From Pseudomicrostroma phylloplanum (taxonomy: Eukaryota; Basidiomycota; Exobasidiomycetes; Microstromatales): DNA of 64,000 nt. This document shows positions 1 to 64,000 of the stretch, piece by piece. The notes under the pieces were generated by a model that saw only the letters and a list, made by a program, of their open reading frames with translations, was not told the origin of the DNA and searched no databases. Numbering within the stretch: position 1 is the first letter of the stretch; each line of letters starts with the position of its first letter. The translations under genes and the position numbers were made by a program. Where the stretch lies: contig BCHS01000006.1 in the NCBI GenBank assembly GCA_039545275.1, forward strand, positions 744,001 through 808,000, given 5' to 3'.

Positions 1-3000
1 AAGGAGCGTGCGATGGCGCTGGAAGCTCTCCAGCGTCATCTGCCCATCCTCCCCATTAGAAACGGCTGTGCTACGGATATGAGCAAGAGAGGCTCGCAGC
101 CAAGGCATCTCGGGATCGATCTCCTCAAAGAGTGTGCGGGTGAAGTCTGCCTGCACAGAGAGGGATTGCGCAGCAGCCGCGTGGAACCACACCTGCAAGA
201 ATTCGCTCTTGTGCGCATGGTACGCACTTGGGTCCAGCACGGCCACGTTTTGCAAGAAGCGAAGGCCCACGTCCCGCTTGCCGGTGGCATCGACGAGACG
301 CTTCCAGGACTCGTTGCCGTAGGTCAGGTACCCGTGCCAGTCTCGCAGGCCGTTTTGAACGAGGACGTGTGCGCAGCCGGCCCAGCAGTCGATGAGCAGC
401 TCGACATATCTTCGGCGGGTCGTCGTCTGCAGGAGATTCTCCAGGTGCTGTCGTCCACCACAATGGGTGTCTTCACCAACTCTCAGTGTGTCGGAGAGAC
501 CAAGAGAAATGCGCCTGCCCTCGGACTGGCGGTCCGGATGGTAAATATTGGAGAGCAGCCTGAAGAACGAAGGCGAGATGTTGTCACGTAGGTGCTTGGC
601 CAGAGCCATATCGGCCTCTCGCAAAGCCGCCAATCGTTCCTCGCGAGCTGCCGCAGCGGCGTTGTCGCCCAGCATATCGTCAAAGGCAGGGTCGGAGAAG
701 TCGAAAGCATCATCTCCTACATCTTCGAAGAGTTGGCCGAAGCTGTCTTGAGATTCGCCTTGATCTGCATTGTGCGCAGCGGTCAACATCCCCGAAGCAT
801 GTTGTACCTGCCCGCTACCGCTGGCATTGACGGTGGCTCTGTCGGTCACAGCGTCCATACACGTATTGCGATGTAGCAGACAGACCTGAATGCCCTTGAG
901 GACCTCCATGCCGACTGCCGGGTCAATTGCTGTCTGCGACTCGAGAATATTAGACGTCCAAGCGCGATCTAGAAGTTGGATGTCAGGGAACATCGGTGTC
1001 GATGGCATTCGCTGAGCATTTGTGCCTCCCTCCTCTCGCAAGCCTTGATGCTCGATGATGTGCTGGATAGATCTCAGCGATGTCAGCAGAAGACTGTTCA
1101 CACGTCGAGCCTGCCTCAACGACTCGAAATGATTGCCAGGCTCATTCTTCGCCGACAGTCTATTGACCTCCTCTGCTTCGACGAGAAGCGTCTTGAAGAT
1201 GGTACCAAACCAGGTCGCAATGGCGGAGATATCCAGTTCGTAGTGCCTAAAGATTACAGCAGCGTACAGCATGGCTCTGATGCAAGTGACCTTACTCTGC
1301 GCATCGGCATCCTTGAAGACAAGGAAGCTCTTGATCTGTCGCAGACGCTGTGCACCGGCAGAAGGCATCAGGTAGAGATGCGTCATTACGACAGCATAGT
1401 GATTGAAGAGCGAAGATCGCTCTCTCGAAGTCGGAGGACTTGCTCGGGTGAATGACATCACGCGTACCGGGCAGACGCGGGAGAAAAGTCGGGCAACCCG
1501 ACGCTCAGCGTCTCTTGGGTCTTTGGCGGTCGCTTGTAGATCTCGACCCGCTCGTGCCAGTAGCTTGAGGAAGATGTGGTAGCTCGTCGCTTCTCTTTTG
1601 CTCTCGTCGAACAAGAGGCGTGCATCGTACTCTCTGAGGAAAGGCGGAAAGTCGTGGTCCTCTTCACTGGGCAGATCTGCCAGTCTGTGTTCGTTGAAAA
1701 TGTCGAAGAGCTTCGAAAGAGCTGTGTCCGCCCCATCCATCTTCCATTGCCAGAGAGACACCAGATTGAAGCATCTCTGCACGATAGCTCGGATATACTG
1801 GTCTCTTTTGCTCACAGCAGCACTGGGCATCGCCTGCTCCACTGCTTCCTCATAGCGGAGCTTGGTAGCTGTCAGGGCCTGTACGATGAGTGGCCAATGC
1901 TGCGTCAGCAGAGGTGTTGACCCGGTCGTTCCCGTAGAGGCCGAGAACTGCGAAAGGGCGCAAAGACTGAGGACAGAATACCAGATCATCTCTGCTGTCA
2001 ACACCTTGCGCCGAGGCGGCAAAGTTGCCCTCCACTGTGCCAGAGAAGCTTCGAATACGGGCCAGAAGCCAGCGTGGGGTCCAAGCACAGTCGCAGCGGT
2101 GGAGAGAATATGGATCAGGTTGATCCAGACCTCAGCGGAATAGTCGATGACATATGCCTGCGGCTCGTCATCGCCACTTTGACCGTGGGTCCTACATGAT
2201 TGGGAGGCACAGACTGTCTTCACCTCCCTCATTGTCTGGTGCAAGCCATGGGAGAGGAGACTTGTCATGACGCCTTGACAAGCAAGGACGAACTCTTCTT
2301 CTTCCGCCAGGCTTTCGTCATAGTCAACGTCAGCAGCTCGCTGAGAAGCAACGCTTCTCCAGCAGGTCTCGACGTTGAACCAGCGCAGGGCGAGCATCAA
2401 TGACGCCACTGGCTGTTTCGCCACGGCATCTGCCTCTTCACTACCGATGCCAGCGCTTTCGAAGCGCTCGAAGAGGTGGTCGATTTGATGCTGCACAGCG
2501 ACAATCACATGCCGCATCTCCCTCCAAGGGAGCATCTGCAGCAATGCTGTCATGCTGAGCGTGAGATACCGCAAGACCTCGTCCAAAGACATCCGATTGC
2601 GGGATGCCTCTTCATCGGCAGTGGAGATAGACTCCCCTACCGTGAAGATGGCATCAAAGATTGAAGGTAGCAAATCAAGGAGGCCATCAGGCTCGATGCT
2701 CGTCGGCAAATCGAGACCGAGAGCGTACACTGGTCGCAGACGAGACCAAGCACGAGCGGCAACACCCTGCTCTTCGGGCAACGTAATGAGCTCGTGCAGT
2801 CTGCCTTTGCCAAGACTCGTCGCTGGCGAAAAGGAAATACCAGGGGCCAAGGGTCGGATGCCAAAGTCGAGACGAAGATTGGCCAAGTCTGCCCATGCGT
2901 TGGCGTCGAGCTGATGCGGTGATGGAGCTGGCGACTTTGGCGAGTCAGCCCCATTGCGACGTAAGATCCCTCGAGAGTCAAGTCTCTGCTGTACCAGGCG

Positions 3001-5715
3001 ATTCAGACCTTCAGAACGCTTCGTAGGGCTTCGGGACGTGTTCACGTCAATATACACAGGTTCCCCGGCTGAGCTTCGACTACTGGTTCGTACGAGCTCA
3101 CGTCTTGTGCCATTAAAAGCTGCGATGCGTGGTACGTTCTCCTGTTCAGTGGGCTGTAACGCGTTGATTACTGCTGGATCGGCCGGGGGACGATTCCTTC
3201 TGACGATAGGCCTGTTCGGACGGTTGGTAGCTTTGTAGGAGGCAATTGCGCGCTGTGACTCTTCCAGCTGCGCTTCTGCCGTCTCTGGTTCGTGCTCCCT
3301 TGGAGGCATCATCGGTAGTACTTCGATGTCGAAGAGAACATCGTCGGCCAAGAGGTCAAGTCGCGGTCGACTTCTAGGCTGCACGACCGGAGGATTAAAC
3401 CCTTTGCCGCGAGGAGGAAGACGAGGTCCCGAAAGTCTAACATGTTGGCCCCCATGGTGCTTACGGCTGCTACTATGCTGCTTCGAGCCGCCCGATCGGT
3501 CGTTGACGGTACGTTGCTGTAACGGCGTGCGACTCGAGCTACCATAAGATCTCGAAGAGCCACTAGGCCGAGACCCTTGTGCTGCTCTTCTGCGACTGGT
3601 ACCCATGCCAGTCTTCGGTCTTCTCTTTGCTGGCCGGGCAGTCGTAGAGCGGGACAGCATCCGATCCACTTCGTCGACGTTGCTGCGTCTAGTCCGGGCA
3701 TGACTAAAAAAGTCGGGCTCCGGCCGGGTCCACCATCGTATATCGGCATCTTCCTTCCGTCCGACATTACCACGACTACTCGAAGAGCTGGCGCTGCTCA
3801 ACACCGAGAGCTCTCCTTCACTTGTCTCGCTGCCCTCGTCTCCGATGAGGTCGAAGCGCGCATCGTCTCTTTGACTATCCTCTGCGCCCGCTGGCCTGAT
3901 TCGCTTCCTCGCTTGTCCTGGCTGCAGCTCGTGTGTTGTGAGCGGGGATGTACCAGGGGTAGTGACAGCTCTCCCGGTATCACTTTCCGAGCCACTTCCC
4001 GCTTCAGACGGCTCGGGTGTCTCGCTGACGTGGCCGTCTGAATGGTATGCCTTGCCCTTGCGCATATTTTTGAGATCGTCGATGTGCTTCCGTGCCATGT
4101 GTATCGGCATCATCCTCTTGAGCTGTTTAAAATAGCGATCGTAATCCACACTCTCTTCCGACGAGCTCGACGAGGCCGACCCGACGCTGACACGTCGGTT
4201 CTGACGTGATGCTGCACGAGATCTGTCAACATCTTCATCAGAAGACGATATGCTGACTGCTCCAGCCGAATTGATACGTCGCAAAGGCCTCTTGCGCATA
4301 GAGCCTGGAGGATGGGGTAGATCTTGACTATCACTACTACTGCCCTCTCCTTGTCCACTCTGGTTCGAGCGCCGCCTGGCCGCCCTTCCATTGGTAGCGC
4401 TTCGATGCGTGCGATTCGGAGTGCCGCGAGAGACTGCTTGGGATTCGTTGTCATCCTCTCCCTCAGACAGAACGCCACCGAAGCGTGCGAAGATGGCATC
4501 GGCAGTCGGACCTTTCTGAGCTGCAATTCTCCTTCTCTTGTTGCTGTCCTTGTCCTTGGATGCTGAAGAATGTTGGTCTACCGCGCCGCATCGTTCGGGA
4601 GACCTTGTGGAGGCTTGCGCCTCTGATTCTTGTCTAGCTCGCTCAGCTTTCTTCGCTTTCCTCCTCTCCCGCCGCTCTTCTGCTTCAGCTTCTCGAAGTT
4701 GCCAGTCGCTAGACTCTACAGGAAGCTCGTCAGCAGCCGCCCTCTCTCTTTCTTCTCGCATCCGACGTCGAAATTGCTGATCGGTAACCACTGCATCTTC
4801 CCAATCATTGCGCTCGAGTCGGCGCTTGTACATTGCCATCTCGATAGTGTAAGGATTGAGCTGACCCGGCTTACGAGAGCGCAAGGCCCTTCTGGGAGGC
4901 GAGGGCTGCAGGAGCTGAAGCGGGATCTCGGCCATTTGTACGTCCGGTACTTCGGGAGGTCCTGCTGATCCGTCACGAGAAGGACCAGCTTCAGAAAGCG
5001 CCTCCTCAGCTTGTGGAGCCTCGGTAGGCAAGCCAGGGGTACCCGAGACAGGAGGTGACGGTGGGTCGGGCGTGACGGAAACTGCAGAGGTAGGAGGAGG
5101 GATCGGCATTAGGGCCTGCGTGCCATGGATCTGAGATGCTGTAAGGAGATCAAGCTCGTCTCTGTCATCGTTCTGTTCTTGTTGTTGCCAATGCGGTGGA
5201 CTAGCATTTTCTTGCGCCGCCGGAGTAAGAATTGTAGGAGCTGTAGCCTGAACAATCGGTACCGGTTCTGCTGGTCTTGTCCGGTCCACGACCGGTGGCG
5301 CTTCGAGCTCTGCCGATACCACTGAGCCAACGCCATCTGCCACCACTGGCGACATGCTGATATTCACATCCCCCTCTCCATCTATATGGTCGTCATTGGG
5401 TCGCGTTGGCGGCCTTGGGTCCAGCGCTTGCGACGCGTCCGCTAGCGTCCCTACCAGCGTCTCACCCTCAAGGTTCGGAAGGAGATCGGCGACCTCATTA
5501 CTGGGCTGCGAATTTGCAGGAGGTGTCGCCACAATGGCAGAAGCATCTAGGGTCGAGGTGAATTTGGTAGATGAGCCAGTAGCTACAGGCGTTGTAGGCT
5601 CTGCTGAGAGATCCAGCCGAGATGGTGAGGCCGGAGGTGAGGGTAGAAGCGCCGATGGCAGCAGAGGAGCTGATGATGATGGTGAAGAGCCAGAAGGCGG
5701 GCGCTCCTCTGTCAT
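1..5715 (-). CDS. MMS22: Mus7/MMS22-family DNA repair protein (3' end outside window)
   Basis: One uninterrupted frame of 1905 codons runs from an ATG at 5715 off the left edge, so the C-terminus is missing and no intron is needed. Residues 1 to about 900 are low-complexity and charged (Ser/Pro/Arg-rich), with an Arg/Glu-rich helix around residues 280-370. From about residue 930 the protein becomes alpha-helical and ordered; this part opens with LRLDFGIRPLAPGISF and a Gly-rich turn, which I read as the start of the conserved Mus7/MMS22 region. Known members act with a Rtt101/Cul4-type ubiquitin ligase at stalled replication forks and are about as long as this. The family call rests on architecture and remembered motifs, so it is moderate. 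A different large helical repair scaffold is possible. An upstream ATG at 5726 is out of frame. Confidence 0.62.
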   Translation of the reverse strand, partial: MTEERPPSGSSPSSSAPLLPSALLPSPPASPSRLDLSAEPTTPVATGSSTKFTSTLDASAIVATPPANSQPSNEVADLLPNLEGETLVGTLADASQALDPRPPTRPNDDHIDGEGDVNISMSPVVADGVGSVVSAELEAPPVVDRTRPAEPVPIVQATAPTILTPAAQENASPPHWQQQEQNDDRDELDLLTASQIHGTQALMPIPPPTSAVSVTPDPPSPPVSGTPGLPTEAPQAEEALSEAGPSRDGSAGPPEVPDVQMAEIPLQLLQPSPPRRALRSRKPGQLNPYTIEMAMYKRRLERNDWEDAVVTDQQFRRRMREERERAAADELPVESSDWQLREAEAEERRERRKAKKAERARQESEAQASTRSPERCGAVDQHSSASKDKDSNKRRRIAAQKGPTADAIFARFGGVLSEGEDDNESQAVSRGTPNRTHRSATNGRAARRRSNQSGQGEGSSSDSQDLPHPPGSMRKRPLRRINSAGAVSISSSDEDVDRSRAASRQNRRVSVGSASSSSSEESVDYDRYFKQLKRMMPIHMARKHIDDLKNMRKGKAYHSDGHVSETPEPSEAGSGSESDTGRAVTTPGTSPLTTHELQPGQARKRIRPAGAEDSQRDDARFDLIGDEGSETSEGELSVLSSASSSSSRGNVGRKEDADIRWWTRPEPDFFSHARTRRSNVDEVDRMLSRSTTARPAKRRPKTGMGTSRRRAAQGSRPSGSSRSYGSSSRTPLQQRTVNDRSGGSKQHSSSRKHHGGQHVRLSGPRLPPRGKGFNPPVVQPRSRPRLDLLADDVLFDIEVLPMMPPREHEPETAEAQLEESQRAIASYKATNRPNRPIVRRNRPPADPAVINALQPTEQENVPRIAAFNGTRRELVRTSSRSSAGEPVYIDVNTSRSPTKRSEGLNRLVQQRLDSRGILRRNGADSPKSPAPSPHQLDANAWADLANLRLDFGIRPLAPGISFSPATSLGKGRLHELITLPEEQGVAARAWSRLRPVYALGLDLPTSIEPDGLLDLLPSIFDAIFTVGESISTADEEASRNRMSLDEVLRYLTLSMTALLQMLPWREMRHVIVAVQHQIDHLFERFESAGIGSEEADAVAKQPVASLMLALRWFNVETCWRSVASQRAADVDYDESLAEEEEFVLACQGVMTSLLSHGLHQTMREVKTVCASQSCRTHGQSGDDEPQAYVIDYSAEVWINLIHILSTAATVLGPHAGFWPVFEASLAQWRATLPPRRKVLTAEMIWYSVLSLCALSQFSASTGTTGSTPLLTQHWPLIVQALTATKLRYEEAVEQAMPSAAVSKRDQYIRAIVQRCFNLVSLWQWKMDGADTALSKLFDIFNEHRLADLPSEEDHDFPPFLREYDARLLFDESKREATSYHIFLKLLARAGRDLQATAKDPRDAERRVARLFSRVCPVRVMSFTRASPPTSRERSSLFNHYAVVMTHLYLMPSAGAQRLRQIKSFLVFKDADAQSKVTCIRAMLYAAVIFRHYELDISAIATWFGTIFKTLLVEAEEVNRLSAKNEPGNHFESLRQARRVNSLLLTSLRSIQHIIEHQGLREEGGTNAQRMPSTPMFPDIQLLDRAWTSNILESQTAIDPAVGMEVLKGIQVCLLHRNTCMDAVTDRATVNASGSGQVQHASGMLTAAHNADQGESQDSFGQLFEDVGDDAFDFSDPAFDDMLGDNAAAAAREERLAALREADMALAKHLRDNISPSFFRLLSNIYHPDRQSEGRRISLGLSDTLRVGEDTHCGGRQHLENLLQTTTRRRYVELLIDCWAGCAHVLVQNGLRDWHGYLTYGNESWKRLVDATGKRDVGLRFLQNVAVLDPSAYHAHKSEFLQVWFHAAAAQSLSVQADFTRTLFEEIDPEMPWLRASLAHIRSTAVSNGEDGQMTLESFQRHRTLL

Positions 5716-6086
5716 TGCCTGAGCATCTGGATGCTTGTCAGTCCTGAGCAAGGGCAGGACAGGTTGGCAAGTAAGGCCTGAGCAGGAGTACGGCAGTACA
5801 ATATGGTCCGAAGGTGTTGGACGCCCATTGGTGAGATTCGCGCTCGCGCTCGCGTCGCCTCCATTTGCGCCCTTTCTCTTTCCGCTCCGACCTCCGCCCC
5901 GCGTGGCCTGCGTCTGCCCCGCGGCTTGCCGAATGTGCGTGCGGGGAGAGAAGCACAGCGGGAGTCATGCAACTTTATCTGGACAGCTGCTGCTGCTTCT
6001 TCCCTGCGGAACCGGCAATCACGCCTTCGTAGCATCGACTCACCTCCTCAACACCATATATACACACACAAGACATACAGCTCACC
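5716..6086. promoter_or_regulatory. divergent intergenic region, MMS22-like / allantoicase
   Basis: These 371 nt separate two genes transcribed away from each other, so both promoters must lie here. The stretch is pyrimidine- and CG-rich in the middle. It carries one consensus GATA-factor site and an AT-rich TATATA at 6057-6062. That TATA lies only 25 nt before the allantoicase ATG, so it may not be a working TATA box. No ORF or RNA gene was recognised. Confidence 0.5.
5975..5980 (-). promoter_or_regulatory. candidate GATA-factor site upstream of allantoicase
   Basis: The + strand reads TTATCT, which is AGATAA on the minus strand and fits the HGATAR consensus of fungal nitrogen-regulatory GATA factors. 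It lies 107 nt before the start codon of the allantoin-degradation gene. Such genes are classically under nitrogen control. A six-base match alone is weak evidence. Confidence 0.3.
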
Positions 6087-8198
6087 ATGTTCAAAGCACT
6101 CAAGCTAGAAGACTTCCCCCTGCTAGAAACGGCAGCTACCGAGGTATCCTCGGTCGCACTCGGAGGCAAGGCCCTTTCTTGCTCCGATGAATGGTTCGCC
6201 CCGGCCTCGGACCTGCTCAAGGTCGAGGCAGCGCCCAGTCTTAAAGGTCAATTCGGTCCCAAGGGGGCTCTGTTCAGCGGCTGGGAGACGAGGCGGCACA
6301 ACCCTGAGCCGACTGACTGGGCGATCATCAGGCTGGGTCCTAAGGCTGGGGCTTCGATTGTAGGCTTCGATGTAGAGTGAGTGCGGGAGTAGTAGGCGCA
6401 GCTGCGAAAGGCCGTAGGTAGAGGTCTGCAGCTCGGATCAATATGTGCTGACCATTCCTCTTTGCCGTCAGCACTGCTCATTTCAACGGTAACGAGGCCC
6501 CCGAGGTGGAAGTGTTTGGCCTTCGAATGCCGGCCGAGGAGGAGGCTGCTGGCTCTGTCCCCGAGCACACTGACAGCAGGGTGAGTGTCAAAGATTAAAG
6601 AACGCTGCAACACCCTTCTTGCGATCGAGCTCATCCGATACGCTCTCCTTTTTACACTTCATAGTGGGAGCCGATCCTACCCCGTGTTCCCTGCGGACCA
6701 TCACAGAGGCACCTCTTCTCTGTGCAACACGAGGGGATTGTCACGCATGTCAAGCTCAACATGATCCCTGATGGTGGTATCGCCAGGTTCCGGGTGTATG
6801 GCAACATCCCCGCTCCTCCTATTGGCCTCGGTGTGACAGAGTCTCAGAGCTCGGACAGTCGTCTGAACTCCCTCGACCTCGCCCATTCCATGAATGGCGG
6901 TCTGGTCGTCTTTACTTCCGACCAGCACTTTGGAAAGGGGCCGAATGTCCTCCTCCCTGGACGAGGTCACGACATGGGCGATGGCTGGGAGACGAAGCGC
7001 AGCAGGACCCCAGGCCACAAGGATTGGCTCGTCATCCAGCTCGGCGAGCCAGGCTTCCTCGACTACTGCGAGATCGATACCGCCCACTTCTTGGGCAACT
7101 TCCCCGCCTCGGTCGAGCTGCACGGTATCGACTCCGACAGTAAGATCCCACCAGGCGCCGAAGATGAAGACGGAGCTGTGCAGGCAGGCTGGACCCAGCT
7201 GCTGGAGAGACAAAAGACGGGACCCGGGAAGCAGCACTTCTTCAAGCTGATCAGCGGTACAGAGAAGCAGAGGTTTAGTCACATCCGCGTTACGATGCAT
7301 CCCGTGAGTAGGGTTCGAAGGCGTGTGAGATGAACGATAGAAGCTTGAGACTCACGGTGTGTTGGAACTCGATGTACTGCCTCTTCAGGACGGAGGCATC
7401 AAGCGTGTTCGCATCGTTGGTCGTCGCGCAGCTCCTCTGGCAAACTACACCGAGCCTCTCCCTCCCCTCTCCCTGCCCGGCTTCACAGACAAGGCCCTCC
7501 CCAGCGAGCCGGTGGTCACTTCGGCATTGGACAGTCTGAGCCAAGCAGCTACAGCAGCGTACAATGCCGTCGCCTCAAAGAGTGGGTCATCATCCGCGCA
7601 GTCGCTCCGAGTGGTCAAGGCCGTACCTCTCACCACTGCCTCTTTCAGTCCCTACGGCCAAGTAATCGCAGGTCCGCCCTCAACTTCTTCAGCCCTGGAC
7701 TCAAGCTCCGTCACAGAATGGCCGCATGCAATTGTCAATCAAGGCACCGCGAAGAAGTACGCTCACCAAGGCCAAATTCACCAATCATTCACCCTAGAAG
7801 CTCAAGCAACCACCAATATGCACCTGTATAGATGTGACTCCCTCCCCTTTTCCTCTCTCCCTCTCCCCCTCAAGATGCTCGAACGCCACCGTTTCTCCAG
7901 CCAGTCCTTTATCCCCCTCCACTCTCCACCCCACCAAGGCCAGTACCTCGTCGTAGTCGCGCACAACGGGCAAGACGATAAGCCCGACCTCTCCACGCTA
8001 GCCGTGTTCCTCGCGAGCGGACAGCAGGGGATCTGCTATCTCCCCGGGATCTGGCATTTGCCTATGACGCCCATTGCACCTGACAATCAGACGACACCGC
8101 TCGATTATGCTTGTATTGTGGCTGAGAGCACCACGCAGCCGGAGTTGAATTGCGATGAGGAGTGGTGGACACAGCCTAGCGTGGCGGTCAGCTTGTAA
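6087..8198 (+). CDS. DAL2-DAL3: bifunctional allantoicase / ureidoglycolate lyase fusion
   Basis: Allantoicase hydrolyses allantoate to ureidoglycolate and urea; ureidoglycolate lyase then releases glyoxylate and urea. Both domains are in one 615-residue product. Exons are 6087-6376, 6472-6580, 6665-7303 and 7389-8198, joined at GTGAGT donors with the frame kept. Residues 1-345 contain the two allantoicase repeats: the first has DEWFAPASDLL, FSGWETRRHN and DWAIIRLG, and the split codon gives DTAHFNGNEAPE; the second has LLPGRGHDMGDGWETKRSR and IDTAHFLGNFPASVELHG. A Ser/Ala-rich linker follows. Residues from about 417 to the end form the lyase domain, with HQSFTLEAQ, MLERH, SQSFIPL and a PGIWHLPM motif. 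Yeast encodes these as separate DAL2 and DAL3. No stop, start or splice signal separates the domains. A nearby GATA site fits nitrogen regulation. Confidence 0.93.
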
Positions 8199-8432
8199 GG
8201 GGATTTCGTCTCACGTGCCCTGTCTTTACTGTTCGCTTCGCCAAGAAAATTAGATTAGATTATTCATCGGGTGCAGTCGTGTATCGTCTAGATTACAGAG
8301 TGGGGTAGGGGGTTTCGATTGGCAAATACAAAGTATCGTTCTTCTCCCAATCCTGTCTGTTGCCGTTGTACCCCAAACTCTGCCTCTGCCTCCCATGCCC
8401 CTTGTCCTGCCCCTTTTCGCGCGCTCCTCACC

Positions 8433-11057
8433 TTATTGTACGATGAATTTGCCCGAAACGCTCTGCCTGACGACTTCATCGAACATCACCCCCGCGCCAT
8501 CAGCCCCAGTAGCGCCAGGCAGGATCGCGAGTCCGAGCGAGCTGATCGTCTGGCCGGGCAGTCTCCAGCGCACCTGCACAGGTCGTGGCTGTCCCTCTCC
8601 ATCGACCTGGAACCTTGCAAGGATCTTGGCCGGGGTGGAAGAGGCGCTGCTCAGTGCGAGTCCTTCGTCGATACTCCAGTGGATGCGCTTCGCCTCTGCG
8701 TTCCACACCCCCTCGGGACGCGCGGTAAGGCCCGTGACCTCCGTTGGGCCGAGGGTGGCTACAAAGCTCAGGTCCTCCAATTGGCCAGAGGTGACGCGGC
8801 AGGCTGGGTTGGGCGAGTAGGTGAGGAGGAAACTCGTCTGGTGGGGCTCCATGCGCCACTTGGCGTCGACGTTCAGGGGCACATAGGCGGCGAGCTTGTC
8901 GGCCGATACGTGCAGCTGGTACTTGAGGATCATAGCTGTCCCCGAGGATCCAGCGCCGAGGGCTGACTGCTGCTGCCGTGCTAGACCGGCCACGTCCAGC
9001 TGGTACTCTCCTGGGTTGGAGGCAATGGGAGATAGGAAAGCCGGGTTGGGCGCTACTTTCTCCAGCTGCTCAAAGGCCTCTAGACGTAGGTGGACAGAAG
9101 ACTGGGAGAGCTGAACATCCTTGAGCGCAACGGACACCTCTCCCGTGATCATGAGCCTGGCAATACCTGCACCAGTCGAAGAGGCGACAATGGCATTGAC
9201 CGTCTCGGTGATTGAAGCACGTAGGCCGGGAGCACCGGCTGACGCTTCAAAGGGGTTGAGAGAGGGCGTCCTTGAAGACACAGACGTCGCACCCGGGCCT
9301 GCCTCTCTTCCAAAGTCCGAGGTACCGGTGAAGGTAGGGGCAATGGGCGTTGCGTAGGACGTACTATTCACACTGCCACCCGTCGCTTGCGGCGCAATTC
9401 CACCGAACTGTGACAGACCTGGTGAAGCTACATCAGACCCAAGATTGGGCTTGTAGGTAGTGTTCCTCACATCCCGACGGTCGCGGCGCGTTGTGCCACG
9501 CCTGGTAGGGGGACCAGCGGTGAGCAGCGTGCTGCGCACCCTCTCCAGCGCCTCCCGGTCTCGTGACGATTCTGCCGGTCGCACCGGCTGAGTAGCGATG
9601 TTCATATTCGACATCTTCTGAGTCGTCGAAGGCACACTGTCCGAGGCCTCATCGCCGTCGTCGTCCATCAAAGACGCGGAGCCACCGACAGCGTTGTTCC
9701 GATCTGTAGCCCCGGTTTCCCAAGGCTTGCGATCTGGAGGCGGGATGGAGTAGCCCTCGGAGTCGACCTGGGGAGCATCTGAAGAGGTGAGCCTGTTGTT
9801 GGGTATCATTGGTTGCATGAGGCCACCTCCCCCAGCGCTACGAGAAGGTACGTCCGGAGCCTGATCGCTCTCCATGAAGCTGCGACTGCTGGGAGCCAGT
9901 GCTGCTGCTGAATTCTCGTACGACGGCCGCACACCAGATCTCCCCGGGGCCATCGAGGGCGAAGAAAACTCTTGATTCGTTGGCGGCCGAGTCAAAGGGC
10001 TGTCATTGCTGCTGAACTGGCCGCCAGCTTCTCCTTTGTTGTTGGAGCGATTCCGCCCACCGAGTCGGCTGAAAGCACTTTTCAGTGTACTACTCCCTCC
10101 TAGGCCACGCGCAGTAGACTGATCATTGGAATGGATCGAGGCGGACGACGTGCCTGCTCCAAACTCTTGCCCGTTGCCTCTTGCAGGGCTGCGAGTGGAG
10201 GAAGCGATAGAGCCGGATCGCTGCAGCATAGCGGATGCCACAGTCGGCCTACGTCTGGGGGTATCGGTTGGTCGCGTGGAGCTTGGACTGGCGCCGTTCT
10301 TGAGCATGAAGTCTTGCATGTCCGCCATGGGATCAAAGGAGAGGACCGTCTGTAGCGTCTTTTCGGTCATGCTCATCAACCTCTGAGCAGCATCAGACTG
10401 AGCAGTCTCGAAGCGAGTCACTGCCTCTTTCATGAGTTCCAAACGTTGTGCATCGATACGCTGATAGGCTTCGAAAGTGAAGGGGGCCTCGACGCGCCAC
10501 AGATCCAAGGTGAGATCGAGGGACCTCTGCGTCTCTTGGACCTTTGACTGAGCCGGCCCGGCCTTCTTGGCAGAGGCAGCTTCGAGCTTCTTCTGGTCTT
10601 TTGAGAGTTGCTGCTCAAGAGACTGGATTTCCTTGACAGTCGCGCTGATGGTATCGTCGTGCTCGCGCTGCCGCGCCCATTCTCCTCGCGTGGACGCTGT
10701 TCTCATGGCCATCTCACATTCCTGCCCCAGCTTTGTCTCCAGATCACCATGGATGCTTGCCACCTCTCCGATTTCCGCAATGAGCCTATCATACACAGGT
10801 GCAAAGCCAGGCCCAAGGGTGGTAGGATCTGATAGGAAGCTCCGCTTGGAGATTTTCTGCAGTGCCTTGAGGTAGGCGGATTCAAGCTCCCTTCTTGCTG
10901 CGAAGTAATCTGCTAGCTCATCTGCTAGGACGTGCGCCTTGTGCAAGCGTGATTGGAGCAATTGAGACCCATCGCGAGGCTTCAGAGATACAAAAGCGTT
11001 AGCATAGGCATCCTTGGGGAGGTCCTGCGAGGAAGACGCGTTGTTGACAGCCGACAT
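8433..11057 (-). CDS. SYP1: F-BAR / mu-homology endocytic adaptor (Syp1/FCHo muniscin)
   Basis: This is a single exon of 874 codons starting with ATG at 11057. The length is almost that of yeast Syp1. Residues about 10-260 form a helical F-BAR-like module, with RDGSQLLQSRLHKAHVLADE near the start and many heptads. Residues 260-600 are Ser/Pro/Thr-rich and disordered. Residues about 610-874 look like the muniscin mu-homology domain; it opens with ITETVNAIVASS and ends with DEVVRQSVSGKFIVQ. Muniscins bend membrane and recruit cargo early at clathrin-coated pits; yeast Syp1 also affects septins. It ends 234 nt from the convergent allantoicase-fusion stop. The family call is based on domain order and motif resemblance. 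Confidence 0.78.
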   Translation of the reverse strand: MSAVNNASSSQDLPKDAYANAFVSLKPRDGSQLLQSRLHKAHVLADELADYFAARRELESAYLKALQKISKRSFLSDPTTLGPGFAPVYDRLIAEIGEVASIHGDLETKLGQECEMAMRTASTRGEWARQREHDDTISATVKEIQSLEQQLSKDQKKLEAASAKKAGPAQSKVQETQRSLDLTLDLWRVEAPFTFEAYQRIDAQRLELMKEAVTRFETAQSDAAQRLMSMTEKTLQTVLSFDPMADMQDFMLKNGASPSSTRPTDTPRRRPTVASAMLQRSGSIASSTRSPARGNGQEFGAGTSSASIHSNDQSTARGLGGSSTLKSAFSRLGGRNRSNNKGEAGGQFSSNDSPLTRPPTNQEFSSPSMAPGRSGVRPSYENSAAALAPSSRSFMESDQAPDVPSRSAGGGGLMQPMIPNNRLTSSDAPQVDSEGYSIPPPDRKPWETGATDRNNAVGGSASLMDDDGDEASDSVPSTTQKMSNMNIATQPVRPAESSRDREALERVRSTLLTAGPPTRRGTTRRDRRDVRNTTYKPNLGSDVASPGLSQFGGIAPQATGGSVNSTSYATPIAPTFTGTSDFGREAGPGATSVSSRTPSLNPFEASAGAPGLRASITETVNAIVASSTGAGIARLMITGEVSVALKDVQLSQSSVHLRLEAFEQLEKVAPNPAFLSPIASNPGEYQLDVAGLARQQQSALGAGSSGTAMILKYQLHVSADKLAAYVPLNVDAKWRMEPHQTSFLLTYSPNPACRVTSGQLEDLSFVATLGPTEVTGLTARPEGVWNAEAKRIHWSIDEGLALSSASSTPAKILARFQVDGEGQPRPVQVRWRLPGQTISSLGLAILPGATGADGAGVMFDEVVRQSVSGKFIVQ

Positions 11058-11742
11058 CGTGAAAGGCGGAAAGGTGGAGCAGCAAGGGGGCTCGAGCTTC
11101 TTCTGGGAGCAGCGGAAGAAGTCTTACACGCCGATGGATAGCGATCTGATACCTCTCTCCCTGAGCCTGAGTGAGAGAAGGAAGCAGCAGGATCAAGTCT
11201 GCAGAATGGCTATGTAGGTGATGGTGGATAGGATACGAAGTGAAGGACAGGATACGATGAAAGGGACGACGGAAGCAGGTGCAGTGCGTCGGCAAGGAGG
11301 AGGCTGGGAAGATGACGCGCGCGCCGACGGCAGCGTGAGATCAGACTACCCCAGATCGCGGTTCCATGCTGGTATGGCAGCTCGGACATGATCGCACTAC
11401 AGTTGTGACAACATTCTGGACCTCCAGTCAGCATATGCAGACTCCTGCCTCTGATCTCTATGCTCAGCACCACCATTCTGTGATCGACAGACTGGGCAGC
11501 GAGAGGGGCTCTCATCTACCACGGCCGCGTGGGGGCATTCGGAGCTGCAGCCGGCCATTCAAAAGCCGAAGTGCTCCGTTCCGGCGGGTGTGCTGCAGCC
11601 AGGGTCCCGTCTTGGGGGAAGCCGTGCGAGCCACTGCCGCCGGTGGGGTGAAGGTGACCGCTTGCACCTTGGCTGTCGTGGCTGGTACCCGCCTTCGTGC
11701 GCATGACCATCCCTGCCTCCTCGGGATATCCCGCTACACACC
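11058..11742. other. divergent intergenic region, SYP1 / F-box gene
   Basis: 685 nt between two divergent starts, holding the 5' UTRs and promoters of both. Several frames are open for about 100 codons on each strand, but they have no recognisable domain and end near the gene starts. I see no RNA gene and no repeat longer than a few units. Confidence 0.4.
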
Positions 11743-13870
11743 ATGGCCCCAAAGTCGTTCAATCTGCTATGGACTACCTCGTCTCCCAAGAGCGCCTCAG
11801 TAGCCTCCCTGCTTGACCCTTCGCCCGCTGCTCCTCCACCACCCACCACTTTCACCTCATCACCCTCGCCAGCGGGAGTCTATCTAGCTGACTTGCCTGT
11901 AGAACTTCAATTCCTCGTACTGTCCCATTTGCCGATCCGGTCTCTTTCGAGAGGACTCGCAAGGAGCTCGCATCACTGGGCCGGGACCGTGGATGAGCAC
12001 CTCCGCCGCGAGGTACAGCGACTGATCGGTGGGCCACAACCTCCAGGGGGATGTACATTAGTCGTGAGTACTAAGAGCCAGCTGCGCGCTCATCAACGAC
12101 TTCAAAGTGGCTCAACACCTCTCACTACACCTCTATCTCGCGCAGTTTGAAGCTCAGAGGCCAATCGACACGCTCACGCACAAGCATCGCCTCTACTTCT
12201 CCCATTTTGGCGTCACAAATTCGACTGGAGGAGCTTACTCCACCACCGCCAATTTTTCCTTTCTCCCGATTGAGAAGCCCAGCGAGGCAGCTAGGGACCC
12301 CTCCTCTGTTTCCTCCGCTGGCGAGCAATCCAAAGACAGAACCGGAGGAGATGGTGGCGAGAGCAGACCGGCTGTCTTGCGAAACCTGCCGCATCACCTT
12401 GCCGGACGAGTAAGGGAAGAACACTGTACCAGCTCTGTCACCCTCGATGAGCCGGACATCTCGCGAGGGAGAGATGCCCAGCCTGGATCGTCAAGAGGCA
12501 GTGGGACTGCTACCCCTGTAGCAGCTACTGCTGCCGTCGATGCCATTCACCACCCTCTGGACGCTTACGACTGGGCTGGACCCGTGTCATCGTACGTGCC
12601 CTCCCCAGCAGCATCTCAATCTCGCTCTCGCCCGGATGTTACTAGAGCCTCCCGCCCAAGCAAGAGGATTAGCAAACCAACGTACAGGATGCAGCTCGAC
12701 CCACTCGACTCTTTTGAGACTTGGATCCTCACGCTCGCCGTTAGGGTCTCCTCCTCCACTCCTCTGCCCAGTCGGAGCAAGAATGCTTTTGACCGCTTTG
12801 GCGAGAAGCATCGGATTAGCTTCGAGACTTCACCTGACGGACCGACTCAGGCTGCTTCTATTGGTCCAGCCGGGCTAGAGATGAGCCGCGCTATGCGGTG
12901 GGAAAGACGAGTCGCCGAAGGCTTGGATAGGGTGTACAGAGACTGGTTCCATCGGCCCGAGGCTGGCGAAGTGCCTATTCCAGCGCGGAGAAGAAGAGGT
13001 AAAGGCACAGACGCCCCTAACGCCGGTCAAGACATTGCGAGCTCAGTCACGCCCGAGCTCATCTCGACGTTTGGCGCCGTAAACGAAGCCCTCGGCTTGG
13101 ACCGTGAAGGCACGCACAACGAAGACGAGGGCGATACCGACGCATACCCGCTCCCAACTCCCACGCCGCGCCGTCGTCTCCTCGAGTTCGACAACTCCTC
13201 TTGTGTCCTGCATCTGCAGCCACACGCCTGCTCTTCACCCCAGCTGCTCAACCTCCACCCTACCCTGGCCTACTTCTACAACCCACCAGCAGCAGCTGAG
13301 GCTACCCCTTCCTCTTCCTACCCACCGGGGAGCGCGTCGTCCGTCCCTTTGCTCAACCCTTCTTCCTCCGTCCCCTCTGCCAGCTCCGGCGCAAGTATGG
13401 GCAACCTCAGTGGCTACCAATACGACTCCACCTCGCGGTACCACGCCCTCCACTCCCGTCTTCAAGCCTCACACCGCGTCGAGCTCACCTGGCATGCAGA
13501 GAGCATAGAGGTCAATGCCGGCCGTCTGCTGAGCGTCCTCGAAGACGTCGAGTCGGAAAGACTTAGCTGGGAGAGACGTAATGCCGCCCGTGAAGCGGAG
13601 CAGGAGAGGGACGCTTGGGGGAGAGTGTACAAGAAGGAGTTTGTTGGAAGACCTACTGCTGCTGCTGCTGGTAGTGGCAGTGGTACTGGCGTTGCTGGAG
13701 GGGCAACAGGGCAAGAAGTGGAAGACCCAATCCTTGCTGGAGTGGACGGAAGTCGTCAACGTTGGCGTGGACTACAGAACGAAGAGCTGGGCGTCGAAGT
13801 GGAGAGCAGGGGCACCATCCCGCTTTGGTTCGGCAATGGGACCGTGGGCACGTACTTCACAGGCGGGTGA
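11743..13870 (+). CDS. F-box domain protein, substrate unknown
   Basis: Two exons, 11743-12063 and 12146-13870, join in phase 0 (GTGAGT donor, CGCAG acceptor) to give 681 residues. Residues 46-90 look like an F-box: YLADLPVELQFLVLSHLPIR followed by a Trp-containing helix. F-boxes bind Skp1 in SCF ubiquitin ligases. The rest has no WD40 or leucine-rich repeats I can recognise. It includes Ser/Pro-rich insertions, a conserved-looking segment around LEFDNSSCVLHLQPHAC and a C-terminal helical part with ESIEVNAGRLLSVLEDVESE. The substrate-binding part is therefore of unknown type. The start is the first ATG of the open frame. Confidence is high that this is a gene, moderate for the F-box. Confidence 0.65.
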
Positions 13871-13924
13871 GGTGGACATGGCTGGCCTCTTTTGTAGTTT
13901 CTATACACTGTAGCACGAGTAGTA

Positions 13925-13940
13925 GAAGAAGAAGAAGAAG
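13925..13940 (+). repeat. GAA trinucleotide microsatellite
   Basis: About five GAA units lie in the 194-nt gap between the convergent F-box and PRP43 stop codons, so they are probably in a 3' UTR. Confidence 0.8.
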
Positions 13941-14064
13941 ATCGAGCGCAACGTTTTTCGCGGCGAAGATGTTCTCATAATTGTTGTAATCTACATGAAT
14001 CCCTCCCACTCTCTATTCAGGCGCAGCAGATGATCACAGCCACACAGTCTAAGTCTGAGTCCAT

Positions 14065-16766
<2,702 letters not shown>

Positions 16767-17089
16767 GGCGAGGGGCTGATTGTGAGGTGAAGAGGAGGAG
16801 GTAAGATCACCGATATTGGTTGTCAGAAGGAGTGCAAGGAGTGAATGTATGCTCCTTGCCGTGGTGTGGTCATGGTGAGCTTAGCTGCAGGGCGCATTGG
16901 CTTGGCTCGGCTGCCTCGCCTCCCGCGTCCGCGCAGAATGAAATCTTCTGCCTTTGCCTTCGCTCTTTCCGACGGACGACGAAAATCCCTGCCTGGGCAA
17001 AAAAAGTGAGGCAGCGCCATTCAGCCAGTCAGCCAAGTCGGCCTTGGCCAGGAAGATCCTCCTCACCATCGCTTCACCCACGGCCTGCG
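16767..17089. promoter_or_regulatory. bidirectional promoter region, PRP43 / URB1
   Basis: 323 nt between the two start codons. There is an A-rich run (AAAAAAAG) near 17000 and CG-rich flanks. I found no exact copy of the RRPE or PAC motifs typical of yeast ribosome-biogenesis promoters. An open frame upstream of the URB1 ATG reaches back to 16820 but begins with a non-conserved Cys/Arg-rich stretch that I treat as UTR. Confidence 0.45.
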
Positions 17090-20000
17090 ATGTCAATCCA
17101 GGCCAGCGACTCCTTGGGGCCGCCCGCTGGGAAGCGCAAGAGGAGCAGCCATGACGATCACGACGGCGAGCATGACGCACCACCAGCAGCGTCGACCAGC
17201 AAACTCGAAGTCTCTGCCTCGCAATTGGCCGCCAACCTCCGAACAACGTCTCCAGACTCGCTCAGACAGTCGCTCACCTCGCTGAGGCAAGCAACTCACA
17301 CAGACCATGATGAGATGTCCATCGCTCCCAATGACAAGAGGCTCGTCTTCGCAAGAGACTTCCTCGAGGCCAAGGGGCTCGACAGGCTCTTCGAAGCGTG
17401 GACCAGAATCGACGATGTGGGTGTCCTGATCAGAGATCACATGCCGTCGCAAGGCTAGCTGGACTGACAGATTCGCCCTTCTCCTTTCCTCAGATGAAGC
17501 TGCCCGCCCTCCAGGCTCAGCCGGTGTCTGCTATTGCGAATCTCATCAAGCTCACCGCATCTCACTTCACGGATCAGGAGCTGTGTCTCAGCCTCATTCG
17601 GCCTATCCTCCCGCAAGGAGTCGGCGACCTAGACACAACAGCTAGTTATTGGCATTTGGTAACTGCCTATCTCATCGGAGCACAGGGTTTCATGACGAGG
17701 CCAGGCCAGCAGCCTGTCAAGACTGACGAGACCCTCAACCTGGCCTGTCTGCAGTTGCTCACCAACATCGTACGCTTCCAGAGTGGTCGCTTCGCCCGCA
17801 CTGTTGCAGAGAATTTCCCGTGGAATGCCAAGTCAGTAGCCAAGCTATCTGCCCTACGCAGGAAACAGAGCAAAGGAGCATCAGGCAGGAACAACGCCTC
17901 TAGCAAGACAGCCACTTTGTCGAAGCCAGACTCGCGTGTGTCTTTCATGCTTTTCCTTACATCGTTACTCCATCCAGCGACGCTACCGGAGTACCATCCC
18001 GAGGATGGTGACGAACCTGTCGACTCAGGGGCAGCTACATCTACGAAGCTTCTCCTTTTGGGCTCAGACTATGCCCTATCTCATCTTGCAGCTTTTGTGA
18101 AGGCCATTGCAGACGATCACACTTCCAATGCGGCACGACTACTCCATGTTCTGGAACGATCTGTTCTCAGGGATCCCAAACTTCCACGAGGGAGCTTGAT
18201 CAGCCTGGTGCGTAGCTCTGATATCCTTTCAGTGCTGCTCCAGGCAGAGCAAAGGCCGCAACATGGGTTAGCCGAATTGAGCTTGCAGATGCTTCAAGAG
18301 CTCTGCGGCGAGCCCGGGCGCGGAATCTGTTTCCATGATCAGGGCTGGTATGGGCGAACCACGACTGGCTCTGCGGCTTCAGATAGCGCGATTGAGCATA
18401 GGACACTTCTGGCGCCAGATGATGAACTTCACGCTGCGAGGAGCTCTACGACTGCTGTCGGGATCTTCAATCCCCTGCTAGATTCGTTCGTCGTATCATT
18501 GAATTTCTCTCCGCTGTACAATACAGCTCATCGAGAGCTCTTGCTGCTAATCTTGTCTGCTGCCAAGGAGCTTCAGCCTGCTTATCTCAGTTCTACAAGA
18601 GGTGCGCTAGGGGGCGGACGCCTGGAACCACCCGCGAGTAGTCCAGCAAGCAATCGTTCGACTTCCAGCAACAGGGAAGGAGCTCGCCTCAGTGGAATCC
18701 TGGCTAATAGGCTCATGGGACAATTGCTCGATCTGGAGCTACCGAACTTCAAGGCTCGCAGACCTCCGCCTCTTTCACGCCTGATATCCGGACTTCTTCC
18801 GCCTACGCTTGTTCGGTCCAATCTGATGAAAGGACTGAGGCACCATGATCGCCTTGTGAGATGGAGCACTTTAGACTTGCTACGAAGGGTGCTCGGCAGA
18901 GTGCTCAGGTTTCAGACGGGCTGTGCTTCTTTCTCTCAGAGAGAGCCGGCCTGGGCTGTGGCGTGCAAAGCCGTGTCCAAGGAAGTCATCAAACGGCTCC
19001 CCGATGTAGCTACGGTATTGAGCTGTGTAGAAGGGGAAGATGGCGAAACAAACAAGAGCGACGAGCAAAGCATGACTAGAGTAGACCACATCATGGTGGA
19101 GGCTAGCTTGCGTGCTACCTCTCTCCTCCTCGAAGTGCTGGCCTTCGACCAGACTTCCAGCCTGGCCCTCAACTACGATATTCGCAAGCTACTATCGCTG
19201 ACGTCACTTGGCAAAAGCCGCGACCAGCACAGCTCCGAGTCCGACGATGCTGAATTGGTGCAATTGCTTACCTCTATTGAGCTGCATACTTTGCGAATCC
19301 TCCGTCTCTCGAGAGCTCAGCTGTTAGCAATCCCGGGCAGCAGCGATGACAAGATCGCGAGTGGCTTTGCATCTCTTGTTCTTCTGTCGCAATCGGCCAA
19401 AGCAGATGCTAGTATCAAACAGGAAGTGCACCTCCTGTTGCTAGCAGCCACAGGTGTTGTCGAGGGAGAGGGCAGCGCGGGCCTGCTCTTCGACGGTGAC
19501 GATGGGGAGCTGGAAGCCTGGCTTTCAGCGCTGCCTTCCGCGACTGGTGACGCCAACCCAGACACGGTGCTTGCTCTTGTCAGCCTGATCGAAGAGTGCC
19601 TGACCCGCTGCTCGCGGAATACCTATCGATACCTGGAAGCTGCCAGGAAGGCAAAGGGAAGCGTCACTGAGGGCACCGAAGACGACAACAGCATCCCCGT
19701 CTCTCCGCTGCTCACTACTTTCTTTGAGCAAGTCTCGATCAAGTTTCAGAAAGACTTGCTTCCTGGAGCTGACGTCAGACTGGCCCTACTGCAGTTCATT
19801 GTCAAGCTTGTTGCTTTGCTCTGTGGCAGAAAGAGAGTCGGCGCGGCACATGGTTTGGCAGGGCTTCTCTCGCAAGTATCTACGGAGATTAGAGAGAAGT
19901 TGACCGAGGAGGAGCTTTGGTTCCTACAAGTCGCTCAAGAGGTAGTCAGAGCCATAGACTCACCTTCCGCAGGTCGTGAGGCAGCGCTGGCCGTCAAGAG

Positions 20001-23000
20001 CAGCTCAAATGGTAAGTGGCAGCCGCAGCAACAGTCGAAATCATGGGTATGATTAGAACACAGATTCTTAATAACTTCAAGCGCTTTCGGTATCGTCCCT
20101 TTTCACGGGCGAGATGGCGATCGATCTTTCATTCTTAATGACCCACATTACGCGACGCACAAATGTCCCCAAAAACAGCTCTTGTACAGTGGCACTTTCA
20201 GCTGACGTTAGTATTCTTCTCCTTCTGTCTACGCTGTAGATGACAAGATGGACGTAGCCTATACGTTTGCCGACCTCTCAAGACAACAGCAACGACCTAT
20301 CGCAAGTGGCAAGATCAGGGCACTTCTCTCCGCGACGGTGTCACACGAGGGAGTCGGAGCATCACTCGCTGATCTACTCCTTCTACATCCTTCGGAGGAG
20401 AATGTGCTGCCCTCTCTCAAGCACTTGCTACAGACGAAAGACAGTCCGGCTATTCCCACGAGTGTGCTTTTACTTCATTCGCTTTACGATGGAGTCGATG
20501 AAAAAGCAATGGCCCACATCACACTACTTCCCGAAACGGCACCTCTGGCGAGGCTCTCACTGCGTCTAATCATGACAGGTCTTGCCCAAGAGGGAAAGAG
20601 CAACGGACGGTTCCTCCTGCATGCCTTGGAGAGCGTAGCTTCTTCATCTGTCTTGGCACCAAATGAGGTTGGAGAGCTCTTCTTCCTCCACCCTCATCTC
20701 ACCACTGCCCTTGCCAAAGGTCAGATTGAGCTCAATCCACTGATTGACATATGCCTTCGGACCTTCGATTCTGCCGATGTTCGCGAGAGGGGGTACCTCA
20801 AAGGTCTCATCGAAGCAGTCTTGGCACGACTCGACGACTCGATGCGAGAGGCTGCAAAGCTGCTGCCATACTTCGAGAAAGGGCAGCTGCAACATCTTTG
20901 GACTCTGCTTGTATCACGCCTGCACTCGTGGCGTCAAGATGACCAGGTTGCCGAAGGTGCCGCTTTGCTCAGGAAGACTGCCAGAATGCTCTCCTCTGAT
21001 ATTTCTGGCGCGGATGGAGGCTTGATCGAGGCCTTGCTAGCTTTGCTTGCCAAGAAGTGCAAGAGCGATGCAGCACAAAACGCTGTCGCCGGACTTTTGT
21101 GCGACTTGCTCCCAGTAGACGGCCTAGACAGCTTCATCTACCCGGAAGCGCCTACGCGGCGAGGCCGTGCTCTGGTCTCTCACTTGAGCGGAGACTCCAT
21201 TTCAGGTGTCGTCAAGTCTGGCATCTCTGGAGGAGACGCTCTGCAGGCTCGATTGATCTACTATTCTCCCGCTACAGTGCGAAAGCAGGTTGCAGATGTC
21301 ATGGCGCAGTCCTCAATGGCTCTCTTGCGAAGCAGGCCCATGTCATTGCGAGCTTTGATGGACGTGATGGCATCATCTGGCGACGTCACACAGCAGACAC
21401 CTCTGCCATCGCTATCACACCTCTCAAAGCTATGCTACGATCCCGCTGTTGGCCAGGTCTTCTCCGACTGTACGGGCCTCATCTGTAAGACAGACAAGAG
21501 CGACGAGGTCCTGTCGACATTGCCATCCGATAGGAAGCCCGGAGATGCCTTCAAGTTGGCTGTCGTTCAGCTCGGAACTAGGCTGGCAAAGAAAAACAAC
21601 CCTTCGCAGCAGGTGTCAGCTTTCGTCCAGTCACTACTAGATCAGGGCCTCCTTTGGCTTGTGCGTCGCTTCGCTGAGGACGAGTCAGACGACGAAGAGC
21701 TCCTCGTCACGGTCGAGGCTTTCACTACGCTTATCCACTATGCAGGTACGAACGACGTAGCCAAGCCGAAGAGTCATCTTGCCGATCCAGTCATCGAGGC
21801 GGGCATTAAGAGGAGGCTGACAGAGAGACGGCCAATGGAACTTATACGAACCCTTCTGCGATACACCTCGCTCGCTACAAGCTCGGCATCAGCTCTCTTC
21901 TCGACTTTGCTTGCTCATCCCCAGTTTTCGGCCGTGGTCAGGACATCATCCGTGCCTGACACCGAGGACACAAGTGCGTTGGAGCCCGTCGGTCGGCTGA
22001 TACTGGTCTCGTGTCTCTACTACATGGTCGTTCAGCACCCAGCACATTTGTTGACGTCGCAGAACGTACAGGCATTGATATCCATTTACGGTGGAACCTT
22101 GACGCTCTCGGATCGACTCATCTTTAGCGTCCTAGAGATGGTGGAGCAGCACAATCCCCGCGTCCCGCTATCCTCCCTGATCAGAAGCTGGTCTGCCGAA
22201 GGGTCCGCTGCCTCGAGCTCTGCCCCTCTTGCTCTGGACGCACTCCTGTCCTTGCAGCCAAATCGGGCCTTCAGCACTTGTGCAGCATTCCCACGATCTC
22301 GCGCCTACGGTCATTTGCAAGTGCAGAAAGAATCCGTCGACAAAGATGATGTACAGCCATTCGATCGACAAAGCGGTGACGCATATGATCCTCTTTGGAT
22401 CCTCTCCCTCCTCGGCGCTTCGCTCGGCGAGGATGTCAAGATCACTGGGCTGCAATGGCTGTCTATCCTCCGCACCTGCTCGGTCGGAGTAGCTGTCTGC
22501 GCTTTGAGCTCCAAGAGCGAGCCAGTGCGTCGACTGGCCCTCTTCATCATGCAGAGTGTCTATGCCTGCATCCATTCGTCAGATCTGCAGGAACGCGATC
22601 ACATCTTGCTCGCCCTCGACTCTCTGCGCAGTAGTCTGAGCGCTCCCGAGGGAGGCTCGGCGGTAGTGCCACCGCCTCTGCCTCTCACGACGACTCTCTT
22701 CTTTGCTCATCATTTCCGCTTGTTGGCGTCACCTTCATCGATATTCTACCCGGTGTCGTCGCGCTTTCTACTGCAGAGGCCGACCTTCGACACCAGCGAC
22801 GTACCGATGCTGTACAACATGCTTCAGTCGACGGATGCAGAGCACTGGAGAGCTCACCGCTTTTGGATGCTCCGCTTCCTGCGAGACACGTTGTTGTCGG
22901 GTGGCCGTGCGCTCGAATGGCGCGTAATGAAGAGGCGCTACGTCTGGGATCTCTTGGCTAGCATGCACAGCGGTGCGAAGGGTGCTCTGCTGTCTGCCGA

Positions 23001-23754
23001 GGAAGAGGGTGAGCCCTCTGACACTGGATCTGGCCAGCAGCCCAACAGTACTCTGACGACATTGAGGCAGTCGCTATTGCTGATTGAGGAGGTCATGCTG
23101 GCGGCTGTTGCTCTACCGAGCATCGCTGCGGAGCTGATCACGAGGAAGGCCTTCCTCAGCTGGCTATCCCAACAAGTAGCACTTGAGCGTCTGAACATCA
23201 AACGAGGAGACGGCGGGGGCGATGCAGGATCCGATGAGGGTGGGAAGAGCATCTGGCTGGTGCTACTGCATCGAGCTCTAAAGGTCGTGTCCTTGGAGCG
23301 ACTAGACCGGTCTACAGCAGGCACATGGGTCTCCTCTGCTCTGGACCTCCTCGCCGAGCTCTCTTGCACGTCGGGTATTGATCGACTGTGTGCCATCGAG
23401 ACTCTGTCTCTCATCGTCAAGCATCTGCATGGCAAGATGGTTGAAGAAGAAGGAGCGCAGGACGTGGCGTATTTGAGCGGACGACTCGTGCCATTGCTGG
23501 TGAAGGTGTCCGCTTCAGCGCTCTCGGACAGTCCTGAGCAAGCCCATATGCTTCTTGAGAGCTGCTCTCATCTCAAAGGCATGCTCAATGACTCGGAGCA
23601 CCTTGAGCGGACGCAATTGGAAGGGGTGCGATCTAGACTGCTGGAGCTGGTGCTGAAGTCCTCCGAAAGAGGTACATTGACAGCAAGCTTTGCGGGTCAA
23701 AGGGAGGAGCTGAGGAGGGAGGAGGTGCGAGACTTGTCGAGTTCATCGCCATGA
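17090..23754 (+). CDS. URB1: Nucleolar pre-ribosomal-associated protein 1 (Urb1/Npa1)
   Basis: Three exons, 17090-17416, 17494-20011 and 20240-23754, encode 2119 residues. Junctions: GAT|GTGGGT to CAG|ATG, then a split Asp codon across a 228-nt intron. Urb1/Npa1 is a giant nucleolar alpha-solenoid scaffold of early pre-60S particles and binds the Npa1 complex of helicase Dbp6 and Npa2, Nop8 and Rsa3. Support: an N-terminal helical region (LPALQAQPVSAIANLIKL, SYWHLVTAYLIGAQGF), long helical repeats, and near the C-terminus the characteristic SSRFLLQRPTFDTSDVPMLY followed by HWRAHRFWMLRFLRDTL. I chose the ATG at 17090 because the basic, acidic and Ser-rich leader then leads directly into conserved helices. 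A start at 16820 in the same frame is possible but adds unconserved sequence. Confidence 0.87.
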
Positions 23755-24031
23755 GCCTCATGAAGTCTGAATGAGCGGAACAAATCAGACGTGGTCCATC
23801 ATGTATATTAGCCAGTCACACCAAATAATTCGGATCGGAGCATCCCATCTCTCTGAGAAAGTCGGCCCGAGGCAGAAATTTCCCTGCTCCCGAGCGTGTC
23901 GGCGAGAATTCGCTGCTTCCGTTGTGCCAGACCAGAATTCCGACCCAAAGTGCTGCCCCGTTTCGATATTTCCTCTGACCCTTCTTCCTTGCATCGTCCA
24001 TCCTCACCTTCTACTTCTGCCTGAGACGAAC

Positions 24032-25198
24032 ATGGCAGACTCACTGGAGGCCAACTTTGCTCTTGACTCAGACAGCGAGCAAGTCGTCGGCGGGCCCTCT
24101 TCTTCCTCTTCCCGCCGGAAAGGCTCAAAGACCAACGGGAATGGCACGACCAGCAGCGGAACGAAGCGTCGAGCCCAGGACGACGATGACGACGACGACA
24201 GTGAGGATGGCGGAGCAGACGACAACGTCGACGACGCTATGAAGCTCGCTGCTGGTGCGGCCTCGGCGCAGAAGAAGGCCCGTCGCAAGGCCCGCACAAA
24301 AGCTCGTAAAGCCCGCATGGCCCTCGCGCAAGAGGAGCTTGCCTCCTCTTCCTCCGCCTCCAACAACCCAGCTCTCCTCCCTGCTTCTTCTCAAGTGGAT
24401 TTCCTGAGGAAAGAGATGAGGAAAGCGCCAGTGTGGAAAGATTTGAGCGAGATAGAGATGGGGGAGAGGGGAGTGAGGGAGGACGAGGTTGTGGAGACGA
24501 TTGGATGGAAGGAGGGACGGGAGCTGCTGGATCTGTGCGCTTTTGTGAAGCGATACGCTACTCTACCTCCTCCCCTCGACAAGGAAGAAGAAGGAGCAGA
24601 AGGGAGCAAGGGAGCGCCGAGTGTGCTTGTTCTGACGAACAATGCTCTGCGAGCGGCACATATTGCTCGTGAGCTTCGCAACCTCCTACCTGGAGGAAGC
24701 TCCAAAGAGGCTCCTACCGGCAAGCCGAATAAGGCAAAGCGGCAAAAGGGCGAAGAGGCCAAAGAAGAGACTTCAGCTAGCAAAAGAGAGGAAGATGCTT
24801 CCACAACATCGACCCAACCGCCACTCCAGATCGCCAAGCTCTTCTCGCGTCACTTCACTCCAGCTCAGCAAGTCTCCTTCCTGGCAACACACCGAGTCCT
24901 CGCAGGAGCAGGAACACCGCAACGCATCGCCCTCCTCCTCTCCAAGCCTCGAGAGACCGTATCCGATGGCAAGAAGAGAGGAGCAGCAGGGGAGCCGGAT
25001 GGAGAGGCGGCTGGTTCGGCTCAGGCTTTCGCTCTGGACGTCTCGCGCCTCACGACGCTTGTGCTGGACGCTGGATGGAAGGACGAAAAGACTCGCTCGC
25101 TGTTGGATGAGCAAGGGGCGCGAGAGGGTCTGGTGGAGATATGGGAAAAGGTCAGGGAGAGGAGAGGCAGAGGACAAGTCAAGGTCGTCTTGTTCTAG
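24032..25198 (+). CDS. CMS1: Cms1-like ribosomal small-subunit assembly factor
   Basis: A single exon of 388 codons, with ATG at 24032. Residues 1-110 hold an acidic tract (seven Asp in a row) and then a Lys/Arg-rich segment typical of nucleolar proteins. The body resembles a degenerate helicase fold: VLVLTNNALRAAHIARELR, then KLFSRHFTPAQQVSFL, VLAGAGTPQRIALLL and LTTLVLDAGWKDEKTRSLLD. These match the order of conserved blocks in Cms1, a component linked to the 90S/U3 pre-ribosome. There is no Walker A lysine, as in the family. The gene follows URB1 on the same strand with 277 nt between stop and start. An in-frame region upstream of 24032 has no conserved sequence. Confidence 0.8.
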   Translation: MADSLEANFALDSDSEQVVGGPSSSSSRRKGSKTNGNGTTSSGTKRRAQDDDDDDDSEDGGADDNVDDAMKLAAGAASAQKKARRKARTKARKARMALAQEELASSSSASNNPALLPASSQVDFLRKEMRKAPVWKDLSEIEMGERGVREDEVVETIGWKEGRELLDLCAFVKRYATLPPPLDKEEEGAEGSKGAPSVLVLTNNALRAAHIARELRNLLPGGSSKEAPTGKPNKAKRQKGEEAKEETSASKREEDASTTSTQPPLQIAKLFSRHFTPAQQVSFLATHRVLAGAGTPQRIALLLSKPRETVSDGKKRGAAGEPDGEAAGSAQAFALDVSRLTTLVLDAGWKDEKTRSLLDEQGAREGLVEIWEKVRERRGRGQVKVVLF

Positions 25199-25376
25199 AC
25201 CGACGGGATCGGGGAGAGGGAAATCATGTTTGGCAATCGTAGCCAGCAAATGTCACAACAAAGGCCTGTTCACAACCGCATATGTTTCGATGCTCCAAAA
25301 TAGATGTTTTGACGGCGATGCATTCCGCTACCGCAAACAAAGGCAAATCATGGTTCAGCCCTAGGAACTCCCCCTC

Positions 25377-26407
25377 TTATGCTACGCTGACCGGTCGGAA
25401 GCTCGATGTGGCTGCCTCCTTCGCTCCCCCTGCCGAAGGCTCGTCCTCCTCCTCTTCCCTGTATGTCACCTTGTCCGTCGCGGCCGAAGCCTCTGCGCCC
25501 GTTGCTGGTGCTGCTGTGAGGGAAGCCTCCTCGCCAACGAGCGAGGCAGCGTTGCCGTTAAGGGCAGCTCCGCCAGGGGCTGTCGAAGAGGTGTCTTCTG
25601 CTGTTGCTGTGTCCGTGTCCCTGTAGATCGACAGTTAAAGAAAAACGTCAGCTCGTCCAGTCTTGGAGGTCTCTGACTCTCGGATCCCTCTTGACTATAC
25701 TCACCACTTGATATTGAACCTAGTCACCCTCGGCTTGCTCACCAGCACCTCTCTCCTAACCTTTGTCAAGTCTACCTTCTCAGGCGGGTTCTCCTTGAGC
25801 TCTTGCGACTCGTACTCATTATTCACATAGTAGCCCACACGGATAAACTCTTGGTCCTTGTAGGAACCAGTGAGGAGGATGACCGTCACGCCTAGCAGGT
25901 CTTCTGCGGGGATCTTCGAGGGAGAGGGAGCGGCTGCTTCGAATTCGAAGGAGTTGACGCCTGACGACAGAAGAGCGGGGAAGCGAGGAGCAGCATACAG
26001 GGTCAGCATATACAGAGCCTGCTGCCTTTCCCTTCGCGTTCGTCTGTACTCACCTACTGGCACAGGTCCTACCAGACAATTGTCCAGCTCCTGATCGTAC
26101 TTCTCGTCCTCGGCTGAACCGACATAGATGAGCTTCCACTCGATGTCCTCTGCCAGCTCAGAGATGCACTCGAAGGTGATCTTGAAGATGTATGGGTCTG
26201 AGTAGTAGACCGGCAGAAGAGGATGCGGAGAGGCGGGTCGAAGAGAGAAAGAGAGGGTGCATAAAGTCAGTCTCCACCGATGTTCTGCCTCGGTCTGCCT
26301 GGGGAATGGCAAGAGCTCTTCCAAGGCTCATGCTGACGAGTACACTCACCTGCAAAAGCTGCATTGGCGTTGAGGATCTCCACGCTCTGAAGGTGTACGA
26401 CTGACAT
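25377..26407 (-). CDS. ASF1: histone chaperone Asf1
   Basis: Four exons in gene order: 26407-26350, 26197-26054, 25960-25705 and 25620-25377, giving 233 residues. The first exon codes [18 protein letters not shown]. The immunoglobulin-like core (about residues 1-155) is complete, with [23 protein letters not shown] split across exons, [43 protein letters not shown] and RVTRFNIKW. The Asp in the ECISEL-EDIEW strand and the Val/Tyr surface used to hold the H3-H4 dimer are visible. The last exon adds an Ala/Thr-rich, mildly acidic tail. If its splice (TG|GTGAGT) were ignored, translation would stop right after the Trp. The stop lies 178 nt from the convergent CMS1 stop. Confidence 0.95.
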
Positions 26408-26848
26408 GCTTGGGAATTGCTGGGTTGTATTTAGATCCTTGCTTCACTTGGCTCCGTAATAAGAGGTCCCAACGTGGGGGATTGGCTTGAGCTAGGGAGT
26501 GCTGTCGTTTGGGATCGTGAGATGCGTCTATAGAGCTCTACTTGGAGATGATAATGCTGAGCAGCAAAGGGCGGGCAGAGGTGGTCGTCGTGTAAGGGGA
26601 AGATCGTGTTGTTGGTCGCCTCCAAATACACTTTCGTCTCTCTATGCCGCCTCGCCTCGCCTCGCCTCTGCGCCAATTTACGCGTCGACGAGACACGCCA
26701 ACCACGGCGGATCGGAACGGAAGCAGGCAGACACGCAGACAGATATTCGCGATGTCACCCAACTGGTTGCAAGTTGGCTATGTACACATGGATCTGACAT
26801 GCCCGGGACAACTACAGTGACCGCTACTTCTGGTACATACAATACTCG
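26408..26848. other. intergenic region, ASF1 promoter / 3' side of RING-CH gene
   Basis: 441 nt upstream of ASF1. It contains a short tandem repeat of GCCTC (four units, 26649-26668). Frames opposite and within are open but composition-driven. No RNA gene was seen. Confidence 0.4.
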
Positions 26849-29115
26849 CTACTTCAGGTCGAGCCCGCTGATCAGCTCCGCACCTTCAAAGGGTCGGTCC
26901 ACCACCCTGGTCTTCCTCCTCTGACTCAACCTCAGGTATCGATATCCGAGGGAGCAAGCGTCGGATACGACAATGTACGCGAACAGTGAGAGAGTATTGC
27001 GCCAGTGCACAGAGACTGAGTTTACGTCTCCATGATCGTGCGCATTGAAGCCAGGGACCGCGTCACCGGCTTCGGCGGGTGTGCTAGCTTCTTGTCTCCC
27101 TGAGTTGGTGGAGCTGCTAGACAGGAAGAGTCGCCTGAAGAAGCCTGAATCGTTGGCAGGAGCGCGACTTGATTTCACTCTGGGAACTGCCATAGTCCTT
27201 TGACCCGAGAAGGGTGCCTTGACTGCAGAGCCCCACTGCGTCCTTGTCTTGCTGTTGATTCCCAGGAACCTCTCCAATGCACTACCCGGCTGAGTACAGC
27301 TCGCGAGTAGGCCTACGATCTCTCCCACCCCGGCAGAGATCAAAGGTAGCGCGAGAGACTCCATAACTAGCTTCACCATCGCCATAGCATTGACGTGGAA
27401 CACCTGGTCTCCGCCGGCGACTGCAGCTCCCTGCAAAGCTCGATCGGCAAGGCGCTCATTGAGCACTTCGTGTTCCTCTAGGAAGCCCGCATCCTCCTCG
27501 TCTTCTTCCTCCTCTTCTTCCACTGCGCCATTGACATTCGCTTGCTCGCCTTGCGGTAGAGCCCTGTCCAATCCTGCGTCTGCATCTACCAGATAGTTTT
27601 CCTCACCACCAACGATAATTGCTCGGCGCTGACGAGGAGGACGCTGTGGATCACCTTGGCCAGCAGCTGCACCACCATTAGCCCGGTAGCCCGCAACGCC
27701 TGCCGCAGGGTTGCGCTGTGTATTGTTTCCCGAGGGAGCAGAGCTATTTCGCTTGACAAACGACCGCAACACCCATCGCGTGACTCGTCGTCGTAGGATG
27801 AAGTAAACGGCCCGGAAGAGCGGCAGCAGGGCAATCTTCACGTTCGAGCAAGTAGAGTGAAGTACGACGTCAGGGCGTTGGAGGCAGATACAACGAAGTG
27901 AATACACCTCCTACTAAAAATACTCACCGTGACATTCGGAGAAGGAGGGTATGCAAATAGCTGGCCTCGAGGGACAGAGTGCGTGCTAGTCACTCTTCCT
28001 GGCACACGTCGTCGATGTCGCAGTACCAGTCCCAGGGCATCTGAGAAGAAGACGAATCCCTCCTCGAAGAAGAGGAGAGACATTGTCTGGCCTGCGACGC
28101 CGCCTATGAAGCCACTGACGATAGGAAAGCGACATGCAATGAGAACGGGCGCGATAGCCGGCAGTCCGATGTAGGCCTGACAATCGAAGGCAAGGGTCCC
28201 AGACAGCCTTCTTGTCAGCACGGAAGAATGGTAGTCCTCTACTGAAGGGCATCTCACCTTGTGGCTCCAGCCTGGATATCCCAGCCATCGCCGCGATGCC
28301 TCTTTTCCCATCCAAAGCCGCACTGCAAGCGCTCCATAAGCACCTGACAGGAACAAACCGGCTCCGGCGTACACCCAGCCTAGAGCCGAGTGCCCCCAAG
28401 CCGCGCTCTCTCGGTCCAGTCTCTCGAAGAGGCGAAGCATCAGTGGCTTGGGACTATAGAGGGCAAAAGGATGTGCGCATTGGGGGCATTTCACTACGGG
28501 ATTCTCCAGCGTGGCCTTGCGGTTGATCCAAGAGAGGAGACACTGCAAGTAGAGAGGAGATGGTACAGCGTAGCGGTCAGTGGCGAAGCCGACGCACGGC
28601 AGCTTGCTTGCCCGCTCACGAGGTTGCCTCTGCATACTCACCGACTCATGAGCTACAAGTGTACAGTTACAAGGATGTACGAAATGCTTTGCTTTCTTCT
28701 TCTTGCTTCGTTTGCTAGCACTGGTCGCCCCTCTTGGCGCTGCCGCCGAGGAAGAAGCACCGGCTGATGATCCCCCCTCCCGTGCTGTTCCGGTCGCTGA
28801 GCTACTATACTGCACCTCTTCCTTCTCGGTCTCCTGACAAATCCAACAGACCTTGTTCCTCACGTCTTCGACTGTGATGACCTGGGGCTTTTCTCTGGCC
28901 TTGCCCATGTCACTCTGACTTGAGCTGGGCCCTGCCATTGAACCTTCCTGATGCTGATGCTGATGACCAAAGGGATGCGTAGGCGGAGAAGGAAGAAGGT
29001 CTGCAATGAGACGCAGCTGTTCCTCCTCTTCCAACTCGGCAGTGGCTTCTCGGAAAGCGTCTTGAGGCAAGCGTGGAGAACGAGGAGGAGGAGAAGGAGG
29101 ATCGTTGTCAGCCAT
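26849..29115 (-). CDS. RING-CH (MARCH-type) membrane E3 ubiquitin ligase
   Basis: Four exons in gene order: 29115-28642, 28542-28258, 28176-27928 and 27835-26849, giving 664 residues. The last acceptor (GAAG|ATT) is weak but is the only AG that fits, with CTGAC as a branch point. Zinc ligands follow the C4HC3 RING-CH pattern: C90, C93, C149, C151, H156, C159, C177 and C180. The HESC ligand pair is split exactly by intron 1. C93 and C149 are separated by 55 residues containing a Ser/Ala run and a Lys-rich block. Hydrophobic segments follow (around GWVYAGAGLFLSGAYGALAV, then AYIGLPAIAPVLIA and the last exon), so the protein is membrane-anchored with an acidic disordered loop. The architecture resembles MARCH5-like mitochondrial or ER ligases. 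The target compartment is an inference. Confidence 0.8.
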
Positions 29116-29388
29116 TCAGAAAGAACTTGGTGGTGGTGAGGTACAATGGTGTTAGACGTGGTAGGTGCACAAAGGGGTTCATTCGCAGGCGCGTGATTAG
29201 GCGCTGCAGCTGTGGTACGCCTCCACCCGAGGACGGCCGATCCGAGGTACCGAGAGACAAGGGTGATGGTGCTACGAACAAGAGGAACCCCTGTCAGAGG
29301 TTGTATAGATTTTCACATGAATGCCGGATGTCTAGATATCGCTGATAGAATTGCACGCTACGATCGCCCTCAAAGGCCCATTGCCTCA

Positions 29389-30186
29389 TTACGTCGCAGG
29401 CCTAAGAGCCCTCAATCTCTGCGCCAGCTTGTCCTCCTCTCCGTCCTCCTTGACAGCAGCGCCTTGACCCTTCTCATGTTCCAGGTCCTTCACCCTGCCC
29501 TCTAGTCCCACGTCTCCCATCTTCTGACCGAGCTCGATGCCGTTCTCGTCTGCCACCTTTGCCATCAGGAGATCGACTTGGTCCTGAGGCGTAGAGGAAG
29601 CCACCGAGGAGCCCATGGTACCCTCCATATATGACGTCTGGACGTCCAGATCTTCGAATTGGGTCTCGAACTTGTCCATTACCATTGAGATCTGACAGTT
29701 GAGGAGATGGAGAAAGCTATCAGTCATGCTGGGCATTCGTTAGCTGTGTGGCTCAGCCGCCTACTCACCTGCTCCAGGTTCATGCTATCCATGGCCTTGT
29801 CCATACCTTTGACCACGCTGGCCATACTGCTCGTCACACCCCTCATCGTGACCGCCGTCTCTACCCTACTTGCAACAGCGTCGATGCGGCTGGACAACCT
29901 CAGCAGATTCAGACTCTCATTGTTTTTCCGGATCGCATTGGAGGCGTAGATACGTGCACCCTCGGCATTGCCCTGAGATAGGGCCTTCTTCAGCTTGGCC
30001 TTCTCTGCTGCCTCGTCCTTTGTAGCCTTCTTGGACTGGCGCTGCAGAGACTTGGCGGTGAACTTGAGCTGGAAGAGAGACTCTGTACAAGGGCGAGAGG
30101 GTGTGATAAAGGTGAATGAGATTGCACAGCCTTGCATCTCCCTCTTCAGCCCCGACGTGGCAATACTCACTCTCGAGGCCGCTCAT
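29389..30186 (-). CDS. DID2: ESCRT-III subunit Did2/Vps46 (CHMP1)
   Basis: Three exons in gene order: 30186-30171 (16 nt), 30082-29769 and 29691-29389, encoding 210 residues. The tiny first exon gives MSGLE, and a split Lys codon continues with [18 protein letters not shown], the hallmark CHMP1 N-terminus. The basic first half (helices 1-2) is followed by an acidic second half with helix 5. The C-terminus has a MIM1 motif ([11 protein letters not shown]) that binds the MIT domain of Vps4 and Ist1. Did2 recruits Vps4 to disassemble ESCRT-III at endosomes. Any start that ignores the short exon would lose or replace the first residues. Confidence 0.94.
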
Positions 30187-30518
30187 CACTGCGTTTGCTG
30201 TGTTGAAGAGGCTGACTGATCTACTGAGCAAGTCGTGAGAGGCTGTCGATCTCGGTCTGGCTTAGTGTGTTTGGTTGGTTGTGGTTGTGGTGATGGTGGT
30301 GGACCGATCAAAGGGGTAGGCGGAAAGCCGCTGCCAATCTCTCCACACCGGGCGCCGGAAGGAGACGTCAGAATCTGGGGAAGCCACTTTTGCCATCTAC
30401 ACCATATAACTTCTCCTTCAGACAGCTCTTGACAAATACCACAGCCGAGCCAGCAGCAGATCAGACACGAACAGTGACGTCTGTCGAAGCTCGAGCCGCA
30501 CGTCCCTGGCCCGCAGGC
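30187..30518. promoter_or_regulatory. bidirectional promoter region, DID2 / SPF31-like
   Basis: 332 nt between divergent starts. GT/GGT-rich runs lie around 30270-30302. The frame upstream of the J-protein ATG is open to 30390 but contains no ATG, so I treat it as 5' UTR. Confidence 0.45.
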
Positions 30519-31571
30519 ATGTCTGCACCTCCGCCCCCAGATGGAGCACCGCCACCCCCTCCTCCGCCTCAGGAGGATGGAGACGTAATGCCTCCCCCTC
30601 CTCCTCCAGCACCTCCCAGTGCCATCAACGAGCCACCGCCTCCGCCACCGACAGAGGGCATGCAGCTGCCACCACCACCACCCCCGTCTACACCGAAAGA
30701 CTCGGACCTCACACAGCATATACCCCCACCCCCACCTCCAACACCACAAGGAAACGTACCACCACCTCCTCCCCCAACGCCCCAAGTCTCCTCGACACAC
30801 TCGGGAGTTTCCGCCAATGGAGCCAGTTCAGGCTCGCTCAATGCTGAGGCAGGTCCCTCACGGCAAACGGCAACCCCTACCCCTAGCACATCCCTCGGCC
30901 CGCTCCCAGCCTCCGCCGTTCCCAGTGATGCGAAGGAGCTGGAGCGGCTCATGTCTCGCGAGTCTCTGTCCTTCTTCCAGGAGATAGAAATAGAGAGGGT
31001 CCTGACTGCGTTCAGGCTGAACCCTTACGATGTGCTAGAAGTACCGCTCGAAGCCGACGACAAGATGATCAACAAAATCTACCGGAAAAAGTCTCTACTG
31101 ATTCATCCTGACAAGGTGAAGCATGAGAGGGCAGTGGAGGCTTTCGATCTGCTCAAGAAGGCCAGCAGCCATCTGCTAGACGAGGACAAGAGGAAAGCCC
31201 TCGACGAGACAGTCCTCTCCGCCAAGTTCCTCGTCCTGCGCGAAGAGCTCGGTCTGCCCACTTCGTTAGCCTCCGACTCCCCGCAACTAGCCAATCTCAA
31301 TCCAACATTCGAAGAGAGAGTGCGCAAGGCAACAAAGGCATTGATGATTGACGATGAGCTACGGAAGCGGAAATCGCTAAGGATGCAGCATGCCATGGAG
31401 GGCGAGGAGGAGAGGAAGCGGGAAGTTGCGCTAGAGGAGAGGAAGAGGAAGGCAGACGAGAAGGTCAAGTGGGAGGATACGAGGGACGAGAGGGTGGCAG
31501 GCTGGAGGGCCTTTGCCAAGGGCGGGAGTGGGAAGAAGCGCAAGAAGGCAGGCGGAGAGGTGTTGGGGTGA
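30519..31571 (+). CDS. SPF31: J-domain splicing-associated protein, Spf31/DNAJC8 type, with poly-proline N-terminus
   Basis: A single exon of 350 residues from ATG 30519. Residues 3-115 are extremely Pro-rich, with six or more runs of five to seven prolines separated by acidic or polar spacers. Residues about 150-165 form the helix before the J domain (EIEIERVLTAFRLNPYDVL). The J domain spans about 168-230, with IYRKKSLLIHPDKVKHERA containing the HPD tripeptide that stimulates Hsp70. The rest is a charged helix rich in Arg/Glu/Lys (EERKREVALEERKRKADEKV) ending in a basic tail, as in DNAJC8 and Spf31. Family members are about 210-260 residues and found with spliceosomes. The Pro-rich part is extra and could bind WW, SH3 or EVH1 domains or FF-domain splicing factors. 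Confidence 0.82.
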   Translation: MSAPPPPDGAPPPPPPPQEDGDVMPPPPPPAPPSAINEPPPPPPTEGMQLPPPPPPSTPKDSDLTQHIPPPPPPTPQGNVPPPPPPTPQVSSTHSGVSANGASSGSLNAEAGPSRQTATPTPSTSLGPLPASAVPSDAKELERLMSRESLSFFQEIEIERVLTAFRLNPYDVLEVPLEADDKMINKIYRKKSLLIHPDKVKHERAVEAFDLLKKASSHLLDEDKRKALDETVLSAKFLVLREELGLPTSLASDSPQLANLNPTFEERVRKATKALMIDDELRKRKSLRMQHAMEGEEERKREVALEERKRKADEKVKWEDTRDERVAGWRAFAKGGSGKKRKKAGGEVLG

Positions 31572-32157
31572 TGAGGATACCTTAGACGAAAGGAGCTGCA
31601 CATGGGCATCTCTTGGAGGTTGTAGCTCATATACTAGATCCATCCTGCATTCACTGTAACACTGTCATGATCACTGTCACACACGACGCTGAATGTGTCT
31701 GTACGATGTGTGTGTGTGTGCGTAGGCTGCCGTCGGCCCGGCAAGTGCGGGAGGCAGTTCCGGGGTGGAGCGGTGCGGAGTCGGAGCGACGGCTGTGTTG
31801 GATGGGCCAAGACATGGCAATGGGCGAAATAGGCCTCTGCTGCCGCCCCTCCGCCATACCTGCCTCTTTTGCTGACACCCAACGACTGCGCCTTTAGTCA
31901 GGAGTCACCTCTTCATCACTCGCCCCTGCCAGTGTATACTGACAGAAGGGCTCCCCTTTTACCGCTACATACCCAGCGAGGTAGAGTTGGCGCGCTTCTC
32001 TCGACTTCCCTGCGACGCTGTGGGCTCGGCGTGGATCTGGACCCTGGCTCCCCATGGAGGCCACGCAGCAACCCTACCATCTCTGACCTTGTAACACTTT
32101 CCCCTTTGGACGTGACAAGTGATCAAAGGAGAAGCCTGGGGTCGACGTAGAGGCACG
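31572..32157. other. intergenic region, SPF31-like 3' end to VHS gene promoter
   Basis: 586 nt between genes on the same strand. It holds a (TG)7 microsatellite at 31707-31720 and otherwise mixed sequence. The VHS-gene frame is open upstream to 32119 but has no ATG there. No RNA gene was recognised. Confidence 0.4.
31707..31720 (+). repeat. TG dinucleotide microsatellite
   Basis: Seven TG units 137 nt after the J-protein stop codon. Confidence 0.85.
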
Positions 32158-35100
32158 ATGAAGCGTCTACTGGCCAAGGGTGGGGCCAAGGGGGATCTCA
32201 CTCCCTACCAGGCTGATCAGAGGGACAGCACAGATTCCCAGCAAGGCTATCCCTCGCCTCAGCAAAGTCATCGTATACCCTTGGGCGACAGTGGAAGTCA
32301 GGGCTATATCCCCCGTCAGACCGTTCGGAGATCATACCAGATGCCATCAGCGCCCTCGCAACCTTTACATGGCTCTATGCAGTCCACTTATCCGGCATAC
32401 GAAGAGGAAGAGCCTCACCACCATCAGTACGGCTCCCAAAATCTCCAACACCATCGCAGGGCATCTCAAGGTCGGGAGGTCGTTTCTGAAAGTCGCAGCC
32501 AGCAAACAATGCCGGGAGGGGCAGGATATCACAGACCGGGTTTCCCACCTTCCTTGGGGAGCTCTTATGACGGCAGAGCAGAGGGTCAGATCCCTCGAGA
32601 GACACCCAGTAAAAAGGAGGGAGGACTGTTCAAGGGGCTGAGGCGACACCAGAAGACGGCTTCCCGTGCGACATCTCATATTGAGGAGCTGAGCATGCAG
32701 CGCTCCTATTCCAACAGCCCAGAGAACTCACAGTTCTTCTCGTCCGAGGCGCAGCACATGCGCAGCCATGGCCCCTCTCGTAGTGGCTCGTCTGGATCGG
32801 AGGAGAAAGCTACCGTGCCTCGTCATGGCACCACGGTCTACGAGTCCTATGGACCCACTAGCGGTGAGGCTCTGCGCAGCTCTCTGAGTATCGGCCGAGG
32901 TGAGATGGACCGCCAGCCCGAGGCGAAGAAGCCGGGCGTGAATAGAATGTGGGCTGGTCTGGCTGCAAGAGGGAGAGCCATCGAGACAATGCTACACCAG
33001 GAAGACAAAAGTGGCGATACGAGTAGGACTGGTTCCCCACACGGAGCTGCTAGAAACGAGCTTGGTCCACAAAAAGTCATTCCGCTTGGTCCGCCGAAGA
33101 AGGACAAGTGGTTCGATCTCAAGGGCAGAGGTGGTGGTGTTGTAAAGGGAAAGACTCATGAAGAGGGTGATGTCACTGCAAAGATTGGTGAGTGTTGCCA
33201 AGGCGTTGAGCATTTGCGCAATGTTCGTGACTGAACTGTGTTCCCTTCTGCTCCTCTCAGGCTGGCTTTGCTCGGACAGAGCATCGACATCAGACTGGTC
33301 CCACATCCTATCCTTTGCCGACACATTGGCCATCTCAGAGGAAGCTAGCAAGGAAGCCTGCCAAGCCCTGCGGAGAGAGTTCAAGCTTGGAGAGCCCGAG
33401 TCACAAAAGCGAGCTGTCAAGGTGTGGGCTGTGCTCTTCATCAATTCCTCGGACTTGTTCCGACTGCAGATAGTGAAGAAGAGCTTCCTCGAGCTCCTTG
33501 AACACACCGTCGTCGACCCAAAGACTAGTCTGAAGGTAAAGGAGAGGCTGCTCGACGCCTGGGCTATGTTGGCGTATCAATATCAGGGCGTGCCACAAAT
33601 TTCTGCCCTGACAAAGAGCTACAACAGGGTATGCCCCTCTGACCGAGCCATGAATGGAGAGCCTCTGGATCTCGAGCATGAGATCTTTTCCGTGCCCACT
33701 ACAGAGGTCGATGTACGGTCGGCTCGACAGTCGCAGCAACATCAAGGGCAGGTGCCGTACCAGCCAACACAGCAGCAGTCTCAACAGCCTGTATCCCACG
33801 AGGGCCATCGTGCTGTTGGCGATAGCGACTACCAGCAAGAAGCTCTCGGCCTGAACAGAGACGAGTTAGACTTGTCAGAAGACAGCGATGATGGCGATGA
33901 TCCGGACACAATCGTGCTCCTCTTCGAGGCATGCGAGGTCGCTCGCCTAGATGCCAGCCTACTCATCGACAGTCTCACTTCTTCCGGACTTCACTCTCCC
34001 GAAGTGCAAGAGCTGGTGCAGAGGTGTAGGCACTCCCTCGAGCTTCTGAACAGCCAGATGGAGTGGACGAATCTGCAAGTCGCTCGAGCTCACTTCCGCT
34101 TGGCCGAGGAAAGACTACTGAAGGAGGCGCAAGGCACCATGGATCGACCCAATGGCTCGTCCGAGGGAAAGGAGGTGGTTCAAGAGCGTCTCTTGGCCAG
34201 CATGGAGGAAGCGCGAGGGATGCTGATTGGGTCACTGGGTCTTGTTGAAGAGACTGAAAGAGAGGAGCGCGAAGAGGAGGAAGAGAGACGGGTGACGGAG
34301 TTGAGCAAGCTCGATTTCCGCATCGATCGTTCAGTGAGTTGATCTATGGGGGTGATTCGTGCCTTCGAGGCATCAACTGACCAGCCGCATATTCTTCTAT
34401 CCCTCAGACTCTTCACCAGGATCCAAGTACGGGTGAGCTCCTCTCCGTCGACAATGCTCGCGGCAAGCTCTCCGTGCCAGTGCAAAGCGGCTCGAGTGCT
34501 CCTGCGTCTCGAGAGACATCACCCCTTCAGCCAATCCGGCCGCTTCCCCCCATCACGGCACCTTCAACGACAGCTCCACGACTAGACGAAAGACTAGCGG
34601 ACCTCTCCGTCAATGGGTCCGATGCAGCACGTCGCTTGTCGAGCCACTCTGCTTCAAGCGCAGTCCGCATCGATCGACCGAGCATGCCGTCTCCAGTGCC
34701 AAGCCAGCCAGCGCTCCTGCCCTCGCAGCGTCTTCCCGTCAACTTGCCCGTCTCGCCCTCCATCCCTCCTCAGGGGGGCGATACAGATCTGTACAGGTCC
34801 TCTTCCTTCAAGGACGGCAGCGATGCCCCCGCACGACCCTCTGCAAAGGCTCTGGGCAAGCGAAGGGCGACCTCGAGGGACGATACGGACGTGCCTCCTC
34901 TAGAGCACTTGACTGGTCAGACAGGCAGGACGCAGCTCGATTCCGGCAATGGAAGCCATGGCTTTGGCGGAGGCGGAGCTGGAGGCACGGGTGCGGGTGG
35001 TGCTTCGAGAGCAGCACCAGGCCTCGAGCACGTCGTAAGAGCAGAAGCAGGCGGACACTCGACGTCACACCGTCTATCTGTTCCTCCACAGGCCTCGTCA

Positions 35101-35254
35101 ACGACGACTCCGTACCACACTGCTCCGAGCAGCACGCTAGTCTCTCCAGGTCGGGTCTCTCCAGCCCTCCCACCACTGCCAACGTCTGGTGCTCCTCCTC
35201 TTGCTGCTGCTTCTGCTCCGCCTTCCCTTCCCCCGGTCCCTGCAGCATACAGGG

Positions 35255-35288
<34 letters not shown>

Positions 35289-35571
35289 GAGGGAGCGTCG
35301 CGCGCCTCCTCTGCCTACCCCTGGCGCTCAAGCTCAAGCCGGTGCAGGTCCCGGTGCAGGCGCAGGGGCGGGGCTAGGGGCGCTCCAATCCAACAACCCC
35401 TATGCTTCCTTTGCGCCCGTAAGCCAAGTCGCCTCGAGGGGTGACGAAGCAATGACGAAGGGGAGCGGCGGGTACACCTCACCGCCTCTCCCGCCCCATC
35501 CTAGGAGTACTGCGGGCGCGGCAGGAGCCATGGGTGCGGGTGTGGGGCAGGGGAATGGACAGTGGCGCTAG
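32158..35571 (+). CDS. VHS-GAT domain protein, Lsb5-like
   Basis: Three exons, 32158-33187, 33261-34333 and 34408-35571, encode 1088 residues. A basic, Gln/Ser-rich leader (residues 1-343) precedes a VHS domain at about 345-475 (TSDWSHILSFADTLAISEEA, KRAVKVWAVLFINSS, LKVKERLLDAWAMLAYQYQG). An acidic linker leads to a GAT-like three-helix bundle at about 557-640 (LLFEACEVARLDASLLIDSL, VQELVQRCRHSLELLNSQ). The last 390 residues are Pro/Ser/Gly/Ala-rich with a poly-Gln tract. VHS-GAT proteins (GGA, TOM1, Hse1, Lsb5) bind ubiquitinated cargo, Arf or actin regulators in endosomal and endocytic sorting. No clathrin-ear or SH3 domain is visible, which favours Lsb5. It is three times longer than yeast Lsb5 (about 350), all from disordered extensions. 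Confidence 0.72.
35257..35289 (+). repeat. CAG/CAA repeat coding for poly-Gln
   Basis: Eleven consecutive Gln codons (nine CAG, two CAA) in the third exon of the VHS-GAT gene, around residues 985-995. The CAA interruptions are of the kind that limit repeat slippage. Confidence 0.9.
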
Positions 35572-36440
35572 TGTTGGCGCTTAGTAGGGGTGCACTGAAG
35601 GAGTGAGGCAGGGAGGTATTGCGGGGGGCTTGGGACTTGATGGTTGGATCAGCAGCGGCTGCGCCGGTGAAGTTATGGACAGGAAGGTGTCGGAACGAGC
35701 AATCATCCCACTGCTGAGAGTGAGAGTAGTGGTGAGCTCACGGCCGGTAACGCCAGTAGTAAATACAGCACATTATTTTCTCACAAGTCACGAGGGACCA
35801 GTGAGCATCCAAGCAGATATTCGGGAAAAGAGACGACCTTGACCTTGACGTTGAGAAAGGCCAGATGAAGATTGCACAAGACGTGAACGAGGACGAAGAC
35901 GAAGAAGGGTCCGACAGTACACTCCCATCCCCTGCTGTCCACTGTCCACTGCTCCCGCTCCTCTCCTCGTCCGCACAGCAAACCTGAATACGAAAAAGTA
36001 ACGTTTTCCATCTCTCCACGCCCAAATTTGCTGCTCCTTGTCCGCTCTCCCTCTCTCCTTCTCCGCATCTCTCTCAAAGAAGGAGAGAACTTTTGTATAC
36101 GACGCCCTCGTCTCATCTCGCCCCGCTCCGTCCACGCTCCGCTCCGCACCGCACCGCACCGCCTCGATCGATCGATTGCTTGCTTGCCGGCCCTGCCGAG
36201 CGGACCGACATGCTTGCCATTCTCATCGCCCCGCTCAACCGCTGCTTCGCAGCGTCCCACTATTCGCTGTTCGCCCAGAGGAGCTCCGCGAGATGATCTC
36301 CCCCCTGGGCTGCGCTGAGGACAGCTCCGCACCCCACCGCTCTGATCAAGAGGCAAGGAGATGAGCCCGCCCCTCTCTCTTCTTCTGCCTTCTCTCTCCT
36401 CCCTCCCCTCATCCACCTACCCATCCTCGCACCCTCCTCT
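35572..36440. other. convergent intergenic region, VHS gene / OPI3
   Basis: 869 nt between two convergent stop codons, long for this window. The centre is strongly polypyrimidine (CTCTCC-type) with CGCACC tandem units near 36150 and GATCGATCGATT near 36165. A minus-strand frame of about 200 codons (35781-36416) is Arg/Glu/Gly-rich and looks composition-driven. I see no supported gene or RNA here. Confidence 0.35.
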
Positions 36441-37463
36441 TTACTTTCCCCCCTTCTTCGCCCTCGTCCTCTTGCTAGGCGTAGAAGGAGCCGAGTCCGT
36501 CGTCCCAGTAGCAGCACGAGTGCGGTGAGCAGGTGGTCCTTCAAGGGATTGAGCATCAGAAGAGGACTTGCCAGACTTGGAGCCGTGGCCCTTGCGGGCG
36601 GCGGCTGCGTAGATTTCTGCGGTGAAGGGACTGTGGGTCAGGGAGGGCAGGGAGGAGGGGCAGGGAGGGGATGGTTAGGATTGGGTGATCGGGGGGAGGT
36701 AAGTGGGAGCGAGAGGGGGGTGGCTCGTTGACTCACCCTTCGAAACGCAGGGCGATGGTGTAGGCGGTGATGACCACGAGGGTGAGGAGGAGGCCGGCAG
36801 GCTTGCCGAACCTGAGGGTCGAAGGCGGGACGCGCCAGAGGCGAGGCGAGGAAGACGTCAGTATGTATGCATGGCTTTGCGAACACCAGTATAAGTCTTC
36901 CTTTTTGCTGCACGCCGGCCCTACTCTACTCACCAGAGGGCGACACCGGCAAAGCTCATGCTGCTTCCCCAGTACATAGGGTCAGCCATTACGTTGAAGG
37001 GGAATCCAGTGACAATGTGATCCATGAGGATTCCAAAGTAGTCACCCAGGTAAGTTCCCGTCACACCTAGTGCCCACATGCTCGACACGACAAAGATGTT
37101 TCCAGCAGCAATAAGTCCTACTGCGAGTGCCTTTGCAGGGAGTGTCTGCAGGAGCGGGTGGGCAGGCTGGTGCTTGAGGGCATCATTATAGATGTGATCC
37201 CTCAGGATTCCCAAAGAGAAGATGGTAGCAGCAAGTCCGTAGCAGCCGAGGTACCTGTTTCCCTTGAGGATCTTGGTGATCGTCTTGTTGTGGTACTCGT
37301 TCTGCGCAACGATGTTCCAGAAGAGGGGATTGAAGCAGATGGAGGCAATGGACACGTATAGGGTGGGCTGGGTGAGGTCCACGACGCCGTCGATGTAGAG
37401 GGGCGAGTCGGCCTGGGGTGGCTTGCCTGTGAGGTAGGAGCTGAGCGTCTCGTACACGGTCAT
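36441..37463 (-). CDS. OPI3: phospholipid methyltransferase (PEMT class II, Opi3)
   Basis: Three exons in gene order: 37463-36934, 36811-36737 and 36630-36441, giving 264 residues. The enzyme adds methyl groups from S-adenosylmethionine to phosphatidyl-monomethylethanolamine to make phosphatidylcholine in the ER. Support: several membrane helices (TLYVSIASICFNPLFWNIVA; ALAVGLIAAGNIFVVSSMWA) and the SAM/lipid-binding blocks GTYLGDYFGILM and DPMYWGSSMSFAGVALWFGK, with the Trp codon split by intron 1. The terminal RFEGPFTAEIYA is also split by an intron. The last 45 residues are basic and Ser-rich, longer than in yeast Opi3 (206 residues). In yeast the gene responds to inositol via Ino2/Ino4; I did not identify such a site. 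Confidence 0.92.
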
Positions 37464-37936
37464 GGTGAGAGGGTCAAGGGGCGCGTGGAGCGAGAGGGAC
37501 GAGGGGCGAGAAGGGAAGCAAGAAGGCGAGCGAGGTGGTAATGGCGTGGTGTGTATCGATGGAAGGACGCGGACGTGGACCGCAAGCCACGCCAGACGCA
37601 GCAGACGCAGACGCAACAGGTGGAGCGACGCGAAACAGGCGGGGCACAGCGGAGCGGAGCGGAGACGAGCACAGCAGCACACGCACGCTCACAGGCACGC
37701 CAAGGATCAAAAACGCACGTGGAAACACACAACAATCCTCTACATTTCCACATCCTAAGGACAGGGAGCGTCGCGGACGTTGGTCAGGGCTCTACAGCCT
37801 CGGTAATCGATCTGTTCATGCAGATGCTGAACACGTCCTTGGATTGACCCCATAGGCTCGCCTTGGCAGACGCGCCATAGCCCTTGTTCGCAGTCTAGGA
37901 GCTTGCCCCTCCTCCATCTCGTACCACGAAGGCCGT
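37464..37936. other. OPI3 upstream region
   Basis: 473 nt between the OPI3 start and the stop of the upstream minus-strand gene. It is rich in ACGC/GCAGACGCAG motifs around 37580-37620. If the unknown gene upstream splices near 37951, its 3' exon would lie here. No independent gene was seen. Confidence 0.35.
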
Positions 37937-40201
37937 TCACTGCGCCTTACCTGGTTTCGGAACACCCTGTTGATTTGCCGTACCAAAGGCCATGGCTTGC
38001 AAATCAACTCCTTGCCTTCTGCCATCGTTCGGTGTGCTGCGCTGTCTGGTGCTGGGGTCGCTTGTCCCTGCGCTGGCGCCCAGCTGTGTGGTTGGTGGCA
38101 GCCGTGGAGATCGCGCAGGGCGCACGGGCGGCTGTGGAGCACCGAACAGCTGGCCTAAAGATGTCTTGCGCTGACGCTCTGTGAAGAGACTGTCGCCATG
38201 TGTGCGAGCATTGTCATGCTGTCCCGCAAGGTTGGGAAGCCTCAGCGTATCGAAGGCCGCCTCTTCCTCCCCTGCATTACGTCGCAGATCCAGCAGGTCG
38301 ATAGCCAGCAATGCTTCTTCGGAGCCCGACACCACGGTAGAGATGCGGTGTGGAGCTAGGGCAAGATCGCTTGCCGTCCCTGTCGCGGTAGTAAGTGGAC
38401 TCGCTCCTCGCCTGGCATACTCTTCCTGGAAGGATTGCATGTACTCTTCCTGGCGAGCGCAGGCAGCAAGGATTTGCTCCCTGATGCGATCCTCTTCCTG
38501 CACGGCTCTAGCCTCAGCGGCTTTATGGTCTGTGTCGCAAGATAGAAGAGATGAGTGGTTGCTACGCTGTTGAGTGTCTTTGCCTGCTGCTATAGTGCAG
38601 GCGCCACCACGTGAACACGATGTACGTGTAGGGCTGAGCGTAGAGGAGGCTCGGCTTGGACTACCGAACACATTGGGAGTAGATCTGCCCACATAATCAT
38701 AGGCGAAAGCATCTTGAATCGTCACCGAGCTCAGCATGCCATGGCGATGTGCCCTGCTGCTCTGATGTTGTCGATGATCCGACACCACTGGTGTACTGCA
38801 TGTGAGCGGAGTTGTCGCTACTGGGGTTTGGAAGTCGTCGTTATCAGGAGTCGTATCGCCATCGTGGTCTTCCGGCAGTGTACGGTATGGATTATCTCTT
38901 GCTTGCGAAATGTTCGAATTACCTGTCGGGTCCATGGAGGAATCTAAAAGCACTGATGCAGTGTTGATATGTGGCTCCCGAGATGCTGAGGATTCGTGCG
39001 CTTTGTGAAGGGTTCCCAGATTGTCAGAAAGGATTGAAGAGGGCTTGTAGTGACGGTCATCTCTCGGCTGATGGTGCTCCTTGATACAGGTCGGCTGATC
39101 GTCGTGAAAGGCATGCGGTCCTAGCGAAGCCTCGTTGAATGATTGTGACGCAGACGATGATGTTTGTATGTCCCCAGAGTCACCCTTTCGCCACTGCGGA
39201 TCGCTACCCGCATGTTCTAGCTTAGCCTGACCACGAGACCCTTTGAGAACAGAGCTGCGGCTATTGTGTGGATTGGCCGCACCCTGCATGGAGGGTGCAG
39301 GCATGCGCATGAGGTCCTGAAGGCTCTGCGACTTGCGCAACCCAGGCTTAGCCTGCGCTTCACGCCCATAGGTAGAGGTGCGTGCTGAGCCAGGTCCGAT
39401 GCTACCGCCCTGCGCATACAGAGGTGACGACAAGAAGTCACGACAGGGCATAGATTGTAGCTTATAGAAGGAGACCAGATTGCGAGTGTCCTCTGCCGTG
39501 CTCTGACCGTGATATTCCTCATCAGAGGGCGCAGTGGTGGGTGATCGCCCGGAGGACTTGCCGCCAAAGAGTCGACCGCTTCCCCTGAGCTTCCAGACCG
39601 GCAGAGAGAACTTCCTGAGCAGCTTCTGGCTCTTGTTCTTGAGTCTCTTCGAGGCCGAAGAGAAGTGTGGGGTCAGCAAGGGTGAAGTCGGGGAGGAAGG
39701 CGAGACGGGAGTAGCCGGTTTTGTCGGTGGTGGGATCGGAGTAGCATTGACGTAGAAGCCTGCGCTACGAGCTGACGTGGTGGACCCTGACTTGCGTAGC
39801 CGCAGATCTGCTAGAGCGGCCTTGCGGGTGAGCGAGCGGAAGCGCCTCGATGGAGTGTGCATAGTGGGTGGGCTCTTATTGGGCTCGAGCTCGAGGGCCG
39901 CTACTCCCTTGGCTCTGGCCTTGGCGTTCTGTCTTGTAGACGCACGAGAAGGCGATCGAAAGCCGATGCGAAGGGGTGCCGTTGAGTGCCCTGTGTCCGG
40001 AGACGGGTCGAGAGTGTCCATTGAAGGCAGGACCAGGGGCAAGGGAGGTGGAAGAGGCGATCTGCTGGACACGCCAGACCTCTGCGATCCGGAAAATGAT
40101 GGGCGGTGGTCTCTGATCGATTGCCCGAGAGTGGTTGAGCCTGGAGTCAGTTCTGTAGTAGCCTCTCGGCGTGGGGAGGAAGGAGAGGGCAGCGGCGGCA
40201 T
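37937..40201 (-). CDS. uncharacterised Ser-rich disordered protein
   Basis: A single long frame of 754 codons with ATG at 40201. No domain was recognised. The N-terminal 250 residues are basic and Ser/Pro-rich, with RRFRSLTRKAALADLRLRK and KRLKNKSQKLLRKFSLPVWK (possible nuclear or membrane-binding basic helices). The segment NLVSFYKLQSMPCRDFLSSP looks ordered. Around residues 540-620 there is a charged helix (AAEARAVQEEDRIREQILAA, then QEEYMQSFQEEYARRG) likely to form a coiled coil. The C-terminus is Pro/Arg-rich. The last codons precede a GTAAGG that could be a donor, so the true C-terminus could differ by one small exon. The frame is far longer than chance and shows coding-type composition, so the gene is real but of unknown role. 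Confidence 0.6.
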   Translation of the reverse strand: MPPLPSPSSPRREATTELTPGSTTLGQSIRDHRPSFSGSQRSGVSSRSPLPPPLPLVLPSMDTLDPSPDTGHSTAPLRIGFRSPSRASTRQNAKARAKGVAALELEPNKSPPTMHTPSRRFRSLTRKAALADLRLRKSGSTTSARSAGFYVNATPIPPPTKPATPVSPSSPTSPLLTPHFSSASKRLKNKSQKLLRKFSLPVWKLRGSGRLFGGKSSGRSPTTAPSDEEYHGQSTAEDTRNLVSFYKLQSMPCRDFLSSPLYAQGGSIGPGSARTSTYGREAQAKPGLRKSQSLQDLMRMPAPSMQGAANPHNSRSSVLKGSRGQAKLEHAGSDPQWRKGDSGDIQTSSSASQSFNEASLGPHAFHDDQPTCIKEHHQPRDDRHYKPSSILSDNLGTLHKAHESSASREPHINTASVLLDSSMDPTGNSNISQARDNPYRTLPEDHDGDTTPDNDDFQTPVATTPLTCSTPVVSDHRQHQSSRAHRHGMLSSVTIQDAFAYDYVGRSTPNVFGSPSRASSTLSPTRTSCSRGGACTIAAGKDTQQRSNHSSLLSCDTDHKAAEARAVQEEDRIREQILAACARQEEYMQSFQEEYARRGASPLTTATGTASDLALAPHRISTVVSGSEEALLAIDLLDLRRNAGEEEAAFDTLRLPNLAGQHDNARTHGDSLFTERQRKTSLGQLFGAPQPPVRPARSPRLPPTTQLGASAGTSDPSTRQRSTPNDGRRQGVDLQAMAFGTANQQGVPKPGKAQ

Positions 40202-40780
40202 GTCAGCTGCGGAGAAGAGGGGAGGAAGGATATTCGAGAGTGAGGGTGGCAGAGGGAAGGAAGGATGCGGACGATGCCATATGGGAAGACAAGTAGCCTC
40301 GTCGCTCAGTAATCCGAGAACGGCGATTGGTCCCTCCGCTTCAACATGCGTACGTGCTTCGCTTCAGCCGGACTCCGGAAGACCCGCTGCAGTCCAGACC
40401 ATCTCGTGCAGCCTGCGTGTAGTCCTGTCATGGCCGGCCAGCGTCTGTCAGCCCCGCATGACACTCGTTCGCATCCTCGAGATAGGTACTGCAAAAGCCA
40501 TGAGCATTAGCACCTCGTTCCAGAAATAGCTACAGGGAGAAGAAAGTGAACAAGATGACAGGTACGCGCAAGCATAGGAGCCGAAGTAGAAGGGAGCAAA
40601 GAAGTCGTCGTCGTCGACTGAAGTTTTGAGGAAGAAAGATTACTCTGTGTATGAAGAGGGAGTACCTCGCATCGGTACTGTAGATTCCATCCGCGGCGGA
40701 TTCGAAGGTGAAAGTAAAAAGACCTTGAGCTTGAGTAGCCTGACCTGGCCTACTTGTACATGGAAAGACTCTAATCCAGC
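40202..40780. other. intergenic region upstream of the Ser-rich gene
   Basis: 579 nt between the start of the minus-strand Ser-rich gene and the stop of the BED-racemase gene, both on the minus strand. Short open frames only. No RNA gene or repeat array was seen. Confidence 0.35.
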
Positions 40781-42277
40781 TTACACGACTCGGTACTGTG
40801 ACCGGGCCAGTCCAGTCAGCAGCTGTACGCCCGCCTTGGCTCCGTCTATCACCCAGACCTTGTCCAGGGAGCCGCCCGCTTCTTGGATACCTTGCCGCAC
40901 CAGAGGCTCCATCCCTGCCATGCCTGTGCGAAGAAGCCAAAAGTAGATTGTGTGAGTCGAGGTCACCCCTGTCGAGCCTCACTTGCTTCCGTCACAGCAT
41001 CGCTACATTACTCACCTGCACAGCCAAGAATGATCGCTTCCGCACCCTTTTCCAATGCTAGCCTTGCGCTGTCCTCTTTGATCTTACTCTCCACCCTCTC
41101 CTTCGAATTCGGATCGCCCAATTCCAATACGCCCAGACCTGTCGCCACGCAGCCCTTGTAGCGATCCGATACTCCACCAAGATAGGACCGCACGCCGGCG
41201 TCTATGTCGGGGACCATGGCCTTGCCAGTGGTGATGATGCCGAATGTGTTGGCTCCGCAGCTCATGGCGTGATTGATGGCAGTATCGAGGATGTGCATAC
41301 ACGGTATGTGTGGATACTCGTGTCGGATCATGGGCACCAGGGGATGAGCAGAGAAGCAGCAGACGAGGACAGCGGACTTGTCAGACAGAGCTGATGTCCG
41401 CCGCAGGTCATCGAATGTTGTTTGAGCGGAGAGGATCGATGTGGGAGGATCATTGATGGACGGAGGCGCAGAGGGCGGTCCTGTCCTGTAGCTGTGTTTC
41501 ACTCCCCACGCCCTGTTCGGCTCCAAGAGCTGAGCGAGATTGGAGGTAATGACCTGGGCGGTAAGGAGCGTAGATTCGGTCAGCACAAATCGATTCCACC
41601 AGTCTCTGCTAGCCTTACTTCCAGCTCACCTCGCTCGAATTCGGATTGAGGACCATCACATCGACGACCTCGCCTACAACGCCCCCTTGTCCATCATGCC
41701 TGGCATTGAAGTTATTCGCAAAGTGCGCAGCATCTGCCATCGATGCAGCGAGGTCATATCCGTTCGTTTGCGAAAGCCCCAAGGCCGAGGCGCTGGCCTG
41801 ACCCTGCTGTAGAGGATCGTTGCCGTGACTCTGCTGTTGCGCCGCACCGAAGAGGTAGTCCTGTAATGTCGGTGGGTACGCTGCTAGTGGCTGAGAAGAG
41901 GTAGAGGGGTGGTTGGAGGGCGAGCCTCCCGCATCGTGCTGGGTGTAGTCATGCGACAGGCGGAATCCTCCACCCCCGCTGCTGCTCGTACTGGCGCTGC
42001 CGTGATGTGAAGTGTGCTTCGACAGAGGACTGCCATCAGTTTTGACCTTGTCTTGACATTGCCGATGGTGCTTGTGCAATGTCGAGGTGCCTGTGGAGCC
42101 GTCCTTCTTAATCTTGTAGCAGGTATCGCAGTTCAGGCACTTGACTTCCCAGTGCGTATCGCTGATAGATCTACGATCAGTATAATGAGACCAAATACTA
42201 GTCGCAGCTGTGCGAGGCTTCTTGTTGCTGCCATTCATGTGGTCTGAAGGGGCATTGGAGCTAGGAGAGTGATCCAT
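40781..42277 (-). CDS. BED zinc finger fused to Dcg1/hydantoin-allantoin racemase domain
   Basis: Three exons in gene order: 42277-41630, 41553-41016 and 40923-40781, encoding 442 residues. Residues 19-74 have a basic patch (KKPR) and a BED-type finger: W29, HWEVKCLNC with C47/C50, and a LHKHHRQC end with H70/C74. Residues 75-200 are Ser/Gly/Gln-rich. The racemase domain begins in the same exon with VDVMVLNPNSSE, the first beta strand of the Asp/Glu/hydantoin racemase family, and continues across a GTGAGC intron. Both catalytic-type cysteines are present: VCCFSAH (C281/C282) and LGCAGMAG (C394). Bacterial relatives include hydantoin and allantoin racemases. Yeast Dcg1, in the DAL gene cluster, has the racemase part only. 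The finger implies nuclear or DNA-bound location, which is an inference. No stop or alternative ATG separates the two parts except internal Met residues. Confidence 0.88.
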
Positions 42278-42965
42278 GCCACGGGCGGAATGTGTGCTGG
42301 AATAGAGCGGAGAGGTGAAGGTAGTATCGTTTCTTCTGGGTGAAAGGTCGATGGTCAGAGATCGGATTGCAAGAATGAGCTCACTCTACTCGTGGGGATC
42401 ACTCACTTGATGGGCGACCTCAATGCGTGACCGTTGAGGTGGTGATGATCGTGGCTCATACTCGCCTCGAGAAACCCGAGATTGGGGTGAGAGGCGTGAG
42501 AGCTGCCCTCTACGTTGCCCGCTGGTGGTGGAGTGAAGCTTAGATCTCTCTCTCACAGTGAGACCATAGCGTAGGCCAGCTCGGATGGAGTGACTGAGGC
42601 GGGCGACGATGCTATTGTCTATTGTACCATAGAGGTCTTGGGGCTTTATCGGGAGCAGGGATCTGGCACTAGGTTGTAGGAGGAGGGTGTGTGAGTGGCC
42701 TTGGCCGCCGTTGCGTGTGAGTGGTGGCCTCCTTGCCTCGCAACGCTGCCCGTGGAGGAGGAGATTCAAATTCCCACTGCACGGAACGCCAGACGCAACC
42801 ACACCTTGCTTCCTTTCCGGCCACACACTCCGGCGCTTCCGTGCCGATCAGGGTCATCTTGACCTCAGTACTATCAGTAGCTCGTAAGGAGCATGGCATC
42901 GACGTCAGCACCCTCCGGCGTAGTTTCTTAGCCCTGGAAGCCTCACTACCATTTCCGACTCCATC
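42278..42965. promoter_or_regulatory. divergent intergenic region, BED-racemase / ATG16
   Basis: 688 nt between divergent start codons. Minus-strand frames (for example 42386-42826) are open but lack recognisable sequence. A CGATAAA near 42645 would fit a GATA-factor site in either gene's promoter but is a weak match. No tRNA or other RNA gene was supported. Confidence 0.4.
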
Positions 42966-43987
42966 ATGGCCGCCCATGCCGGAGGCTGGCAGGACCTCAT
43001 CGCTCTCCGCCTCACGGAGAGAGATGCAAGAGAGAAGGCTCACGACGACATCATTGCCCACTGTGAGTAGTAGGCAGATCTTCGTCATGCTTGGTGTTGC
43101 TGGGTCTGGCCGGCGACAGCATGCTTGGTACTTCTCAGACTGATGTGACCGGTACACCTCTCTCCCCGAACGTTCCCACATGCAGACCAGAAGCTCGCTG
43201 AACATGCTAGGACGCTGCAGGCTCGCAATCAGAGTATGCTCCAGGCAGCTGGAGTAGGCTCCGCCTCTGGAGCGCCAGCCCAGTCCAAGAGCACCTCTAC
43301 AAGCAATGTGACCCAGAGTAGTACTGAAAGGGGTGCTTCACCAGAGTGAGTGATCATTCTTGCGATATGAAGCTGGTGATCACGATATAGCATGCAGGCG
43401 ACTGATATCACCTTACTGCTCATTTCTCTTGACAGCCACAGCGCCATCCGCCAAAGCTACATCACCTCTCTCGAGTCTCAACTCTCAACCACTCGGGATG
43501 AGCTGGCTTCGGTCTACAAGACGCAGTCACAGAATGCCCAACGATTGCTAGTACTTAATGAGCAGATGAGGGAGAAGGAAGAGGCCGGCAAAGGGGAGGC
43601 TATAGAGCTTAGGAGCCTCAGGGACGAGAGGGAAAGAATGATGAGGAGAGAGAGGGATCTCAGAGATGCGGCAGGAGAGAAGGACAAGGTCATTGAGGTG
43701 AGTAGGAGAGGACGCTCCATCTGACGCTGCGACGTGCGCTGCGCTGACAGTTGCCTGATGTCCCTTGCCCTGGCCTACAGATGCTACAAGACGAGCTTCG
43801 GACTCTCTCCCTGGAGCTCCACCAAGTGGAGTCGAGGAACGATGATCTCAAGCGGGACAATGCCAGTCTACTGCAGCGCTGGCTGGATCGAGCCAGGGAC
43901 GAGGCGGACAAGGTCAACGAGGCCAACCGATACATTGAAGAGGTGGAGAAGCGGAGAAAGGGACATAACAGGGAAGCTGAAGAATGA
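42966..43987 (+). CDS. ATG16: autophagy protein Atg16
   Basis: Four exons, 42966-43062, 43186-43345, 43436-43697 and 43781-43987, give 241 residues. The N-terminal helix reads WQDLIALRLTERDAREKAHD and continues into IIAHYQKLAEHA, the Atg5-binding region. A Ser/Thr-rich spacer follows, then a long coiled coil (about residues 90-235) with heptads through SYITSLESQLSTTRDELASV and LQDELRTLSLELHQVESRND, ending at RWLDRARDEADKVNEAN. Atg16 dimerises through the coil and targets the Atg12-Atg5 conjugate to the phagophore so that Atg8 is lipidated. There is no WD40 domain, as in other fungi; yeast Atg16 is 150 residues. Each exon junction preserves frame with GTGAGT donors. Confidence 0.88.
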
Positions 43988-44218
43988 TGATGTGACTGCG
44001 GAGCTTGCTGTACTATACCAATCTATGAGTCCACGTACCAAGGCGTGCTATCCGTCATGGTCGAGACAATGGTGTACCACGAGCCATGTGAGCGGAGCTT
44101 GGATTGTCACCCCGCACGGACTGGGAGCTTCCACATTCATTTTCTTTGGTCCGGGTTGCTTTCCTTGCTTCCCTCTCCCTTTCCTCTGTGACCATTGACC
44201 ATCGCGATACTCTCTGTC

Positions 44219-45741
44219 ATGGCGCTCAGGCGCTTGCAAGCTCCTACTGGAGTCGTCAGTAGAAGCCTGTGCCACCCTCTGACATCGGGCCCCGATGCGT
44301 GGGTACTGAGCAGCTCAGCGTGCTCGCCGGCTTCGCAGCAACGGCGGCGTGCAGCATCCTCTTCGTCGAAGCCCCCCGCCGCTCCCTTTCCCATCTTCAC
44401 CAACATCAAAGACTATCGCAAATGGCGCAGACATGTGCAGCGCTCCGCCATCCTCTCCTCGTCTTCGTCTTCGTCTTCCACCTCCTCCGCTTCGGCCGAA
44501 GCCTCGCCCGCCGAGCTCGCAGCGGAAGAGGAAGCCAGCGCCGTCGGCTTCGTACCCACTATGGGAGCTCTTCATGCCGGACACTTGGACCTTGTGCGGC
44601 GCTCCCTGAGGGAGAACAGACACACAGTCGTGTCGATATTCGTGAACCCAGCCCAATTCGCCCCTACCGAGGACCTGGCGTCCTACCCTCGTACGCTCGA
44701 GAGCGATATAGCCTCCCTCGTCGGGCTGGAGAAGGAGGTCGAGCTCGCCTCTTCCCAAGGTTCAAGCTCTACTGCGCGAGGCGATCACCTTAGTCCTCAG
44801 AGCGGCAAGATTTCTGCCATCTTTTGTCCTGATGTGAGGGAGATGTACCCTCCTCTGCCGGGGACCCAGACGCCCTTTACACAGAATGTGTCTCAGCAGC
44901 AAGGGGCATTCATCGAGGTGCAGGGCTTGAGCAGCGTGCTCGAGGGAAAGAGCAGGCCGGGCTTCTTCAGAGGAGTCGCGACTGTCGTGACAAAACTGTG
45001 GCATATAGTCGAGGTGAGTCGACTCTTTTGGCCCGATTTGCAGCTGCAGCTCTATATGAGCCACCCACTGAGGCATGCTTCTCTCTGTCTGCTCCCTCCC
45101 CCTCCCAGCCAACCCGAGTCTACTTCGGCCAAAAAGACATCCAGCAAGCCATAATCCTCCGTGCCCTCCTCACCTCTCTCCTCTTCCAATCACCCTCCTC
45201 CTCAAACCCAACCGACACCTTCCGTCTGATCCCCACAACGCGCGACGAGCAAACCGGCCTAGCCCTCTCAAGTCGGAATGCCTACCTAAGTCCAGCCGGG
45301 TTGCGCTGGGCCCCCACTTTGTACCGTGCTCTGAGCGCCGCGAGGGACTCGTTTGAGTCTGCCACTTCGACTTCGACTTCAAGAGCAGAAAGAGCAAAAG
45401 CCGCCCACCTAGCGAGGGCCAAAGCGGAGGAGATTGTAGCTCGAGCGAACGAGGAGGCACAGGCTGAGGACCCGCCAACGGTGAGACTGCAGCTCGACTA
45501 TGTCAGTTTCAACTCGGCGGCTACGCTTGTTGAGATTGGCGGTGCAAGTGCAAGCGGTAGCGGCGAGAAGGATAAGGAGGAGCTGCAACGAGCTCAGCAA
45601 GAAGAAGCAAGGGAACCAGGGGAAGAAGGAGCAGGAGCGGTCCTCAGTGGAGCCATGTGGGTCATTGAGGGGGAGCGACGCACGAGGATGATCGACAACC
45701 TCCTCTTGGGCTCGGCGAGGAAATTGCTCGCGTCGCCGTGA
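44219..45741 (+). CDS. PAN6: pantothenate synthetase with N-terminal presequence
   Basis: Two exons, 44219-45013 and 45109-45741, encode 475 residues. The enzyme joins pantoate and beta-alanine with ATP to make pantothenate (vitamin B5). Motifs: VGFVPTMGALHAGH near residue 111 (nucleotide-binding HIGH type), TVVSIFVNPAQFAPTEDL, IEVQGLSSVLEGKSRPGFFRGVATVV, VYFGQKDIQQ and GLALSSRNAYLS near residue 320 (KMSKS-type loop). The first 55 residues are Arg/Ser/Ala-rich and lack acids (MALRRLQAPTGVVSR...), which resembles a mitochondrial targeting peptide. Three low-complexity insertions (Ser-rich near 87, Ser near 205, Ala/Glu near the C-terminus) make it about 170 residues longer than yeast Pan6 (309). 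It follows ATG16 on the same strand after 231 nt. Confidence 0.93.
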
Positions 45742-46280
45742 CGCTGTGACAATACTATCACCGCGGAGAGGAAGCAACCCAAATAGTAGTAGGAATAGAA
45801 TGGACTTTCAAACCGCGCTATGCCGTGCTCATTGGATCTCGGGACCTCCCTGTCAGACGTACGAAAGGGCAATGAACTGGTTTGAGAAAGACGGCAGAGC
45901 CAGAAAAGACGACAGACAGACAGACAGACAATGTGGGCGACGGGGTAAGTCGAGGGGGCAAGAGGGGCAAAGGACCAGAAAGCGAGACGAAGGACAGTGT
46001 GGTTGTGGTTGTGCATCCTTTCTCCTCCGCCTCGAGGAAGAAGAAGAAGAGCGAATGGTGAGCCTAGGGGCGACACGATACGACACGACAGTGGAGGTGC
46101 GAGGAGGGAAGACGGCACTTTGGCGAAGCAGCGAGCGGCAGCGCGTGTAGCGCATAGGTAGCAATGTCGAGCAAAAGTAAGAGGAAAGGTCCTGCCCGCA
46201 CTCTAGGAACTTTTGACAGCAGGGGCAGGAATAGAGGCAGGAGGCGTCTCCCCAGCTCTGCGACTGCGACTTGTGTTCGT
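45742..46280. other. convergent intergenic region, PAN6 / OPT transporter
   Basis: 539 nt between two convergent stops. It contains a (GACA)5 repeat at 45911-45930 and a short GAAGAA run near 46037. The frames in it are composition-driven. No gene was supported. Confidence 0.4.
45911..45930 (+). repeat. GACA tetranucleotide microsatellite
   Basis: Five tandem GACA units in the gap between the convergent PAN6 and OPT genes. Confidence 0.85.
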
Positions 46281-49163
46281 CTACTCGTAGGTACGAGTGG
46301 AGACACAGTGGTCTGGAGAGCCGTCTGGGTTGCCGAACCAGGTTGGGAAGTAGTGGGGAGTCCCAGTTCCACCAAAGAGGAAGAAGCTCAGCATGAAGGA
46401 CATGATCTGGGCAGCTCCGTCGACGGCGGCAGATAGGAGATAGCAGTACTGTTGGCAAGCAGAAAAGCAAGCGTCAAAGGTTCAGCAAATGCACTCCGAA
46501 CACCATGGACACCGTCACGCTGCTGCTGTCTTACCTCTCGGAAGATCCTTGGGCGGTACACTCGAAGATAGAGCTGCATGTACGCTCCGAGCATGATGGT
46601 GCTGAAGACGTACGAGTTGATACCTCCGGACGAGCCCTGCAAGTAGTAAATGAAGAGCGGGGTAGTGATCAAGTCTCCCAGCCCGCGGACGTAAGGGATG
46701 TACCTCTTGGCGACCCAGTGAATGGGCGGAATCGCAGCGCCAATCAGAAGACCGAGGGGTACAATCTCGTAGTGCAGACCGCTGCCAAAGGCAAAGACGT
46801 ACTTTGCCAGAGCCCACTCGACGGCTTGAGCGTTGAGACCTTGATAGTAGGCACCTGACCATTGGTTGTTGCCAATGGGGTCGAGGAGAATCTCACGCTT
46901 GTTGTCGATGATGACGGAGATGATCCACCAGTTGAAGTAGGCGCCGAGCAGAGTACCGTAGATCTGCACCATGAACATGACTCGCCAAGGGATCTTGAGG
47001 TACTGCGCGAGCTTCTGATAGTCGGACAAGGAGACGAGGAGATTGACGATCTGGTGGCACCAGCAGCTGAACCAGAGGTTGGCGACAGGGCGACCTCCGT
47101 GAATGCCTCCGGCGACCATCTTGCTGATGCTGTTCGTGGCCACGGCGGAGCCATAGGAGGCGTAGATGACCGCCGAGAAGGGTGCGATGATCATACCGCA
47201 GAGCAGGGCGATGGTCAGACCCCACGCGGGCAAAGTCGTGTTGGACAGACACACTGTCATGTAGGCAGCTGCCACAGCAGTCACAACACCTAGAAAGGGG
47301 TAGGGTGGGGGGAGCAGACAGGTCAGATATCGCAAAAGTCAGAGCGAAGGACGTGGAGCCTCAAGATCTCACAGAGCATGTACCACCATTGAGGAACTTC
47401 AGTGTACCTCTTCATGGCCTGGAAGTGAGGGTCGTGCTGTGTGCCTTCCCTGTTCTCCTTCAGGAAGCCCCACAGACTGTTGAGAACCAGCATGCTGTCA
47501 GTACAAGTGCCCTATATTCAATTCACTCCGTTGCGTACTCACTCCCTGCTCCAGAAGATGGCGACGTGAGTGATCAAAGCCCCGATTGCAGCCGCTTGGC
47601 AGAAGAACGCCCACAGAGCACTCGCAGTGAGGCGGGGAGCTCCGTACAGGTCATACATGCCCTTGTCCATCTCGACGTTTGCTCCTAGGAAGACTTCCTC
47701 TGTGGGATAGATCGTACCGTTAGCCAAGAAGAGAGAGGAACTCATGAAGGGGAAGTCCTTGGCGTTGAAGGCGTTCGCGTAGAAGAGGATGACCATCAGG
47801 AAGGAGCCGATCAGAGTACCAATCCAGTAGCTTGTTTGCCACTGCTCAGTGAAGAGAAGAGGTCAAGTCATCAGTCGATGCTGGTACAAAGGGAGCGATA
47901 CTAGGATCTACATACTTTCAACGGGAAGCCAGCATAGGTTGAGGGCGTGACGTACTGCGGATCGAGGGAGATGGAGAGGAGGCCCAGACCCTGGTTGGCG
48001 CTAGCACCGCCGAAGAGACGAGCAATGTGTTTACGGATCTGGAAGGAGAAGAGTGAGAAGTCTGTGGTCAACCCAGAAGCACGATGCCTTGGCTTCAGAC
48101 CTGCTCACCTTCATCGGAGCTCCCATGGAGGCGAGGCAAGGGATGGAGATACCGTTCAACCACGGTGCAACGTAGGCCACAATGGGCTCCCAGCAGAAAG
48201 TTCCGGCGAAGAGCCAGCAGAAGATCTTGAGTCGCTTCTTCTCTTCGGCCTTCTCCTGATGCAGCATCTGGAAGACGGCAATCATTGGCAATGTGTACCA
48301 GTAGACCATCTCAGAGGGGTAGATGAGCAAAGGTCGAAGAAGACCCACGAAACCTACTCCGATGAGACTGATGGAAAAGAGACCGAGGACGGTCATGGTG
48401 GGGGTGATGGTGCTGCCGTAAAAGAGCTTGATGGTGGCGAGTACGTCTGGACCAGCATCACCGTTGAGACCGGAAGATGCGATGATAGTGGCGACGACGT
48501 GTTCTTTGATCCCGATTGGTCCAGGGTTGATGAAACGGAACACAGGCTGAAGACTGTGAAGGAAGGAGTGACAGGTGAGTCAACATTTCGCCACTTGCAG
48601 GCGATGACACTCTGGGCTCTTCTTCGCAGTCGACTCACAAGCTCAACCAGGGAACATTGTCCACCCAGCTTTCCTTTGGCATGACCGTCTGCCACAGCAG
48701 CAAGAGCGCCCAAGTGAGGAGAATAACGAAGACGTTGGAGAAGGACAAGGTGACGGGCTTGGCACTGTAGACTTGAGTGACGGCGCAGTTGCAAATCATG
48801 ACGGCCGTGCCGAGGATGAGACATCGTAGGGTGAGAGGTGGGTCTCCGTCGTCTCTGAGGGAGACGACGACTGTGGAGTGGTGCGCAGTCAGCGAAGGGC
48901 AATGTTCAGCACTGTTGTCGTTATACATGAGTGTCTACTTCTCACCCGGTGGCGTATCACTCACAAGCACTAACATCCTTGCCCGTCTGAATGACTGGCT
49001 CCCTGTCCGTACCTCGGTTTGGCTCCTCGGAAGAAGCAGCCTTTTCGTCATCAGAGTGGCTGTCGACCCTATGCGTCGAGAGGTCGTCCATGCCAACAGC
49101 ATTCTTGTCGAGGTGTGGGATTCCACTGGTGTCCTGCTGGACCATGGCTGCTGGGACAGACAT
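46281..49163 (-). CDS. oligopeptide transporter, OPT family
   Basis: Eight exons in gene order: 49163-48965, 48870-48639, 48553-48109, 48038-47916, 47841-47543, 47494-47373, 47289-46535 and 46448-46281, giving 780 residues. OPT carriers import tetra/pentapeptides, glutathione or metal chelates with protons. Family motifs: DDGDPPLTLRCLILGT at the start of the membrane part, FINPGPIGIKEHVVATI, SISLDPQYVTPSTYAGFPLK, GTQHDPHFQAMKRY followed by EVPQWWYMLC, NLWFSCWCHQ, and a C-terminal FGGTGTPHYFPTWFGN. About a dozen hydrophobic helices are visible. The first 65 residues are a charged cytosolic tail. Exons 3-6 are short and every junction keeps frame, so a single-frame search would miss the gene's continuity. 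Substrate is unknown. Confidence 0.93.
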
Positions 49164-50346
49164 CTTTGGAGGTAGACAGTCAAAAGTGCCTGATCGTTGG
49201 AGGTGCGGGGGGACGTTGTCACTACCGCCGATGAGCCCTTGACGACACCAGATCGGGGGGGAAGGCTTTGGAGGAACGACTCGGGCTCGGACGACCAGAG
49301 ATAAGTTTCACTGAGATATAAGGACCTAGTCTCTCCTCCTTTCGGACTGGCGAGTGTTGGCGAGTCTACTCAGGGCAGAAGTGAAAGCAGGGGTCGAGGC
49401 AGGTACGCAATTGATGACTTGCGCCTGGCCCTGTGCGGGGCGATGGCGGACTTGAGCTAATGCTCTCGTGCCTGAGTGGTCTTGAAGGCGGAGCGAGGAC
49501 GGTACCTTGAGTCGCCAGGTGAAGAGGGTCTGATGGATCGGTATACCACACGCATGGGAATGGTGGATTGTGTCTTTGGTAAGAGGCGCTATAGTGAGTG
49601 AGGTCCTCGTCGCTTTAGCAGACAAAGCACGGAGTCCGAGGATGCAGCTCTGCGCAGCACATCTCGCCGAATCGTTCTGCCTGTAGGCCTCTTTGCTGCC
49701 ATGCCATGTCGGCCGGTGTGAGCCGGCTGCTAATTCATTTATTCCACTCTACACGCACAGGCACTCAACTGCCGCCTGCCCCCAGACCATGTGCACACGC
49801 GATCACGCAATTGCAGGCCTGCCTGCCCTGCCTGCCCTTGTATGTTTGTTGCCCAGGCACGAGACTCTCGTCAGCGCAAGCTTCTCTCTCGCCCGAGCTG
49901 TAGAGCCCCAATGCTGCACCACGTTGGGTCCTGAGGGCCATTTTGCCGGCCTCCGAGGTTGCGGGGGCGTACCTTTCCCCCTTCACGAGCCGCTCCCCCC
50001 GCTAGAGGAAGTAGCGAGCCGCGGGGCAAACGGAGACAGTCTCGCGCGCAAAACGGCACTCATACGGCGAATCAGTCGTGTGCAAGAAAGATCGGTAATG
50101 TATTCATTCGCCAGAAAAAGAGAGAGAAGAGGCGAGAGTGAGAGAGTGAGAGAAAAGACAGTATGGACTGGGACACAAGAGAGACGTTGCATGATGATGA
50201 TAAGAGACAAGGGCTTGATGGGTATGTACAATCCAAAAGGCTGACGGGGACAAGGTGCTGATGATGATCCGTGGTGATGTGACGACCAGGCCACAAAGAA
50301 CGGACTCTTGAGTCTTTCTCATAGGTGGATCATTGCTGATGGACAT
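49164..50346. other. OPT upstream region
   Basis: 1183 nt between the OPT start and the aspartic protease stop, both on the minus strand; the longest gap in the window. It holds a GATA-factor site and a TATATC element (minus strand, near 49315) upstream of OPT. The rest is CG- and CTGCC-rich around 49800. A plus-strand frame of about 180 codons (49693-50244) is Cys/Arg-rich without a domain and is not called. No tRNA was seen. Confidence 0.4.
49299..49304 (+). promoter_or_regulatory. candidate GATA-factor site upstream of OPT gene
   Basis: AGATAA on the + strand, about 136 nt upstream of the OPT start codon. Peptide transporters are often nitrogen-regulated in fungi. A single short match is weak evidence. 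Confidence 0.25.
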
Positions 50347-51717
50347 CTAGTAGCTGGCTTCAGCAATACCAAGGCGCGTGTTGGTGATGTCAAAGACGGT
50401 GTACATGCTCGAGAACCACGGGTCACCGACGAGCCACTGGCCATCTGCCAAGCCCAAGTCGTCAGTGCCAATGATCGAGCCGTACTTGTAACCACCGCCA
50501 GCCGAGGTGTAGGTGACAGCTGCGTCCTTGATAGCATAGTCTCGGCCGCCAACGTTGAAGGTGATACTGGGAGTCTTGCTGTAGTAGCCATACACATTGC
50601 TACCGTGAGTAACGGTAGTAACATTGGCGCCCTCGTACAGGGCCTTGACGTCGGCAGTAGGTCCGTACATCAGCGTTGTTCCCGTGTCCATGATGGCAGA
50701 CCTGCCCGATACGGAGCCGACGTGGAGCTTGCCGCTGGTAGTGCGAGACATTGTGATGTCGATGTCGTTCAGGACCCAGAATCCACCACTGTTGTCGATC
50801 GAGTTCCACTGCAGTGAGGAGCCAGAAGCGATCTTGGATCGATGGTAGCCACCCAGCTGCATCTCGGCGTTGGTGTTGTCTCGGCTGAGAGCGACACCGA
50901 ACATGGCCTTGGGGATCGAGCCTTGGGCAAACAGAGTCTGGACCAAGGGTCGCCTCTTCATCTGAGAAATGGACTGGAAGGCCATGCCGACAAGTCCGGG
51001 CTCGCTCGAGTCGAAGCTGGACCAGGTGGGAATGCCTACTGCCTGCTTCTTGGCGACACTCTTGCCCACCGTGACGGTCTCATTGTAGACGTTACCCGTC
51101 TCTCCGGTGCCATCGGCATAGTAGACGGAGAACTTGTTGCCGGTGTTCTTGCCAGTGGATGACTTCTTGGCGCTGTACTGATCGATGTTGGTCACAAAGT
51201 CGGCGGAGCCAGTATCGAAGGTGACCTTGATCGACTGAGCCGGGGTTCCGACGCCGACGGTGCCCTGCCAGAGGACGTAGCCAGAAGTCGGCTTCAAAGC
51301 AACGGAAGCCTTGGCGGCCGCCCTAGCGTCGAGCCTGGAACGCTCGTGCTTCTCTGAGCGTCGTCGGTGGACGGCGTGTTCTACTTCCTCCTCGAAAGCG
51401 CGCTGCTCGAGACTGGCAATAGTCACGCTGGAATTCATCTGGGGACTGCAGTGGCCCGTGTTGTTGTGGTAGGCGAGGAAGTTCTGCCTGTACTTGGCCT
51501 TCATATGCTTAGTCTGAGCCTCGAGGTTCTCCAAGGGTGTGCGGTCGGCTCGGTCCCAGAGGTTGTTGCGCTTGAGAGAAACGGAGAAGCCATTGTCGGC
51601 CCTCTCCTCAATGTCAGATGGCTCACCTGGAGCGACTGAAGAAGCAACCGTCAGCTGGATCGAGACGACAAGAAAGAGGAGGGCTCGGAAGGACGAGGAA
51701 GGGACGTTGAGGAACAT
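50347..51717 (-). CDS. secreted pepsin-like aspartic protease (A1)
   Basis: A single exon of 456 residues from ATG 51717. Residues 1-26 form a signal peptide (hydrophobic core ALLFLVVSIQLTVA). Residues 27-145 are a basic propeptide, including an Arg-rich stretch (VHRRRSEKHERSRLDA) suited to processing. The catalytic domain has WQGTVGVGTPAQSIKVTFDT with D168 in the first DTGS, a flap with YYADGTGETG, and D344 in MDTGTTLMYG. The C-terminus has GSIIGTDDLGLADGQWLVGD and TVFDITNTRLGIAE. The catalytic domain contains no cysteine, so it lacks the disulphides of most pepsins; some basidiomycete polyporopepsins share this. It probably acts outside the cell in acid conditions; GPI or membrane segments are absent. 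Confidence 0.93.
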   Translation of the reverse strand: MFLNVPSSSFRALLFLVVSIQLTVASSVAPGEPSDIEERADNGFSVSLKRNNLWDRADRTPLENLEAQTKHMKAKYRQNFLAYHNNTGHCSPQMNSSVTIASLEQRAFEEEVEHAVHRRRSEKHERSRLDARAAAKASVALKPTSGYVLWQGTVGVGTPAQSIKVTFDTGSADFVTNIDQYSAKKSSTGKNTGNKFSVYYADGTGETGNVYNETVTVGKSVAKKQAVGIPTWSSFDSSEPGLVGMAFQSISQMKRRPLVQTLFAQGSIPKAMFGVALSRDNTNAEMQLGGYHRSKIASGSSLQWNSIDNSGGFWVLNDIDITMSRTTSGKLHVGSVSGRSAIMDTGTTLMYGPTADVKALYEGANVTTVTHGSNVYGYYSKTPSITFNVGGRDYAIKDAAVTYTSAGGGYKYGSIIGTDDLGLADGQWLVGDPWFSSMYTVFDITNTRLGIAEASY

Positions 51718-52654
51718 GATGATCAGGCGCGATGGTTGAGAGATCCTTTTAAGTCTTGAAGTAGAGTAGAGTGAGGTGAGGAGAAAAGAACGAGTACGGT
51801 ACGCGTGTAGGAGCCAAAGAGAGAAGTAGAAGAAGGATCGTGAACGGTCGAAAGAGTGTTGAGTTTTGGCCTGGCGAGTCTTGCGTAGGAGGAGGGATGA
51901 GGAGGAAGAGGGATGGGAGGAGGAGGGGAGGACGAACGAGTGGAAGGGGAGAAGTATTACCGAGAGAGAGTGATGGAGATGACAGGGAAGACAGAGGGTA
52001 TAGGAATGCGGCACGCCAAGGCTACGAATGACTTCTCAGTCTGAGAAAGGAAGCAGCCGTCATGGGCCAAAGGTTGCTGGGCCATGTTGGGCCACCTGCC
52101 GTTGGAGGGCTGTAAGCACCTGCCCTGATGGATCCCCTGCATCTCGGCACCTGCAAGGCCATGTATGACAAGGGCAACAGAGGGCGGCCTCTGGAATGAC
52201 AAGGGAAGGCCTGCCGTCTGAGGCTGATAGATGGCCGGCCCTTGTGTGTGTGCGTTTTCCTGATACCAGTGCCAGGCGAGTGTGGCGGCGGGAACAACAT
52301 GCGCCTCGAACAGATGCGGAGTAGAGTTGCATCGTGCAGGCGACGCGTTGCTGCAGCGTCGTGGCGCAGAAGCCAGGAATGAAACACGCCTCGCTTCCGC
52401 ACAGGCACCCCACCCAGCCACACAGGCCCAGGCCACCCTCCCCTCCCCCGCAGGAGCTTCCCAGCCCCTCCTTTGCCCGGCATCTCAAGGACCCCCGCTC
52501 CATCTCCAGTGTCCTTCGGCGTCCAAGACGTCAGTCAGTCAGCCGCCTTGTCTGTCGTACGTAGTCTTGTGACAGGCAGGAAGGCAGGCAGGCAGGCAAA
52601 CCACGACAAGCGGCCTAGAGGATCGAGCGGAAAGGGCCCCGCAGAGTGAAAGGC
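51718..52654. promoter_or_regulatory. divergent intergenic region, aspartic protease / METTL14-like
   Basis: 937 nt between divergent starts. It includes a purine-rich block (51880-51960, GGAGGAGG-type) close to the protease and a GGCA microsatellite near the METTL14-like start. Frames on both strands reach about 150 codons but show no domain. No RNA gene was supported. Confidence 0.4.
52583..52598 (+). repeat. GGCA tetranucleotide microsatellite
   Basis: Four tandem GGCA units 57 nt upstream of the METTL14-like start codon. Confidence 0.8.
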
Positions 52655-54848
52655 ATGGCTACTACCACCTATCCTGCCACCACGGTCAGCCCATCGTGTG
52701 TTCCGCATAGTCAGTCTCTCGCTTCGGCGAGGTATTCTGAGCTTCGTCAGAAGCTTGTCCGCGAACATCCCTTTCTAGCTCAGGTCTCGTCGCCACCGCA
52801 CTCTGCAAACGCCCCGAGTGATCCAGCCCTCGACGCAAGTGGAGAACAAGAAGAGCCCTTGCCGCCCGGACAACCCAGCGATTTTGGCCCGAGCACTCCC
52901 AGTGCTACAGCTACGGAGACTCCCATTGAGAATGCCGTCATAGCCCTCGCCGAGGCTCGGTCCCCTCGTCGGCATGCCTTCGGACCAGCCTATGTACCAG
53001 ACGAAGAGACCATGCGGCCGGATCACCCATGGAACTATTCAGCTTCAGGTTTTGAGGACTTGCCTGCAAATGCGGTCCGCAATCGCGACCTTGATGGACG
53101 TTTCACAGAGTCAGTGGCGAACCGTAAGCCATCGTGCCCAGGATCAGTGTATGCTAATCCATGTACTCCTCCGTCTGCGTTTCACAGGTACCCAAAGCTG
53201 CATCGGCTGCTTGAAGTGAAGCGCGGACTGGTCGATGCGTCTGCGTCGCCGGCCACTTACCTCGCCGCTGACTTACGAGACAGCCTGGGTCCACCGCCGG
53301 GGAATGCGCAACGTTCGACTGCAGGCAGTGGAGCCCCGTTTCATCTGGCGAGCTTAATGCCAGTCAAGTACGATGTTGTGCTCATCGATGCACCTCTTCC
53401 TTGCTATGGTGAGTGGGTAGAAGCGGTCCCAATCAAGCTAGCTCAAGCTCATAAGAATTGCTTTCCCCACCTGCCTTGCGACTCGATTTACTCCAGAGTG
53501 GGACTCTATACCGAGCTCCACGAGCGCATATGACGACCAGACATGGTCTTGGGACGACCTTGAGGAGCTACCCATACCGCTTCTAGCTGCAAAGGAAAGG
53601 TAAGGGTGTTATGCAAGGGCGGGGCTGTTCTACAATCATCCGGGCTCACCCTGTCTGCTATGTTACCATCTCAGCTTCGTCTTCTTATGGGTAGGTCCCG
53701 GATGCTCGGATGGTCTAGAGCGAGGACGAGCTACCTTGACGAGGTGGGGCTATCGTCGCTGCGAAGTCATCACATGGTGTCTAGCCTCCGACGGCAGTAA
53801 TCCTGCAAAGCCTAGTCCCATCACCGGCAGCGGTGACGGCTTACTCGCTAGCACTGCGGTTCATCTCCTCGTCGGCATTCGTGGGACCGTCAAAAGGAAC
53901 CAGGATAGCAACTTTGTGCATTGCAACATCGATACAGACGTCCTATTTTGGGAGGGCGAAGCGAGAGAAGACTCTGCCCCGCAGACCTCTGATTCTCATC
54001 GCCCCATCGATCTTCGACTAAAGCCGCCCGAGCTCTACACCATCATCGAGAACTTCTGTCTTGGAACTCGCAGGATAGAGCTTTTTGGAACCAATCGCAA
54101 TCTTCGGCGAGGCTGGCTGACGGTCGGACTGCCATCGACATTAGGGCCAGAAGCTTCTGGGTGGGACAAAGTCCTACGCAACGAGAATGCAGGCGCAGTC
54201 CACACTCGTCCCAAACTCGACGAGCCGCCTCAAGAATACATCAAGGAGCGGTACCTTTCACACTTCAACGTCGATCCTGTTGGTTGTCCGCTCAGCATGA
54301 GGAGTAACGTCGTCCCTTCCAACGAGGTCGTTGAGGCTCTTCGGCCTCGCTCGCCTCCTCAGCAGCAAGTTCACTTGACTTCAGTCAAGCCGGACGCGAG
54401 CTACCTTGATCTTGGCCTGCCAAGGAACGTGAACCCACCCGAGGGTAACTCGACCTCGGCCGTGGGACCATCCTTCCCCCGAGGGCTAGGCGCGTCATAC
54501 CAAGCAAAGCAGTCCGGGTCCATCGGTCCAGGCACAACACGCCCGGCTTCACTCGCTCCACCAGGCTTCCCGTCGCCATCGCTGCAGCACGTCAAATCGC
54601 CAACTGCTGGCCTTGGTGCGGGTGGACCCGTGACGGTCAGCCTGCAGAGCGGAAGCGAGCGCCTGAGTGGACCTCAGAGAAGCGCCGTGGGCCTGGGCAT
54701 GGCTACTGGTGGGACTGCAGGAACGGCGAGAGGAGGCAGAGGTGGTGCAGCTGGAGGGCGAGGTTCGCGTGGTACGAGATCCGATAGAGGCAGTGGTGGA
54801 ACAAGGGACGCAGCTGGTTCTGGACCCGCCAATGGACAAGCAGACTGA
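52655..54848 (+). CDS. METTL14/Kar4-like MT-A70 methyltransferase-family protein
   Basis: Four exons, 52655-53109, 53188-53408, 53497-53599 and 53675-54848, encode 650 residues. The first intron (78 nt) uses a GTCAGT donor; removing it gives RFTEYPKLHRLLEVKRGLVD, which matches the METTL14 block before the catalytic domain. The MT-A70 fold follows: PVKYDVVLIDAPLPCYEWDS, TWSWDDLEELPIP, SFVFLWVGPGCSDGLERGRA, WGYRRCEVITW, HLLVGIRGTVKR, IIENFCLGTRRIELFG and RRGWLTVG. At residues 219-222 the motif is DAPL where METTL14 has EPPL and METTL3 has DPPW, so catalysis is unlikely. The C-terminus is Gly/Arg-rich with RGG-like repeats, an RNA-binding tail as in METTL14. Yeast Kar4 is the corresponding non-catalytic partner of Ime4 in mRNA m6A methylation. 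The partner gene is not in this window. Confidence 0.9.
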
Positions 54849-54934
54849 AGCTCTTGTAATGGAAGTCATCATGAGAAAAGATGAGAGAGGGTATGAGTGT
54901 ATAATACATATGAAGCTTCCTTGCATCGGATCTC

Positions 54935-55817
54935 CTAGCTGGCGGGCCCCCCTCCATTGTTCTGTGATCTGGCCAGCGGCGTCGCAGCTCCTCCCGAAGC
55001 CTTCTTCTTCTTCTTCCTGACCTGGACAGATCCCGGAGGAGGGTCGGCCTCGAGAAGGGAGCGATCGATCTAACAAAGCAAGCAAGTCGGAGTGACAGCG
55101 TGTCAGAGAACTCCCAGTGCAGAGCGTCTTGAGTCTGCATCACCTACTTACCTCTTCCACCTCGCCTGCCTGTACCCTGAACCCCTTCATCGCATCATCT
55201 TCCAGCGGCCTGATATCCGCCGGCGTATACTCCGGCTTGTACACCACCCTCCTGAGCGTCTGTTTGAACTTCTCCCACTCCTCATCCTTCTTCGCCAACT
55301 CTCGATCACGATTCTTGATCTGCGCTTCCCCACCACTACCTGCCTGCTGCGATTCGGCAATGTTCTGCAGGGCTTGACGACGGTTGATGGTTTGGCGTTT
55401 GCGGGGAGGCTTCATGGGACGGATCCGGCCGGGGAGGAAAGGAGGGAGGAAGTGCTCGTAGCTCCTGGCTAGATTGGCCGGTGGGGGAGGGGAATCAGAG
55501 GTCGATGCGGCTGGGTCTTCCTTCTGTGCATCCGCAAGCCGAGACTGCGCTTCCTTCGCGATTTGAGGTTTCACTTCGTCCTCGTCGCCGTCTTCGCCAT
55601 CTCCGCCCAAAGGTCGCTTGCCCTTGTGAAGGTCTTTGCGGAAGGGGTGGAGCAGGACGTGGTATGAGTCTTCGAGCCGAAAGCGTCCGATGAGATCATC
55701 GGCTGCTGAGAGGTAGTGAGCGTCCTTGGGAGGCTCGTGGATGGTCTGATTGGGGAGAAAAGAGGCCTCGGCTGGTATCACCAGCCTTGAGGCCGCAGAC
55801 GTGGGTGAGGCTGCCAT
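54935..55817 (-). CDS. Mediator subunit 19-like protein
   Basis: Two exons in gene order, 55817-55152 and 55069-54935, encode 266 residues. The start is the ATG at 55817; the frame is open further upstream but without an earlier ATG. Support for Med19/Rox3: DDLIGRFRLEDSYHVLLHPF, a SYEHFLPPFLPGRI block, the late segment LEDDAMKGFRVQAGEVEE, where MED19 has a GFRLH-type motif, and after it a basic KKKK tail. The middle is acidic and Pro-rich, followed by a Gln/Arg/Lys helix. Med19 links the Mediator head/middle to RNA polymerase II and activators. Similarity is by short blocks I remember, so the identity is tentative. The gene lies 202 nt from divergent MAP1 and ends 86 nt from the METTL14-like stop. 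Confidence 0.5.
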
Positions 55818-56019
55818 CGTTGAATTGGTTGGGAACGATGGTATGGACGAGCATTGGCTCTGGACCGGCAGCGGTGATGGAGCCTTCTCCGCCCAGCCAA
55901 TCAAGGCACCGGATCGGAAGTTGCACGGAAAGAGCTCATCCACGGCGGCCCGAACTTTTGACGCCTCCTCCCTGCTTCCAGCTTCCTGGTCAGAATATCA
56001 AACACTCAAACCATCAGCC

Positions 56020-57362
56020 ATGACTGCAGTCTCCCCTCTTCCTGAAGCATCGGTTGCGATGGCTGCCTCATCTTCGTCGGATGCCATGCCACCTCCGCTT
56101 CCCGTAGAGTCATACGATCCTCACCCGACGTTCAAGTACTCGGGACCCCTGCGACCGGCGTACCCGCTCAGCAAGAACAAGAAGGTGCCTGCCCACATCG
56201 TCAAGCCGAATTACGCAAGGGAGGAGGTGAGACAATGGTTCTTTGCATTCTGGTGGGATGTGAGAGCGCAGTCAGAAGAGCAGCTTCCCAAGCTGCTGGG
56301 GGTCCCTAAATTGGACAGGGTGCTGACAATTCCATGCTGTGATTTCTTATCCGCCCTCAGTTCATGAGCTCGCGTAACATCAAGATCAATAACGAAGAGG
56401 AGACAGCAGGCGTGCGCAAGGTTGCCACTCTGGCAAGAGAAGTGCTGATGCTCGCTCGAGACGCTATCAAGGTCGGAGTGACGACAGACGAGATTGATAA
56501 GATTGTCTTTCGCGAGGCAATCAAGCGGGATTGCTACCCATCACCCCTCAACTACCACGGCTACCCGAAGAGCGTCTGCACAAGTGTAAACGAATGTGTC
56601 TGCCACGGCATTCCTGACAAGAGGCCGCTGCAGGGCTCGGATATCATCAACATCGATGTGACTTTGTACCACAAGGGCTACCACGGCGACCTGAATGGTA
56701 CTTGGCCGGTTGACCCAGCTCTCCACCCCGCAGATGCCCCCTCGTCGAAATTGATCAGAGTAGCGAGGGAATGTCTCGACAAGGCCATTGCCATCTGTGG
56801 GCCGGGTGTACCATATGGAGAGATCGGCGCTGTGATACAGCCTCATGCAGAGGAGAATGGCTTTGGAGTTGTCAAGAATTACACTGGACACGGTGTCGGT
56901 AAGGTGTTTCATGGCGCTCCTACCATCTTCCACCACAAGACGAAGAAGAGCAGAGGCATCATGGAGGTCGGGCATGTGAGTAGTCAACGCTGCGAGGTCT
57001 ATGACGTCCCTATGACGATGGAGCTAACGATAGCGTCCCACATCGCCCACCTCTTGCAGATCTTCACAATCGAACCTATGATCTCAGCTACCCCACCGCC
57101 CGTCGGCTGCGGTGACCTTTCCTGGCCAGATGACTGGACAGTCACCACAACAGACGGAGCATACTCGGCAGCAGCAGAAGAGACTCTGGTGATCACACCC
57201 CATGGCGTTGAGATTCTGTCTGCCGAGGGTGGGCCAAAGGTGCTAGATACGAGGGAAGAGCGAGCACGGCGGGGCTTGTTGAGGGAAAGCGAGAAGAGGC
57301 AGTGGGAGGAGGAGAAGGCAGGGTCGTCGGAAACTCAGGAAGGCAAGAGGGTCAAGGTGTAG
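56020..57362 (+). CDS. MAP1: methionine aminopeptidase 1 lacking the N-terminal zinc finger
   Basis: Three exons, 56020-56226, 56361-56975 and 57060-57362, give 374 residues. It removes the initiator Met from nascent proteins. The N-terminal linker SYDPHPTFKYSGPLRPAYPL and VPAHIVKPNYA matches cytosolic Map1, but the Cys/His zinc-finger region that should precede it is absent: only about 30 Ser/Ala/Pro residues are encoded. Metal ligands: D168 (NIDVT), D179 (HGDLN), H246 (TGHGVG), E279 (FTIEPM) and E314. The substrate-pocket CHGIPD and FHGAP are kept. Two positions differ from the usual pattern: NGT where NET is normal (G182), and E315 where the FEH motif has His. A C-terminal charged tail is added. 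The second intron is 84 nt and stop-free in frame. A bidirectional 202-nt promoter is shared with the MED19-like gene. Confidence 0.9.
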
Positions 57363-57996
57363 CAGGAGTGAAGATCATGTCGCGATGTTGATGCCTACTT
57401 CTGCGCTCGCCTCCATACCATTCTTTCAGTACCCATGGATGGTGGGAATAGCAGTTGCACGTCCTGCCTCTGAGCTCCCAGCCCGAGAGGTTCCAGCGAT
57501 AGCACTGTCGAGACGAGAGAGCGCATGTGTTCAGAAGATGTCATATCTCCTCTTGCGAAAGTGGTCCGCACTTGGCTGCTTCCGCACCTGCAGCCTCCCC
57601 GCAACGCCACAATTGCCCGAACACAGAGACGGCGTTTTCAAGACTGGAGGCCGCCAAGCCTATTTTGGAGGGTGAAGATGGTGATCATCGACTGCGGTCT
57701 GCGTAATTTGATCATATCAGTGTACAGCGAGTACGATCATAGATGGCATCGAGCGAGTCACAGCCTCCGAGGGAGGGGCGAAGGCGTTGAGCTGCCAGAC
57801 GCTGCGAGCACTTTCCACGACCCTGTGGGTGCACTGACGACGCTCAGCCACCCCATTTTTCCACTTTTGCCGGGCGCCACTGCAGTTCCGGAGCCTTTAC
57901 CTGGTGGCCACTTCTTCTTCTTCTTTCTGTCTATCTAACACATGTACGAGCCTGATCACGCTCGCACCTAGACTGAGAATCACTCACATACCCACG
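57363..57996. other. intergenic region, MAP1 3' end to HSP78 promoter
   Basis: 634 nt between same-strand genes. Three GATCAT motifs occur at 57683-57735. I found no perfect heat-shock element (inverted GAA/TTC units at 5-nt spacing) on reading it by eye. A CTTCTTCTTCTT pyrimidine run lies near 57912. No RNA gene or supported ORF. Confidence 0.35.
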
Positions 57997-60715
57997 ATGA
58001 TCGTCAGAAGAACAACAACATCGTCGCTGTCAGCAGCCAAGCTCGCAGCTCGCAGGAATCAGCCCGCTCTTGGGCCCGACCGTCTATTCGCCTCGCTCGC
58101 CACCGCCACACTTACCCGTCAGTCAGCATCGTCTTCTACCACCAATCTCACAATACCTCAGCAGCGCTCCTTCCATGCCTCGAGGATAGCCAAGCTACCT
58201 CCCGGTGGCGGAGGTGGCTTCCCAGGCGGGTTTCCCGGTGGCGGCATGCCTGGTCAGCAGAGCAAGAAGCCTGGAGAGACACTGCAGGAGTACACTTCGG
58301 ACCTGACAGCACTCGCAAAGGAAGGGAAGCTGGACCCGGTCATTGGGAGGGGAGAAGAGATTAGGAGAGTCACACAGATATTGGCGAGGAGGACAAAAAG
58401 TAATCCGGTACTGGTTGGTGAAGGTGAGTGAAAGCAGCGCGTGAACTCCGGGAAGCTGAGTGCAAAGCAAGACATACTGACACTGTGGCGCCTTTTTCAT
58501 TCGTTCCATAGCTGGTACTGGTAAGACGGCAGTAGTAGAAGCTCTTGCCCAGCGCATCATCAACAAGGAAGTACCTGCCAGCCTGCAGTCCAAGCGTGTA
58601 CTCTCCCTGGACCTGGGCCAGTTGATGGGTGGCACAGGTGTGCGAGGAGAGTTCGAAAGCAGAATCAAGGCGCTACTCAAGGACATTGAGAAGAGCGAGG
58701 GCGAGATCATCCTCTTCATCGATGAGCTGCACATGATCTTCGGCATGGGGAAAGCCGAAGGCTCACTTGACTTTGGCAACATGTGCAAGCCGATGCTCGC
58801 CCGCGGGACACTGCAGCTGCTGGGAGCTACAACGAATGAAGAGTATCGCAAGACGATTGAGAAGGATGCTGCCCTCGCCAGGAGATTCCAGCCTGTTCAG
58901 CTCAACGAGCCTTCGATAGCTGAGACTATCTCCATCCTTCGTGGTCTCCGTCCTCGCTACGAGGTGCATCACGGAGTGGCTGTGGCGGACGCCGCACTCA
59001 TCGCTGCTGCCAACCTGGCGGGTCGCTACCTCAACGAGCGTCGCCAGCCCGATGCAGCCATCGATCTCGTCGACGAAGCCATGTCGGCGCTCAGACTGCA
59101 GCAAGAGTCCAAGCCAGAGAGGCTAGAGGTCATCGAGAGGGACATCATGACGCTTCAGATTGAGCTCGAGTCGCTGCGAAAGGAGACGGATGAGTTCTCT
59201 GCCGACCGCAGAGACAAGATCGAAAAGGCGGTCAAGGACAAGCGAGGCGAGATGAACAAGCTCTCGCAGGTCTGGCACGAGGAACGCGCTCGTCTGGACC
59301 GACTCAAGGAGATCAAGGTGGAGATGGAAGACTTGCGCATTGACCTCGAGCGAGCGGAGAGAGAGCGGGACTTCCAAGCTGTAGCAGAGATTCGGTACGG
59401 AAGGATACCTGACTTGGAGAGACAGCAGCAAGAGGCCGAAGAGATGCTAAGTCGTCGCAAAACCGGCAAGACAAAAGAGGGAGTGGAGGAGGATCTCGAG
59501 GACGAAGAAGCAGCCGACCTCATGATCCACGATCGCGTGACGGCAGAGGACGTAGCTGCTGTCGTCAGTCGGCAGTGCGGTATCCCCGCCAAGAGTCTGC
59601 TGAGAGGAGAGCGTGAGCGACTCCTGCACATGGAAGACGCTCTGCGTCTGAGAGTCGTCGGCCAGGACGAAGCTCTGCAGTCCATTGCAGAGGCTGTCCG
59701 CCTCAGCAGGGCGAACCTGCAGAACGAAAAGAGGCCCCTGGCCTCCTTCCTCTTCCTCGGCGCCACCGGAACAGGCAAGACCGAGACGGCCAAGGCGGTC
59801 TCTCAGTTTCTCTTCGACGACGAGAGCTCCTTGATCACGATCAATCTGTCCGAGTTCAGCGAGAGCCACTCCCTCGCCCGTCTCATTGGCTCCCCACCTG
59901 GCTACGTCGGGCACGAGGAAGGCGGCGAGCTGACAAACAAGGTCCGTCGTCGCCCCTACAGCGTCATCCTCTTCGACGAGCTGGAAAAGGCATCGAAGCA
60001 GGTGCAGCTGGCCATGCTGCAGATCCTCGACGAAGGGTCGCTCAGCGATTCCCACGGCCGCAAGATCTCCTTCAAGAACTGCATCATCATCTCCACTTCC
60101 AACTTGGGGGCTGAAGCACTGTACGACCCAGCATCGAGGCACGAAGCTGGTCAGCTAAAAGCAGAAGCAAAGGAGCGCGTACAGCAGGCCGTCCTGCAGC
60201 ATCTCGCCCCGGAGCTAGTAAACCGCTTCGACGACCAAATCGTCTTCAACAACCTCCGCGCTACGGACCTGCGAGGGATCGTCGACCTCCGTCTCGCAGA
60301 GGTCCAACGAAGGCTCGAAGCCCAGCGCATCATGCTCGACGTTGACTCTTCCGCACGAGCCTGGCTCGCAGAAAAGGGGTACGACCCAATCTTTGGTGCC
60401 CGTCCGCTGGCGAGAGTCGTACGCAGGGAGATCCTAAACCCGCTCGCAAGGGGACTCATCGCTGGAACCGTCCGCGCGGGGGACGTTTTGCCTGTCAGAC
60501 TCGAGACGACTTCCGAGGGGGAGAGGAGACTGGAGTTCCAGTTCCTTCATAAGGCTGAGGAGAGGAAGACGCAGGGCAAGAAGAGTGCGAGCGCGGCCGC
60601 GGACGCGACTGCAGCTGACGAGCACAGTGGATCTGGGAAGAAGAAGGAGGGGAGGGGAGGTCTGGAGGAGGAGGACGAAGCATGGCGGGTTGTTGAGCCT
60701 GGAGGGAAAGAGTAG
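57997..60715 (+). CDS. HSP78: mitochondrial AAA+ disaggregase Hsp78 (ClpB family)
   Basis: Two exons, 57997-58423 and 58512-60715, encode 876 residues. Residues 1-60 form an Arg/Ser/Ala-rich matrix-targeting presequence ending near [10 protein letters not shown]; a Gly-rich spacer follows. The ClpB N-domain is absent, as in Hsp78. NBD1 has AGTGKT (about 143-148, split by the intron), the [12 protein letters not shown] loop, [10 protein letters not shown] and a sensor/Arg-finger region. The middle coiled-coil domain spans about 350-470. NBD2 has [13 protein letters not shown] (about 559), the pore loop [22 protein letters not shown] and [11 protein letters not shown]. The C-terminus extends 60 residues as a charged Lys/Glu/Gly tail. 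Hsp78 rescues aggregated matrix proteins with mtHsp70. Confidence 0.95.
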
Positions 60716-61320
60716 AGAGATCAGACGAGACGACCAGCCAGCCTAGAGCGAGACCCCTCATAATACCACGAGCATCGATCGACCGTCGCGCATGTACACA
60801 CACGCATTGTATAACCCACCACTCATTCCACACATACGACTGTGATAATTCATACCACCTTCTCCAGCATTCCGAGCGGGCCTTTTTCTGCATTACACCA
60901 GCGTGGCGTGACGGCTAAAAGGGTGATAAGATGGTATTATCGATGCGAGACGCAGAAGAGGGGGGGGAAAGAGTGTGGGTGGAGGGAAGGGCGACAAGAG
61001 GGAGTGGAGGATACATGATGGGGCAGTCACAGAGATTAAGGATTTGGGAGGGGCGTTCGAGATGGAGGGTAAAAGGGAGGGGGAGGAGGACGGGGGAGGG
61101 GGCATTAAGAGTCTAGCTAACGTGGTATATAGGGGAACGAGAATAGAGCAAGGCGCCCGTTGCGCACAGCTCTTCGTTGCAGCGGGGGCGATATACCTAC
61201 CGAGGCCTGGGAGTCTTCCAGTCTGTCTGACGGGTGCGCCTGCCTACACACCTGTCTGCGTATGTGCGACAGACGTGCAAGCACCAAACACCAACACCAA
61301 CATCACCACCAGCGTACACT
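60716..61320. other. convergent intergenic region, HSP78 / Ser-rich gene
   Basis: 605 nt between convergent stop codons. It is G-rich (GGGAGG-type) between 60955 and 61110 on the + strand and contains ACCAACACCAACA tandem units near 61290. No gene or RNA was recognised. Confidence 0.35.
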
Positions 61321-63957
61321 CTATGCGCCCACCCTCTTCCTCGCCCTGCCAGCCGAGCTCAACGCGCCCGCCTCGCCCTTCTGTCTCTTCCCACCCCTCC
61401 TCTCCTCCTCATCATCAAACCCATCATCAGAATCCGAGTCTCCCTCTGAATCCTCTCCTGTCTCCTGGATCCACCTCGAATTGTCCACCTTGACCCGCGG
61501 GCGGATCTTGTTCTTCAGCGCTGCAGAGGGGGCTTTATGACCGAGGGTGGCGAGGGCGGAGGAAGTGCGGGGGGGAGTGGCGGGGAGTTGCTGCGAGGAG
61601 GACGAAGAAGAGGCGGCGGCGGAGCCTTCTGCGCCTGGTCCACCGTAGCCCTTGAGGGGGATCTTGTACGAGCCACTAGGGGCAACGGCGCTGCAGAGTT
61701 CCTGGGCATCTTCGATGCCGTAGTTGACAAAGCTGAAGCTTCCGCCTGCGGTAGGCAAGGGTGGGGCGGCGGCATCGGGGGATCGCTTGGCCTTGTCACG
61801 CAGGTCCTTGCTGGACTGTACGCGACGTGTGCCTGCAATCTTTCGAGGCGAGTCGGGGTTGAAGTTTTCGAAAGTGGACGTGCCGGGGAGGGGGGCACTG
61901 GTGATGGCAGGGCGGAGGAGGTTGGGGGTGGAGCTCATCTTCCTGTTTTGCTTGGGGGAAGCATTGGGCATAGATTGGGCGTGGAAGGGGAGGAGAGGTC
62001 GGTGCGGCATGTGATTCTGCCCGTGACCGCCACTGGAGGCGCTGCTGGGAGGGATGGACCCAGACGAAGGGGTAGAGGGAGTCACGTTGCCCTGGGCGCC
62101 CCAAGGGTCAGCGAAGGCGGGCACAAAGACGGGCACTTTGGGCATCGACACTTCGTTCCCTGCTTGAGTCGATCGTGGCGTGGCGTAGGCGCTTGTCTGA
62201 CTTGCGGACGGTGGCAAGAGCAACGACGATGAAGATGATGCACCTTGGCCAGGCCAGAGGGCCTGCCCCGCGCTCATGGTTCGCAATTCTTGCTTACCAG
62301 GCTGCAGGGGAGATCCTTTGGCTACCGTCGATGACTTTCGGCTTCGAGTGAGAGTGTTGCGTCGAGCACCAGCTGGCGAGCTGCTGCCAGCGGCGCTCGA
62401 GGGAGGGTAGCTAGATGTGTAGCCAAACGGTGCCTGCAAATTGTTCGCTGCCGAAGCAGACTGCAGAGTCGTGTCGCTGTAGAGCAGATAGTGCTGCCCA
62501 TAGCTAGACTGATCCGTCTGTCCCTGATCTGCGCTGAAGCTACTACCCAGGTCCAGCTCAAGCGCACCTAGTGCAGCGTGAGCGCCTCCTTGTCGCGGAC
62601 CATTGTTCTCCTGCAGGAAGTCGCTGAAGAGACTCGTAAGCCTCTCAGAGTTCCCGTTCTGGAGCGCGGATGACTGCAGCTGCAGCTGCTGGAGGTTGAG
62701 GCGCTGCTGTTCGCGCTGCGAAGCACCCAACAGAGGCGCAGAGTGAGCATCCAGAGCGTGCAACGACCTCTTCTGCAGCAAGCTACCGGCCAAAGGTCCG
62801 TTGGAGGTGTCAATGGGAGAAGGGTTAGGCATGTCGTTTGTGTCCTTGCTCTGCCTACGCCTTCGCAGGTAGAGCGAACCATCAATCTCTCCCAGGCCAC
62901 TAACAGTCGACTGCAGCTGCTGATTCTGCAGATCACGAGTCTCCATGTCACCGCCACTCAGAGAAAGCTGACCAGCGCTAGAAGAGCTGCTCGGTCGAGA
63001 TTCCTGGTAAGGCTGATAACGGGGAGCGTGTTGTCGAGGCTGCTGTGCCTGGGAAGAAGAACCATGCTGGCGAGGACCACCACCCGACGCACCTCCACCA
63101 GAGGGCAAGAGCGGGCTGATGCGCTGCTGCTGTCTTGCGCTCGGCCAACCAAGCTCCATAAAGAGGTCATCCATCGACGAAGAGCTTGCAAGACCACTAG
63201 GAGTAGGAGTCTGGGCTGATGCCGCGGCTGCTGCCATGATCTGCTGCTGTTGGTGTTCAGAGAGTTCAGGCGCACTGACGTATTGACGGAGAGGACGGTT
63301 GGCTGGGGTAGGGTGGAGGTAGGGATCGACGTAGAAAGACCTGGTAGCGGTGAAGTCGGACCCTTCGTCGATGTCTGGGGAAGAGGATTCGAAGCGGGGA
63401 CCATTGCCCGCCTTTGCTGTCTTTCCAAGACGTCCAGTTCGGCGTAGCTTTCGAGATGGGGTCAGGGCCGACGAAGGTGCAACCTCTTCGACCTCTGGTG
63501 ACGAGTGATCCGCTACCTCATCGGTACACCAAGCGGGGAGCTTAATCGACATGTCTGAGAAGGGCATCATCTGGGCGGCTGAACCACCAGAAGAGCTAGC
63601 CGGGGACTCCACGTGGTCCTCAACGGCCAGACCGTCAAAGGCCGTCACTGCTCGTAGGGAGAAAAGAAGGGTGGGAGACGTTGGGAGGTGAGAGGCGGCT
63701 TCTCGGGTATGCGACTGACTGATACGCAGATGCTCACATTCGTTTCCGCCAGACATTCCAAAGATGGACCCCCAGCTAAACGTGGGGCTGGACAAGCCGA
63801 ACTCAAATCCAGCCTTGAGACCACTGGGGCTGCTGACCATGGCCGGTGAGCTGTACGCCATCGCTGGCGACAGAGACGCCGCGGGAGGCGAGGAGTTGGA
63901 GCATGGGCTCCAGTGGTCGCGTTGGCGCAGGAACGAGGGAAGTCGTGCGAGAACCAT
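61321..63957 (-). CDS. uncharacterised Ser/Gln-rich protein, 5' end possibly outside window
   Basis: Two exons in gene order, 63957-63738 and 63647-61321, give 848 residues. The 90-nt intron between them (GTGAGC to GAGCAG) is stop-free and a multiple of three, so the frame also reads through it. The frame stays open upstream of the ATG to the window edge, so an earlier start cannot be excluded. Most of the protein is Ser/Gln/Pro/Gly-rich and disordered. Two parts look conserved: an Arg-rich patch RKLRRTGRLGKTAKAG near residue 135, and FSFVNYGIEDAQELCSAVAP, followed by SGSYKIPLKGY, near residue 730. The end is acidic, then basic (KRQKGE). The composition resembles fungal transcription or developmental regulators. 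No DNA-binding domain is visible and the function is unknown. Confidence 0.6.
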   Translation of the reverse strand: MVLARLPSFLRQRDHWSPCSNSSPPAASLSPAMAYSSPAMVSSPSGLKAGFEFGLSSPTFSWGSIFGMSGGNECEHLRISQSHTREAASHLPTSPTLLFSLRAVTAFDGLAVEDHVESPASSSGGSAAQMMPFSDMSIKLPAWCTDEVADHSSPEVEEVAPSSALTPSRKLRRTGRLGKTAKAGNGPRFESSSPDIDEGSDFTATRSFYVDPYLHPTPANRPLRQYVSAPELSEHQQQQIMAAAAASAQTPTPSGLASSSSMDDLFMELGWPSARQQQRISPLLPSGGGASGGGPRQHGSSSQAQQPRQHAPRYQPYQESRPSSSSSAGQLSLSGGDMETRDLQNQQLQSTVSGLGEIDGSLYLRRRRQSKDTNDMPNPSPIDTSNGPLAGSLLQKRSLHALDAHSAPLLGASQREQQRLNLQQLQLQSSALQNGNSERLTSLFSDFLQENNGPRQGGAHAALGALELDLGSSFSADQGQTDQSSYGQHYLLYSDTTLQSASAANNLQAPFGYTSSYPPSSAAGSSSPAGARRNTLTRSRKSSTVAKGSPLQPGKQELRTMSAGQALWPGQGASSSSSLLLPPSASQTSAYATPRSTQAGNEVSMPKVPVFVPAFADPWGAQGNVTPSTPSSGSIPPSSASSGGHGQNHMPHRPLLPFHAQSMPNASPKQNRKMSSTPNLLRPAITSAPLPGTSTFENFNPDSPRKIAGTRRVQSSKDLRDKAKRSPDAAAPPLPTAGGSFSFVNYGIEDAQELCSAVAPSGSYKIPLKGYGGPGAEGSAAASSSSSSQQLPATPPRTSSALATLGHKAPSAALKNKIRPRVKVDNSRWIQETGEDSEGDSDSDDGFDDEEERRGGKRQKGEAGALSSAGRARKRVGA

Positions 63958-64000
63958 TGAGACGAGATGGGCGGAGGGAGAGGGCGAAGGAAGGGCGGAG

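Follow-up and report, generated by a model that had tools for sequence, protein, structure and literature searches.

The question raised by this locus is whether a BED-like zinc finger and an allantoin/hydantoin racemase-type domain belong to one protein and, if so, what a Microstromatales fungus might do with it. The window, that is, the whole 64,000-nucleotide stretch of Pseudomicrostroma phylloplanum contig BCHS01000006.1 that was analyzed, carries a minus-strand gene whose features are collected in Table 1. The splice model places three introns in it, all GT-AG and of 71, 76, and 92 nt. The first-pass annotation had started the protein at 42277 (Met38 of the 479-residue model) and overlooked exon 1; given the splice consensus, the open frame, and the weak similarity that exon 1 shows to the N-terminal ends of the relatives P0002 (Sympodiomycopsis kandeliae) and P0003 (Jaminaea rosea), the coding start is most likely 42459. 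Its other reading, that the finger and the VMVLNPNSSE strand share one uninterrupted exon, was confirmed, as no intron separates finger from strand 1, and the residues it had named (C47/C50/H70/C74, C281/282, and C394) are all present as C84/C87/H107/C111, C318/319, and C431. An ATG16-type autophagy gene fragment (PF08614) lies divergently from the racemase gene, on the + strand at 43380-43724 of the window.

Table 1. Features of the finger-racemase gene, in positions of the window and residues of the 479-residue model
Feature	Position	Strand	Basis and remarks
Whole coding region with introns	40781..42459	-	Splice model and Pfam; 4 exons, 479 codons plus stop
Exon 1	42407..42459	-	Splice model; 17 codons plus 2 bases; weak alignment to P0002/P0003 N-termini
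Exon 2	41630..42335	-	Splice model; remaining N-terminus, finger, linker, and racemase strand 1 in a single open frame
Exon 3	41016..41553	-	Splice model
Exon 4, including stop codon	40781..40923	-	Splice model
BED-like finger, W66 to C111, ligands C84, C87, H107, C111	42056..42193	-	Alignments and predicted structures
Short conserved linker motif LQDYLFGAA (LQDFLRAA in relatives)	41840..41866	-	Alignment; helical in P0002 model
Asp/Glu/hydantoin racemase domain, residues 242-479	40784..41665	-	Pfam and structure comparison; introns 2 and 3 inside
C318 and C319	41356..41361	-	C319 aligned to first catalytic-type cysteine of 3QVJ
C431, second catalytic-type cysteine (LGCAGMAG)	41020..41022	-	Alignment to 3QVJ

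Sequence and prediction together place the finger and the racemase in one polypeptide, because the joint between finger and strand 1 is free of introns, a single predicted protein holds both halves in P0004, and P0003 has no methionine in its linker. P0004, a 478-aa protein from an environmental assembly, contains the finger, the linker, and both cysteine motifs, and was apparently read as one frame without splicing, since its terminus LGCAGE is the ending that the window frame has when read into intron 3. P0001 and P0007, also from environmental assemblies, carry the finger and strand 1 and end shortly after; if so read, these ends are as expected from reading into the intron after NPNSS. An internal start or promoter could still yield a fingerless enzyme with the finger expressed apart, and Met217 and Met245 of the window protein do lie between the finger and strand 1. 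In Jaminaea, however, that stretch is free of Met, so no complete racemase can begin downstream of the finger there, which excludes in that species the start inside the linker that had been named as a possible objection; together with P0004 and the annotation of the S. kandeliae and J. rosea fusions as single proteins (528 and 534 aa), this makes two separate products very unlikely. An artefact of assembly or gene modelling has a next to negligible probability and is refuted at the finger-strand 1 joint, which recurs in independent sources (S. kandeliae, J. rosea, and the environmental P0001, P0004, and P0007).

Searching with the full-length protein gave 15 homologues at E <= 0.001, and a pattern scan detected the finger in P0001, P0002, P0003, P0004, and P0007, five of the 133 fetched homologues. 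Over the fusion stretch P0001 and the window are almost identical, and both named species belong to the Microstromatales (Exobasidiomycetes). The carriers form a small group of yeast-like basidiomycetes, which agrees with the basidiomycete setting of the first-pass annotation. The presence of the finger in close relatives excludes the objection that it might be missing from them because of an assembly error here. The racemase search, of which the best 120 of 1078 matches were used, covered length-limited proteins and is therefore blind to full-length fusions. In a tree of racemase domains with 49 rows from the 134 available sequences, the fusion rows group with P0016 in one supported clade (100/90); P0025 branches next, and then a clade with Meira (Exobasidiales), which, like the other species so described, is fingerless according to its gene models. 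Four rows (P0016, P0025, P0041, and P0048) lack strand 1, and the finger state of P0016 and P0025 is unreadable because both begin after the intron; the finger label requires one state change with the four set aside and two if the N-truncated P0016 is counted as fingerless. The best explanation is that the fusion is specific to Microstromatales-type fungi and that the finger was gained once. A search of the open-access literature found no paper describing the combination, and the accessible part of PMC8142540 does not mention a finger fusion. Both parts are of known kinds, and their combination is at most annotated in a database name.

The four ligands, in the pattern C-x2-C ... H-x3-C, are invariant in all five aligned fingers, as is W66, and residue 69 is Y or F ahead of the first cysteine. 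The choice of histidine made earlier (H70, now H107) was right, because H107 is invariant in the five fingers and the adjoining H108 is replaced by Gln in Jaminaea. Ligands spaced C-x2-C-xn-H-x3-5-[H/C] and preceded by aromatics are what we take to be the BED signature, and the finger shares ligand spacing, N-terminal W, H-F/Y aromatics, and, tentatively, a predicted beta-beta-alpha fold with the BED zinc fingers of ZBED3, ZBED2, and the Hermes transposase. It differs from them in preceding an enzyme rather than a transposase and in matching no Pfam zf-BED model (PF02892), which was silent on the window protein, the five fingers, and four relatives. A zf-BED search of the genome likewise gave no match, and its controls were equally silent. 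The UniRef label of the Jaminaea protein is 'BED-type domain-containing'. The BED-type assignment holds for the ligands, is tentative for the predicted BED-like fold, and fails at Pfam; we call the finger BED-like for this reason, on its sequence not a PF02892 member.

The finger appears to be under about the same constraint as the enzyme domain, because the two have similar identities to the window and the linker far lower ones. For P0002, P0003, P0004, and P0007, identity was 77, 69, 71, and 83% in the finger, 37, 41, 32, and 38% in the aligned positions of the linker, and 45, 40, 37, and 41% in the N-terminus; for the racemase part it was 74, 67, and 70% in the first three (P0004 over 192 residues), leaving out P0007, which has 29 aligned racemase residues. 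The claim of one gene with two intact domains, each conserved between species, is thereby borne out by sequence. The linker consists of ~130 low-complexity, Q/H/A-rich residues, and in P0002 (residues 128-283) its Q-rich, regulator-like composition accounts for a sub-cut-off Pfam TFIIA match (E 0.0002, 21.9 of 36.2 bits). A long open frame beside the uricase gene (G000:C3:507676-508077) shows a low-complexity similarity to the racemase linker (E 0.154) that is probably due to chance.

Capture of the finger from a transposase, as proposed in the first-pass annotation, is not supported, with zf-BED unmatched and no hAT relative of the finger found. The word-based search for such a relative gave hits to 3 of 12 candidates, each a member of the fusion family; its sensitivity is limited, as it missed the known relative P0004. 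Across the genome no hAT dimerisation domain scored over cut-off, and the best-scoring candidates in its 17.08 Mb include no further copy of the finger. Asp_Glu_race is the sole Pfam domain above cut-off in the window protein, in which neither a hAT catalytic nor a dimerisation domain was detected. Two fingerless homologues, P0006 and P0038, appear to read an intron at the position of the window's post-NPNSS intron, suggesting that this intron is older than the fusion; if so, the exon ending at this point, or sequence upstream of it, would be where the finger was acquired.

The racemase half matches Pfam Asp_Glu_race (PF01177) over residues 245-467, scoring 137.7 bits where the gathering cut-off is 31 (E 6.2e-40), and its predicted two-lobed fold is closest to solved allantoin racemases (5LFD, 5LG5, and 3QVJ). 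The earlier statements that both cysteines are kept and that the domain is of the allantoin/hydantoin racemase type agree with Pfam, alignment, and fold comparison: C319 and C431 occupy both cysteine positions of 3QVJ, and the cysteines and surrounding motifs are the same as in fingerless homologues. The cysteine pair is not universal, since 5LFD has Gly at the first position of the same alignment. Where 3QVJ has CFGDPGL the window protein has CFSxHPL, and thus its substrate may be different. The whole domain and the cysteine pair are common to the Dcg1 family, including yeast DCG1, termed an allantoin racemase in PMC3646786. In 39 of 41 readable rows, the fetched fingerless relatives start 2-46 residues ahead of strand 1, whereas the window protein has ~240 residues there, zinc finger included. 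OpaE of Aspergillus ustus (PDB 9QBX) likewise belongs to the Asp/Glu racemase family and has a Cys/Cys pair; it is, according to PMC12661438, the only well-characterized fungal member of the family. A 735-aa record from Aspergillus hancockii, P0015, joins a Dcg1-type racemase to gamma-tubulin and is probably a merged gene model.

An allantoin racemase would fit the gene content of this genome. Uricase is present on contig C3, and a PuuE-type (polysaccharide-deacetylase-like) allantoinase candidate at G000:C1:1996409-1997365 covers positions 2-296 of the 297 of TIGR03212 with 319.9 bits, short of the 424.6 set as cut-off; PuuE-type allantoinases are S-specific. No Dal1-type allantoinase matched over cut-off in the genome. 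The sole allantoicase locus found lies in the window (~6087-8198, + strand), where a ureidoglycolate lyase domain follows the allantoicase exons, apparently within the same gene (a Dal2-Dal3 type fusion); DAL2,3,3 of Cryptococcus is a comparable fusion in PMC3646786. With these three genes the organism can probably live on uric acid and allantoin as nutrients, and the best-scoring candidates across the genome include one racemase-family locus. The distance between the racemase fusion and the allantoicase-lyase gene is 32.6 kb; the chance of a random gene lying that near is ~0.004, or ~0.01 allowing for three pathway genes, and we do not rely on this linkage because it was tested after being noticed. 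The upstream regions of the racemase, allantoicase, uricase, and allantoinase genes have one 7-mer in common (0.57 expected; reached by 84 of 200 shuffles) and no common 8-mer, a weak test because two of the four genes have uncertain starts.

Since both halves are conserved, the enzyme may do its work, or detect its substrate, at DNA. The reading we favor, at slightly less than an even chance, is that of a lineage-specific Dcg1 fusion in which the finger holds the racemase at DNA and couples ureide status to transcription. A Dcg1-family racemase-fold enzyme would have gained an N-terminal BED-like finger and a flexible Q/H/A-rich linker in its first exon; a basic KKPR stretch N-terminal to the finger (starting at 42223, - strand) and the presumably zinc-binding finger would bring it to the nucleus and DNA, and the racemase domain, of a family that uses two-cysteine proton transfer, would still be active and would bring several fingers together for multivalent contact with DNA. 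When an allantoin-like hydantoin is bound or turned over, contact with DNA or a coactivator may then change; on its architecture, the protein would be a trigger enzyme that arose by gene fusion and links transcription to the purine-ureide nitrogen status. A more specific version, which we regard as tentative and rather unlikely, is that one order has turned its Dcg1-type racemase into a metabolite-coupled DNA-binding protein whose oligomer presents several fingers and whose active-site state (allantoin/hydantoin bound or enantiomer turnover) switches the expression of genes for ureide nitrogen use, the nearby allantoicase-ureidoglycolate lyase gene being an example.

The main rival, possible yet on the improbable side, treats the finger as a protein-interaction or targeting module that docks an ordinary allantoin racemase feeding the S-specific allantoinase. 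The best structural neighbor of the finger model, ZBED3 in the mouse SCMC complex, sits inside a protein complex, the finger sequence departs from Pfam zf-BED, and, as the sole racemase domain found in the genome keeps its cysteines, the ancestral metabolic duty would fall to the fusion protein. On the other hand, the DNA-bound Hermes BED domain is also among the structural neighbors, and KKPR, finger, and long Q/H/A-rich linker resemble the layout typical of transcription regulators. Sensors are known to arise when an enzyme fold is joined to a domain of DNA-binding type, so the racemase fold could also serve a regulator as a pure ligand sensor without turnover; this is distinctly unlikely, as the cysteines and their motifs are unchanged relative to fingerless homologues and no second racemase that would take over catalysis was found among the best-scoring candidates of the genome.

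The role of fungal Dcg1 is poorly known, and a lineage that ties the enzyme to a constrained nucleic-acid-type finger opens a direct way to study it: should the finger bind DNA, the genes it targets would identify the racemase's pathway and ligand. If true, this would also show cleanly how a metabolic enzyme becomes a regulator by gain of a finger in one exon, and not by capture of a whole regulator. PAPS reductase A of Tuber melanosporum is also a fungal metabolic enzyme, and PMC4848566 describes its variant-specific extension as making it nuclear and transcription-activating; there the extension is a C-terminal transactivation peptide, whereas the window protein has an N-terminal zinc finger with a putative role.
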